From Acetobacteraceae bacterium (lineage in GTDB: Bacteria; Pseudomonadota; Alphaproteobacteria; Acetobacterales; Acetobacteraceae): a stretch of DNA of 43,136 nucleotides. The notes under the pieces were generated by a model. That model did no database searches, had not been told where the DNA came from, and was given only the letters and a program-made list of their open reading frames with translations. A program made the translations under genes and the position numbers. Below are positions 1 to 43,136 of the stretch, in pieces (position 1 is the stretch's first letter; each line of letters opens with the position of its first letter). The DNA lies in assembly GCA_027487675.1 (NCBI GenBank), contig JAIYDD010000040.1:1-43136 (forward strand). Reading direction: 5' to 3'.

Positions 1-468
1 GAAGCCCGCGGTGCCGGCCGCCAGCGCCCCGCAGGCGACCCAGACCTGTTCGCGCGTGACGATGGCATCGCCCAGGAAGAAGGGCGGGCCGGAGACCGCG
101 CCGGGGACGGCCAGGATCTCCGTGTTGTAGGCGAGGCGATAGGATTCCGAGAGCAGCGTGCCGAGGAAGATCGTGCCGACGACGACGGCGAACAGGTCCG
201 CGCGGCGCAGCCTCTCCAGCACGGTGGCTTCGAGGGCCATCGCCAGCAGGCCGACCGCGACGGGCACCAGCAGGTAGGCCGACCAGTAGGGCCAGCCGAG
301 ATCGACGACGACGACATAGGTGCCGAAGGCGCCGAGCAGCACCAGCCCGCCATGCGCGAAGTTCACCACGCGCGTCGCCTTGTGGATGGCGACCAGCCCG
401 ATCGCGGCCAGCGCGTAGATCGCGCCGAACTTCAGTCCCCCGGCCAGGACCATCAGCAGGTCGCCCAT
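1..468 (-). CDS. Branched-chain-type ABC permease (LivH family), partial
   Basis: The gene runs off the left edge; 156 codons are visible. The protein begins MGDLLMVLAGGLKFGAIYAL and contains the stretch TRVVNFAHGG, which is typical of LivH-type inner-membrane permeases. Hydrophobic segments follow. It would form part of the membrane channel of an importer for amino acids, amides or related small organic solutes. It starts 7 nt after the stop of the periplasmic receptor gene upstream, so the two are cotranscribed. The ATP-binding and second permease genes are presumably beyond the edge. The family call is firm; the substrate is unknown. Confidence 0.88.
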   Translation of the reverse strand, partial: MGDLLMVLAGGLKFGAIYALAAIGLVAIHKATRVVNFAHGGLVLLGAFGTYVVVVDLGWPYWSAYLLVPVAVGLLAMALEATVLERLRRADLFAVVVGTIFLGTLLSESYRLAYNTEILAVPGAVSGPPFFLGDAIVTREQVWVACGALAAGTAGF

Positions 469-475
469 CGCGCGG

Positions 476-1672
476 CTAGCCCACCACCTGCCAGATGCCG
501 TCGCGGATCACCGCGACGCCGAGCCGCTTGTTGCCCTGGTGGTCGCCGGGCGAGAAGCTCTCGGGGAAGATCACGTCGAGGCCGCCGAGGCGGGACGGCC
601 GCGCATCCTGCAGGCGGCTCCACGCGGCGCAGAGCCCGTCCCAGGTCAGGTTCGTGCCGGCAGCCTGGATCGCCAGCGCCAGCACATAGGCGCTGCCATA
701 GCCGACGATGTCGTAGAGGTTCGGCCGCCCCTGCGGCGGCTGGCCGTGCCGCGCGATCCAGAGCTGGCGGAAGCGCTGCGGCGTGGGGTCCGGCTGGCCG
801 GCGAAGAAGGGGACGTTGGCGTAGCCCTGGATGGTGCGGATGTCGGCGTTGCCGAGCAGCGGGACGATGCCGTCATTGGTCGCCGATCCGTCCAGCACCC
901 AGCGCGCATTGGTAAGGCCCTTCTCCGGCGCCTGGCGGATGGCGAAGCCGGCTTCGGTGAAGGAGCCGAGCACGAGGATGAGCTGCACGCGGGCGCGGGC
1001 GAAGGCGATGAGCTGGCCGGTGAAGTCGCGCGCATTCTGCTCGAACTGCTGGACCATCGGCTCGATGCCCTGCTCGCGCAGGCGGGGTTCGATGGCGCGG
1101 AGGTTCGCCTGCGGGAAGGCGTAGCTGCCCGCCAGGATGCCGATGCGCGCCTGGTTCGGCAGGAAGGTGCGCGCCTGGCGGATCATCGCCTGGCCGGAGG
1201 TGTCGGCATCCGGGATCGCGCTGTGGAAGACGTTGCGCGCGAAGGGCTCCCGGATCACCGTGGTGGCGCCGAAGATGTTGTAGGTGGGCACCCCCGTCTC
1301 CCGCACGTAGTCGGCGGCGGCGGCGGCGCCGGTGCTGCCGGAGGCGAGGATGAGGGCGAAGACGCGGTCCTGCTCGACCAGCTTCTTCGCGGCCGCGACG
1401 CTCTCGGCCGGGGTGAAGGCGTGTTCGTAGGTCATGCGCAGCATGCGGCCGCCGACGCCGCCGGCGGCGTTGATCTGCTCGATCGCCACCGTCAGCCCGT
1501 CGCGGCCCGGGCCGCCGATGAAGGCGGTGGCGCCGGTCAGCGGGCCGAGCGCGCCGATGTGGATCTCGTTCGCCGCGACGCCCTGGCTGTTGGCGTGCGC
1601 CGTGGCGGGCCGCAGCCCGGCGCCGAGCAGCGCGGCGGCGGGCAGGTGCCGGAACAGGGAGCGGCGGTTCAT
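476..1672 (-). CDS. Periplasmic branched-chain-type solute receptor (LivJ/Peripla_BP_6 family)
   Basis: A 398-residue protein. It starts at the ATG giving MNRRSLFRHLPAAALLGAGL, an export signal with an adjacent arginine pair (Tat-like), and matures near ATAHA. The mature part opens with EIHIGALGPLTG, the classic start of type I periplasmic binding proteins, and GYGSAYVLALAIQAAG lies near the C-terminus. Length matches the family (about 380-410). The open frame extends far upstream without coding character; this ATG is the only one in front of a signal peptide. It is the first gene of a receptor-permease operon continuing off the left edge and diverges from the molybdenum hydroxylase gene. The ligand is unknown; the neighbour suggests an N-heterocycle or aromatic acid, which is inference. 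Confidence 0.9.
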   Translation of the reverse strand: MNRRSLFRHLPAAALLGAGLRPATAHANSQGVAANEIHIGALGPLTGATAFIGGPGRDGLTVAIEQINAAGGVGGRMLRMTYEHAFTPAESVAAAKKLVEQDRVFALILASGSTGAAAAADYVRETGVPTYNIFGATTVIREPFARNVFHSAIPDADTSGQAMIRQARTFLPNQARIGILAGSYAFPQANLRAIEPRLREQGIEPMVQQFEQNARDFTGQLIAFARARVQLILVLGSFTEAGFAIRQAPEKGLTNARWVLDGSATNDGIVPLLGNADIRTIQGYANVPFFAGQPDPTPQRFRQLWIARHGQPPQGRPNLYDIVGYGSAYVLALAIQAAGTNLTWDGLCAAWSRLQDARPSRLGGLDVIFPESFSPGDHQGNKRLGVAVIRDGIWQVVG

Positions 1673-1846
1673 CTCGATGTCTCCTGGCCTGGACGAAGCG
1701 TGTCGGGACCGAGCGTTGCAGGAAGGATGCCACGCTCGCCGCTGGCCTGCCCGTGTCCGCGCCGCGCGCCATTGCCGTTCCGCTGCGCAAAGACTGCACC
1801 GGGGGTCGCCGTGGCGCCCATCGCGTGCGCAGAAGGCCACGCATGC

Positions 1847-1873
1847 GCATACGCCGTCAATGTTCTTGTATGC
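1847..1873. promoter_or_regulatory. Putative GntR-type paired operator, site A
   Basis: GCATAC (1847-1852) and GTATGC (1868-1873) lie 21 bp apart, about two helical turns, in the 267-bp divergent region between the receptor gene (start 1672) and the molybdenum hydroxylase gene (start 1940). The right element sits in CTTGTATGCAG and is flanked by GTTCT and AGAAC arms. The same arrangement recurs in front of five other transcription units in this window. Assignment to a GntR/FCD regulator is inference. Confidence 0.5.
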
Positions 1874-1939
1874 AGAACCTCTCGCGCCGCGCGCCGCTTG
1901 CTGCTGAAATGCGTGGGTTGGGGAACGGGGGGCATCACG

Positions 1940-4234
1940 GTGGGCCAGGTTGGCAGGCGCGTGCGGCGGCTCGAGGATGCGCGGTTCCTGACGGGCGGCG
2001 CCCGCTTCGTGGATGACATCGCGCCCCCTGGCCTGCTGCATGCCGCCGTGCTGCGCGCGCCGATGGCGCATGCGCGGCTGCGCGGCCTCGACGTCGCCGC
2101 AGCGCGGGCGCTGCCCCTGGTGCGGCTGGTGCTGACCGCGGCGGAGCTCGGCGAGAGCGGCATCGGCGACATGCCGCTCGACATGCCGATCCCGGGCGGG
2201 CCCGCGCCGGGTGCGCATGCAGCGCGCCAGCCCGTTCTGGTCGGCGCGGAGGCGCGCTTCCTGGGCGAGGCGGTGGCCTTCGTGGTGGCGGAGACGCGGG
2301 ACGCGGCGCTCGACGGGGTGGAGGCGCTGGCAGCTTGTTGGGAGGCACTGCCAGCCTGCGTGACGCTCGCGCGATCCGCCTCCGATGCCGTGCCGGCCTG
2401 GATCGGCACGGCGACGAACCTGGCGCTGCGGCACGAGGAGGGCGATGCCGAAGCCGTCGCCGCGGCCTTCGCCGTCGCGCGCCACCGCGTGGCCATGGAC
2501 CTGCACTGCCATCGCGTGGAGGCCGCAGCGATGGAGACGCGCGGCTGCATCGGTGGCTTCGAAGCCGCGGCGGGCTTCACGCTGCATGTCAGCACGCAGC
2601 GCACGCACGTCATCCAGCGGGCGCTGGCGGACCATGTCTTCCGCGTGCCGCGCACCCGCATGCGCGTGGTCGCGCCGGACACGGGTGGCGGCTTCGGGCC
2701 GAAGAACGGGCTCTATCCCGAATACGTGCTGTGCCTGGAAGCCGCGCGGCGGCTCGGCCGGCCGGTGAAGTGGATCGCCGACCGCACCGAGCACATCGCC
2801 GCCAGCAACCACGGCCGCGACAATGATTTCCGCGTCGACGCGGCGCTGGACGAGGCCGGCCGGATCCTGGCGGTGCGCGCGGTGCGGCGGATGAACCTCG
2901 GGGGCTACACCTCGCCGCGCAGCATGATCCCCGTGCGCAACGGGCTGACGCATCTGACGGGCGCCTATGCCGTGCCGGCGGCGCATGCGGTGGTGGAAGG
3001 CTGGCTGACCAACACCGGCTGCACCAGCCCCTATCGCGGCGCGGGCCGGCCGGAGAACGTGTTCTGCTGCGAGCGCCTGATGGATGTCGCGGCGCGGCGC
3101 ATCGGCATGGATCCGATCGAGCTGCGCCGCCGCAACCTGGTCCGTGCGCAGGCGATGCCCTGGACATCGCCGCTCGGCACGCGCTTCGCCGGCATCGATC
3201 CGGCCGCGATGCTGGACCGTGCGCTCGCGGCCGCCGACCATGCGGGCTTCGCGGCGCGCCGCGCGCAATCGCAGGCGGCGGGGCGGCTCAGGGGCTTTGG
3301 CGTCTCGGTCTTCGTGGAGGACCTGCACGGCTCGCCGGAAGCGCTGCCGGCGCGGCTGCGCGCGGAACACGGGCAGCTGGTGCTGCTGGTCGGCTCCGGT
3401 GCGGCCGGCCACGGGCATGAGACGGCGTTCCGCCAGATACTCGCCGACCGGCTTGGTCTGCCCATGGAGAGCATCGGCTTCGTGCAGTCCGACACGGCGC
3501 GGATCCCGAACGGCATCGGCACGGCGGCGTCGTGGTCGATGACGCTCGGCGGATCCTCGGTGCACCTCGTCGCGCTGCGCGCGGTGGCGGCCGCGCGTTC
3601 CGTCGCGGCGCGGCTGCTCGGCGCGGATGAGACGGCGGTTGACTTCGCGGATGGCCTGTTCCGCAGCGCGGGCAGCAACCTCGCGCTCGGCTGGGACGAC
3701 ATCCTGGCCGCCGAGACCGGCTTCGATGTCGCCGCCGCCTTCGACGGCCATGGCGAGAACACGCCCTTCGCCTGCCACGCCTGCGAGGTCGAGGTGGATG
3801 CGGAGAGCGGCGCCGTGGCCCTTGCCGGCTTTGCCGTCGCGCAGGATTCCGGCGTGCTGGTGAACCCGATGCTGGTGGAAGGCCAGCTGCATGGCGGCGT
3901 GGCGCAGGGCGTCGGCCAGGGCTGGATGGAGGCCATCCGCTACGACGCCGATGGCCAGCTGCTGTCGGGCAGCCTGATGGATTATGCGCTGCCGCGCGCC
4001 GCTGACCTGCCGCCGATCGCGACCGCGCTGGCGGAAACGCGGGCCGACGACAATCCGCTCGGCGTGAAGGGGGTGGGCGAGGCGGCGGCGACGGGCAGCA
4101 CGGCGGCCTTCGTGAACGCCGTGCTGGACGCGCTGGCACCGCTCGGCGTCCACGAGATCGCGACGCCGGTGACCGCCGAGCGTGTGTGGCGCGCGATCGC
4201 GGAGGCGCGCTTCAGCGGACGCGCAGGCGGGTGA
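1940..4234 (+). CDS. Xanthine dehydrogenase family molybdopterin-binding large subunit
   Basis: A molybdenum hydroxylase large subunit of 764 residues from the GTG start chosen here. It hydroxylates an electron-poor carbon in an N-heterocycle or oxidises an aldehyde or CO-type substrate, using a molybdopterin cofactor. The N-terminus VGQVGRRVRRLEDARFLTGG is the usual family start. GGGFG lies at about 249-253, YRGAGRPE follows, and GVKGVGEA near 714 supplies the catalytic glutamate. Length is normal for the family (about 750-790). The start is uncertain: another GTG lies 9 codons upstream, and a G-rich stretch precedes 1940. No [2Fe-2S] or FAD subunit gene is adjacent, and both flanking operons run on the other strand. 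Its stop overlaps the end of the convergent TPP-enzyme gene by 23 nt. The substrate cannot be read from the sequence. Confidence 0.88.
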   Translation: MGQVGRRVRRLEDARFLTGGARFVDDIAPPGLLHAAVLRAPMAHARLRGLDVAAARALPLVRLVLTAAELGESGIGDMPLDMPIPGGPAPGAHAARQPVLVGAEARFLGEAVAFVVAETRDAALDGVEALAACWEALPACVTLARSASDAVPAWIGTATNLALRHEEGDAEAVAAAFAVARHRVAMDLHCHRVEAAAMETRGCIGGFEAAAGFTLHVSTQRTHVIQRALADHVFRVPRTRMRVVAPDTGGGFGPKNGLYPEYVLCLEAARRLGRPVKWIADRTEHIAASNHGRDNDFRVDAALDEAGRILAVRAVRRMNLGGYTSPRSMIPVRNGLTHLTGAYAVPAAHAVVEGWLTNTGCTSPYRGAGRPENVFCCERLMDVAARRIGMDPIELRRRNLVRAQAMPWTSPLGTRFAGIDPAAMLDRALAAADHAGFAARRAQSQAAGRLRGFGVSVFVEDLHGSPEALPARLRAEHGQLVLLVGSGAAGHGHETAFRQILADRLGLPMESIGFVQSDTARIPNGIGTAASWSMTLGGSSVHLVALRAVAAARSVAARLLGADETAVDFADGLFRSAGSNLALGWDDILAAETGFDVAAAFDGHGENTPFACHACEVEVDAESGAVALAGFAVAQDSGVLVNPMLVEGQLHGGVAQGVGQGWMEAIRYDADGQLLSGSLMDYALPRAADLPPIATALAETRADDNPLGVKGVGEAAATGSTAAFVNAVLDALAPLGVHEIATPVTAERVWRAIAEARFSGRAGG

Positions 4235-5372
4235 GGTCGTAGCTTGGCAGGATGGTGGTGGGGCGCAGCGCCATCGTCATCCAGCGCAGCCCGTCGCGGA
4301 TCGCCGGCTTGAGGTCCGCCATGCGGTTGACGACGCGGTGGTTGGCGCGCATCGCGTGAAGCATGGCCTCGGTCATGTCGCCGCTGTCGCCGAAGAATTC
4401 CTGCTCGCCCCAGTCGCCGCGCCACTCCGCGACGATCAGCGTCGGGATGCCGAAGGTCCAGTGGCCGCGCAGCAGGTGGTAGGCGCCGGCGAAGACGCCG
4501 AGATTCTCCATCAGCGCCGCCGGCTTCATGCCCCCGAGCCAGGCGCCCGCGCAGATGCCGAGTCCCGTGCCTTCATGCGCCACCGGCACGTAGCGCATCG
4601 CGTTGTCGGTCATGCAGATGGCCTGCGCCGCGGCCATGCCGCTGCAGGGAAGGCCGATGACGAAGTCGACGCCGTTCTCGCGCAGGCCCTCCGCCAGGGT
4701 GCGGCCGAATTCGGCGTCCTCCGGCACGGGTGCGAAGACGGGGTCGGGCTTAGGCGGCTCGCCATGTTCCTTGGCGGAGGGGCGCAGCAGGGTGCGCTTC
4801 TCCGTCGCCTCGATGTGCCGCGCGAAGCGGTACTTGTTCTCCCGCCCGTCGATCAGCGAGGTGCCGACGAAGGCCTGGTCGGGCCCGATCCGCGCGACGA
4901 CCAGCGTGGGCCCGGCGCCGTCCCGCAGGCCGGACCGCACGGCCGCGTCGAAGGCCTCGACGCTGTCCACCGCGTGCACGCGGGCGAGGCCGGAGGCGCG
5001 CGCCACCGCGGCGATGTCGAAGCCGTTGCCGGACAGCGAACGGCTCGCCAGCGAGCGGCCGGTGGAGACATAGCCGCCATTGTCGAAGACGACGACGCAC
5101 AGGTTGCGCGGCGCCGTCTGCGCGAGAGTGCCCAGCACCGACAGGTCGAACAGGATGCCGCCATCGCCATCCAGGGCCAGCACCGGGCGGTGCGGCAGCG
5201 CCAGCGCGAGGCCCAGCGCATAGGGCGTCACCATCCCCATGCCGACGAAGTAGAGATTGCCCTCATGCGGCCGCAGCTGGCGCCATTCCGTCGAGGTGTT
5301 GGCAAGGTTCGCCACCACCAGCTCGTCCTGCATCCAGCCGGCGATGGCGGCCAGGGCGTCGTAGCGTCGCAT
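4212..5372 (-). CDS. Thiamine-diphosphate-dependent sulfopyruvate/phosphonopyruvate decarboxylase-like protein, domains in reversed order
   Basis: A 386-residue protein. Residues 1-165 form the pyrophosphate (PP) domain that binds ThDP and Mg, with GDGG at 69-72 and NGGY at 98-101. Residues about 215-386 form the pyrimidine (PYR) domain, with LPCSG near 241-245, the cofactor-activating glutamate E267 in HEGTGLGICAGA, and WRGD at 317-320. The closest recognisable families are sulfopyruvate decarboxylase (ComD = PYR, ComE = PP) and phosphonopyruvate decarboxylase. Here the ComE-like half precedes the ComD-like half, the reverse of the usual order. A charged, proline-containing linker (about 175-215) joins them. 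It is the last gene of the minus-strand operon, 14 nt after the Bug receptor. The aminotransferase in the operon could supply an alpha-keto acid substrate; the exact substrate is unknown. Confidence 0.8.
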   Translation of the reverse strand: MRRYDALAAIAGWMQDELVVANLANTSTEWRQLRPHEGNLYFVGMGMVTPYALGLALALPHRPVLALDGDGGILFDLSVLGTLAQTAPRNLCVVVFDNGGYVSTGRSLASRSLSGNGFDIAAVARASGLARVHAVDSVEAFDAAVRSGLRDGAGPTLVVARIGPDQAFVGTSLIDGRENKYRFARHIEATEKRTLLRPSAKEHGEPPKPDPVFAPVPEDAEFGRTLAEGLRENGVDFVIGLPCSGMAAAQAICMTDNAMRYVPVAHEGTGLGICAGAWLGGMKPAALMENLGVFAGAYHLLRGHWTFGIPTLIVAEWRGDWGEQEFFGDSGDMTEAMLHAMRANHRVVNRMADLKPAIRDGLRWMTMALRPTTILPSYDLTRLRVR

Positions 5373-5386
5373 GGGGCGGCGGTCCT

Positions 5387-6349
5387 TCAGCCGGCGGTTC
5401 GGATGCGGTCGGCGACGCGGGCGACGGCCGCCTGTTCCTCGGCGAGCAGGCGCATCGCCGCCGGGCCGTCGCGATGGTCCGGCACCAGCAGCGCACGACG
5501 CAGCGCCGTGTCCATCGCCGGGTCGCGCATAGCGGTGGCGAGCGCGTCGGACATGCGCGCGACGAGATCGGGCGGCGTGGCGGCGGGCAGGAAGAGGCCC
5601 ATCCAGATGTTGAGGTCGCTGCCGCGGAAGCCGAGCTCGCTGAGCGTCGGCACGCTTGACAGGTCCGGGATGCGTTGCGCGGAGGTGGTGGCGAGCGCCC
5701 GCAGCTCGCCCGAGGCGAACAGCGAGCCGAAGGCCGAATAGGCGCCTGAGACAAGGGGCGTGTCGCCGGCCAGGATCGCCGTGCGCGCCGGGCCGGAGCC
5801 GGCATAGGGCACGTGCAGGATGTCGACGCCGGCCGAGAGCTTGAACAGCTCCATCGACAGGTTGGACACCGAACCCGGCCCCGCCGAGGCGTAGCTGAGC
5901 CGGCCCGGCTCGCGCCGCGCCACGGCGACCAGCTCCTCGATCGTGCGGATCGGGCTGTCGCGGCGCACGCCGATCACGCCGACATCCGCGGCGATGGAGC
6001 CGGCGGAGACGAAGTCGTCCAGACGGTAGGGGCTGGTCGGCTCCATCGCGGTGCGGACGGACAGTGTGGCGTTGCTGGTGGCGAAGACCGTCAGCCCGTC
6101 CGGGCGGCTGCGCGCGACGTATTCCGCGGCGACCGCGCCGCCGGCGCCGGGGCGGTTCAGCGCGACGATCGGCGTGGCGAGCAGGGGCGAGAGGAACTCC
6201 ATCGCGATGCGCGGGGCGCGATCCGTGGGCCCGCCCGGCGGCAGCGGAATGACGAAGGAAACGGGCCGCGTGGCGTAGGGCGCCTGCGCGAGCGCGGGCG
6301 CCGCGAGCCCGGTCGCGGCGAGGCAGAGGAGCAGTTGGCGACGCGTCAT
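5387..6349 (-). CDS. Bug family tripartite tricarboxylate-type periplasmic receptor (TctC-like)
   Basis: A 320-residue secreted solute receptor. The start is the ATG at 6349, preceded by GGAG, giving the signal peptide MTRRQLLLCLAATGLAAPALAQ. The mature start is APYATRPVSFVIPLPPGGPTD, the Bug-family ligand loop, followed by NRPGAGGAVAAEYVA and HVPYAGSGPARTAILAGD. These receptors bind carboxylates or amides and normally pass them to a TctAB permease; no permease is encoded nearby, which is common for the very numerous Bug receptors of such genomes. It is the fifth gene of a six-gene operon, between an M20 amidohydrolase (51-nt gap) and the TPP enzyme. It probably binds the compound the operon degrades, but the ligand is unknown. 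Confidence 0.9.
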   Translation of the reverse strand: MTRRQLLLCLAATGLAAPALAQAPYATRPVSFVIPLPPGGPTDRAPRIAMEFLSPLLATPIVALNRPGAGGAVAAEYVARSRPDGLTVFATSNATLSVRTAMEPTSPYRLDDFVSAGSIAADVGVIGVRRDSPIRTIEELVAVARREPGRLSYASAGPGSVSNLSMELFKLSAGVDILHVPYAGSGPARTAILAGDTPLVSGAYSAFGSLFASGELRALATTSAQRIPDLSSVPTLSELGFRGSDLNIWMGLFLPAATPPDLVARMSDALATAMRDPAMDTALRRALLVPDHRDGPAAMRLLAEEQAAVARVADRIRTAG

Positions 6350-6400
6350 CGGCAATCTCCTGTCACGCACGGGGAGTGTGCGGGGCGGGCTGTGCAAGCC

Positions 6401-7645
6401 TCATGCCGCGACGAGCTGCGCAAGCGTGGCGGCGAGCACCTGCGCGCCCGCGGTCGCATGCGCGGGCTCGATGCTTTCCGCCGGGTGATGCGTGATGCCG
6501 CCGCGGCAGGGGATGAACAGCATCGCGGTGGGGCAGATCGGTTCCAGGAAGCGAGCATCATGCCCGGCGGCTGACGCGACCGGCATGCTGGCGATGCCGA
6601 GGGACGTCGCGGCCTGCGCCAGCGCGGAGCGCAACCCGGCGTGGAAGCGCTGCGGCATGGCCGCGGACAGCTCCGCGACGGCGATCTCGCAGGGCCCCGC
6701 GACCTCTGCGCAGGTCGCGGCGACGGCATCGCCGAGGCGCGTGAGCATCGCGGCCTCCGGGTGGCGCAGATCGATCGAGAACGCCACGCGGTCCGGCACC
6801 ACGGAGGGCGCGTTGGGCGCGACGTCGAAGCGGCCGATGGTGAATCGCACCAGGTCCTCGGCATCGGTTGTCAGCGCCTCCAGCGCCAGCGCCATGCGCG
6901 CGGCGGCGAGCAGCGCGTCGCGGCGGCCGGCGCGCGGCGCGGTGCCGGCATGTGCGGCCTCGCCGGTCACCTCCACGCGGAAGGTGCGCTTGCCCTGCAT
7001 GCCGGTGACGATGCCGAGGGGGATGCCGTGCGTCTCAAGCACCGTCGCCTGCTCGATATGCGCTTCGAGGAACAGCGTGGCGGGGCGGCGCAGCGGACGT
7101 TCGGGGATGTCGGGCAGCAGGGCGCGTTGCGCGGCAAGGGCGTCAGCCACGGCGATGCCGGCGGCGTCGCGGCGCGCCAGGATCTCCGCGGTGTCGCGGG
7201 CGCCGGCAAAGCCCGCGGAGCCCATCATGCCGGGCGCGAAGCGCGAGCCCTCCTCGTTCGTCCAGGCCACGACCTCGACGGGGATGCGCGGGCGCATGCC
7301 GGCGGCCTGCAACGCCTGCACCGCTTCCAGCGCGGCGAGCACGCCATAGGCGCCGTCATACTTCCCGCCCGTCGGCTGGCTGTCGATGTGCGAGCCGACC
7401 AGCGCCGCGGGTGCCGCGATGTCACCCGCGTCCCAGCGCAGGAACAGGTTGCCGAGCGCGTCGGTGAAGGGCAGCAGGCCAGCTTCCGCGCCCCAGCCGA
7501 TCAGCGTGCGCTTGGCGTCCGCCTCCTCGGCCGAGAGTGCGGGGCGATCCACGCCGCCATCCTCGCGTGCGCCGTGGCGGGCCAGCGCGTGCAGCCGCTG
7601 CCACAGGCGATCGGCATCCACGGCGGCGGCGGGCGCGGCATGCAT
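6401..7645 (-). CDS. M20 family Zn-dependent amidohydrolase (hydantoinase/carbamoylase, allantoate amidohydrolase type)
   Basis: A 414-residue cytoplasmic metallo-hydrolase of the amidase/hydantoinase/carbamoylase subfamily. It cleaves N-carbamoyl amino acids, allantoate, ureidoglycolate or beta-ureidopropionate. Metal-binding motifs are clear: GSHIDSQPTGGKYDG (84-98; H86, D97), NEEGSRF (130-136), EAHIEQ, and THHPAES near the C-terminus. The start ATG at 7645 gives MHAAPAAAVDADRLWQRL, the usual family N-terminus, and lies 5 nt after the stop of the alpha/beta hydrolase, so the genes are translationally close. Members of the subfamily cannot be told apart by eye. The ureidoglycolate lyase gene at 11253-11741 makes a ureide substrate possible, but it lies in a different operon. 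Confidence 0.88.
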   Translation of the reverse strand: MHAAPAAAVDADRLWQRLHALARHGAREDGGVDRPALSAEEADAKRTLIGWGAEAGLLPFTDALGNLFLRWDAGDIAAPAALVGSHIDSQPTGGKYDGAYGVLAALEAVQALQAAGMRPRIPVEVVAWTNEEGSRFAPGMMGSAGFAGARDTAEILARRDAAGIAVADALAAQRALLPDIPERPLRRPATLFLEAHIEQATVLETHGIPLGIVTGMQGKRTFRVEVTGEAAHAGTAPRAGRRDALLAAARMALALEALTTDAEDLVRFTIGRFDVAPNAPSVVPDRVAFSIDLRHPEAAMLTRLGDAVAATCAEVAGPCEIAVAELSAAMPQRFHAGLRSALAQAATSLGIASMPVASAAGHDARFLEPICPTAMLFIPCRGGITHHPAESIEPAHATAGAQVLAATLAQLVAA

Positions 7646-7650
7646 CGGCG

Positions 7651-8532
7651 TCAATCGGCCTTCATCACCTCGGCGGGGTTGGCACGCGGGTCGCGGCGGT
7701 CCCAGCGCCCGGCCTCCACGGTGCCGATGAACTCGGCCAGGAAGCGGTTGAACAGCTCCGGCTCCTCGAGGTTCAGCGTGTGCCCGGCCTTGGGGAAGAC
7801 GGCCAGGCCGCAGCGCGGGATGACGCGCTTGAGGAACAGCGCCGGCTGCAGGCAATGGTCGTCCTCGTCGCCGGTCATCACCAGAACCGGCACCTCGCAG
7901 GCGCGGAACTCCGCTTCAAGGTCGTAAAGCGAGGGGCGGCGCATCTGCACGCCGCGCATCGTGCGCGCCGCCCCTTCGGCGGAGTGTTCGCGCAGCTGAA
8001 CCTCGAATTCCTTCCAGCCGCGCGGGTCCTTGTTCTGGAACTGCACGCGCGATGCGCCTAGCGCGTAGCTCGCGCCGAAGGCGTCCGACCCCTGCGTCTC
8101 GAAGCCCTGCGCGACGCGGGCGGAGACGCCGCGGAAATACGCCTCGTGCTGTTTTTCCGCGCCATAGCCGGCGCCGGCGGCAAGCACCGATAGAGCTCGG
8201 TCGGGGTGGCGCAGCGCGAAATGCAGCGCGGCGAAGCCACCCATCGAGAGGCCGACCACATGCGCCTTGGCGATGCCGAGGCCGTCCAGAACCGCGATGG
8301 CGTCTGAGACGGCAATCGATTGGCTGTAGCTCTCCACGCCATCCGGCACGTCGGAAGGCGGGTAGCCGCGCGCGGCATAGGTGATGCAGCGATGCCGGCG
8401 AGCGAAGGCGCGCAGCTGCGGTTCCCAGCTGCGATGGTCGCCGCCGAATTCATGGATGAACAGGATCGGCGTGCCGCTGCCGGCCTCCTCGACCCAGAGG
8501 CGCACGCCGTCCTGCGCGGTGACGTGGGGCAT
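7651..8532 (-). CDS. Alpha/beta hydrolase
   Basis: A 293-residue alpha/beta-hydrolase-fold enzyme. The oxyanion region is FIHEFGGDHRSWE (26-38), the nucleophile elbow is GLSMGG (S96), the acidic residue is likely in VMTGDEDDHCL and the catalytic histidine in AGHTLNLEEP. Length and layout match esterase, enol-lactonase and N-formylmaleamate deformylase (NicD)-type enzymes, so it probably cleaves an ester, lactone or amide bond in the operon's substrate. It is cytoplasmic with no signal peptide. It starts 12 nt after the aminotransferase stop. The specific substrate is unknown. Confidence 0.85.
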   Translation of the reverse strand: MPHVTAQDGVRLWVEEAGSGTPILFIHEFGGDHRSWEPQLRAFARRHRCITYAARGYPPSDVPDGVESYSQSIAVSDAIAVLDGLGIAKAHVVGLSMGGFAALHFALRHPDRALSVLAAGAGYGAEKQHEAYFRGVSARVAQGFETQGSDAFGASYALGASRVQFQNKDPRGWKEFEVQLREHSAEGAARTMRGVQMRRPSLYDLEAEFRACEVPVLVMTGDEDDHCLQPALFLKRVIPRCGLAVFPKAGHTLNLEEPELFNRFLAEFIGTVEAGRWDRRDPRANPAEVMKAD

Positions 8533-8544
8533 CGGCGGGGCTCC

Positions 8545-9693
8545 TCAGAACAGCGGCGGGATCTCGTTCATGCCGCGCGCGTCTTCCACCATCGCGGGCA
8601 GCAACTCGCAGAAGCGCGCGATCCAGGGTGCGGGCACCGTCGTGCTGACCTTGACGAAGCGGTCGGCGAAATGCGCGGTGTGGTAGCTGCCCTGGCGGAT
8701 CATCACGCCCTTCGCGCGATACGCGGCGACCAGCGCTTCCGGCCGGATGCCGGCGCCGGCGACGTCGAGCGCGACGAAGTTGCCATGGCTCGGCGAGACC
8801 GGCAGCGCGAGGCCGGGCACGGATGCGACGGCGTCCGCGATGGCGCGCTTCGCGGCGCGATCCGCGGCGATCACCAGCGGCAGCCATTCCGCCTTGTGCT
8901 CCAGCCCCGCGATCGCCGCGTGCTGCGCGATGACGGAAGAGCCGAGTGCATTCGGCGCCGCGGCGGCGAGCCGGCCGATCAGCTCGTGGCAGGCGACGAT
9001 GGCGCCGACGCGCAGGCCCGCCAGGCCGAGCCACTTGGAGAAGGAATAGGTGGTGACGGTGTGCCGCGGCAGCAGCGGCGCGAGCAGCGTATGGCCTTCG
9101 GCAAAGTGGCGATAGGTGCAGTCATGGATCGCGTAGGCGCCGGCCTGGTGCACGATCGCCGCGAACTCGACGATCTCCCGCGGCGTGAAGATGGTGCCCA
9201 TCGGGTTGTTGGGATCCACCAGGTAGACCAGCCGCGTGGCCGGCGTGACGGCCGCGCGCAGCTGCGCGGGGGACAGGCGATAGCCTTGGGCGGGGTCGTA
9301 GACCGGAAGCTCGGTGGCCGTCGCGCCGATCTCCCGCGCATAGACCAGCGGCCACTTCCAGCCGGGCTCCGCCGCGATCAGCTGGTCGCCGGCCCGCAGC
9401 AGGGACCGCACGGCATGCGACAGGCCGGCCACCGCGCCATCCGTCACGATCACGCCGAACACCGACGGGTCCAGGCCGAGGTCCTGCAGGATCAGCTCCC
9501 GCAGGCGCTCGATGCCGAGCGGCGGCGCATAGGCGTTGAACAGCGCCCGGTCCACGGCCTCGTGCAGCGCGGCCACGACGGCCGGATGCGGCGGCAGGTG
9601 GTTGGTGTTCTGGCCGAGCCACAGCAGCCCGTCGTCGCGGCTGAGCGCGTCGAAATGGCGGTTGCGGATCTCGTGCAGCGGCAGCCCGTCCAT
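8545..9693 (-). CDS. PLP-dependent aminotransferase, class I/II (HisC-like)
   Basis: A 382-residue fold-type I aminotransferase. PNNPMG lies at 161-166, D191 in IHDCTYRHF should contact the pyridine nitrogen, and the Schiff-base lysine is K220 in TTYSFSKWLGLAGLRVG. The C-terminal arginine region is less clear. The ATG at 9693 overlaps the SDR stop as TGATG, indicating translational coupling. The overall pattern resembles histidinol-phosphate or aspartate-type aminotransferases. Its role in the operon would be to convert an amino acid to its alpha-keto acid, or the reverse, upstream of the TPP decarboxylase-like enzyme; that pathway link is inference. Confidence 0.88.
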   Translation of the reverse strand: MDGLPLHEIRNRHFDALSRDDGLLWLGQNTNHLPPHPAVVAALHEAVDRALFNAYAPPLGIERLRELILQDLGLDPSVFGVIVTDGAVAGLSHAVRSLLRAGDQLIAAEPGWKWPLVYAREIGATATELPVYDPAQGYRLSPAQLRAAVTPATRLVYLVDPNNPMGTIFTPREIVEFAAIVHQAGAYAIHDCTYRHFAEGHTLLAPLLPRHTVTTYSFSKWLGLAGLRVGAIVACHELIGRLAAAAPNALGSSVIAQHAAIAGLEHKAEWLPLVIAADRAAKRAIADAVASVPGLALPVSPSHGNFVALDVAGAGIRPEALVAAYRAKGVMIRQGSYHTAHFADRFVKVSTTVPAPWIARFCELLPAMVEDARGMNEIPPLF

Positions 9694-10475
9694 CAGATGA
9701 TGCTGCCGCGGGAGGCGATGCCGCCATCGATCGTCACGACCGTGCCGGTGATGTAGCCGGCCCGGGCCGAGGCGAGGAACAGGATTAGGTCCGCCACTTC
9801 CTCCGGCGTCGCCGGGCGCTTGCCGGGATATTTGTCGAACAGCTCGCCCCAGCGGCCTTCGTCGCCATACCAGTCCTGCGCGCGGCGCTTCATCAGCTTC
9901 ACCATGCGGTCGGTGGCGACGGGGCCCGGGTTCACGCCGACGACGCGCACGCCGTGGTCGAGCGACACCGCGCCGAGCGCCTTGGTGAAGGCCATCAGGC
10001 TGGCATTGCCCGAGGAGCCGGCGATGTAGCGCGCATCCCAGTTCTCCCCGCTGTTGCCGATGTCGTTGACGATGACGCCGCGGCCCAGCGCCTTCATGCG
10101 GATCCAGTACGCACGCGTCAGGCTGATATAGCCGAAGACCTTCAGGTCCCAGCCGCGGCGCCATGCGGCGTCGTCCACCGCCTCGATGTCGCCGGCGGGG
10201 ATGTCGCCGGCGTTGTTGACCAGCACGTCCACGTCGCCGACGCGCGCGGCCAGCGCCTGCATCGCGGCATCGTCGGAGAGATCGGCGGCATGGACCGCGA
10301 CCCGCACGCCGAATTCGGCTTCGAGGATCGCCTTGGCCTCCTCCATCGGTGGGGCGGAGCGGGCGGCAAGGTGCAGGTGGCAGCCTTCGGCGGCGAAGGC
10401 GCGGGCGCAGGACAGGCCGATTCCTTTGGAGGCGCCGGTGATCAGCACCGTCTGGCCGCGGATCCCGAGATCCAT
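9693..10475 (-). CDS. SDR-fold protein lacking the canonical catalytic tetrad
   Basis: A 260-residue short-chain dehydrogenase/reductase. The cofactor motif TGASKGIG (13-20) and NNAG (87-90) are intact, and the C-terminus YITGTVVTIDGG is typical. The active-site positions are not. In the segment GVIVNDIGNSGENW to YIAGSSGNASLMAFTKAL the catalytic Ser, Tyr and Lys align with Gly140, Gly153 and Asn157, and the helix-4 Asn aligns with Lys112. A tyrosine (Y150) is near but out of register. Similar GNA-type SDRs seem to exist elsewhere (recollection), so this is more likely a subfamily than a damaged gene. It is the first gene of the six-gene operon, 97 bp from the divergent GntR gene. Confidence 0.87.
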   Translation of the reverse strand: MDLGIRGQTVLITGASKGIGLSCARAFAAEGCHLHLAARSAPPMEEAKAILEAEFGVRVAVHAADLSDDAAMQALAARVGDVDVLVNNAGDIPAGDIEAVDDAAWRRGWDLKVFGYISLTRAYWIRMKALGRGVIVNDIGNSGENWDARYIAGSSGNASLMAFTKALGAVSLDHGVRVVGVNPGPVATDRMVKLMKRRAQDWYGDEGRWGELFDKYPGKRPATPEEVADLILFLASARAGYITGTVVTIDGGIASRGSII

Positions 10476-10535
10476 GCTATGCTGTCTCCGCCGTCGGATT
10501 CCGCCACGGCCCCGGCTCTGCGGGGCCAGTGTCCT

Positions 10536-10562
10536 GCATACACGGCATTCGTCCTCGCATAC
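10536..10562. promoter_or_regulatory. Putative GntR-type paired operator, site B
   Basis: Two GCATAC elements (10536-10541 and 10557-10562), each preceded by GTCCT, are 21 bp apart as direct repeats. They lie in the 97-bp region between the divergent SDR operon (start 10475) and the GntR regulator gene (start 10573). The right copy ends 10 bp before the regulator's ATG. This position suits autoregulation and control of the operon; binding itself is inference. Confidence 0.6.
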
Positions 10563-10572
10563 AAGACGGCCC

Positions 10573-11244
10573 ATGCCATCCACCATCCTCGCGCGGCGCG
10601 CAACCACCTCCGTCGACCGCGTCCTCGGCACCCTCGAGCGGGACCTGATATCCGGCCGGCTGAAGCCCGCCCAGCGACTCGATGAAACCGACCTGGCGCA
10701 GCGCTTCAAGGTCTCCCGCACCCCGGTGCGGGAGGCGCTGAAGGTCCTCGCCGCGCAGGGCCTGGTGGAACTGCGCCCGCGCTCCGGCGCCTTCGTGGCG
10801 CAGCCCACGGACCGCGAGCTGATCGAAATGTTCGAGACGATGGCGGAGATGGAAGCCGCCTGCGCCGGCTTCGCCGCGCGCCGCGCCACCGCCGACGATC
10901 GTGCGCGCCTGGAAGCCGCGAACGCGGCCTGCGAGAAGGCGCGCGTCGCCGCCGACGCGCCCGGCTTCTACAAGGCCAACACCGCCTTCCACGACGCCAT
11001 CTGCCGGGCCGCCGGCAACCGCTTCCTCGCCGAGCAGACGCTCGCGCTGCGCCGGCGGCTGGAACCGTGGCGCCGCGGCGTCACCTGGAACCCCGGCATG
11101 ATGCAGGCTTCCGTGCCCGAGCACGCCGCCATCCTCGCGGCGATCGCCGCGGGGGACGCGGCGGCGGCGGCGGAACGGGCGCGCGCGCATCTCGACACGC
11201 TGCGGCGCGACGCGCTGGTGCTGCTGCGCGGCCTGGGCGGCTGA
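10573..11244 (+). CDS. GntR family transcriptional regulator, FadR/FCD subfamily
   Basis: A 223-residue regulator. The N-terminal winged helix-turn-helix (about 10-75) contains LKPAQRLDETDLAQRFKVSR followed by TPVREALKVLAAQGLVELRP. The C-terminal FCD domain (about 80-215) has the usual FHDAICRAAGN and VPEHAAILAAIAAGD, whose histidines normally bind a metal and help sense a small carboxylate-type effector. It is divergent from the six-gene SDR/aminotransferase operon, with paired GCATAC elements between them, so it most likely represses that operon and itself. The ATG at 10573 was chosen because the HTH domain follows directly; the frame is open further upstream but overlaps the operator region. 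Confidence 0.92.
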   Translation: MPSTILARRATTSVDRVLGTLERDLISGRLKPAQRLDETDLAQRFKVSRTPVREALKVLAAQGLVELRPRSGAFVAQPTDRELIEMFETMAEMEAACAGFAARRATADDRARLEAANAACEKARVAADAPGFYKANTAFHDAICRAAGNRFLAEQTLALRRRLEPWRRGVTWNPGMMQASVPEHAAILAAIAAGDAAAAAERARAHLDTLRRDALVLLRGLGG

Positions 11245-11252
11245 GGGCGCGG

Positions 11253-11741
11253 CTACGGCACGATCTCGAAGGGCGTGTCGAAGCGCACGGTGTGGTGGTC
11301 CGTCTCGTTGGTGTCGGATAGCTCGAGGTTCAGGAAATCCTGTTCCTCCGCGACGAAGAACGGCCCCGCATGCCAGGCGCCGCGCTTCAGCGCGAGGGCG
11401 ACGTCGCCGCCGATGCGGAAGCAGGCGATGTCCTTCGGATCCGGCGCCGCATCGGGCGCATCCGGGTCGCCGGGCGGGGCGAGGCAGACGAACCATTCGC
11501 CGCCCTTCGTCGCCGCCAGGCATTGCGTGACGCGGCTGTGGCGGGTGATGCCGCGCACGATCAGCGGCCGGCGCGGGATGCGCATGATGTAGAGCCGCGG
11601 CGTGCCGCGGCCGAGTTCCAGCGGCGCGTCGGCGGGGCCGAAGGGCGTGCCGTCCTCGCCCGGCTCGATCAGCGTGCCGTAGGGCGCGATCGCCTCGGCC
11701 GTCGCGGGGCGGGGCGTGATGCGGATGGTCGTCTCGGTCAT
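11253..11741 (-). CDS. allA: Ureidoglycolate lyase family protein (AllA-like)
   Basis: A 162-residue protein. It has GITRHSRVTQCLAATKGGEWFVCLAP and LKRGAWHAGPFFV with NETDHH following, matching the cupin-like AllA fold and its usual length (about 160-170). AllA splits ureidoglycolate into glyoxylate and urea, the last step of allantoin/purine breakdown. The start ATG overlaps the stop of the flavin monooxygenase gene as ATGA, so it is the third gene of a tightly coupled trio with that gene and an 8-oxoguanine-deaminase-type amidohydrolase. A purine-related role is therefore reasonable, although related lyases acting on other ureido acids cannot be excluded. Confidence 0.85.
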   Translation of the reverse strand: MTETTIRITPRPATAEAIAPYGTLIEPGEDGTPFGPADAPLELGRGTPRLYIMRIPRRPLIVRGITRHSRVTQCLAATKGGEWFVCLAPPGDPDAPDAAPDPKDIACFRIGGDVALALKRGAWHAGPFFVAEEQDFLNLELSDTNETDHHTVRFDTPFEIVP

Positions 11742-13174
11742 GCGGCTTCGTCCTCCCGTGCCGTGTAGGGGCGCAGCTCGGCGTGCTCGCCCTCGAGGAA
11801 TTCGCTCCAGTCGCGGGCCTGCTGGTCCAGCACCAGCACGCGCTTCACGCCCTCCACCAGCCGCGGCACGACATACTTCATCGCGCTGACCGATGCAGCG
11901 ACCGGGCCGAGGCTCAGATTGGCGCTGCTGACGATGGTGTGTACGCGCGCGAGCCACGGCGCGCTGCCGGGATCGCGTTCGGTGAAGGCGCCGAAGCGGT
12001 CGAGATAGGGGGCGGCGGCCATGCCGTCGTGACGCTGGTCCTCCGGCGGGACGTAGCGGTCGCGCCACAGCGCGGCGTGACGCAGCACCTCGGCCAGTTC
12101 GGGGCAGCGGGACATGTCGGCGTGGTAGCCGGTGCCGATGCCGAGCATGTCGTAGCTCGCGCGGTGGCCGTTGCCCTCGACCACGATCTCCTCGCCGGTC
12201 CAGCGGATGCGTTCCCACGGGAAGCCGGTGCGCAGCGCGAACCCCGGCAGCGCCATCGCGGCGTCGAAGGTGGGCTGCGGCGGCGGCTGGCTGATCTCCT
12301 TCAGCCGCCAGTGATAGGCCCATCTGGCGGCATCCGGCAGGTCGACGTAGTGCGCCAGGAAGCCGGCGCTCTCCATCCACCGCCGCGGGTTGTTCCGCGG
12401 CAGCTCGGCCCGGCGCACGCAGACCTCCGCGCGCGTCGCACCATCGCGCAGCGCGGCGATGGCGAGGTCGAAGGCAGAGGCGCCGGCGCCCAGTATGCCG
12501 ACGCGGCGGCCCTGGAAGCGGCGCGTGTCGAACTCCTCCATCGCATGCACGACGCGGTCCGCCGGCACCGCCTGCGCGACATGGGCAGGGATCGCGAAGC
12601 CGCCGGCGCCCTTGAAGCCGGTGGCGAGCACGACCGTTGCGGCGAAGCGCGTCGCGGGCCCGGCCGGCGTCTCGAAGCCCAGTTCCAGCAGCGTGCCGCA
12701 GGGCGCGGGGCGCAGCGAGATGAGCCGCCAGCCGTTGTGCACCGCGACGCCCGAGACGCGGCGGAACCAGCGCAGGTAATCCATCCAGGCGGTGCGCGGC
12801 ACGCGGAACACCGCGTCCCATGCGGCCACGCCATGCTGCGCTTCCCACCAGGCGCGGAAGGACAGCGCCGGCAGGCCGCATTCCGGCCCCGCCAGGTACT
12901 TCGGCGTGCGCAGCATCTCCATCCGCGCGAAGGTCGCCCAGGGGCCTTCCAGCCCTTGTTGCGAGTCGTCGAACAGCGCCACCTCCGACACGCGTTCGCG
13001 CTTCAGCAGCGCGCCCACGGCCAGGCCGTACTGCCCCGCGCCGATCACCGCGCAGGCCAGCGTCGGCGCGCCATCCGGCCCGCTGCGCGGCGCGACCCAT
13101 TCGCGTTGCGGATAGGCGAGGATGTCGAGTTGCCGCGCGACCTCGGCGTCCAGCGCGTCGAGATCGATGCTCAT
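11738..13174 (-). CDS. FAD/NAD(P)-binding flavin-containing monooxygenase-like protein (copy 1)
   Basis: A 478-residue two-dinucleotide-fold flavoprotein. The FAD motif is VIGAGQYG (43-50) and the NAD(P) motif is GILGAGASAFD (about 220). Landmarks include EGPWATFARMEMLRTPKYL, FRAWWEAQHG and GIGTGYHAD. It should use NAD(P)H and O2 to oxygenate a heteroatom or carbonyl. It has 4-nt ATGA overlaps with genes on both sides (amidohydrolase upstream, AllA downstream). It is clearly paralogous to the protein at 20514-22007, which shares EGPW(A/G)T, the YL..YRRV region and APYL. The substrate is unknown; urate oxidation would fit the neighbours but is a guess, since known flavin urate hydroxylases belong to another class. 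Confidence 0.85.
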   Translation of the reverse strand: MSIDLDALDAEVARQLDILAYPQREWVAPRSGPDGAPTLACAVIGAGQYGLAVGALLKRERVSEVALFDDSQQGLEGPWATFARMEMLRTPKYLAGPECGLPALSFRAWWEAQHGVAAWDAVFRVPRTAWMDYLRWFRRVSGVAVHNGWRLISLRPAPCGTLLELGFETPAGPATRFAATVVLATGFKGAGGFAIPAHVAQAVPADRVVHAMEEFDTRRFQGRRVGILGAGASAFDLAIAALRDGATRAEVCVRRAELPRNNPRRWMESAGFLAHYVDLPDAARWAYHWRLKEISQPPPQPTFDAAMALPGFALRTGFPWERIRWTGEEIVVEGNGHRASYDMLGIGTGYHADMSRCPELAEVLRHAALWRDRYVPPEDQRHDGMAAAPYLDRFGAFTERDPGSAPWLARVHTIVSSANLSLGPVAASVSAMKYVVPRLVEGVKRVLVLDQQARDWSEFLEGEHAELRPYTAREDEAA

Positions 13175-14655
13175 GCCGGCACCTTCATCGCGATCCGCGC
13201 CTCGGCGGCGGAAGCCGGGTAGCGCGCGAAGTCGATCCCGGTCGCGCGGCCGGCGGCCGCCATCTGCTCGGCCGCGCAGCGATTGGCCTCGGCCGCGACC
13301 TTCGCCTCGCTGCCATCCACCAGCTGGCCGTGGCGGACGCGCACGCGGCCGTTGACGATGGTGGCTTCCGTCCGCGCATCGGCCCCGGCCATGAACAGCC
13401 CGCCGAGCGGGTCGGCGAGCCCGCCGGAGAGCGGCACGGTGTCGAGACGGAACATCGCGACATCGGCCGCCATGCCGGGCGCCAGCGCGCCGATGTCGTC
13501 GCGGCGCAGCGCGGCGGCGCCGTTGCGCGTGGCCATCAGCAGCGCATCGTAGGGCGTCATCCAGGCGACTTCGGGTTCCACGTCCGGCGGCGCGTTGACC
13601 CGGTGCAGCATCAGGCCGAGGCGGATGTCCGAGATCACGCTGCCGCTGTCGTTGCTGGCGGCGCCGTCCACGCCGAAGCCGACGCGGATGCCGGCGGCGC
13701 GCATCGCGGAGATGCGGGTGACCGAATAGCCGAGCCGGATCACCGTGCGCGGGCAGTGGGAGACGCCGACGCCGGCATCGGCGAAGGCGCGCATCTCCGC
13801 GTCGTTCAGCTCCGTGCAGTGCGCCATCCAGGTGCCTTCGCGGATCCAGCCGGCCTCGCGCAGGAAGTCGAGCGGCGTCATGCCGACGAGTTCCAGCGCG
13901 CGGCGGCGTTCGTCTCCGCGCGGGTGGAAGTGTGTGTGCAGCCCGATGCCGGCATCGCGCGCGACATCCGCATAGGCCTTCATCAGCGCGGGCTTCGCAT
14001 AGGTGATGCCGGTGGGGCCGATATCCACGCGCAGCATCGAGAAGCGGGAGGGATCGTGATGCGCCTTCACCGCCGCCTGCGCCAGCGGGATCACGCGTTC
14101 CTCCGCATCCAGCAGCGCGGCCATGCGGTTGCCGAGCAGCGGGCGCAGCCGGTCCTCCAGGTCGCCCTCGATCGTCACCGTGCTGCCGCGCACCAGGTGC
14201 AGGCGCAGGCCGGCATCGGCGGCGGCGAGCGCCTCCGCCGCCGCGAAGTCGTTCTCGTGCACCGGCATGAAGTAGGAATGGTCGGCGCTGGTGGTGGCGC
14301 CCGTCAGCAGCAGCTCCGCCGCCGCGGCGCGGCAGGCCCAGTACATGCCGTCCAGGCTGAGCTCCAGCCAGAGCGGGTAGAGGCGGTGCAGCCAGTCCAG
14401 CGAATGCGTGCGCTGCGCGAAGGGCACGGCGCGGGTGATGGACTGGAAGAAGTGGTGGTGCAGGTTGACGAAGCCCGGCAGCACGATGCAGCCGGCGGCG
14501 TCGATCACCTCGTCCGCCGCCGTCACCGGGCAGGGGCCTTCGCCGAGCGCCACGATGCGCGGGCCATCCGCGACCAGCCAGGCGTCCCGCAGCACGCGGT
14601 GAGTGTCATCGCAGGTGTAGAGTGCGCTGGCGCCGTGGATGACGAGGGTCGGCAT
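13171..14655 (-). CDS. Amidohydrolase, 8-oxoguanine deaminase / hydroxydechloroatrazine hydrolase type
   Basis: A 494-residue metal-dependent amidohydrolase of the TrzA/AtzB/8-oxoguanine deaminase group. Metal ligands are visible: LPGFVNLHHHFFQS (59-72), HTHFHP, AHCTELND, and the aspartate in GVDGAASNDSGSV. The last motif is the group signature for enzymes that hydrolyse an amino or chloro substituent on a purine or triazine ring. The start at 14655 (MPTLVIHGASALYTCDD) follows a GGAG-like site; an upstream in-frame ATG nine codons earlier is less likely. It is the first gene of the trio with a flavin monooxygenase and AllA, divergent from a polyamine-type ABC importer across a 252-bp promoter region. 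Confidence 0.87.
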   Translation of the reverse strand: MPTLVIHGASALYTCDDTHRVLRDAWLVADGPRIVALGEGPCPVTAADEVIDAAGCIVLPGFVNLHHHFFQSITRAVPFAQRTHSLDWLHRLYPLWLELSLDGMYWACRAAAAELLLTGATTSADHSYFMPVHENDFAAAEALAAADAGLRLHLVRGSTVTIEGDLEDRLRPLLGNRMAALLDAEERVIPLAQAAVKAHHDPSRFSMLRVDIGPTGITYAKPALMKAYADVARDAGIGLHTHFHPRGDERRRALELVGMTPLDFLREAGWIREGTWMAHCTELNDAEMRAFADAGVGVSHCPRTVIRLGYSVTRISAMRAAGIRVGFGVDGAASNDSGSVISDIRLGLMLHRVNAPPDVEPEVAWMTPYDALLMATRNGAAALRRDDIGALAPGMAADVAMFRLDTVPLSGGLADPLGGLFMAGADARTEATIVNGRVRVRHGQLVDGSEAKVAAEANRCAAEQMAAAGRATGIDFARYPASAAEARIAMKVPA

Positions 14656-14867
14656 GGTCTGGCTCCGCCGCGTGGTCGGCACCAGGATATACCAGGCTCG
14701 CGATCTTGCATCCGGTGCGCGCGCGCAGCCATGCAGGCGCGCGCCCTCTCTGCCGGCCGCTTCGGCATTTCCGCGGCTTCACGATGCAGATCGCCTGCAT
14801 GCTGTGCAGAACCCGTCCTGCGGCGGCTCGGCGGCGGCAAAGCGTCGTTGGAGCGCCGGGAAGCGGT

Positions 14868-14894
14868 GTGTACCGTCCATGTCGTCCTGTATGC
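14868..14894. promoter_or_regulatory. Putative GntR-type paired operator, site C
   Basis: A good element, GTATGC in CCTGTATGCAGG (14889-14894 core), immediately overlaps the Shine-Dalgarno sequence AGGAG (14895-14899) of the receptor gene starting at 14908. A weaker partner, GTGTAC (14868-14873), lies exactly 21 bp upstream. Another related stretch, TGCAGAACC, occurs near 14806-14814. Binding at this place would block both transcription and ribosome access. The weaker half makes this the second least certain of the six sites. Confidence 0.4.
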
Positions 14895-14907
14895 AGGAGC
14901 AACGGCC

Positions 14908-15960
14908 ATGCCCGCCCCCCACAAGCCCGCCTTCCGCCTGACACGCCGCGCCACGATCGGCGGCCTCGTGGGGCTCGCCGCCGGCGCGGGCGCGGCGCGC
15001 GCCCAGGGCGCGACGCTGCGCGTGACGCATTTCGGCGGGCCCTATGGCGTGCTGCAGGAACTGATCGCGCGGCCCTTCGCCGCCGCCGGGCACGGCACCG
15101 TCGCCTATGAGGTGGAGCTGTCCACCACCGCGCTGGCGAAGATGCAGGCGCAGCAGGCCGACCCGCCCTTCGATGTCGCGATGGTGCCGCGCGCCATGGC
15201 GCTGCGCGCGGGCAATGCGCAGCTGATCCAGCCGCTCGCCGCCTCCGACCTGCCGAGCCTCGCGCAGACCGCGGAGGGCACGCTGGCCGAGGGCGGCGTC
15301 GGCGCCGCCTTCCTGCTGGATGGCGTGGACCTGATGTATTCGGCCCGGCTGGCCGGCCCGCCCATCACCGGCTGGAACGATCTGTGGCGCACCGACCTGC
15401 GCGGCAAGATCGGCCTACCGGGATCCACGCTGACCACCGTCATCAGCATGATCGTCTCCGTCACCCGCAGCATGGGCGGGAACGAGACGGACGACGCGGC
15501 GGTGGAGGCGACCTTCCGCCGCTTCCGCGAATTGCGGCCGCATGTGCGCGCCTTCTTCAACGACCCGATCGCGGGCACGCAGATGCTCGACCGCGGCGAC
15601 ATCGCGGTGGCGCCGCAATTCTCCATCCGCATCGCCAACCAGATGCGCGCCAATCCGGATATCCGCCGCGCCTCGCCGAAGGGCTTCGTGCACGCCATTC
15701 CCTACGACCTGATCGTGACGCGCAACACGCGCCAGGCGGCACTCGCCCGGCGCTATATCGACTTCGCGCTGTCCACCCCCATCCAGCAGGCGGTCGCGAC
15801 CAACCTGCTGGCGACGCCGGTCTCCACCGGCGCGCAGATGACCGATGCGGCGAAGCCCTTCGTCCTGGAGCTGGATGCGCTGTTCCATTCCGACAACGCC
15901 TTCCTCGCCGCCAAGACCGCGGAGTGGCTGCGCCGCTGGAACCGCGAGATCCAGGGCTGA
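14908..15960 (+). CDS. Periplasmic polyamine/opine-type ABC receptor (PotD-like)
   Basis: A 350-residue extracellular solute-binding protein family 1 member. The ATG at 14908 has AGGAG 8 nt upstream. The Tat-like signal is FRLTRRATIGGLVGLAAGAGAARAQG. The mature part begins ATLRVTHFGGPYG, the usual start of PotD/IdhA-type receptors, with GKIGLPGSTL and GTQMLDRGDIAVAPQFS further on. It delivers a cationic or polar solute to the membrane complex encoded by the next three genes. It is the first gene of a four-gene operon with 2-nt spacing to the ATPase gene and diverges from the amidohydrolase trio, whose enzymes may act on the imported compound (inference). Confidence 0.9.
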   Translation: MPAPHKPAFRLTRRATIGGLVGLAAGAGAARAQGATLRVTHFGGPYGVLQELIARPFAAAGHGTVAYEVELSTTALAKMQAQQADPPFDVAMVPRAMALRAGNAQLIQPLAASDLPSLAQTAEGTLAEGGVGAAFLLDGVDLMYSARLAGPPITGWNDLWRTDLRGKIGLPGSTLTTVISMIVSVTRSMGGNETDDAAVEATFRRFRELRPHVRAFFNDPIAGTQMLDRGDIAVAPQFSIRIANQMRANPDIRRASPKGFVHAIPYDLIVTRNTRQAALARRYIDFALSTPIQQAVATNLLATPVSTGAQMTDAAKPFVLELDALFHSDNAFLAAKTAEWLRRWNREIQG

Positions 15961-15962
15961 GC

Positions 15963-17030
15963 GTGACCGAGCCTGCGCTGGAGTTGCGGCGCGTCACCAA
16001 GGCCTTCGGGCGACATGTCGCGGTGGAGGATTGCTCGCTGTCGCTGCCGGCGGGCGGGATCCTGGCGCTGGTCGGGCCGAGCGGCTGCGGCAAGACGACC
16101 GTGCTGAACCTGGTCGCGGGCTTCGAGCAGCCGGATGCCGGCTGGGTGCTGCTGGGCGGCGCGGACCAGGCGCGCGTCAGCCCGCGGCACCGCAAGCTGG
16201 GCATCGTGTTCCAGAGCTACGCGCTGTTCCCGCACATGTCGGCGGCCGACAACATCGGCTACGGGCTGCGCGTCGCCGGCGCGCCGAAGGCCGAGATCCG
16301 CGCGCGGGTGGAGGAGATGGCGGCGCTGCTGCGCATCGGCGCGCTGCTCGGCCGGCTGCCGCATGAGCTGTCGGGCGGGCAGCGCCAGCGCGTCGCGATC
16401 GCGCGCGCACTGGCGCGCCGCCCGTCCCTGCTTCTGCTGGACGAGGCGATGAGCGCGCTGGATCGCAACCTGCGGGAGGAGGTGCAGATCGAGCTGTCGC
16501 TGCTGCTGCGACGGCTCGGCACCAGTGCCGTCATCGTCACGCATGACCAGCGGGAGGCCTTCTCGCTCGCCGATCGCGTCGCGGTGATGAATGCCGGCCG
16601 GATCGAGCAGGTCGGCACGGCGGAGGAGCTGTTCGGCCAGCCGGCCTCGGCCTTCGTGGTGGAGTTCCTGGGCGGCGTCGGGCGGCTGCAGGCGGTGGCG
16701 GAGGTGCGCGGCGAGGCAGCGCTGATCGAGGCGGAAGGCAGGCTGCGCGTGACGGCGCCCGCGCCGCCGGGCCGCGCCTCCGGCCCCGTCCGGCTCTACC
16801 TGCCGCGGGAAGCGGTGGCGCTGCGGCCGACACCCACCGAGGCGCATGCAGAAGACCCCGCCGAGGTGCTGCTGGTGACGCAGCTCGGCGTGGAGCGGCG
16901 GCACCATTTGCGGCTGGGCTCGCAGGAGCTGACGCTCGACCTGCCCGCCTTCACGGACCAGCCGCCCTGCCGCGCGGGTGACCGTGTCTTCCTGGCCGTC
17001 GATCCCGCGCGGGTGCACTGGTTCCCGTGA
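15963..17030 (+). CDS. ABC importer ATP-binding protein, PotA-like
   Basis: A 355-residue ATPase. Walker A is GPSGCGKTT (38-46), the Q-loop is VFQSYALFPHMS, the signature is LSGGQRQRVAIARAL (136-150), Walker B is LLLLDEAMSALD (156-167) and the switch histidine is VTHDQREA. The region after about residue 240 is a TOBE-type regulatory domain. The start is GTG at 15963, two nucleotides after the receptor stop; no better start keeps the whole nucleotide-binding domain. The permease gene overlaps its stop as GTGA. It powers uptake by the adjacent permeases. Confidence 0.92.
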   Translation: MTEPALELRRVTKAFGRHVAVEDCSLSLPAGGILALVGPSGCGKTTVLNLVAGFEQPDAGWVLLGGADQARVSPRHRKLGIVFQSYALFPHMSAADNIGYGLRVAGAPKAEIRARVEEMAALLRIGALLGRLPHELSGGQRQRVAIARALARRPSLLLLDEAMSALDRNLREEVQIELSLLLRRLGTSAVIVTHDQREAFSLADRVAVMNAGRIEQVGTAEELFGQPASAFVVEFLGGVGRLQAVAEVRGEAALIEAEGRLRVTAPAPPGRASGPVRLYLPREAVALRPTPTEAHAEDPAEVLLVTQLGVERRHHLRLGSQELTLDLPAFTDQPPCRAGDRVFLAVDPARVHWFP

Positions 17031-17905
17031 GCGGCGCGCGCATCGCCATCCCGCGCGGCGCGGCGCCCTGGATCTGGCTGCTGCCGGCGCTGCTGCTGCT
17101 GCTGCCGGGCTTCGTCGCGCCGATCCTGCTGGTGGCGCGGAACAGCCTCAACATCGACGATCCGATGGGCGGCATGGTCGCGGCGCTGACCTTCGCGAAC
17201 TATGCCGACATCCTGACCGACCTGTTCTACGCGCGGATCTTCGCCAACAGCCTGCTGCTTTCGGCCGGCTGCGCGCTGGCCTGCCTGGTGATCTGCTATC
17301 CGGTTGCCTACCACATGGCGCTGCGCGCCAGCGCGCCGGCGCGCATCCTGTTCTGGCTGGTCTACACGCCGCTGCTGGTCAGCGTGATGGTGCGCATCTT
17401 CGGCTGGATCATCCTGATCTCCGACACCGGGCTGATGAACAGCCTGCTGACGGGCAGCGGCATCATCGCGCAGCCGCTGCGCTGGCTCTACGACACGGAA
17501 GGCACGGTGATCGGGCTGGTGCATCGCTACCTGCCGCTGATGATGCTGCCGCTCTACACCGCCATGCGGAAGATCGACGGGGCGGTGGTGCGGGCCTCGA
17601 CCAGCCTCGGCGCGTCGGAGTGGGACACCTTCCGGCGCGTGGTGCTGCCGCTGTCCATCCCCGGCTGCGTCGCGGGTGCGCAGCTGGTCTTCGCAGGCGC
17701 CATCAGCGATTTCGTGCTGCCGAACCTGCTGGGCGGCACCAGCCTGCGGCTGCTGGCGCCGACCGTGCTGAGCGAGGCGGTGACGGAGGTGAACCTGGCG
17801 CGGTCCGCGACCTTGGCCACGCTGATGCTGGCCGGGGTCGCGGTGGTGCTGGTGGCGACGCAGCAGGCGGTGGCGCGCTGGTGCCGCTGGGCGGCCAATG
17901 TCTGA
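17027..17905 (+). CDS. ABC importer permease, PotB-like
   Basis: A 292-residue inner-membrane permease with about six hydrophobic segments (the first is WIWLLPALLLLLPGFVAPILL). The coupling loop that docks on the ATPase is DGAVVRASTSLGASEWDTFRRVVLPLSIPG, a standard EAA motif. The start is GTG at 17027, overlapping the ATPase stop by 4 nt (GTGA). It forms the channel with the next gene product, whose start lies inside this gene by 8 nt. Confidence 0.9.
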   Translation: MSGARIAIPRGAAPWIWLLPALLLLLPGFVAPILLVARNSLNIDDPMGGMVAALTFANYADILTDLFYARIFANSLLLSAGCALACLVICYPVAYHMALRASAPARILFWLVYTPLLVSVMVRIFGWIILISDTGLMNSLLTGSGIIAQPLRWLYDTEGTVIGLVHRYLPLMMLPLYTAMRKIDGAVVRASTSLGASEWDTFRRVVLPLSIPGCVAGAQLVFAGAISDFVLPNLLGGTSLRLLAPTVLSEAVTEVNLARSATLATLMLAGVAVVLVATQQAVARWCRWAANV

Positions 17906-18689
17906 GCGCGATCGCACGCAGCGGCTGCTGCAGCTCTACACCGCCGTCTTCGCGGGCTTCCTGGTGATGCCCGTCGCGGTGGCGACGCTGCTCTCCGTCA
18001 GCTCCGAGGCGAATCTGAACTTCCCGCCGGCGGGGCTCAGCCTGCGCTGGTATGCCGCGGCCTTGTCGGCGCCGTGGTTCCTGGAAGGCGTGCTGCGCTC
18101 GCTGGCGCTGGCCGCGGCCTCCACGCTGCTGGCGGTGGTGGCGGGCACGGGGGCGGCGCTGGCGCTGAACCATTACCGCTTCAGGGGCCGTGCGGTGATC
18201 TCCGCGCTGATGCTGATGCCGCTGACGCTGCCGGCGGTGGTGCTGGGGCTCGGGCTGCTGTTCCTGTTCGGGCGGCTTGGCCTGCCGCTGGGCTTCGGGC
18301 CGGCGCTGGTCGGGCATGCGGTGGCGGGCGTGCCCTTCGTGACCTACCTCGTGCTGAGCGCGCTGTCGGGCTACGACCTGTCGCTGGACAAGGCATCCGC
18401 CAGCCTGGGCGCGTCGCCGGCGCGGACCTTCGTCTCCATCACGCTGCCGATCATCGCCCCCGGCATCGCGGCGGGCGCGGCCTTTGCCTTCCTGATGTCC
18501 TTCGACAACGTGTCGCTCTCCGTCTTCGTCACGCGCGGGGACACGCTGCCGCTGCGCATGATGCAGCAGATCCAGTTCTATGCGGACCCGACGGTGGCGG
18601 CGGTCAGCACCATCGTCGTCGCGATCTCCGGGCTGATCCTGTGGCTCGCGGGGCGTGCGCTGCGGCCGAAGGCGCGCGCCTCAGGTTGA
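17898..18689 (+). CDS. ABC importer permease, PotC-like
   Basis: A 263-residue inner-membrane permease. The first membrane span is LYTAVFAGFLVMPVAVATLLS. The EAA loop is DKASASLGASPARTFVSITLPIIAPG and the segment AFLMSFDNVSLSVFVTRGDTLPLRM is typical of PotC-type subunits. It overlaps the previous permease by 8 nt and converges with the SDR gene on the other strand, sharing 9 nt at the 3' ends. It completes the receptor-ATPase-permease-permease operon. Confidence 0.9.
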   Translation: MSERDRTQRLLQLYTAVFAGFLVMPVAVATLLSVSSEANLNFPPAGLSLRWYAAALSAPWFLEGVLRSLALAAASTLLAVVAGTGAALALNHYRFRGRAVISALMLMPLTLPAVVLGLGLLFLFGRLGLPLGFGPALVGHAVAGVPFVTYLVLSALSGYDLSLDKASASLGASPARTFVSITLPIIAPGIAAGAAFAFLMSFDNVSLSVFVTRGDTLPLRMMQQIQFYADPTVAAVSTIVVAISGLILWLAGRALRPKARASG

Positions 18690-19484
18690 GGGGTCCGCGC
18701 CCGCCGGCGCGCCGCCCGGGCCCCAGCCGGCGTCCGCCATGCCGTCCGGCCAGCGGCGCGCGACGATGCGGCGGCCAGTGACGCCATCGGATTCCGCGCT
18801 CGCCAGGAACAGGATCGGCGCGGCCATGATCGCGGGATCGAGCAGGCCGGAGCCTGGCATGCCGCGCAGCTCCGCCGGCATGAAGGCGGTGTCGGTGGCG
18901 CCGCCGGGCACCAGGCAGTTCACGGTGACGCCGCTGCCGGCGAGTTCCTTCGCCCAGATCGCCGTCGCGGCTTCAAGTCCCGCCTTGGACGGGCCGTAGG
19001 GCGCGTAGTGCGCGCGCACCATGGTGCCGTGGCCGGTGCCGATGGTGACGATGCGGCCCCAGCCGGCCGCGAGCATCCTGGGCACCGCGGCCGCGGCCAG
19101 CGCGGCGGGGCCGAGCAGATTGGTGGCGATGGTGCGCTGCCACTGCGCCGCCGACACGTCCCAGAAGCGCACCGGCGCGCTGCGGTAGTCGGGCTTCACA
19201 TGGATCATGCCGAGCCCGGCATTGCAGACCAGCATGTCGAGCCTGCCGAAGCGCGCCTGCGTCTCGGCGACCAGGGCGCGGCAGGCATCCGGATCGCCGG
19301 CGTCTGACAGCACGGGATGGAGGCGGCCGGGCGCCTCGGCGGCCAGCGCATCCAGGCCGGCGCGGTCGCTGTGCGCGGTCGCGACCACCGCCGCGCCGGC
19401 CTGTGCCAGCGCGGCCGCCATGACGCGCCCGAGGCCGCGGCTCGCGCCGGTGACCAGCGCGACGCGGCCTGTCAGATCCGGCAC
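18681..19484 (-). CDS. SDR family oxidoreductase
   Basis: A 267-residue short-chain dehydrogenase with intact motifs: TGASRGLG for cofactor, CNAG, and the catalytic YGPSK in HYAPYGPSKAGLEAAT. It should oxidise or reduce a hydroxyl/keto group using NAD(P). The start is GTG at 19484, overlapping the TAG of the dioxygenase gene as TAGTG; no ATG exists near the expected N-terminus (VPDLTGRVALVTG). It is the last gene of the TauABC-type/monooxygenase/dioxygenase operon. The C-terminus is extended and proline/glycine-rich compared with typical SDRs (GWGPGGAPAGADPST). Confidence 0.87.
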   Translation of the reverse strand: MPDLTGRVALVTGASRGLGRVMAAALAQAGAAVVATAHSDRAGLDALAAEAPGRLHPVLSDAGDPDACRALVAETQARFGRLDMLVCNAGLGMIHVKPDYRSAPVRFWDVSAAQWQRTIATNLLGPAALAAAAVPRMLAAGWGRIVTIGTGHGTMVRAHYAPYGPSKAGLEAATAIWAKELAGSGVTVNCLVPGGATDTAFMPAELRGMPGSGLLDPAIMAAPILFLASAESDGVTGRRIVARRWPDGMADAGWGPGGAPAGADPST

Positions 19485-20497
19485 TACTCCGCGGCCAGCG
19501 CGGCGGGGGCGGGCACGCGCTGGTCGTCCGGCATCACCTCGCCGCGCAGCACGATCGCCTGGTTGTCGAGAAAGACCGAGGTGTTGCGCATCGGGATGTC
19601 GAGGTGGCAGGGCGTGCTGCGCTTCCCGCCGCCGCCGCTGTTCGGGCCGGTCGAGAACAGGAAGTTGCCGTAGAAGGCGCGGCCATCCTGCCCCTCGGTG
19701 CCGGCCTTGTCGTAGAAGCCGAGCGTGTTCCAGCGGCCATTCGCGCTGAGCCCCCAGCCGATATGGGAGATCGCGTAGACGTTCGGGTCCTTGTAGCTCT
19801 CCAGCACGTCCTTGATGAAGTCGGCATCGAGGCCGCCGGAGATGTCGGTGATGAAGCCGTCCTTCACCGTCAGCCGCACCGGCGCCTGAAGATAGCTCTT
19901 CATCGGGAACAGGATGTCGCCGCGGTCCAGTACGACGGTGCCGTTGGAGCTGCCCTCGTTCGGGAAGGTGTAGACGAAGGCGCCGGGCCACTGGTCCCAG
20001 CGGCCCTTCTCGTCGGCGAAGCCGTACTGGCACTTGGACGGGAACTCGCCGAGGCCGAAGGTGATGTCCGTGCCGGCATCGGAGACGACATGCATGGTCT
20101 TCGCGTAGCCAAGCCGATGCTGCGCGGCGAGGCAGCGGCGGCGGTCCTCCATCGTCGGGAACATGCGCGCCAGGATCTCCGGCGGCTCGACCGCCACCAG
20201 CACGCGCAACCCGTTGCCGAGCGAGCCGAAGACGCGCGCATCATGGCTGAAGGCGAGGTCGATCAGCAGGTCGCTCTTCAGGATCGCCGCCATCGCCGCA
20301 GGCGGCAGGTTGTTGAGGTCCGAGACCTGCAGCAGCGTCGCCGACGCGCCCGCCGCTTCCGCCGCCAGCAGCGCATGGGTGGCGTAGGGCGAAGGCTTCG
20401 CGGCGGAGGTCAGCACCGCCACATGCTCATGCGGCGCCAGCCGGCAGAGCGCGAGCATGTCGCGCCAGAGGCGCGCGAGGTTGAGGCCTTCGGCCAT
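19484..20497 (-). CDS. NicX-like Fe(II) ring-cleaving dioxygenase / M29-type protein (2,5-dihydroxypyridine 5,6-dioxygenase family)
   Basis: A 337-residue protein of the family containing NicX, which opens 2,5-dihydroxypyridine in nicotinate breakdown, and related M29-like proteins. The candidate metal ligands are H245 (YAISHIGWG), H298 and D300 (TPCHLDIP). Their spacing (53 and 2 residues) equals the H265/H318/D320 set I recall for Pseudomonas NicX. The N-terminal Rossmann-like half has AVLTSAAKPSPYATHALLAA. It is encoded between a flavin monooxygenase (16-nt gap) and an SDR (1-nt overlap) in an operon with a TauABC/SsuABC-type importer, which fits breakdown of a pyridine-like or other ring compound. 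The ring substrate is not identified. Confidence 0.8.
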   Translation of the reverse strand: MAEGLNLARLWRDMLALCRLAPHEHVAVLTSAAKPSPYATHALLAAEAAGASATLLQVSDLNNLPPAAMAAILKSDLLIDLAFSHDARVFGSLGNGLRVLVAVEPPEILARMFPTMEDRRRCLAAQHRLGYAKTMHVVSDAGTDITFGLGEFPSKCQYGFADEKGRWDQWPGAFVYTFPNEGSSNGTVVLDRGDILFPMKSYLQAPVRLTVKDGFITDISGGLDADFIKDVLESYKDPNVYAISHIGWGLSANGRWNTLGFYDKAGTEGQDGRAFYGNFLFSTGPNSGGGGKRSTPCHLDIPMRNTSVFLDNQAIVLRGEVMPDDQRVPAPAALAAE

Positions 20498-20513
20498 GGT
20501 GTCGTGCCCTCCT

Positions 20514-22007
20514 CTACTTCTCGGTGACCGCGTCGCTGGCCTGCCAGACCTTCATGCCGTCCTGGAACAGGTCCGCGTCTTCCACGAAGAGCTGCCGGCA
20601 GACGCCGTGCACCAGGCGCGGCACGCCGAATTTGATGCCCGAGAGCCCGATCGCCATCGTGCCCATCGAGAGCTGCGCGCCGCGGCTGAAGTTGAACACC
20701 GACCGCAGCCAGGGCGCCTCGCCCGGCCGCTTCTCCTGGAACTCGAAATGCGAACCGAGATAAGGCGCGCGCGCCAGGTTCGGGTTCTGCTCGTGCTCGG
20801 GCGGCGTGTAGGCGTCGCGCCACAGCGCGATGAGGTCGGCATGCGGCCGCATCTCGTCGCGCAGCGTCACGTCCAGGATGTAGCCGGTGCCGAGGATGAC
20901 GAGGTCGAAGCGGTGCGTGCCATCCGTCGCCTCGATCACCACCTCGTCCCCTGCCGCGCGCGCATCGGTCCAGGACACGCCGGCATGGCGCGTCAGGTTG
21001 GGCAGGCTCGCGACCCGGTCGAAGGTCTCGGCGGGCGGGGCGGGCTTGAAGGAGTGGATGTGGTTGGTGAAGCGCCAGCGCACCTCGATCGGCAGGTCGG
21101 CGAAGTGCGCGAGGAAGCCGTTGAACTGGCCCCAGGCGACGGGGTTGGCGGGGTTCAGCTCCGCGCGGCGGTGGAACAGATGCACTTCGGCCGCGCCGGC
21201 CTCCGCGGCGGAGGCGGCGTTGTCGAAGGCGGAAGCCGCGCCGCCGATCACGCCGACGCGCTTGCCCGCGAGCTTCGCGAAATCCACTGTGTCATGCGTG
21301 TGCGCCCAGAGGTGCCGCGGCAGTGCGGCGATGAAGGGCAGGATGTTGCGCGTGCCATTGCCCTCGATGCCGGTGGCGAAGACCAGCTTGCGGCACCACA
21401 GGGTCTGCATGCCGTCGGGGGTCGCGACATCCAGCGCGATCAGGCCGTTCGCGTCCGGGCGGAAGCCCGCCAGCCGCGCCGCGTTGCGCACCGGCAGGTC
21501 GAGCACGCGGCGATACCAGGCGAGGTAGCGCGCCCAGAGCTGCTTCGGCAGCTTCGCCATCGCCTCCCACGCGCGGAAACCATACTGCGCCTCGAACCAG
21601 GCGCGGATCGACAGGCTCGGGATGCCGAGATCCATGCCGCCCACGTATTTCTCCGACCGCAGCGTGCGCATGCGGCCATAGGTGCCCCAGGGGCCTTCCT
21701 GGCCCGGCGGGTTCTCGTCCAGCAGCAGGATGTGGTCGACGCGTTCGCGCTTCAGGCCGAAGGCGGTGGCGAGGCCGGATTGCCCGCCGCCGACGATCAC
21801 CACATCGAAGGCGCGGCTGCCATCGGGCGCGATCTTCGGCAGCACCCAGGACTTGATCGGGTAGCGCACCAGGTCGAGCTCTCGCTTCACCATCGCCTCG
21901 AGCTGCGCGAGGCTGCGCGCGACGGGCAGTTCGGGGTCGGTGAGGGTGTCGTCGCCGGCGAGCAGGCTCGGAACGTCCGGCATGAAGGCGGCGTGCTCGG
22001 CGGTCAT
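20514..22007 (-). CDS. FAD/NAD(P)-binding flavin-containing monooxygenase-like protein (copy 2)
   Basis: A 497-residue flavoprotein. The FAD motif is VIVGGGQSG (70-78) and the NAD(P) motif is VGVIGGAASAFD. Conserved landmarks are EGPWGTYGRMRTLRSEKYVGG, IRAWFEAQYG and ILGTGYILD. It is a paralogue of copy 1 (11738-13174), with an N-terminal extension of about 25 residues. The ATG at 22007 overlaps the permease stop as ATGA. Placed before a NicX-like dioxygenase, it may hydroxylate the ring substrate before cleavage, an inference by analogy with NicC-NicX although NicC belongs to a different flavoprotein class. Confidence 0.86.
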   Translation of the reverse strand: MTAEHAAFMPDVPSLLAGDDTLTDPELPVARSLAQLEAMVKRELDLVRYPIKSWVLPKIAPDGSRAFDVVIVGGGQSGLATAFGLKRERVDHILLLDENPPGQEGPWGTYGRMRTLRSEKYVGGMDLGIPSLSIRAWFEAQYGFRAWEAMAKLPKQLWARYLAWYRRVLDLPVRNAARLAGFRPDANGLIALDVATPDGMQTLWCRKLVFATGIEGNGTRNILPFIAALPRHLWAHTHDTVDFAKLAGKRVGVIGGAASAFDNAASAAEAGAAEVHLFHRRAELNPANPVAWGQFNGFLAHFADLPIEVRWRFTNHIHSFKPAPPAETFDRVASLPNLTRHAGVSWTDARAAGDEVVIEATDGTHRFDLVILGTGYILDVTLRDEMRPHADLIALWRDAYTPPEHEQNPNLARAPYLGSHFEFQEKRPGEAPWLRSVFNFSRGAQLSMGTMAIGLSGIKFGVPRLVHGVCRQLFVEDADLFQDGMKVWQASDAVTEK

Positions 22008-22834
22008 CGGATCGGCTCCCGGCCGTAGCGTTCGTTCACCAGCGATTGCAGGAAGGCGACGATCCCGTAGAGCAGCAGCCCCGCGGCGCAGAGCATCGCC
22101 ACCGCGGCCAGCGCCACGGGCGTGTCGGCGCGGGCGGAGGTGTTGACGATCAGGTAGCCGAGCCCGCGCTGCGAGGTGATGAATTCGCCGATCACCACGC
22201 CGATGATGGCGAGCGTCACGGCCACCTTCATGCCGCTGAACATGAAGGGCAGGGCGCTCGGCAGCCGCACCGACAGGAAGACCTGCCATTCGCGCGCGCG
22301 GAAGGTGCGGCACAGGCGCAGCAGGTTCGGGTCGACATGCGTCAGCCCCGCATAGGTCGAGATGATGACGGGGAAGATGCTGATGAAGACCGAGAAGGCG
22401 AGCCGGCTTTCCGACCCCAGCCCGAACCACAGCACGAAGAGCGGGGCCAGCGCGATCTTCGGGATGACCTGGATGAGGACAAGGTTCGGATAGACCGCTT
22501 CCCGCCAGAGCTTCGAGTAGCAGAGCAGCACCGCGATCGCGACGCCGACGACGCAGGAGATCAGAAAGCCGCCCGCGGCTTCCAGCGTGGTGGGCACGGC
22601 GTGCTGCAACAGGATGGGGTAGATCTCGCCCAGCGTGCGCCCGATGGTGAGCGGGCCCGGCAGGATCACGGCGGGAATGCCGGTGATGCGCACATAGGCT
22701 TCCCAGAAGCCCAGCAGCAGCAGGAAGAAGCCGAGCGGCATCGCCACCGCGCGCAGGCGGCCGCGCCAGGCGGCGGGCGCCGCGGGGATGTCGGCGGGCG
22801 GCGCGATGGCCGCGGCGACTGGGGCGCTAGGCAT
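22004..22834 (-). CDS. ABC importer permease, TauC/SsuC-like
   Basis: A 276-residue inner-membrane permease with a cytoplasmic proline/alanine-rich N-terminus, a first span near VAMPLGFFLLLLGFWEAYV, IPKIALAPLFVLWFGLG in the middle, and an EAA-like coupling segment LLRLCRTFRAREWQVFLSVRLPSALP. This pattern is characteristic of the nitrate/taurine/alkanesulfonate family. It overlaps the ATPase gene by 8 nt and the monooxygenase gene by 4 nt, so the importer and the catabolic enzymes form one transcript. Confidence 0.9.
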   Translation of the reverse strand: MPSAPVAAAIAPPADIPAAPAAWRGRLRAVAMPLGFFLLLLGFWEAYVRITGIPAVILPGPLTIGRTLGEIYPILLQHAVPTTLEAAGGFLISCVVGVAIAVLLCYSKLWREAVYPNLVLIQVIPKIALAPLFVLWFGLGSESRLAFSVFISIFPVIISTYAGLTHVDPNLLRLCRTFRAREWQVFLSVRLPSALPFMFSGMKVAVTLAIIGVVIGEFITSQRGLGYLIVNTSARADTPVALAAVAMLCAAGLLLYGIVAFLQSLVNERYGREPIR

Positions 22835-23612
22835 CCTGCGTGCCCTCGATGGCGCGGCGCAGGCGGCGGACCAGGGCGACGAAGCCGGGATCGTCCTCCA
22901 GCTCCTGCGCGCGGGGGCGGGGGAAGGGCACGGCTTCCGTCGCCACGATGCGGCCCGGGCGGCGGCCCATCACCAGCACGCGGTCCGACAGCATCACCGC
23001 TTCGCGGATGGAATGGGTGACGAACAGCACGGTCTTGGCGTGGCGCGTCAGCAGGTCCAGCAGCAGCGCATTCATCTGGTCGCGCGTGATGGCATCGAGC
23101 GCGGAGAAGGGCTCGTCCATCAGCAGGATGTCGGGGTCGTGCACCAGCGCGCGGCAGATCGCGACGCGCTGGCGCATGCCGCCGGAGAGCTCGTGCGGCC
23201 GCTTGGCGAGGAAGGCGCCGAGGCCGACCTCCTCCAGCAGCGCCACCGCGCGGTCGCGGTAGCGCGCGCGATCGAGGCGCATCATCTCGATCGGCAGCAG
23301 CACGTTGTCGAGCGTCGATCGCCAGGGCAGCAGCGTGGGGTCCTGGAAGACCACGCCGACATCGGTGCGCGGCGCCGTCACCGGCTCCCCGCGCACGGAG
23401 GCGGTGCCGGCGGTGGCGGGTTCCAGCCCCGCGATGATCATCAGCAGCGTGCTCTTGCCGCAGCCGCTGGGGCCGAGCAGCGAGACGAATTCCCCCGGCG
23501 CGCAGCCGAAGGAGATGGAGGACAGCGCCTCCACCGCGCCCGATGCCGTCGCGTAGCGCTTCGCGATGCGCTCGGCCGCGATCGCGGCGCCGATGCCGCC
23601 CGCGTCGGGCAT
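22827..23612 (-). CDS. ABC importer ATP-binding protein, TauB/SsuB-like
   Basis: A 261-residue ATPase. Walker A is GPSGCGKST (47-55), the Q-loop is VFQDPTLLPW, the signature is LSGGMRQRVAICRAL, Walker B is ILLMDEPFSALD and the switch histidine is VTHSIREA. No C-terminal TOBE domain is present, as normal for the TauB/SsuB/NrtD group. Its ATG overlaps the receptor stop by one nucleotide (TGATG). It supplies energy for the adjoining permease. Confidence 0.92.
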   Translation of the reverse strand: MPDAGGIGAAIAAERIAKRYATASGAVEALSSISFGCAPGEFVSLLGPSGCGKSTLLMIIAGLEPATAGTASVRGEPVTAPRTDVGVVFQDPTLLPWRSTLDNVLLPIEMMRLDRARYRDRAVALLEEVGLGAFLAKRPHELSGGMRQRVAICRALVHDPDILLMDEPFSALDAITRDQMNALLLDLLTRHAKTVLFVTHSIREAVMLSDRVLVMGRRPGRIVATEAVPFPRPRAQELEDDPGFVALVRRLRRAIEGTQDA

Positions 23613-24694
23613 CAGACGAGGGCTGTGGTGTAGGGGGTTGCCCAGCGGCGCACCGCCTCGGCCTGCGCTTCGGTGATGCGGTGGCGGCCGGCGAAGCGGT
23701 TGGTCTGCAATTCCTCCGCGACCGGCGCGCGGTCGCCCGGCGCGGCGGCGTACTGCATGATCAGGTCGATCGATTCTTGCAGCGCCTTGTGGTCGGCATG
23801 GCCGATGCCGTGCTGCATCAGCTCCGGCACCACGGTCACCGCCTGCGCGACGCCGAAGCTGACGGCCATGGATTGCCGGCCGGTCGCGCTGAGCGCGAGG
23901 TCGGAATGCAGGCGCGCCATCTCGGCCAGCGTGTCCTCGGGGTTGGTCAGCGTGTACTTCACGGCTTCCAGCGCGCCGTCGGCGACCGCCTCGCAGAGGC
24001 CGGGATCCTCCGCCAGGCGCTGCGGCTGGGTGATGACGGTCTGGCCGTAGAACTTCACCCCGACGCTGCGGAACAGGAAGAAGCGCATGTCGAAGCCCTG
24101 CGGCACCAGCGCGGCCAGCGCGGTGGAGGCGGAAGCCGAGACGGCATCGACCTCGCCGCGCAGCAGCAGGCTCTCGCGCACATTGCCGGCGACCTGCTGG
24201 ATGCGGACGCTGTCATAGGCGAAGCCGGCCTTCTGCGCGAAGAGCGGCAGGAAGGGCACCTCGCCCGAGGTCGGCGTGATCGCCCAGCGCGTGCCGGCCA
24301 GGTCGCGCACGTTGCGGATCGGCCCGCTGGCGCGCACGCCCACGCCCATCGTCGCGTCGTAGTTCACCATGCCGAGGCAGGCGAGCCGGAGCCCCTTTGC
24401 GGCCTGCAGCACGATGACCGAGGAGGAGCCCATGCCGAACTGGAAGCGGTCCGGCGCGGTGGCGACGGATTGCACCGCCATGCCGGAGCCGGAGCCGCGC
24501 AGCACCTCCACATCCAGGCCGCGGGCGCGCCAGAAGCCGCGTTCGCGGGCGATCCAGGCGTAGAAATTCGATCCCTCCGGCGCCCAGGAGGTGAGGAAGG
24601 TGATCCGTCGCAGGCGCTGCGCGACGGCGGGCGCGGCGAGCGGCGCAGTGCCGGCGGCCAGGCCGGCGGCGAGCAGGGAACGGCGGCGGATCAT
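23612..24694 (-). CDS. Periplasmic ABC receptor, NMT1/TauA/SsuA-like
   Basis: A 360-residue receptor. The signal peptide is MIRRRSLLAAGLAAGTAPLAAPAVAQ and the mature start RLRRITFLTSWAPEGSNFYAWIARERGFW is typical of NMT1/THI5-like and SsuA receptors. GSGSGMAVQSVATAPDRFQFG follows. The ATG at 24694 has GAGGGGG about 9 nt upstream on the coding strand; the longer frame starting 12 codons earlier runs through the putative operator. It is the first gene of the six-gene catabolic operon. The ligand is unknown; these receptors bind sulfonates, nitrate, pyrimidine precursors or aromatic compounds. Confidence 0.9.
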   Translation of the reverse strand: MIRRRSLLAAGLAAGTAPLAAPAVAQRLRRITFLTSWAPEGSNFYAWIARERGFWRARGLDVEVLRGSGSGMAVQSVATAPDRFQFGMGSSSVIVLQAAKGLRLACLGMVNYDATMGVGVRASGPIRNVRDLAGTRWAITPTSGEVPFLPLFAQKAGFAYDSVRIQQVAGNVRESLLLRGEVDAVSASASTALAALVPQGFDMRFFLFRSVGVKFYGQTVITQPQRLAEDPGLCEAVADGALEAVKYTLTNPEDTLAEMARLHSDLALSATGRQSMAVSFGVAQAVTVVPELMQHGIGHADHKALQESIDLIMQYAAAPGDRAPVAEELQTNRFAGRHRITEAQAEAVRRWATPYTTALV

Positions 24695-24696
24695 GT

Positions 24697-24722
24697 GGAC
24701 ACAACCCCCTCGGTTTGTATCC
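24697..24722. promoter_or_regulatory. Putative GntR-type paired operator, site D
   Basis: GTATCC (24717-24722, within TTTGTATCCAAG, a pseudo-palindrome TTG/CAA) and GGACAC (24697-24702, one mismatch from GGATAC) lie 20 bp apart directly upstream of the receptor start codon at 24694. The motif is a weaker variant of the GTATGC/GCATAC pairs found elsewhere in the window. Occupancy would cover the Shine-Dalgarno region of the operon. This is the least regular of the six sites. Confidence 0.35.
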
Positions 24723-24781
24723 AAGGCCATGCATGGGGCGTGCCAAGGGGGTGGTTGTGCCGTGAGCCCCCCTCACCCCGA

Positions 24782-24808
24782 CCCTCTCCCCCCTGCGGGG
24801 GGAGAGGG
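24782..24808. repeat. Dispersed CCCTCTCCCCC palindrome (copy 1)
   Basis: A perfect 12-bp stem (24782-24793 with 24797-24808) with a TGC loop, preceded by CCCCTCACCCCGA. It sits 11 bp after the stop of the GntR gene, between it and the receptor operon. There is no T-run on either side, so it is better called an intergenic palindromic repeat than a classical terminator, though it may slow transcription. Related copies occur at about 34575, 34703, 36028 and 39800. Confidence 0.7.
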
Positions 24809-24819
24809 AGAAGCGCGCT

Positions 24820-25509
24820 TCAGGCCGGGACCTTCTGGCCCATCATCACCACGGGCAGATGCGCCAGGAAGTCGGAGAAGCTGTCGCCCAGCATGCTCAG
24901 ATGGGCACGCATCGCCTGGTCCGCGGCTTCCCCGTCATGCGCCAGGATCGCGTCCAGCACGGCTGCATGTTCGGGGACCGTGTCGCGGAACCGGCCGGGC
25001 TGCATGGTGATGTGGCGTTCGTAGATGGCGACGCGCCGGCGCAGCTGCCGCACGCTGTCGATCAGGTGCTGGTTCTGGCTGGCGACGTAGATCTGGTCGT
25101 GGAACTCCGCGTTCGCGGCCTCGAAGGCCTTGATGTCGCGCGCGGCGACGGTGGCTTCCAGCCGGGCGTGGATGTCCCGCAGCGCGGCGCCCTGGGCAGC
25201 GGCGATGCGGCGGGCGGCCAGGCGGGCGCTGAGGCCCTCCAGGTCCGCCAGCACCTCCCACATGTCCACCAGGCCCTTCACGGTCAGGCCGGCCACCACC
25301 GCGCCCTGGCGGCCGCGGCGATCCACCATGCCGGCGGCGGCGAGCTGGCGCAGCGCTTCGCGGACCGGCGTGCGGGACACGGCGTAGCGCGTCGCCAGCT
25401 CCTGCTCGTCCAGCCGGTCGCCGGGGGCGAGATCGCTGGCGAATATGCGCTCCTTCAGGTCGAGCGCGATGCGGTCGCCGAGCGTCGCGGCCGGAACGGA
25501 ATCGGTCAT
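24820..25509 (-). CDS. GntR family transcriptional regulator, FadR/FCD subfamily (second copy)
   Basis: A 229-residue regulator. The N-terminal winged HTH (about 8-70) contains LAPGDRLDEQELATRYAVSR followed by TPVREALRQLAAAGMVDRRG; the recognition-helix stretch VSRTPVREAL is identical to that of the regulator at 10573-11244. The FCD domain has FHDQIYVASQNQHL and VPEHAAVLDAI with the expected histidines. The start ATG at 25509 gives MTDSVPAATLGDRIALDLKE. The gene precedes the TauABC-type/NicX operon in the same direction (125-nt gap) and is divergent from an alpha/beta hydrolase gene, with paired elements in the 133-bp gap. It probably controls both units. Confidence 0.92.
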   Translation of the reverse strand: MTDSVPAATLGDRIALDLKERIFASDLAPGDRLDEQELATRYAVSRTPVREALRQLAAAGMVDRRGRQGAVVAGLTVKGLVDMWEVLADLEGLSARLAARRIAAAQGAALRDIHARLEATVAARDIKAFEAANAEFHDQIYVASQNQHLIDSVRQLRRRVAIYERHITMQPGRFRDTVPEHAAVLDAILAHDGEAADQAMRAHLSMLGDSFSDFLAHLPVVMMGQKVPA

Positions 25510-25572
25510 GCCGTCAGGCTGTGGCGCGCGGGCGGAGCGGTCAAGCACATGCCCTCGGGCGGGGCAGGCTTT

Positions 25573-25599
25573 GCACACAAGACCGGCATCGGCGTATCC
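25573..25599. promoter_or_regulatory. Putative GntR-type paired operator, site E
   Basis: GCACAC (25573-25578, in TTTGCACACAAG) and GTATCC (25594-25599, in CGTATCCAAA) lie 21 bp apart in the divergent gap between the second GntR gene (start 25509) and the alpha/beta hydrolase gene (start 25643). Both depart by one base from the GCATAC/GTATGC cores seen at sites A, B and F but keep the spacing and the TTG/CAA flanks. Together with site D it may represent a slightly different consensus belonging to this second regulator. Confidence 0.45.
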
Positions 25600-25642
25600 A
25601 AAAAAGAGCGGCGGGAGGTACAGGGTTTGCAAGGCCCCGTCC

Positions 25643-26482
25643 ATGTTCCCTTCCCTGCCCCCCTTCCTGCTCCCCCAGCGCCCCGGCGCGCCGATCGCGG
25701 TCGAGGCCGGCGAGACGCCGCTCTCCGTCTGGGTCGGCGGGGACGGGCCGCCGGTGCTGTTCCTGCACGGCCTCGGCTGGGACAGCGGGCTGTGGTGGCC
25801 GCTCGTCGCGCGCTTCCTGCCGCGCTTCCGGGTGATCTGCCCCGACACGCGCGGCCACGGTCTCAGCGGCACGCCGCCCGGCCCCTATTCGATCGCCGGC
25901 TTCGCCGCCGACATGCTGCGCGTGCTGGATGCGTTGGGCATCGCGCGCGCCGCGGTGGTCGGGCTGTCGCAGGGCGGCATGACGGCGCTGACGCTGGCCA
26001 CGCGCCATCCCGCGCGCGTCGGGCAACTGGCGGCGCTGGCGACCACGGCGCGCGTCGATCCCGCGACGGCCGCGGCGCTGGAAGACCGCATCGCCGCGCA
26101 GCGCCAGGCGGGGCCGGAAGCGGCGGCGCGGCTGGCGGCGCGCAGCATCTTCTCGGACGCGTTCCTGGAGGCGACGCCGGGCTACCTCGACGCCTTCGTC
26201 GCCTGGCGCGCGGCGATGCCCGCGGCGCCGCTGGAGGCCGCGACGCGCGCCGGCCTCGGCTACGACGTCACCGACGCGCTGGCGGGCATCGCGGTGCCGA
26301 CGCTGGTGGTGGCGGGCGGCGCGGACCGGCTGATCCCGCCCGCCGCGACGCGCGCCATCGCGCAGGCGATCCCTGGCGCGGCCTATGCGGAACTCGACGG
26401 CGCGGGGCACATGCTGGCGGTGGAGCAGCCGGCGGCGCTGGGCGCGCTGCTCGACGCGCATCTGGAAGGCTGGGCGGGCTGA
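25643..26482 (+). CDS. Alpha/beta hydrolase, 3-oxoadipate enol-lactonase-like
   Basis: A 279-residue alpha/beta hydrolase. Motifs: VLFLHGLGWDSGLWWPL (oxyanion loop, about 38-54), DTRGHGLSG, the nucleophile elbow GLSQGG (S109), the acidic residue in VVAGGADRLIPP and the histidine in LDGAGHMLAVEQP. It most resembles PcaD-type enol-lactonases and related carboxylesterases and would hydrolyse a ring-cleavage lactone or ester. The ATG at 25643 has an AAGG 8 nt upstream; a stronger GGGAGG lies farther off, so the start is moderately certain. It is divergent from the GntR gene and convergent with the 2OG oxygenase gene (4-nt gap). Confidence 0.87.
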   Translation: MFPSLPPFLLPQRPGAPIAVEAGETPLSVWVGGDGPPVLFLHGLGWDSGLWWPLVARFLPRFRVICPDTRGHGLSGTPPGPYSIAGFAADMLRVLDALGIARAAVVGLSQGGMTALTLATRHPARVGQLAALATTARVDPATAAALEDRIAAQRQAGPEAAARLAARSIFSDAFLEATPGYLDAFVAWRAAMPAAPLEAATRAGLGYDVTDALAGIAVPTLVVAGGADRLIPPAATRAIAQAIPGAAYAELDGAGHMLAVEQPAALGALLDAHLEGWAG

Positions 26483-26486
26483 CGCC

Positions 26487-27470
26487 TCAGGATGCCGCCG
26501 GCAGCGCGTAGCTGCGCGCATACATCTCCCGCATGTGGCCGGCGACGGTGTTGGGGCGGTGGCGCGGCGCCTCCCCGGGCGCGAGGCAGCCGGGCAGGCA
26601 TTCCACCACGAAATCCGGATTGCCGTTGAAGAAGAACGGCACGGAATAGCGCCGGCGGCCGGAGCGGTTGATCACCCGGTGCAGCGTCGAGCGGTAGCGG
26701 TCGTTGGTCCAGCGCGCCAGCGTGTCGCCCAGGTTCACGACATAGGTGCCGGGGATCGGCATGACGTCGAGCCAGGCGCCGCTCGACGGGTCCTGCACCT
26801 GCAAGCCGCCATTCTGGTCCTGCAGCAGGAAGGTCAGCACGCCGAAATCGGTGTGCGCGCCGACCCCCTTCTGGCCTTCCTCGGCATCGGGCGGCTGCGG
26901 CGGGTAGTGCAGCAGGCGCAGCGTCGCCATCGGTTCCTGCATGAACGCCGCGAAGGCGGCGTCAGGCAGGTGCAACGCCGTGGCGAGCGCGCCCATCACG
27001 CGTTCGCTGAGATCCAGCATCGCCTCGTAATAGGCGCGCATGGTGGGACGGAAGCCGAGCATGCCCGGCGGCCACTGGTTCGGGCCGTGGTTGAACTTCC
27101 GGGCCATGACGGCGGGATGGTCCATGGGCAGCTCGCGCCCCAGATAGAAATTCTCCTTCAGGTCGGGCGGCGTGCCGGGCTCCAGCGCCTGCGCGCGCAG
27201 CGGTTCCCAGCCGCGGTTGCAGAAGGACCGCGTCTTCGCGACCTCCTGCTTCGTCGCCTCGGGCAGGTCGAAGAAGGCGCGCGTCTCCTCGAACACCGCG
27301 TCCACCAGGCCGGGCGCGATGCCGTGGTTGGCCACGTAGAAGAAGCCGCGCGTCGTGCAGGCGGCGTCGATCGCGCGCACCACGGCATCCCGCGCGGCCG
27401 GATCGCGCGATGACAGGCCGCCGACGTCGATGACCGGCAGCGCGGCGCCGGTGGGGGCGTGGTGCGTCAT
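26487..27470 (-). CDS. 2-oxoglutarate/Fe(II) oxygenase, isopenicillin N synthase-like
   Basis: A 327-residue non-haem iron oxygenase. The N-terminal DIOX_N part has LPVIDVGGL and GFFYVANHGI. The iron ligands are H206 and D208 (GAHTDFG) and H264 (STLHRVIN); R274 in RRRYSVPFFFN is the usual 2-oxoglutarate-binding arginine, ten residues after the last histidine. Such enzymes hydroxylate or desaturate small molecules using O2 and 2-oxoglutarate. The ATG at 27470 overlaps the GMC oxidoreductase stop as ATGA, so the pair is co-translated. The substrate is unknown. Confidence 0.9.
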   Translation of the reverse strand: MTHHAPTGAALPVIDVGGLSSRDPAARDAVVRAIDAACTTRGFFYVANHGIAPGLVDAVFEETRAFFDLPEATKQEVAKTRSFCNRGWEPLRAQALEPGTPPDLKENFYLGRELPMDHPAVMARKFNHGPNQWPPGMLGFRPTMRAYYEAMLDLSERVMGALATALHLPDAAFAAFMQEPMATLRLLHYPPQPPDAEEGQKGVGAHTDFGVLTFLLQDQNGGLQVQDPSSGAWLDVMPIPGTYVVNLGDTLARWTNDRYRSTLHRVINRSGRRRYSVPFFFNGNPDFVVECLPGCLAPGEAPRHRPNTVAGHMREMYARSYALPAAS

Positions 27471-29224
27471 GGCTGCTCCTGCAGGGCGAGCGGTGGCGTG
27501 GCGGGGTGCGCGGCGAGGATGGCATCCGCCAGCTTCTCCGCGATCATGATGGTGGCGAGGTTGGTGTTCGCGCGCGGCAGCGTCGGCATCAGCGACGCAT
27601 CCGCCACGCGCAGCCCCTGCGCGCCATGCACGCGGCCCTGGCTGTCGGCCACCGCCATCGGGTCGTCCGCGCGGCCCATGCGGCAGGTGCAGGAGACGTG
27701 GGAGACGCTCATCGCGTTGTGGCGCAGATAGTCTTCCAGCAGCACCGGATCCGCCAGCAGGCGATCGAGCGGCGGCGCGTTGGACAGCACGAAGCGCACC
27801 AGCAGCCGCCGCAGCCAGGCCGGGCCGTCCAGCAGCCGGCCGAGCGCGCCCATCACCCAGCGGTTCGGCGCGCGCAGCTGCGCCATGAAGCGGATCAGCG
27901 GGCTGAAGCGCACCGCGAAGGGATCGGCCAGCGCGCCGTCCCGCTGCATCGTCCGCATCACCCCGGCGATGCGGCGCACGCCCTCCGCCAGCCGCGCCGT
28001 GTCGGTCGCTTCGCCCAGCAGGTTCATCTCGACGCGCGGATGGTCCTGCGGATCGGTGGAGCGCAGCGTGACGCGGCCGACCGAGGCGGGCTTGTTCACC
28101 CAGAGATAGAAATACGCCACCCGCCGCCCGACGCCGTGCCACCCCGACGACACGCCATTGTGCATGTAGAGGTCGGAGGCCGGCGCGCCCGCAAGGCCGG
28201 AGGAGAAGCGCGCCGCGATATGCCCCGACTTGCGCATCCCCGGCCGGTTGCGCTGCGCGGGCGGCACCCAGGCGCAGAGATGCGTGCCCGGATGGTCGCG
28301 CAGGTTGCGCCCGACCCCTTCCAGCACCAGGCGCGGGGCGATGCCGTGGCGCGCGAGCTCGTCGGCCGGCCCGATCCCGGCGCGCATCAGCATCGCCGGC
28401 GAATGCAGCGCGCCGGCGGCCAGGATCACCTCGGCGGCGCGGGCGCGGTGCTGCGTGCCGTGGCGCGCATAGGCGACACCGGTGGCGCGCGTGCCGTCCA
28501 TCAGCAGGGCGGTGACATGCGCCGCATCGAGGATCGCCAGGTTGGGGCGCGCGCGGACCGCCTCCGTCAGGTAGACCATCGCGGCGCTGGCCCGGCGGGC
28601 GTCTGGCGTCGCGACGTCGAAATTCGTGTAGGCGGCGGCGAAATGGCCATCGGCGAAGGCGCCGTTCTGGTCGCCGATGTCGGGCAGGCCGGCGCGGTCC
28701 AGCGCCGCGGACAGCGCGTGGCTGAAGCCGGGCCACTGCGCGCGGCCGACGCGCTGCACCGGCAGCGGGCCGTCGCTGCCATGCAGCGGGCCGGCATGGT
28801 CGGCATCCGTCTCCAGCCGGCGGAAGAAGGGCAGCACGCCCTGCCAGTCCCAGCCCTCGGCGCCGAGCGCCGCCCATTCGTCGTAATCGGCGGGGATGCC
28901 GCGGTTGCCGACCTGCGCGTTGACGCTCGACCCGCCGCCCATCACGCGGGCCTGTTCGTAGAAGCGCGCGTGACCGGGGCGGCGCTGCGGGAAGGGCAGC
29001 ACGCGCAGCAGCGGCCAGAGGAAGCGCGTGCCGGCGAAGATCGCGATCGGGGCGGGGCTGGCGATGGCCGCCGGCACCTCCCCGGGGCGCGTGTCCTCGC
29101 CCGCCTCCAGCAGCAGCACGCGGCGCGCCGGGTCGGCGGACAGCCGCGCGGCCAGCACGCAGCCGGCCGAGCCGCCGCCGACGATCACATGGTCGAAGAC
29201 GGGATCGGCTGCGGCGGCGCTCAT
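27467..29224 (-). CDS. GMC family FAD-dependent oxidoreductase (choline/alcohol dehydrogenase-like)
   Basis: A 585-residue flavoprotein. The FAD-binding start is FDHVIVGGGSAGCVLAARLS (about 10-29), followed by the GMC signature region RVMGGGSSVNAQV, and near the C-terminus SVSHVSCTCRMG with DSQGRVHGAQGLRVADASLMP and NTNLATIMIAEK. The histidine in SHVSCTCRMG corresponds to the catalytic histidine. It oxidises a primary alcohol, often on choline or an aromatic or polyol compound. The start at 29224 is conservative; an in-frame ATG at 29275 would add 17 residues and lie 18 bp from the perfect inverted repeat upstream. It is the first gene of a two-gene unit with the 2OG oxygenase. Confidence 0.88.
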   Translation of the reverse strand: MSAAAADPVFDHVIVGGGSAGCVLAARLSADPARRVLLLEAGEDTRPGEVPAAIASPAPIAIFAGTRFLWPLLRVLPFPQRRPGHARFYEQARVMGGGSSVNAQVGNRGIPADYDEWAALGAEGWDWQGVLPFFRRLETDADHAGPLHGSDGPLPVQRVGRAQWPGFSHALSAALDRAGLPDIGDQNGAFADGHFAAAYTNFDVATPDARRASAAMVYLTEAVRARPNLAILDAAHVTALLMDGTRATGVAYARHGTQHRARAAEVILAAGALHSPAMLMRAGIGPADELARHGIAPRLVLEGVGRNLRDHPGTHLCAWVPPAQRNRPGMRKSGHIAARFSSGLAGAPASDLYMHNGVSSGWHGVGRRVAYFYLWVNKPASVGRVTLRSTDPQDHPRVEMNLLGEATDTARLAEGVRRIAGVMRTMQRDGALADPFAVRFSPLIRFMAQLRAPNRWVMGALGRLLDGPAWLRRLLVRFVLSNAPPLDRLLADPVLLEDYLRHNAMSVSHVSCTCRMGRADDPMAVADSQGRVHGAQGLRVADASLMPTLPRANTNLATIMIAEKLADAILAAHPATPPLALQEQP

Positions 29225-29630
29225 CGTGCGGGCGCGGAGGGGCAGGACGGGGCGGGCGGCATCGCTGGCGGCCATGCAAGCAGCGCGCCATGGCGTATGC
29301 AAGCGGCTTTGCCTTGCATACGCGGACCCGTGCCGTCGCGGCCCGGCCGCCTTCCGCGGCAACGCGACCGGCGGCCCCGCGCCGCCGGCCTGCGCAGCCC
29401 GCCCCGGCATGGCCAGGCCGGGGAAGGGGGCCGGCGCGGAGGGGCCAGGCCGCGCCACCGGCCGCACGCCCGCGCCGTGACCCGCGCTCCAGCCGGCGCC
29501 GGTCGCGCTCAGGCCGGCATCCCCGCCTGCGCGCGGCGCAGCCGGTCGCGCAGCGCCGCGCCCGCCATTGGCCGCGCCACCGGCCGCACGCTTGCGCCGT
29601 GACCCGCGCTCCAGCCGGCGCCGATCGCGG
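29225..29630. other. Gap between the GMC oxidoreductase and GGDEF-EAL genes
   Basis: About 400 bp without a gene. It contains operator site F (29293-29323) and one and a half copies of the 122-bp duplication; the rest (29324-29450) is GC-rich and shows no feature I can name. The promoter of the GMC gene must lie near 29320-29360. Confidence 0.6.
29293..29323. promoter_or_regulatory. Putative GntR-type paired operator, site F (perfect 11-bp inverted repeat)
   Basis: GCGTATGCAAG (29293-29303) and its exact reverse complement CTTGCATACGC (29313-29323) are separated by 9 bp. The GTATGC and GCATAC cores are 21 bp apart. It lies 18 bp upstream of the ATG at 29275 and 69 bp upstream of the ATG at 29224 of the GMC oxidoreductase gene. 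It is the most perfect example of the motif in the window. Confidence 0.65.
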
Positions 29631-29694
29631 TCAGGCCGGCATCCCCGCCTGCGCGCGGCGCAGCCAGTCGCGCAGCGCCGCGCCCGCCATCGGC
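29451..29694. repeat. 122-bp tandem duplication at the 3' end of the GGDEF-EAL gene
   Basis: 29451-29572 and 29573-29694 are near-identical direct copies (offset 122). Each holds GCGCCACCGGCCGCACG, CGTGACCCGCGCTCC and a sequence that reads on the minus strand as the last ~20 residues of the EAL protein and its stop. The copy at 29573-29694 contains the real 3' end of the gene (stop 29631-29633). The other copy lies beyond the stop and is a non-coding remnant. A start of a third unit continues into the coding region from 29695. Confidence 0.85.
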
Positions 29695-31670
29695 TGCGCC
29701 ACCAGCCAGCCCTGCACCACGTCGCAGCCCGCCGCCCGCAGCACGGCCTGCTGTGCCTCGGTCTCCACCCCTTCCGCCACCACCTTCGCGCCGATGGCGT
29801 GGCCGAAGCGGATCATCGCCTGCACCAGGGCGGCGCCGCGCGGGTCATCGCCCGGCGCGGCGACGAAGGAACGGTCGATCTTGATCGCCTGCACCGGCAG
29901 GCGCAGCAGCTGCGACAGGCTCGCCGCCCCGGTGCCGAAATCATCCAGCGCCAGCGACGCGCCGGCGGCCTGCAGCGCCGCCAGCCGCGCCGCGCTGGCA
30001 TCGGCGATGCCGTCGGCCAGCACCTCCTCCGTCACCTCGATCTCGATGTCGGCCGGCGCCAGGCCGGCGGCGGCGAGATCGGCCTCCAGCTCCGCCAGCA
30101 CGGCCGGGTCGGCCAGCTCCCCGGCCGAGAGGTTCAGCGCGACGCGCGGCGCCGGCAGGCCCTCCCGCCGCAGCGCCGCCAGCAGCGCCAGCGCGTCCAG
30201 CCGCACCGCGCGGCCGACCGCCGGCAGGCGCCCCGCGGCGGCGGCGACGTCCAGGAACTCGCCCGGCCGCACCGGGCCCAGCACCGGATGCGTCCAGCGC
30301 GCCAGCGCCTCGAACCCCGCCAGCCGCCCGTCGGCCAGGGCCAGCTGCGGCTGCAGCTCCGCATGCAGGCCGCGCAGGTCGCCGGCGGCCAGCGCGGCCA
30401 GGATCGCCCGCCGCACCTCGAGCCGCCGCGCATCCAGCTCCTCGCGGAAGATCCGCACCGGATGGGCGCGGTCGCGGCGCGCATCGGCCAAGGCGAGGTC
30501 GGCGGCGCGCAGCGCCTCCAGCGGGTCGGCGCCCAGCGGCGCGGCGCCGGCGCTCGCCTCCATCGCGATGCTGCGGCCGGGCAGCACGAAGGGCGTGGCG
30601 TGCACCGCTTCCCGCAGCCGCTGCGCCGCTGCCGCCAGGCCCGCCGCCCCGGCCGGGCCGGCGAAGGCGACCGCGAAGTCGTCGCCGGTCAGCCGCCCGA
30701 CCAGCGCGGCCGGACCGCCGGGCGGCGCCAGCCCCTGCGCCGCCGCCGAAAGCCGCGCCGCGGCTTCCCGCAGCACCGCATCGCCGCCGGCCTGGCCCGA
30801 GAGGTCGTTCACGTCGCGCAGGTGGCGCAGGTCCAGCAGCACCAGCGCCGCCTCGCGCCCGGCGGCGGCGTCCCGCAGCGCCGGCAGGCGGCCGAGGAAG
30901 GCGCGCCGGTTGGCAAGGCCGGTCAAGGGGTCCGTCGTCGCCTCCGCCTCCAGCCGCGCCGCCATGCGGGACACGCCGCGCAGCAGCGGCCGGAACACCA
31001 GCGCCGTCTGCAAGGCCAGCAGCAGCAGCATCACGCCGAGCTGCCCGAAGGCCAGCAGCAGCACCCGATGCGCCGCTTCCTGCGCCTTCGCCTCATGCAG
31101 GTCCACCGCCCGCTGCAGCGCCTGGAACAGCGGCCCGATCACCTCCGCCTGCAGCCCCGCCGCCAGCCCCGCGGCGCCGGGCCGGCGCGGATCGGCCGCC
31201 AGCCGCGCCGCCGCATCCAGGTAGCGCCGCACCGCCGCATCCGCGGGATCGGGGCCTTCGAAGTAGTGCGCCCGCAGCGCCGGCGTCTCCCGCGCCGGCG
31301 CTTGCCGCCCGCGCGGCGCGCCGGCGCCGGTCAGCGCCTCATGCGCCGCGCGCATCCGCTGCTCCGCCTCGCGCAGCGCCGCCAGCGTGGAAGCGGCATC
31401 GTCCTGCGGCCCCGGCGCCGCGACGATGCCGGCCAGCAGCGCGATCCGGTGCGCCAGGCCGCGCTGCAGCGTCGCCTTCGCCTCGATCGCCTCGCGCCGG
31501 TCGCGTTCACGCACCGCATCCACGGCGACGACGGTGGTGAGCAGCGCCACCAGCGCGATCAGGACCACCGAGAGCACATGCGCGGCGCGGACGCTGCGGC
31601 CGATGCGGTCCGCGGCGGCGCCGGATGGCGCCTCGGCCGGGCCGAACAGCATGCGCAGCGCATCGATCAT
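29631..31670 (-). CDS. Membrane-bound GGDEF-EAL protein, degenerate GGDEF, intact EAL (c-di-GMP phosphodiesterase candidate)
   Basis: A 679-residue protein. The first membrane span is at about 31-51 and the second at about 203-227, with a presumed periplasmic sensor region of 150 residues between them. The GGDEF domain (about 245-410) has the site motif TGDDF (328-332) instead of GGDEF, so cyclase activity is unlikely. The EAL domain (about 430-670) has GFEALARW (EAL at 454-456), NLSAGEL, EVTEEV, DDFGTGAASLSQL, IKIDRSFV and AEGVET, i.e. the residues expected for an active phosphodiesterase that hydrolyses c-di-GMP. The ATG at 31670 was chosen; the frame upstream has no coding character. It is monocistronic, facing an unrelated operon. 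Confidence 0.87.
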   Translation of the reverse strand: MIDALRMLFGPAEAPSGAAADRIGRSVRAAHVLSVVLIALVALLTTVVAVDAVRERDRREAIEAKATLQRGLAHRIALLAGIVAAPGPQDDAASTLAALREAEQRMRAAHEALTGAGAPRGRQAPARETPALRAHYFEGPDPADAAVRRYLDAAARLAADPRRPGAAGLAAGLQAEVIGPLFQALQRAVDLHEAKAQEAAHRVLLLAFGQLGVMLLLLALQTALVFRPLLRGVSRMAARLEAEATTDPLTGLANRRAFLGRLPALRDAAAGREAALVLLDLRHLRDVNDLSGQAGGDAVLREAAARLSAAAQGLAPPGGPAALVGRLTGDDFAVAFAGPAGAAGLAAAAQRLREAVHATPFVLPGRSIAMEASAGAAPLGADPLEALRAADLALADARRDRAHPVRIFREELDARRLEVRRAILAALAAGDLRGLHAELQPQLALADGRLAGFEALARWTHPVLGPVRPGEFLDVAAAAGRLPAVGRAVRLDALALLAALRREGLPAPRVALNLSAGELADPAVLAELEADLAAAGLAPADIEIEVTEEVLADGIADASAARLAALQAAGASLALDDFGTGAASLSQLLRLPVQAIKIDRSFVAAPGDDPRGAALVQAMIRFGHAIGAKVVAEGVETEAQQAVLRAAGCDVVQGWLVAQPMAGAALRDWLRRAQAGMPA

Positions 31671-31879
31671 CCGCCGCACCCTGCACCGGAACCGGGGCGC
31701 GCCGTGGCATGGGCGCGGCGCATCGCCGGGCGAACCGGGCCGATGGCGCACAGCCCGGCGGAGCCATGGCAAGGCAACATGCCTGCGACGCTAGCAAGGT
31801 CGACCCGGCACCAACATGGTTGCGAGCGGCGCGGCCGGCCGCGGCGGGATCAACGCCGCGTGAAGCCGGGCGCGCCGCG

Positions 31880-33070
31880 TCAGCCGCCGAGCAGGAAGGC
31901 GCGCATCGCCGGATCGGTCGCCAGCCCCGCCGCCCGCCGGCGCGCCGCGGCACCCGCCGCCAGGTCCCCCGCCCGGTCCGCCAGCGCGGCCAGCGCGGCC
32001 CAATAGGGCTGGTAGTCCGCCAGCCGCGGGTCGGCCGCGGCCGCGCGCAGCGCCGCGAGCCCCGCCGACGCGCCCTCCGCCTCCGCCAGCGCCACCGCGC
32101 GGTTCACCGCCACCACCGGCGAGCCGGTGAGGCCGAGCAGCGCATCATACAGCAGCCGGATCGCCGCCCAATCGGTGCGCCCGGTCACGCGCCGCGCCGC
32201 ATGCACCGATTGCACCGCCGCTTCCCACTGGAAGCGGCCCGGCCGGCCGAGCGCGGCGGCGCGGCGCAGCAGCGTCTCCGCCTCCGCCTGCGCGGGAAGC
32301 TGCCAGCGCCCTGGATCCTGCGCGGAAAGCGGCACGTAGCGGCCTGCCGCGTCGCGCCCGGCCGGGCGCCGCGCCTCCAGGTGCAGCAGCAGGGCGGCGA
32401 GACCCAGCGCCTCCGGCTCCTCCGGCGCCAGCGCGGCGGACAGGCGCGCGAGCCAGGCGGCCTCGCCGGCCAGGGCGCCGCCATCCTCGGGGTCGGCGGC
32501 GCCGGCGGCATAGGCGGCATAGATCGCCTCCAGCACCGCCGGCAGCCGCGCCGCCACCTCGGCCCGGCCGGGCAGGGCGAAGCGCGCGCCGGCGGCGGCA
32601 ATGCGGCGCTTGGCGCGCACCAGGCGCTGGCCCATGGCGGCGGGCGAGACCAGGAAGGCACTGGCGATGCGCGCAGCATCCAGGCCGAGCACGCATTGCA
32701 GCATCAGCGCGGCGCGCGCGCCCGGCTCCACCCCCGGCGCCGCGCAGGCCAGCAGCAGCGCCAGGCGGTGGTCGGGCAGCGCCTCCGCATCCGTCTCCGC
32801 CGCTTCGTCGCGCAGCAGGTCGGGCGCGGCCGCGGCGGCGGTGGCGGCGCGGCGATGGCCGTCCACCAGGCGCCGCCGCGCCGCGGTCAGCAGCCAGGCC
32901 TCCGGCCGGTCCGGCACGCCGGAAGCCGGCCAGGCGGACAGCGCCGCGGCGAAGGCATCGGCCAGCGCATCCTCGGCGGCGGCGAAGCCGTGGCCGCGCG
33001 CGAGCAGGAAGGCCAGCAGACGGCCATAGCCGTCGCGCGCGATGCGCTCCGCCGTCGCGGCGGCGGTCAC
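31880..33070 (-). CDS. ECF42-type RNA polymerase sigma factor with C-terminal extension
   Basis: A 396-residue sigma factor. The N-terminal sigma-2 and sigma-4 regions (about 1-165) include FAAAEDALADAFAAALSAWP, PEAWLLTAARRRLVDGHRR and LDAARIASAFLVSPAAMGQRLVRAKRRI. A 230-residue extension with the helical, TPR/DUF6596-like pattern EAIYAAYAAG, LARLSAALAPEEPEALGLAALLLHLEARR and GSPVVAVNRAVALAEAEG follows. This architecture and the coupling to a DGPF/YCII gene (ATGA overlap with the upstream stop) define the ECF42 group, which works without a classical anti-sigma factor; the extension is thought to control activity. A matching promoter lies upstream (33483-33509). Confidence 0.9.
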   Translation of the reverse strand: MTAAATAERIARDGYGRLLAFLLARGHGFAAAEDALADAFAAALSAWPASGVPDRPEAWLLTAARRRLVDGHRRAATAAAAAPDLLRDEAAETDAEALPDHRLALLLACAAPGVEPGARAALMLQCVLGLDAARIASAFLVSPAAMGQRLVRAKRRIAAAGARFALPGRAEVAARLPAVLEAIYAAYAAGAADPEDGGALAGEAAWLARLSAALAPEEPEALGLAALLLHLEARRPAGRDAAGRYVPLSAQDPGRWQLPAQAEAETLLRRAAALGRPGRFQWEAAVQSVHAARRVTGRTDWAAIRLLYDALLGLTGSPVVAVNRAVALAEAEGASAGLAALRAAAADPRLADYQPYWAALAALADRAGDLAAGAAARRRAAGLATDPAMRAFLLGG

Positions 33071-33432
33071 GCCGGGGCCATCGCCGCCATTGACATCACC
33101 GGCCGCACCTCGATCGTGCCATGCGCGGCGCCGGGGCAGCGCGCGGCCCAGCGCAGCGCCTGCGTCATGTCGGCCACCTCGATCAGGTAGTAGCCGCCCA
33201 GCTGTTCCTTGGTCTCGGCATAGGGGCCGTCCAGCACCTGCGGCGCGCCGTCGCGCAGGCGCACCGTGTGCGCGGTGCTGGTCGGCTGCAGCGGCTCGCC
33301 GGCGATCATCGCGCCCGCCTCCCGCAGCGCGGCGGTGTAGGCGAAATAGGCGCCGTAGATCGCCTTGCGCTCGGCCTCCGGCATGCGCTCCCAGGCCGCC
33401 TCGTCGTCGTAGATCAGCAGCATCACCTGCAT
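33067..33432 (-). CDS. YCII-related DGPF-domain protein
   Basis: A 121-residue protein. MQVMLLIYDDEAAWERMPEAER and VLDGPYAETKEQLGGYYLIEVADM are the hallmark of the DGPF/YCII family (here DGPYAETKE). These small ferredoxin-fold proteins are almost always encoded with ECF42 sigma factors; their biochemical role is unclear. The start at 33432 follows AGGGGAG at a good distance. The stop overlaps the sigma factor start by 4 nt. It is the first gene of the pair and probably the direct target of the sigma factor. Confidence 0.9.
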   Translation of the reverse strand: MQVMLLIYDDEAAWERMPEAERKAIYGAYFAYTAALREAGAMIAGEPLQPTSTAHTVRLRDGAPQVLDGPYAETKEQLGGYYLIEVADMTQALRWAARCPGAAHGTIEVRPVMSMAAMAPA

Positions 33433-33448
33433 CGGTCGCTCTCCCCTC

Positions 33449-33480
33449 GATCCGGGCGGCGGGACGCCGCCACCCGGATC
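33449..33480. repeat. Inverted repeat in the 5' leader of the DGPF gene
   Basis: GATCCGGG (33449-33456) pairs with CCCGGATC (33473-33480), with a further CGGCG/CGCCG inner stem. It lies just downstream of the ECF-type promoter elements, so it would form a hairpin at the very start of the transcript. Its function is unknown. Confidence 0.5.
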
Positions 33481-33482
33481 AT

Positions 33483-33509
33483 GACGCGCGGGCGGGGCGG
33501 ACTTCGACA
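33483..33509 (-). promoter_or_regulatory. ECF42-type promoter
   Basis: On the minus strand, TGTCGA (33509-33504) is followed after 17 nt by CGTC (33486-33483). This equals the -35 TGTCGA and -10 CG(A/T)C motif I recall as reported for ECF42 sigma factors. It lies about 50 bp upstream of the DGPF start, suggesting that the sigma factor transcribes its own operon. Confidence 0.6.
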
Positions 33510-33535
33510 GGGGGGCGGAGAAAAGCGCGCGCCGC

Positions 33536-33724
33536 CTATCCGGGCTTCGGCGGGTCCAGCCGGGCGCCGTCCAGCGCGGCCTTGCGGCGCGCCTCCTCCA
33601 GCCGCTCGGCACGCTTCTCGGCGCCGGCGCGGCCATGCTTCGCGCGGTTGGCGGCGGCCTGCGCCTCCGCCTCGGCCTTCGCGCGCGCCTTCTTCACCCG
33701 GTTGAGGTTGACGATCTCGGCCAT
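33536..33724 (-). CDS. DUF4169 family small protein
   Basis: A 62-residue, highly charged alanine/arginine-rich protein beginning MAEIVNLNRVKKARAKAEAEAQ, with the family's conserved NLNR..KKARAKAEAE and ANRAKHGR stretches. The predicted structure is one long helix. DUF4169 proteins are short conserved proteins of alphaproteobacteria with no known function. The frame continues far upstream, but this ATG matches the family N-terminus. It diverges from the dienelactone hydrolase gene with 42 bp between the starts. Confidence 0.85.
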   Translation of the reverse strand: MAEIVNLNRVKKARAKAEAEAQAAANRAKHGRAGAEKRAERLEEARRKAALDGARLDPPKPG

Positions 33725-33766
33725 GGGCACAGGATACCGCCGCATCCGAACCGGAGGAACCGCCGC

Positions 33767-34429
33767 ATGTGGACCGAACTGACCGCCGCCGACGGCCACC
33801 GCCTGGCCGCCTGGCGCGACGGCCCCGCCGACGCCGCCCGTGCCCTGGTGGTGGTGCAGGAGATCTTCGGCGTGAACAGCCACATGCGCAACGTCTGCGC
33901 CCGCTTCGCCGCGCAGGGCTACGCCGTCATCGCCCCCGCCCTGTTCGACCGCACCGAACGCGGCGTCGAGCTCGGCTACCAGCCGGCCGACGTGACGCGC
34001 GGGCGCGAACTGCGCGGCCAGGTGCCCGCCGAGGGCACGCTGGCCGACATCGAGGCCGCGGCCGCCGCCCTGCCCGCCGGCGCCAGGCGCGGCATCGTCG
34101 GCTATTGCTGGGGCGGCACGGTGGCCTGGTGGGGCGCCACCCGCAGCACGAGCTTCGCCGCGGCCTGCGGCTGGTACGGCGGCGGCATCGTCGCCTCGAA
34201 GGACGACGCCACGCGCTGCCCGGTGCAGCTCCACTTCGGCGAGAAGGACGCCTCCATCCCCATGGCCGACGTGGACGCCATCCGCGCCGCCCAGCCGGAG
34301 GTCGGGATCTTCGTCTACGCGGGCGCCCAGCACGGCTTCGGCTGCGACGACCGCGGCAGCTTCAGCGCCCCCGACGCCGCCCTGGCGCAGCAGCGGACCC
34401 TGGCCTTCTTCGCGCAACACCTCGGCTGA
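33767..34429 (+). CDS. Dienelactone hydrolase family protein
   Basis: A 220-residue alpha/beta hydrolase of the DLH family. The triad is C114 (GYCWGGTVAW), D161 (FGEKDASIP) and H189 (YAGAQHGFGCDD). E32 in VVVQEIFGVN is the conserved glutamate that holds the cysteine in check. It hydrolyses dienelactone or similar lactones in aromatic breakdown; many homologues have unknown substrates. The ATG at 33767 follows GGAGGAA 8 nt upstream. It is monocistronic. Confidence 0.9.
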   Translation: MWTELTAADGHRLAAWRDGPADAARALVVVQEIFGVNSHMRNVCARFAAQGYAVIAPALFDRTERGVELGYQPADVTRGRELRGQVPAEGTLADIEAAAAALPAGARRGIVGYCWGGTVAWWGATRSTSFAAACGWYGGGIVASKDDATRCPVQLHFGEKDASIPMADVDAIRAAQPEVGIFVYAGAQHGFGCDDRGSFSAPDAALAQQRTLAFFAQHLG

Positions 34430-34846
34430 GCGCCGGCCGGCCCGCGCCCGGCGGGACCGACCGCCGCGGCCGGACGCCGGCAGCATCGCGAAGCATCGAT
34501 CCCCCGGGCGCGGCCCGCCGGGCCGCCCGGGGGCGGCCGGCCTGCCCGCGCGCGGGCCGGGACGTTCCCTGCCCCGCCCGACCGGGGGAGAGGGTGGGGT
34601 GAGGGGGGGGCGCGAAGCGCCAAGCCATCTCTTTGATACGAAGAGGCTTTCCGTCGAGCGCTGCGCGACCTACCCCCCCCCCGACGGCGCACTGCGCCGG
34701 CGCTCCCCCGCCAAGGCGGGGGAGGGAGTTTTCTCCGCGCCAGAGCGTGTGCGATTGCCCTGCGCCACCGCCGGCAGACGGTTGCCCCCGCGCCCCGCCG
34801 CGCCTATTCCTCCACCCCCCGGGCCGCGACCCCGGACGGACGACGG
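34430..34846. other. Intergenic region with several palindromes
   Basis: 417 bp without a convincing gene. It holds a copy of the CCCTCACCCC/CCCTCTCCCCC dispersed repeat in the inverted orientation (about 34575-34612), GGCGCACTGCGCC (about 34686-34698) and the 10-bp stem CTCCCCCGCC/GGCGGGGGAG (34703-34712 with 34715-34724), followed by GGAGTTTTCTCC. I looked for a SAM-II type riboswitch before metX and did not see its conserved core. The promoter of metX must lie here, but no clear -35/-10 was recognised. Confidence 0.5.
34703..34736 (+). terminator. Possible intrinsic terminator / dispersed palindrome (copy 3)
   Basis: A 10-bp stem (34703-34712 with 34715-34724) with an AA centre is followed within 4 bp by TTTT inside a small GGAG/CTCC palindrome. 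It could end transcripts from the dienelactone hydrolase gene, but it belongs to the dispersed repeat family, so the role is uncertain. Confidence 0.35.
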
Positions 34847-36001
34847 ATGAACGACGCCCTCGCCCCCTTCCAGCGGCTGGAGCACCAGCGCGAGACCTTC
34901 CCGGACGGGCTGCAGCTCGATTGCGGCGCGGTGGTCGCCCCGCTGGTCGTCGCCTACCGCACGCATGGCCGGCTGAACGCCGCGCGCAGCAATGCGGTGC
35001 TGGTCTGCCATGCCCTGACCGGCGACCAGTACGTGGCGGAGACCCACCCGCTGACCGGCAAGCCTGGCTGGTGGGAAGCCGTCGTCGGCCCCGGCCTGCC
35101 GATCGACACGGACCGGTACTTCGTGATCTGCGCCAATGTGCTCGGCGGCTGCATGGGCTCGTCGGGGCCGCCGGAGGAGATGACGGACGCCGAGGGCCGC
35201 CCGCAGGGCCGCCCCTGGGGCATCGATTTCCCGTCCGTCACCATCCGCGACATGGTCCGCGCCCAGAAGCGCCTGGTCGATGCGCTGGGGATCACCCGGC
35301 TGATGGCGGTGGTCGGCGGCAGCATGGGCGGCATGCAGGTGCTGGAATGGGCCGCGACCTTCCCGGAGATGGTGGTCGCCGCCGCGCCGATCGCGACCGC
35401 CACCCACCATTCCGCCCAGAACATCGCCTTCCACGAGGTCGGCCGCGCCGCCATCCATGGCGACCCGGACTGGATGGCCGGGCGCTACTGGGAAGACGGG
35501 CGCATCCCCGCCAAGGGCCTGTCGGTGGCGCGGATGGTCGCGCACATCACCTACCTGTCCGAAGCCGCGCTGGGCCGCAAGTTCGGCCGCAAGCTGCGCG
35601 GCGCCTCCGCGCTGACCTTCCTGGAGGATGTCTTCGAGGTGGAGAGCTATCTCCGCCACCAGGGCAGCACCTTCGTCCGCCGCTTCGACGCCAATTCCTA
35701 CCTGACCATCACCCGGGCGATGGACTATTTCGACCTCTCGGCGGAGTTCGGCGGCGAGCTGGGCGCGGCCTTCCGCGGCACGGCCACCCGCTTCCTGGTG
35801 GCCTCCTTCAGCTCCGACTGGCTGTTCCCGACGGAGGAAAGCCGCGCGCTGGTGCGGGCGCTGAACGCGGCGGCGGCGAATGTGTCCTTCGTGGAGATTG
35901 CCTCCGACAAGGGTCATGACGCCTTCCTGCTGGACGAGCCGGTCTTCCACCGGGCGCTGGGCGGCTTTCTGCGCGGCGCCGCCGAGAGGGTGGGGGCGTA
36001 G
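34847..36001 (+). CDS. metX: Homoserine O-acetyltransferase (MetX)
   Basis: A 384-residue alpha/beta-hydrolase-fold acyltransferase. The nucleophile is S159 in GGSMGGMQ, the aspartate is in [16 protein letters not shown], and the histidine is in [41 protein letters not shown] and [13 protein letters not shown] are highly typical. It transfers an acetyl (possibly succinyl) group to homoserine, the first committed step of methionine synthesis. MetX is normally cotranscribed with metW in this class, as the order here supports, but 266 bp of repeats separate the two genes. Confidence 0.95.
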
Positions 36002-36027
36002 CAGCCTGCTGGGATCCGGCTCTGGAA

Positions 36028-36056
36028 GCCCTCTCCCCCCCTTGGGGGGAGAGGGC
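36028..36056 (+). repeat. Dispersed CCCTCTCCCCC palindrome (copy 4), after metX
   Basis: A perfect 13-bp stem (36028-36040 with 36044-36056) with a CTT loop, followed by GTTTCC. It lies 27 bp after the metX stop and might attenuate readthrough into metW. Confidence 0.65.
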
Positions 36057-36072
36057 GTTTCCACAGCCAGCC

Positions 36073-36250
36073 GCGCGTCCGATCGCCGCAGGGCCGCAGG
36101 CCCGGAGGCGTGAATCGGCCGCGCAAAGCGGTGTCGCGCGTCCGATCGCCGCAGGGCCGCAGGCCCGGAGGGGTGAATCGGCCGCGCAAAGCAGTGTCGC
36201 GCGTCCGATCGCCGCAGGGCCGCAGGCCCGGAGGCGTGAACCGGCCGCGC
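36073..36250. repeat. 63-bp tandem repeat, almost three copies, between metX and metW
   Basis: Units at 36073-36135, 36136-36198 and 36199-about 36250 (period 63, few mismatches). Each holds CGCGTCCGATCGCCGCAGGG, then GGAGGCGTGAATCGGCC and GCGCAAAGC. 63 is divisible by three: on the minus strand the array reads as 21-residue repeats with GRFTPPGLRPCGDRTR, without a gene that fits. It ends 18 bp before the metW start. Confidence 0.9.
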
Positions 36251-36267
36251 CGAAGAAGGATGTTCTG

Positions 36268-36909
36268 ATGCCCGACGCCCCGCAGGAGATCCGCTTCGTC
36301 GCGAAGAACATGCGCCTCGACCTCCGCCTGATCGCGGAGATGGTGGCCCCCGGCTCGCGCGTGCTCGACATCGGCTGCGGCGACGGCGCGCTGATCGAGC
36401 ACCTGACGCGCCAGAAGGGCGCCGACGCCCGGGGGATCGAGATCGACATGGCGGAGGCGACGAAGGCGGTGGCCGCCGGCCTGCCGGTGATCCATGGCGA
36501 TGCCGACCAGGACCTGGTGCATTACCCGGACGGCGCCTTCGACTACGTGATCCTGTCGCGCACCCTGCAGGCGGTGGAACGGCCGCAATGGGTGCTGCGC
36601 CAGATGCTGCGCATCGGCGCGCGGGCGATCGTCAGCTTCCCGAATTTCGGCCATTGGCAGCTGCGCTGGAAGCTGCTGGTCAGCGGGCGGATGCCCGACA
36701 ACGAGACCTGGGACCGCCCCTGGTACGAGACGCCCAACATCCACCCCTGCACCATCCGCGACTTCTTCGCGCTGTGCGCGATGGAAAGCCATGTGGTGGA
36801 ACGCTGGCTGGCGGTGGACGACAAGGGCCTGCGCAGCCCCTGGAAGCGCTCGCCCTGGCTGGCCAACCTGTTCGGCGAACAGGCGCTGTTCCTGCTGCGC
36901 CGGGAGTGA
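36268..36909 (+). CDS. metW: Methionine biosynthesis protein MetW
   Basis: A 213-residue SAM-dependent methyltransferase-fold protein. Motif I is VLDIGCGDGALIEHL (32-46), then DADQDLVHYPDGAFDYVILSRTLQAV, and the C-terminal HPCTIRDFFALC typical of MetW. MetW partners MetX in homoserine acetyltransferase function in proteobacteria; whether it has its own methyltransferase activity is unclear. An AAGGA sequence lies about 8 nt before the ATG. It is the second gene after metX, beyond the tandem repeats. Confidence 0.93.
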   Translation: MPDAPQEIRFVAKNMRLDLRLIAEMVAPGSRVLDIGCGDGALIEHLTRQKGADARGIEIDMAEATKAVAAGLPVIHGDADQDLVHYPDGAFDYVILSRTLQAVERPQWVLRQMLRIGARAIVSFPNFGHWQLRWKLLVSGRMPDNETWDRPWYETPNIHPCTIRDFFALCAMESHVVERWLAVDDKGLRSPWKRSPWLANLFGEQALFLLRRE

Positions 36910-37074
36910 TGCCGTGGGGCTCGGGCCTGGACCCGCGGCCGGGGGCCGGGGCCCCGGGTGGCGCCCGCCGCCGGCGCGGCGAAGCCAGGCGTGCGCCGGC
37001 GCCTGGGGGCGGAAGCGTGCCGACGCCCCCGCGGAGCGGTGCCAAGCGCCCGAGGCGACGCCCGCGGCCGGGGG

Positions 37075-37290
37075 TCAGTTGAGCGGCGAGGGTCTCCGCG
37101 CCGTGTCGATCCGGTCCGGCACCAGCGCCGCGGCCATCGCCGCGTGATGCGCCGCCGCGTCGGCCCCCAGCCGCCGGCATTCCGCCTCGACATAGCTCAG
37201 CATGAGGAGCAGCGCCGAGCGATCGGCCGCCTGGGGTCCAGTCTCTCCGCCGCTCCTCGACCGCGTCCTGTTGCTGCCCGGCATGTCCAT
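37075..37290 (-). CDS. Small hypothetical protein
   Basis: A 71-residue frame beginning MDMPGSNRTRSRSGGETGPQ, with a helical second half, SALLLMLSYVEAECRRLGAD. I do not recognise the family. Support is modest: an AGGA site 9 nt before the ATG at 37290, a plausible amphipathic helix and a position divergent from the Bug receptor gene with a comparatively AT-rich 229-bp gap. The frame can be extended by 19 residues upstream. Confidence 0.5.
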   Translation of the reverse strand: MDMPGSNRTRSRSGGETGPQAADRSALLLMLSYVEAECRRLGADAAAHHAAMAAALVPDRIDTARRPSPLN

Positions 37291-37344
37291 ATCGCTGGTC
37301 CTGTAGCATGCGCCAATCTGACGATTATCTGATGGCATACGGAT

Positions 37345-37354
37345 CACGGCCGTG
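37345..37354. promoter_or_regulatory. Short perfect palindrome in a divergent gap
   Basis: CACGGCCGTG, flanked as ATCACGGCCGTGTGA, lies in the AT-richer gap between the small hypothetical gene (start 37290) and the Bug receptor gene (start 37520). It could be an operator; no family was recognised. Confidence 0.25.
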
Positions 37355-37519
37355 TGAAGCCAGAATCGCCGTTTATGACTTTCTACCTACAGTTGTGTGC
37401 ATTCGGCGCGCTTCCGGGCCTCGACAGGAAGGGTTTCGGCCGGCGACAACAGGTTCCTGCGCGCGCGCGGCCCGCTCGCCCGCTTCGCCCGCCCGAGTCG
37501 CGCCCCCGGAGAGACACGC

Positions 37520-38506
37520 ATGCCACGCCGCAGGACCCTGATCGCCGCCGCCGGCGCCGCGCTGGCCGCCCCCCGGGGCGCCCCCGCCCTGGCGCAGACC
37601 ACAAGCTGGCCGAGCCGACCAATCCGCCTGGTCATCCCCTTCGCCACCGGCGGCACCACCGACATCATCGGCCGGCTGATGGCCGACGAGATGTCGCGCT
37701 TCCTCGGCCAGCCCATCGTGGCGGACAACCGCCCGGGGGCCGGCGCCACCCTCGGCACCGGGCTCGCCGCGCAGGCGGCACCCGATGGCTACACGCTGCT
37801 GCTCTCCACCATTTCCGGCATGGCGGTCGGCCACACCCTGTACCGCGAGCGCATCCAGTGGGACGCCGACCGCGACTTCGCCCATGTCGCGATGCTGCTC
37901 GGCACGCCCTACCTGCTGGTGGTCAACCCGCGCTTCCCCGGCGCGACGCTGGCAGATTACGTGGCGGAGGCCAGGCGCCGGCCGCAGGGGCTGGAATTCG
38001 CCACCTCCGGCATCGGCAGCGTGCCGCACCTGCTCGGCCTGCGGCTGGCCCAGGCGGCCGGCATCGGCCTGACCCACATCCCCTATCGCGGCGGCGCCCA
38101 GGCCGCGACCGACGTGATCGCCGGCGTGGTGCCCAGCATGATCGACAGCCTGACCGCGGCCAGCGCCAATCTCCGCGCCGGCACGGTGCGCGCGCTGGCC
38201 TTCTCCTCCCCCCGCCGGATCGAGGGTTTCTCCGACGTGCCGACCTTCGCCGAGCTCGGCCTGCCGCAGCTGACCGCCGATGGCTGGGCGGGGCTGGCCG
38301 CCCCGGCGCGCACGCCGCGCCCCATCCTGGAACGGCTGGCCGAGGCGGTGCGCGCCGCGCAGGCCGCGCCCCAGGTGCAGCGCCGCTTCGCCGAGACCGC
38401 GACCCAGCCCGGCCGCGTCTTCCTGGACGATGCGCAGGCCTTCGTCCGCGCCGAGATCGCCGCCTGGGCGCCGGTGGTGCGGCAATCCGGCGCGGCGCCC
38501 GAGTAA
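37520..38506 (+). CDS. Bug family tripartite tricarboxylate-type periplasmic receptor
   Basis: A 328-residue receptor with signal MPRRRTLIAAAGAALAAPRG and cleavage near ALAQ. Ligand loops: WPSRPIRLVIPFATGGTTDI, NRPGAGATLGTGLAAQAA, HIPYRGGAQAATDVIAGVV. It is preceded by CCGGAGAG at a normal distance. No TctAB permease or catabolic gene is next to it, so it is an orphan receptor whose ligand cannot be inferred. It is followed by the putative sRNA locus on the other strand. Confidence 0.9.
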   Translation: MPRRRTLIAAAGAALAAPRGAPALAQTTSWPSRPIRLVIPFATGGTTDIIGRLMADEMSRFLGQPIVADNRPGAGATLGTGLAAQAAPDGYTLLLSTISGMAVGHTLYRERIQWDADRDFAHVAMLLGTPYLLVVNPRFPGATLADYVAEARRRPQGLEFATSGIGSVPHLLGLRLAQAAGIGLTHIPYRGGAQAATDVIAGVVPSMIDSLTAASANLRAGTVRALAFSSPRRIEGFSDVPTFAELGLPQLTADGWAGLAAPARTPRPILERLAEAVRAAQAAPQVQRRFAETATQPGRVFLDDAQAFVRAEIAAWAPVVRQSGAAPE

Positions 38507-38524
38507 CGGCACGGACCGCACGCG

Positions 38525-38554
38525 AAAAAAACCCCGGCGGGATGCCCGCCGGGG
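38525..38554 (-). terminator. Intrinsic terminator of the minus-strand small RNA
   Basis: A perfect 10-bp stem CCCCGGCGGG/CCCGCCGGGG with a 3-nt loop (38532-38554), followed on the minus strand by seven U residues (38531-38525). It is oriented to stop a minus-strand transcript, yet no minus-strand protein gene precedes it. It faces the end of the Bug receptor gene. Confidence 0.85.
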
Positions 38555-38614
38555 ACCGAGTTGAGGGAGGAAACGTCCAGGAACGTCCCTGCGGCGCCTT
38601 GGCGCCCCGGGACA
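38525..38614 (-). ncRNA. Putative FNR/FixK-activated small RNA with anti-Shine-Dalgarno seed
   Basis: Predicted ~90-nt transcript. Its 5' end (38614) is inferred from a -10 hexamer TAGTCT (38626-38621) and a perfect FNR-type box centred 41.5 bp upstream. The RNA would fold into a 5' hairpin (GTCCC/GGGAC arms with an inner GGCGCC pair), then expose an unpaired stretch containing GTTTCCTCCCTCAACT (CCUCC is complementary to ribosome-binding sites), and end in a strong GC hairpin with a U7 tail, the layout of Hfq-dependent regulatory RNAs. By analogy with FnrS it could repress translation of targets when oxygen is low. There is no open frame of note. Expression and targets are inference. Confidence 0.65.
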
Positions 38615-38620
38615 TCCATG

Positions 38621-38626
38621 AGACTA
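38621..38626 (-). promoter_or_regulatory. -10 element of the small RNA
   Basis: TAGTCT on the minus strand occupies positions -12 to -7 relative to an inferred start at 38614, in correct register with the FNR-type box at -41.5. Confidence 0.5.
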
Positions 38627-38648
38627 GGCGGGCCGCGATCACGCCGCA

Positions 38649-38662
38649 TTGATGCAAATCAA
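38649..38662. promoter_or_regulatory. Perfect FNR/FixK (anaerobox) site
   Basis: TTGATGCAAATCAA matches the TTGAT-N4-ATCAA consensus without a mismatch. Its centre (38655.5) is 41.5 bp from the inferred sRNA start, the class II activator position, and about 117 bp upstream of the phaB start codon on the other strand. Confidence 0.75.
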
Positions 38663-38772
38663 ACCTGCGTCGGCGATCAGGGTCCAGGTTCCACCCCGGG
38701 TTTGCCCGCCGCGCCGGATGGCGCGAGGATGCAGGCGCCCGGCAGGGCAGACAGGGAAGGGGAAGCTCCAGA

Positions 38773-39495
38773 ATGGCACGCGTGGCACTCGTCACCGGTG
38801 GACAGCGCGGCATCGGCGCCGCGATCAGCGAGGCGCTGCAGGCCGCCGGGCGCAAGGTCGTGGCCTCCTACGCCGGCAACGATGCCGCGGCGCAGGCCTT
38901 CACCGAGCGCACCGGCATCCCCTGCGTGAAGTTCGACGTCGGCGATTTCGACGCCTGCGTCGCCGCGGTGGCCAAGGTCGAGGCCGAGATCGGCCCGGTC
39001 GAGATCCTGGTGAACAACGCCGGCATCACCCGCGACGCGATGATGCGCAAGCTGACGCGCCAGATGTGGGACGACGTGATCGATACCAACCTCGGCAGCT
39101 GCTACAACATGTGCAAGGCGGTGTGGGACGGCATGAACGCCCGCAAGTTCGGCCGCATCGTCAACATCGGCAGCGTCAACGGCCAGGCCGGCCAGCTCGG
39201 CCAGGTGAACTACGCCGCCGCCAAGTCCGGCATCCACGGCTTCACCAAGGCGCTGGCCCAGGAAGGCGCGCGCAACAAGATCACGGTGAACGCCATCGCG
39301 CCCGGCTACGTGGACACCGAGATGGTGCGCGCCGTCCCCGCCGACGTGCTGGAGAAGATCGTGGCGCGCATCCCGATCGGCCGGCTCGGCAAGGCCGAGG
39401 ACATCGCCCGCGGCGTCGCCTTCCTGACGGCGGACGAGGCGGAATTCGTCACCGGCTCCACGCTGTCGATCAACGGCGGCCAGCACATGTACTGA
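38773..39495 (+). CDS. phaB: Acetoacetyl-CoA reductase (PhaB)
   Basis: A 240-residue SDR. The N-terminus MARVALVTGGQRGIGAAISE is followed by NNAGITRDAMMRKLTRQMWD (81 on), then N106, S134, Y147 and K151 (NYAAAKSGIHGFTKALAQEG), and the C-terminus TGSTLSINGGQHMY is diagnostic for PhaB. It reduces acetoacetyl-CoA to (R)-3-hydroxybutyryl-CoA with NADPH for polyhydroxyalkanoate synthesis. An AGGGAAGGGGAAG stretch precedes the ATG. No phaA or phaC is adjacent. An anaerobox lies upstream but fits the divergent small RNA better. Confidence 0.92.
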   Translation: MARVALVTGGQRGIGAAISEALQAAGRKVVASYAGNDAAAQAFTERTGIPCVKFDVGDFDACVAAVAKVEAEIGPVEILVNNAGITRDAMMRKLTRQMWDDVIDTNLGSCYNMCKAVWDGMNARKFGRIVNIGSVNGQAGQLGQVNYAAAKSGIHGFTKALAQEGARNKITVNAIAPGYVDTEMVRAVPADVLEKIVARIPIGRLGKAEDIARGVAFLTADEAEFVTGSTLSINGGQHMY

Positions 39496-39529
39496 GCGGG
39501 CGGCGGCGCGGTCGCGCTTTCTCGCCTTC

Positions 39530-39549
39530 GCCGGGGCGCCGGCCCCGGC
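39530..39549 (+). terminator. Hairpin downstream of phaB
   Basis: GCCGGGGC and GCCCCGGC form an 8-bp stem with a GCCG loop, 35 bp after the phaB stop. There is no T-run, so this is a weak terminator candidate. Confidence 0.35.
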
Positions 39550-39799
39550 GCCCGAAGCCGGGGCGGGCCCGCCGCCTGTCCTCCGGCCGCCGGCCATCTG
39601 GCCCAGGACAGCCCCCTTCGCCGGTCGGTCGCACCCGGCCCGGCCGCCGCGGGGGGCGTGCGATCATGCGCGCGAAGCCACGTGCATCGCGGGCGATTTC
39701 CCCATGCTCCCACGACGCTTCGCCTCGCGGGCGCCGTCCGACATGTCCGGCGTCGTACCCCCCGCAAAAGCGGGAGAGGGAAAGACACCGCCGACGTCT

Positions 39800-39825
39800 C
39801 CCTCCCCCGCTGTTGCGGGGGAGGG
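39800..39825. repeat. Dispersed CCCTCCCCCGC palindrome (copy 5)
   Basis: An 11-bp perfect stem (39800-39810 with 39815-39825) with a TGTT loop, followed by TCGGGGTGGGGGT. It is a sibling of the repeats near 24782, 34575, 34703 and 36028. A second related hairpin, CCCCGCAAAAGCGGG, is at about 39760-39774. Confidence 0.7.
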
Positions 39826-40121
39826 TCGGGGTGGGGGTCTTGCCCCCGCTCGGCGGTCGAGTTCCGCGCCGTTGGCGCGTGGCATGCCGCGGCCACCCAC
39901 TGGGCCCGAGCGGCACCAGGGTGCGGGCGCGGCCAGCGGCGCCCCCATCCGCCGCCGCCATCCCGCGGCGACCACAGCCAGGACAACCCCGCACCGCGAC
40001 GGCCCTGCGCGATGAGAGCCGGCCCCCAAGGCGATGCCGGAAGGCCGCACTGCCCGACGGAATCGCCGAAGCCCCGTCCGGGCCGCCGCCTCGGGAAGAA
40101 CTTCCCCGAACCGTTAAATGT

Positions 40122-40139
40122 TTTGCATCCGTTTGTCAT
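40122..40139 (+). promoter_or_regulatory. Pho-box-like element upstream of phoD
   Basis: TTTGCAT (40122-40128), a 4-bp spacer and TTGTCAT (40133-40139) reproduce the 7-4-7 direct-repeat layout of a PhoB box (consensus CTGTCAT). The second half matches 6 of 7 positions, the first only 4. The element sits 50 bp upstream of a predicted phosphatase start. Confidence 0.4.
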
Positions 40140-40189
40140 GAAGCCCGGAGATAGGACGCGCCGCCCCCGAATTGGATGGAGTGCAGGAC

Positions 40190-41971
40190 ATGGCGGTCGA
40201 CGACCGGAACCCCCGCGGCGCGCAGGACGATGCGACGCTGCTCGAGATGCGGCGCCGCGACGCCTTCCGCATCGTCTTCGGCGCCGCCGCGGCCGCCATG
40301 GTCGGCCTCGACGAGGCCGAGGCGAGCACCCCGGCCGCCCCGAGCTTCCGCCACGGCGTCGCCAGCGGCGACCCGCGGCTCGAAAGCGTCATCATCTGGA
40401 CCCGCGTGACGCCGGTGACCAACCGCCAGCTGATGGTGGACTGGCGCGTCTCCTCCACCTCCGACATGGCCAACATCGTCGCCTCCGGCCAGGCCCCGGC
40501 CTCGCCGATCCACGACTTCACGGTGAAGGTGGATGTCGAGGGCCTGCAGCCGGGCGGCACCTATTTCTACCAGTTCGCCGTCGGCGGCGTGATGTCCGCG
40601 GTCGGCCGCACCCGCACCCTGCCGGCCAATGCCAGCCGCGACCCCGTCTCGCTGGCCTTCTTCTCCTGCGCCAACTACGAGAAGGGCTTCTTCAACGTGT
40701 ACGGAGAGGCAGCGCGCCAGGCCGACCTGTTCGGCGTCGTCCATCTCGGCGACTACACCTACGAATACGGCGTGGCCGGCTACCTGACGCCCGCCATGGC
40801 GCTGAACCCCACCGTGAACTTCGAGCCGCGCCGCGCCGAGCTCGTCCCCGCCACCGAGACGGTCACCCTCGCCGCCTATCGCCAGCGCCTCGCCCTCTAC
40901 CGCACCGACCCGCAGCTGCAGGCGCTGCACGCGCATTGCCCCTGGTTCTGCAGCTACGACGACCACGAATCCACCAACGATTCCTGGACCGGCGGCGCGC
41001 AGAACCACACCCCGGGCGTCGAGGGCGACTGGCAGGCCCGCAAGCGCGACGCGCTGCGCGCCTGGTTCGAATGGATGCCGGTCCGCACGCGCGATCCGCG
41101 CTTCGACGGCATGAACAACCCGCAGGCGCTCTACCGCCACTTCAACTTCGGCCGCGTCGCGCGGCTGCTGATGCTCGATTCGCGCCTGGCGGGCCGCGAC
41201 CGGCAGCTCACCACCCCGGAGTTCCTGGCCGTCTACGGGATCGGCGTGCCGAGCCCCGCGCCGGACATGGTGGATGGCCGCCCGCGCACCCTGCTGGGCA
41301 GCGCGCAGGAAGCCTGGCTGGACAGCGAGCTGTCCACCTCCCGCCAGGTGTGGCAGCTGATCGGCAACCAGACCCTGCTGCACTACCAGGGCGCGGCGGA
41401 CTTCGAGAGCTTCCCCGGCTTCGACGCCCCGACCAAGGCGGCGATCCGCGCCGGGCTCGACGGCCTGTTCGGCGCCGGCGCCGGCGCGCAGTTCGGCCAG
41501 CTCGGCATCGCCGGCGGCCCCAACCCGGAAGGCGCCGACACCTGGACCGGCTATCCGGGCGCCAAGAGCCGCCTCTACGCCTCGCTGCTGCGGGCGCGGA
41601 ACCCGGTCGTGCTCTCGGGCGACAGCCACAATGCCTGGGCGGCCAACCTCGCCGCCGGCCGCACCCCGGTCGGCGTGGAATTCGGCACCGCTTCCGTCAC
41701 CTCCCCCGGGCTCGAGCAGTTCTTCGCCTTCCCGCGCCAGGTGCTGGAGGCGCTGATGCTGTTCACCTCCAACACCCGCTGGCGCAACGACAAGCTGGTC
41801 TTCGCCGACACCGGCCGCCGCGGCTATGTCCGGCTGAACGCCAGCATGACCGAGCTGGTGGCGACCTTCGTGCAGGTGAACACCGTGCTGTCCACCAGCT
41901 ACACGGTGGATGCCAGCGCTTCCTTCCGCGTGCTGCCCGGCGCGCGGACCATCGCGCCGGTCGCCACCTGA
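40190..41971 (+). CDS. phoD: Alkaline phosphatase D family protein (PhoD-like)
   Basis: A 593-residue metallophosphatase, probably exported. MRRRDAFRIVFGAAAAAMVGL near the N-terminus (residues 19-39) resembles a Tat signal, though not perfectly. The PhoD N-terminal domain follows (FRHGVASGDPRLESVIIWTR), then the catalytic domain with CANYEKGF, HLGDYTYEYG, CSYDDHESTNDSW and SGDSHNAWA, which hold the metal ligands. PhoD enzymes release phosphate from mono- and diesters with Fe and Ca. The start at 40190 has GGAG 8 nt upstream; a TTG six codons earlier is an alternative. A Pho-box-like sequence upstream suggests induction by phosphate shortage. Confidence 0.9.
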   Translation: MAVDDRNPRGAQDDATLLEMRRRDAFRIVFGAAAAAMVGLDEAEASTPAAPSFRHGVASGDPRLESVIIWTRVTPVTNRQLMVDWRVSSTSDMANIVASGQAPASPIHDFTVKVDVEGLQPGGTYFYQFAVGGVMSAVGRTRTLPANASRDPVSLAFFSCANYEKGFFNVYGEAARQADLFGVVHLGDYTYEYGVAGYLTPAMALNPTVNFEPRRAELVPATETVTLAAYRQRLALYRTDPQLQALHAHCPWFCSYDDHESTNDSWTGGAQNHTPGVEGDWQARKRDALRAWFEWMPVRTRDPRFDGMNNPQALYRHFNFGRVARLLMLDSRLAGRDRQLTTPEFLAVYGIGVPSPAPDMVDGRPRTLLGSAQEAWLDSELSTSRQVWQLIGNQTLLHYQGAADFESFPGFDAPTKAAIRAGLDGLFGAGAGAQFGQLGIAGGPNPEGADTWTGYPGAKSRLYASLLRARNPVVLSGDSHNAWAANLAAGRTPVGVEFGTASVTSPGLEQFFAFPRQVLEALMLFTSNTRWRNDKLVFADTGRRGYVRLNASMTELVATFVQVNTVLSTSYTVDASASFRVLPGARTIAPVAT

Positions 41972-41977
41972 CGCATC

Positions 41978-42008
41978 CCGGCGCGCCGGGGCTGCCCCGG
42001 CGCGCCGG
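41978..42008 (+). terminator. Strong hairpin after phoD
   Basis: A perfect 14-bp GC-rich stem (41978-41991 with 41995-42008) with a CTG loop begins 6 bp after the phoD stop. There is no T-run; it may act as a transcription pause or mRNA-stabilising structure between phoD and the next gene. Confidence 0.45.
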
Positions 42009-42048
42009 ATCGGCCAGACTGCGGCGGAGCCCGGAAGGAGCCCGCCGC

Positions 42049-42435
42049 ATGACCCGCCTGGTGCAGTACGAGGACGCCCCGCCGGAAGCCCGCGCCGTGT
42101 TCGACGCGATCAAGGCGGCGCGTGGCGTGCCGGACGTCAACAACTTCTGGAAGGCGCTGGCGGTGCACCCGCCGACGCTGGCCCGCACCTGGGACAGCCT
42201 GAGCCAGGTGATGGCGCCCGGGGCCCTGAACCCATTGGTCAAGGAGATGCTGTATCTCGCCGCCTCCATGGCGGCGGGCTGCGCCTATTGCATCGCCAGC
42301 CACGGCGCCGCCGCGCGCGCCAAGGGGATGACGGACGCGCAGTACGGCGAGTTGCTGGCCGTGGTCGCCATGGCCGCGGAGACCAACCGGCTGGCCGAGG
42401 CGCTGCGCGTGCCGGTCGATCCGCGGTTCGACTAA
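42049..42435 (+). CDS. Carboxymuconolactone decarboxylase / AhpD-like CxxC protein
   Basis: A 128-residue helical protein of the CMD/AhpD superfamily. The redox motif is C78-A-Y-C81 with H85 (AAGCAYCIASHGAAARA), and NPLVKEMLYLAASM precedes it. The CxxC..H motif points to peroxidase or disulfide-reductase activity rather than lactone decarboxylation. The ATG at 42049 follows GGAAGGAG. It lies 77 bp after phoD in the same direction and converges with a small basic protein gene, overlapping it by 4 nt. Confidence 0.87.
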   Translation: MTRLVQYEDAPPEARAVFDAIKAARGVPDVNNFWKALAVHPPTLARTWDSLSQVMAPGALNPLVKEMLYLAASMAAGCAYCIASHGAAARAKGMTDAQYGELLAVVAMAAETNRLAEALRVPVDPRFD

Positions 42436-42602
42436 CCCGGTTTTTTCGCTTTCCGCACCTTCCGCTTCGCCGCGCCCTTCCGCGTCGCCGCGGCGAGCAT
42501 CGCTGCCTGTCCGCGGCGGACGGCGTTGGCGGCATGGCCCATCCACCAGCCGGCGGCGCGGTTGGCTGCGGAGAGGAACAGGCTGCGCGGAGTGCCCTTC
42601 AT
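42432..42602 (-). CDS. Small basic conserved-looking protein
   Basis: A 56-residue frame: MKGTPRSLFLSAANRAAGWW, then MGHAANAVRRGQAAMLAAAT, and a lysine/arginine-rich tail ending KAKKPG. The amphipathic first part and basic tail resemble short poly(3-hydroxyalkanoate)-associated or nucleic-acid-binding proteins I believe occur in Rhodospirillales, but I cannot name the family. The stop overlaps that of the convergent CxxC gene. The Shine-Dalgarno sequence is weak and the frame remains open upstream. Confidence 0.55.
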   Translation of the reverse strand: MKGTPRSLFLSAANRAAGWWMGHAANAVRRGQAAMLAAATRKGAAKRKVRKAKKPG

Positions 42603-42650
42603 TCGCGCCGGAACGCCGTGCCATCGCGCGGGTTCGCGTGGGGCTCGGAC

Positions 42651-42998
42651 CTAGCGACGCGGCGCGACCTCCCCGAACATGATGCCGATGACCTCGGCCA
42701 CCATGTCGCGCAAGAGATCGGACGAGCAAGCCTGCATGCTCCCGCCGATCGCGTCCTGCCGGCCAAGAAGCTTGGAGACGTAGGGCGAGCGCGCGCCGAG
42801 CTCCGCGATGGACGAAAGCTCCCCGGCGGTCAGGTGCTCGAGATGCGCGGCGGCGAGGTTCCGATCCCATTGATCCTGGTAGCGTGGCGCGACCTGCTCG
42901 ACGGTCTGCGCCAGCAGCGCACGCGCACGGGCGGCCCCGATCTGCGACGACACGATCGCGTATGTCTGGGTGCGGGTCGCGGCCTGCGAGGCCAACAC
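42651..42998 (-). pseudogene. Hypothetical protein, probably 5'-truncated by an insertion sequence
   Basis: 115 residues from the GTG at 42998: GVLASQAATRTQTYAIVSSQ, then LLAQTVEQVAPRYQDQWDRN and LTAGELSSIAELGARSPYVS. The composition is that of a real, mostly helical protein, with a C-terminal pattern like DUF2059-type domains (LTAGELSSIAELGARSPYVSKLL). The frame stays open to the window edge (residues RYKDRLLGLGRN precede the GTG), but the transposase gene starts at 43088 on the other strand, so the native N-terminus has probably been lost. Function is unknown. Confidence 0.5.
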
Positions 42999-43019
42999 GC
43001 CGATGTTTCGGCCGAGGCC

Positions 43020-43136
43020 TAGGAGCCTGTCCTTGTAACGGGTGAATCCGCTCGACAGCTTGTGCGAGCGGTGATTCGCTGGTCGGCATGACGAAGAGCT
43101 TTCGGCCCTGGAAGGTGGACGAGGTCTGGCTGCTAC
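43020..43136 (+). mobile_element. Left end of an IS1182-like insertion sequence
   Basis: The stretch from about 43020 (AGGAGCCTGTCCTTGTAAC) to the transposase start is non-coding and is the likely location of the left terminal inverted repeat. The exact boundary and target duplication cannot be fixed because the right end is outside the window. Confidence 0.5.
43088..43136 (+). CDS. Transposase, IS1182-like, N-terminal fragment cut by the window edge
   Basis: Sixteen codons are visible: MTKSFRPWKVDEVWLL. The FRPW...(W/L)LL opening is characteristic of IS1182-family DDE transposases (often continuing with PPSVQDFVPxxHLA). The rest lies beyond the window. Confidence 0.65.
   Translation, partial: MTKSFRPWKVDEVWLL

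Follow-up and report, generated by a model that had tools for sequence, protein, structure and literature searches.

In the window, by which we mean the whole 43,136-nucleotide stretch of DNA that was analysed, a predicted small RNA (sRNA) gene of the alpha-r8/MmgR family was located on the minus strand (38525–38614), supported by a match to Rfam family RF00519 and with a predicted transcription start. This gene and its counterparts in related genomes are referred to as class A. Its convergent neighbour in the window genome is a TctC/Bug solute-binding receptor gene (plus strand, 37397–38506), and its divergent neighbour is phaB, encoding acetoacetyl-CoA reductase (plus strand, 38773–39495). 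Both had been named in the original prediction and were confirmed by matches to PF03401 and to TIGR01829 (over cut-off), respectively; against the stricter PhaB equivalog NF042966, the phaB product scored 217.7, under the cut-off of 436. An FNR/FixK-type palindrome, TTGATGCAAATCAA, which is a perfect TTGAT-N4-ATCAA box, occupies 38649–38662; relative to the predicted start of the sRNA, its centre falls at −41.5. The −10 element TAGTCT (minus strand, 38621–38626) would lie at −12 to −7 if transcription starts at 38614, which corresponds to class II spacing from the box. The positions of these elements, as given in the original prediction, hold when read directly from the sequence. A probable core promoter of phaB, GTTTGC ... 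GAGGAT (plus strand, 38700–38730), was assigned from its conserved spacing and lies apart from the sRNA promoter. A scan of positions 37000–41000 for sigma-70 consensus promoters found none, compared with 0.1 expected.

Folding of the predicted transcript 38614–38525 reproduced the architecture that had been proposed from the letters of the sequence, namely an RNA of ~90 nt with a 5' hairpin, an open seed stretch and a GC-rich 3' hairpin followed by a run of U. The 5' hairpin (minus strand, 38585–38613) was assigned from the fold and the alignment, and the open stretch contains GUUUCCUCCC. The Rho-independent terminator (minus strand, 38525–38554), assigned from the terminator scan, the fold and the alignment, comprises a 10-bp GC stem (38554–38532) and seven U (38531–38525). 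The fold was more stable than that of most shuffled sequences (z = −2.79, with 4 of 200 shuffles equal or better). The 10-mer UUUCCUCCCU (minus strand, 38564–38573), a putative anti-Shine-Dalgarno seed, is unpaired in the centroid fold, and three of its bases are weakly paired in the minimum-energy fold. The scan of 37000–41000 for terminators returned two overlapping sites, both corresponding to the sRNA terminator, with 1.2 expected by shuffling; taken by itself, the terminator is thus only a weak argument. Its assignment to the Bug gene was ruled out, as the U run lies 3' of the stem on the minus strand only; moreover, the terminator stays in the other nine class A copies, although their ~3-kb loci lack a Bug match. 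In the alignment of the ten class A copies, all 178 counted cells of the hairpin and terminator pairing are paired, and this level of pairing and covariation was reached by 11 of 500 shuffles. Covariation, anticipated for both hairpins, was found in one of them: two compensatory pairs occur, both in the 5' hairpin, and none in the terminator. With two pairs, the covariation is modest and was considered supporting, not strong, evidence for the predicted structure. As to coding potential, no start codon is common to the ten class A copies, two of which have none at all.

The Rfam scan envisaged in the original prediction returned no match in the window at gathering thresholds and was informative at relaxed ones, where RF00519 (suhB/mmgR) ranked top of 13 matches up to E = 10. 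The aligned segment spans 38517–38591 of the minus strand and scores 36.8 bits (E = 2.2e-6), below the curated cut-off (gathering score) of 41 bits. Two of the ten genus copies of class A exceed this value (G003, with 43.1 bits, and G010, with 45.9 bits), and the remaining eight, window included, score 31.6–40.7 bits. At the centre of the RF00519 alignment, the 10-mer UUUCCUCCCU (38573–38564), invariant in 10/10 class A copies, is identical to the 10-mer common to alpha-r8 RNAs (PMC12559287, section 7). As in these RNAs, a hairpin lies 5' of the core and a Rho-independent terminator 3' of it. Because the core is exact and other copies score better, the gene predicted at 38614–38525 of the minus strand is, judged by its sequence, a diverged member or subgroup of the alpha-r8 (MmgR/SisA, RF00519) sRNA family, although the window copy alone falls under the curated cut-off. 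This corrects the original prediction in one respect, as no described sRNA of this sequence had been named there. Linkage to an N-formylglutamate amidohydrolase (FGase) gene, which is usual for alpha-r8 but not required, was not found in class A, which adjoins phaB; beside the FGase gene is the usual place of alpha-r8, and SisB–D lie elsewhere (PMC12559287). Among 14 control genomes, RF00519 at E ≤ 0.001 matched two: Caulobacter, which exceeded the cut-off, and Thermus composti, a genome without known reason for a match. When the limit was relaxed to E ≤ 1, matches appeared in 13 of the 14. Scores of ~30 bits are thus not decisive.

The genus was taken as Falsiroseomonas, via its named member F. 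bella CQN31; the class A copies of G002 and of F. bella CQN31 both score 92.6 bits. DNA searches found class A in 10 of 15 genus genomes, in all ten divergent to phaB. In the other five, the phaB locus has neither the box nor the sRNA core, and phaB stays. The Bug neighbour occurs only in the window genome, the Bug protein match being absent from the other nine class A loci (~3 kb each). All ten copies carry a TTGA[T/C]N4ATCAA box 88–91 bases before UUUCCUCCC and an NANNNT −10 at box offset 36, which is the class II geometry. At 17 other offsets on the sRNA side (28 to 45), NANNNT was found in 0–3 of the ten copies each, and at 12 offsets toward phaB (30–41), in 0–1 of ten. The box, the exactly spaced −10, the seed and the terminator are kept together in 10/10 class A genus copies, and conservation in the alignment peaks around the seed. 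This comparison across the ten copies supports both the FNR/FixK class II promoter and the exposed anti-Shine-Dalgarno seed of the original prediction. Genome-wide, four perfect TTGAT-N4-ATCAA palindromes were found in 5,184,480 bases, compared with 0.08 expected from base composition or 0.35 from a first-order Markov model derived from the window; the reversed-pattern control gave none. Besides the box at the sRNA, a second precedes ccoN (TIGR00780 over cut-off) and a third precedes hemA, encoding 5-aminolevulinate synthase (ALAS; TIGR01821 over cut-off). Both ccoN and hemA are classical FNR/FnrL/FixK targets. The fourth palindrome (L143, ~1501–1514; G000 contig 177) is unassigned; it lies close to the 3' terminus of a PEP-CTERM-like frame and next to a small frame for which neither NCBIfam nor Pfam gave a match. 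Owing to this genome-wide excess and to the joint conservation in 10/10 class A copies, the combination of the box with the predicted −10, seed and terminator is more than chance.

Further alpha-r8 copies within the genus differ in the DNA upstream of the RNA. Class B adjoins the FGase gene in 15/15 genus genomes (FGase family scanned in one of them). Of its 19 copies, all have the PhaR-type motif YGCRNYGCR in the 160 upstream bases and none has an FNR box. Its common TTGTGCATCGCAGCA closely resembles the PhaR-bound site of mmgR, as given in PMC12542648. Four extra B-like copies (L021, L024, L029 and L030) have the PhaR-type operator, and no FGase match was found in their vicinity; for three of them (L024, L029 and L030), a TctC/Bug-type receptor gene is close by. 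Elsewhere in the family, copies from other genera show the PhaR-type motif in 26/26 cases and an FNR box (≤1 mismatch) in 0/26; these derive from 27 loci (L177–L203) that were the best matches of model R1 and not a random sample, the core being present in 26 and L184 being dropped as it has no core near its centre. Class A promoters carry no PhaR-type motif, and 3/10 copies carry one inside the RNA hairpin. Class C (L159–L172) adjoins a proS-like gene, as judged by the translated sequence at one locus, in 14/15 genus genomes, and was unmatched in the draft genome of the window. It has neither a PhaR motif nor an FNR box in 14/14 copies, and ~170 nt of its upstream DNA are strongly conserved. 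In one genome of another genus, three tandem alpha-r8-like matches were observed within ~600 bases (L180 and L203; G112 contig 4, 165029–165629). Since class A has the FNR box, while class B and the other-genus copies have the PhaR-type operator, one alpha-r8 sibling seems to have been rewired from PHB sensing to oxygen sensing.

A draw of 397 family genomes gave 15 with the box–spacer–core pattern and none with the reversed control pattern; the 15 comprise 8 of the 13 genus genomes in the draw, 5/6 of g58, 1/6 of g63 and 1/4 of g74. The g58 genes are FNR-box alpha-r8 candidates at a different locus, flanked by msrB and the gene of a solute-binding protein, as annotated for one of the five loci; four of the five exceed the Rfam gathering score, and the −10 at offset 36 is weak, with NANNNT in 0/5. 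The single matches of g63 and g74 are G150/L126 and G237/L140. The former is probably due to chance, because the site is not among the five RF00519 matches of G150 at E ≤ 0.001. The draw from the order gave the pattern in 9/346 genomes, all nine already among the matches of the family draw, and that from the class gave it in 2/386, the window's own genome and G550 (site L141); the family, order and class draws are overlapping samples. Model R1, when applied to 150 family genomes, reached 89–103 bits in the class A copies of three genus genomes, which had themselves been used to build the model, and at most 52.8 bits elsewhere. In 85 phaB loci (80 named and 5 of the genus), only that of F. bella (L041) scored as class A, with 92.6 bits, its sequence also being inside the model, as G002; four others reached 16.7–20.9 bits. 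An sRNA beside phaB in other genera was rejected, as exact TTTCCTCCC occurs in 10 of the 80 named phaB loci and the box in L041 only. Hence, the joint conservation upstream of phaB that had been foreseen for the Acetobacteraceae was borne out for box, −10, seed and terminator in 10/10 class A copies and not across the family, in which L041 was the sole case among the 85 phaB loci. The arrangement of a predicted alpha-r8 gene behind an FNR-type box is confined to few lineages.

The reading we favour, to which we assign a probability of about 0.75, is that an alpha-r8 (MmgR/SisA) sRNA gene would here have turned oxygen-responsive. Upon falling oxygen, an FNR-type regulator would bind the box at −41.5 and switch the sRNA on, whose seed, together with Hfq, would pair with Shine-Dalgarno regions and lower the translation of a set of mRNAs, plausibly those of uptake receptors and of storage-related genes. 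The genus would run one seed under several signals: PHB status via PhaR in class B and oxygen via FNR in class A. Class C, beside the proS-like gene, would be a further sibling under another signal.

A putative cognate regulator for an FNR/FixK class II promoter is encoded in the genome. This is a Crp/FNR-type protein (L146, 1009–1752) with domains over cut-off, which features CGTCGSRVTGLC, a central Cys and an ETVSR helix. Its N-terminal cysteine cluster is presumably that typical of Fe–S FNR/FnrL proteins, and a role in oxygen sensing is suggested by the cysteines together with the box. In NCBIfam, FixK is the best match of the L146 protein and FnrL the second, both under their equivalog cut-offs, and two further HTH_Crp_2 matches are present in the genome. 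Both observations would suit a real alpha-r8 sRNA whose palindrome is bound by another Crp/FNR-type protein, responding to a redox, NO or FixLJ-FixK-like signal. We consider this variant rather unlikely, as it is countered by the cysteine cluster of the L146 protein and by the boxes before ccoN and hemA, which fit oxygen control.

The position of the box relative to phaB bears on whether it might also, or instead, act on the plus strand. The element GAGGAT was found in 9/10 class A loci, at 60.5–62.5 bases from the box centre in eight of the nine and at 69.5 in the window. The pair GTTTGC ... GAGGAT is also visible in L124, a genus genome without the sRNA. As 8/9 loci have almost the same distance between box and phaB promoter, a shared box acting on phaB has some plausibility. 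The palindrome, which is symmetric, could then drive the sRNA from a class II and phaB from a class I position. The spacing in the window differs by 7–9 bp, close to one helical turn but less than it. The other loci vary by 0–2 bp, and this near-constancy may only reflect close kinship; we regard dual control as possible, with the odds clearly against it. An extended version, which we hold to be comparably doubtful, is that a single FNR box would activate at low oxygen both phaB (class I) and an alpha-r8 sRNA of the PHB-limiting type (class II), giving rise to an incoherent feed-forward circuit. This circuit would have originated via a swap of the PhaR operator in a duplicated MmgR-type gene, and was perhaps reached again in g58 without the phaB link.

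It is considerably less probable that the box serves phaB alone, in class I position, with the minus-strand RNA as a silent relic or by-product. If GAGGAT is the −10 of phaB, the box would be found at ~−72 to −82, near class I positions, and FNR-type control of PHB genes has been reported elsewhere (PMC9049629). A box-like TTGATTCAAGTCAA also precedes phaB without an sRNA core in an uncultured Rhodospirillales bacterium (L066, ~3893, ~100 bases before phaB), in one case among 28 other loci scanned (L042–L069). However, the exact class II −10 is found on the sRNA side in 10/10 copies, the alignment is at its most conserved around the seed, and the five genus genomes that lack the RNA lack the box as well and retain phaB. 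Finally, that there is no sRNA, and that a chance palindrome stands next to a stray terminator hairpin in GC-rich DNA, would agree with the near-chance result of the terminator scan alone, but this reading is so improbable as to be refuted, as far as sequence allows, by the Rfam match, the conservation in ten genomes, the joint absence in five and the four perfect boxes genome-wide against 0.1–0.4 expected.

For the favoured reading, an oxygen-responsive alpha-r8 sRNA, phaB was unsupported as a direct target: pairing of the seed with positions −45 to +20 of phaB was no better than with shuffles in the ten class A and five other genomes, the fraction of shuffles at least as good being 0.175–0.985. 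Given this result for its ribosome-binding region, phaB is not an evident target. Within the window genome (G000), ten genes (L149–L158) have AGGGAGGAA before the ATG, a ribosome-binding site perfectly complementary to nine seed bases. Three of them encode TctC receptors, one an NMT1-like receptor and another a molybdopterin oxidoreductase. The receptor genes among these leaders were taken as a target lead without claimed enrichment, as Bug genes may simply be numerous.

FnrS of Escherichia coli, which is driven by an FNR-type site, acts as a translational repressor when oxygen is low. The label "FnrS-like" of the original prediction is apt as a comparison of logic and does not extend to descent: no sequence relation between the two RNAs was found, and none of the 13 Rfam matches up to E = 10 was to FnrS. 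Closer in sequence is MmgR of Sinorhizobium meliloti, which limits PHB and phasin levels and is under PhaR/AniA and NtrC control (PMC8401924, PMC7143759). The window sRNA shares with MmgR the 10-mer core, the downstream terminator and the length class, whereas it differs in having an FNR box and no PhaR motif in the promoter, in adjoining phaB and in scoring under the Rfam cut-off. SisA–D of Caulobacter crescentus, for which CrfA is the sponge, are comparable in that they are siblings with one seed and unrelated promoters. SisA adjoins the FGase gene, as most class B copies do, and repressed 8/10 tested targets (PMC12559287, section 6). FixK has no occurrence in the main text of PMC12559287, and the portion of PMC10888616 available to us makes no mention of sRNA or mmgR. 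Among the literature matches listed, which were mostly judged by title and the start of the abstract and comprised few subscription papers, and apart from the family survey by Lagares et al. (2016), none described an oxygen- or FNR-controlled alpha-r8 RNA. The locus appears to be a case of a known family with new wiring.

In its Discussion, PMC12559287 leaves undecided whether alpha-r8 siblings that share a seed are redundant or have separate roles. In the genus studied here, the siblings differ cleanly in their switch, with a PhaR-type operator on one and an FNR-type box on another. This suggests that sibling copies serve to feed different signals, such as storage status and oxygen, into one target set. 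If true, an extra sRNA copy would couple both carbon storage and the uptake of nutrients to oxygen, with the storage-sensing switch swapped for a low-oxygen switch.
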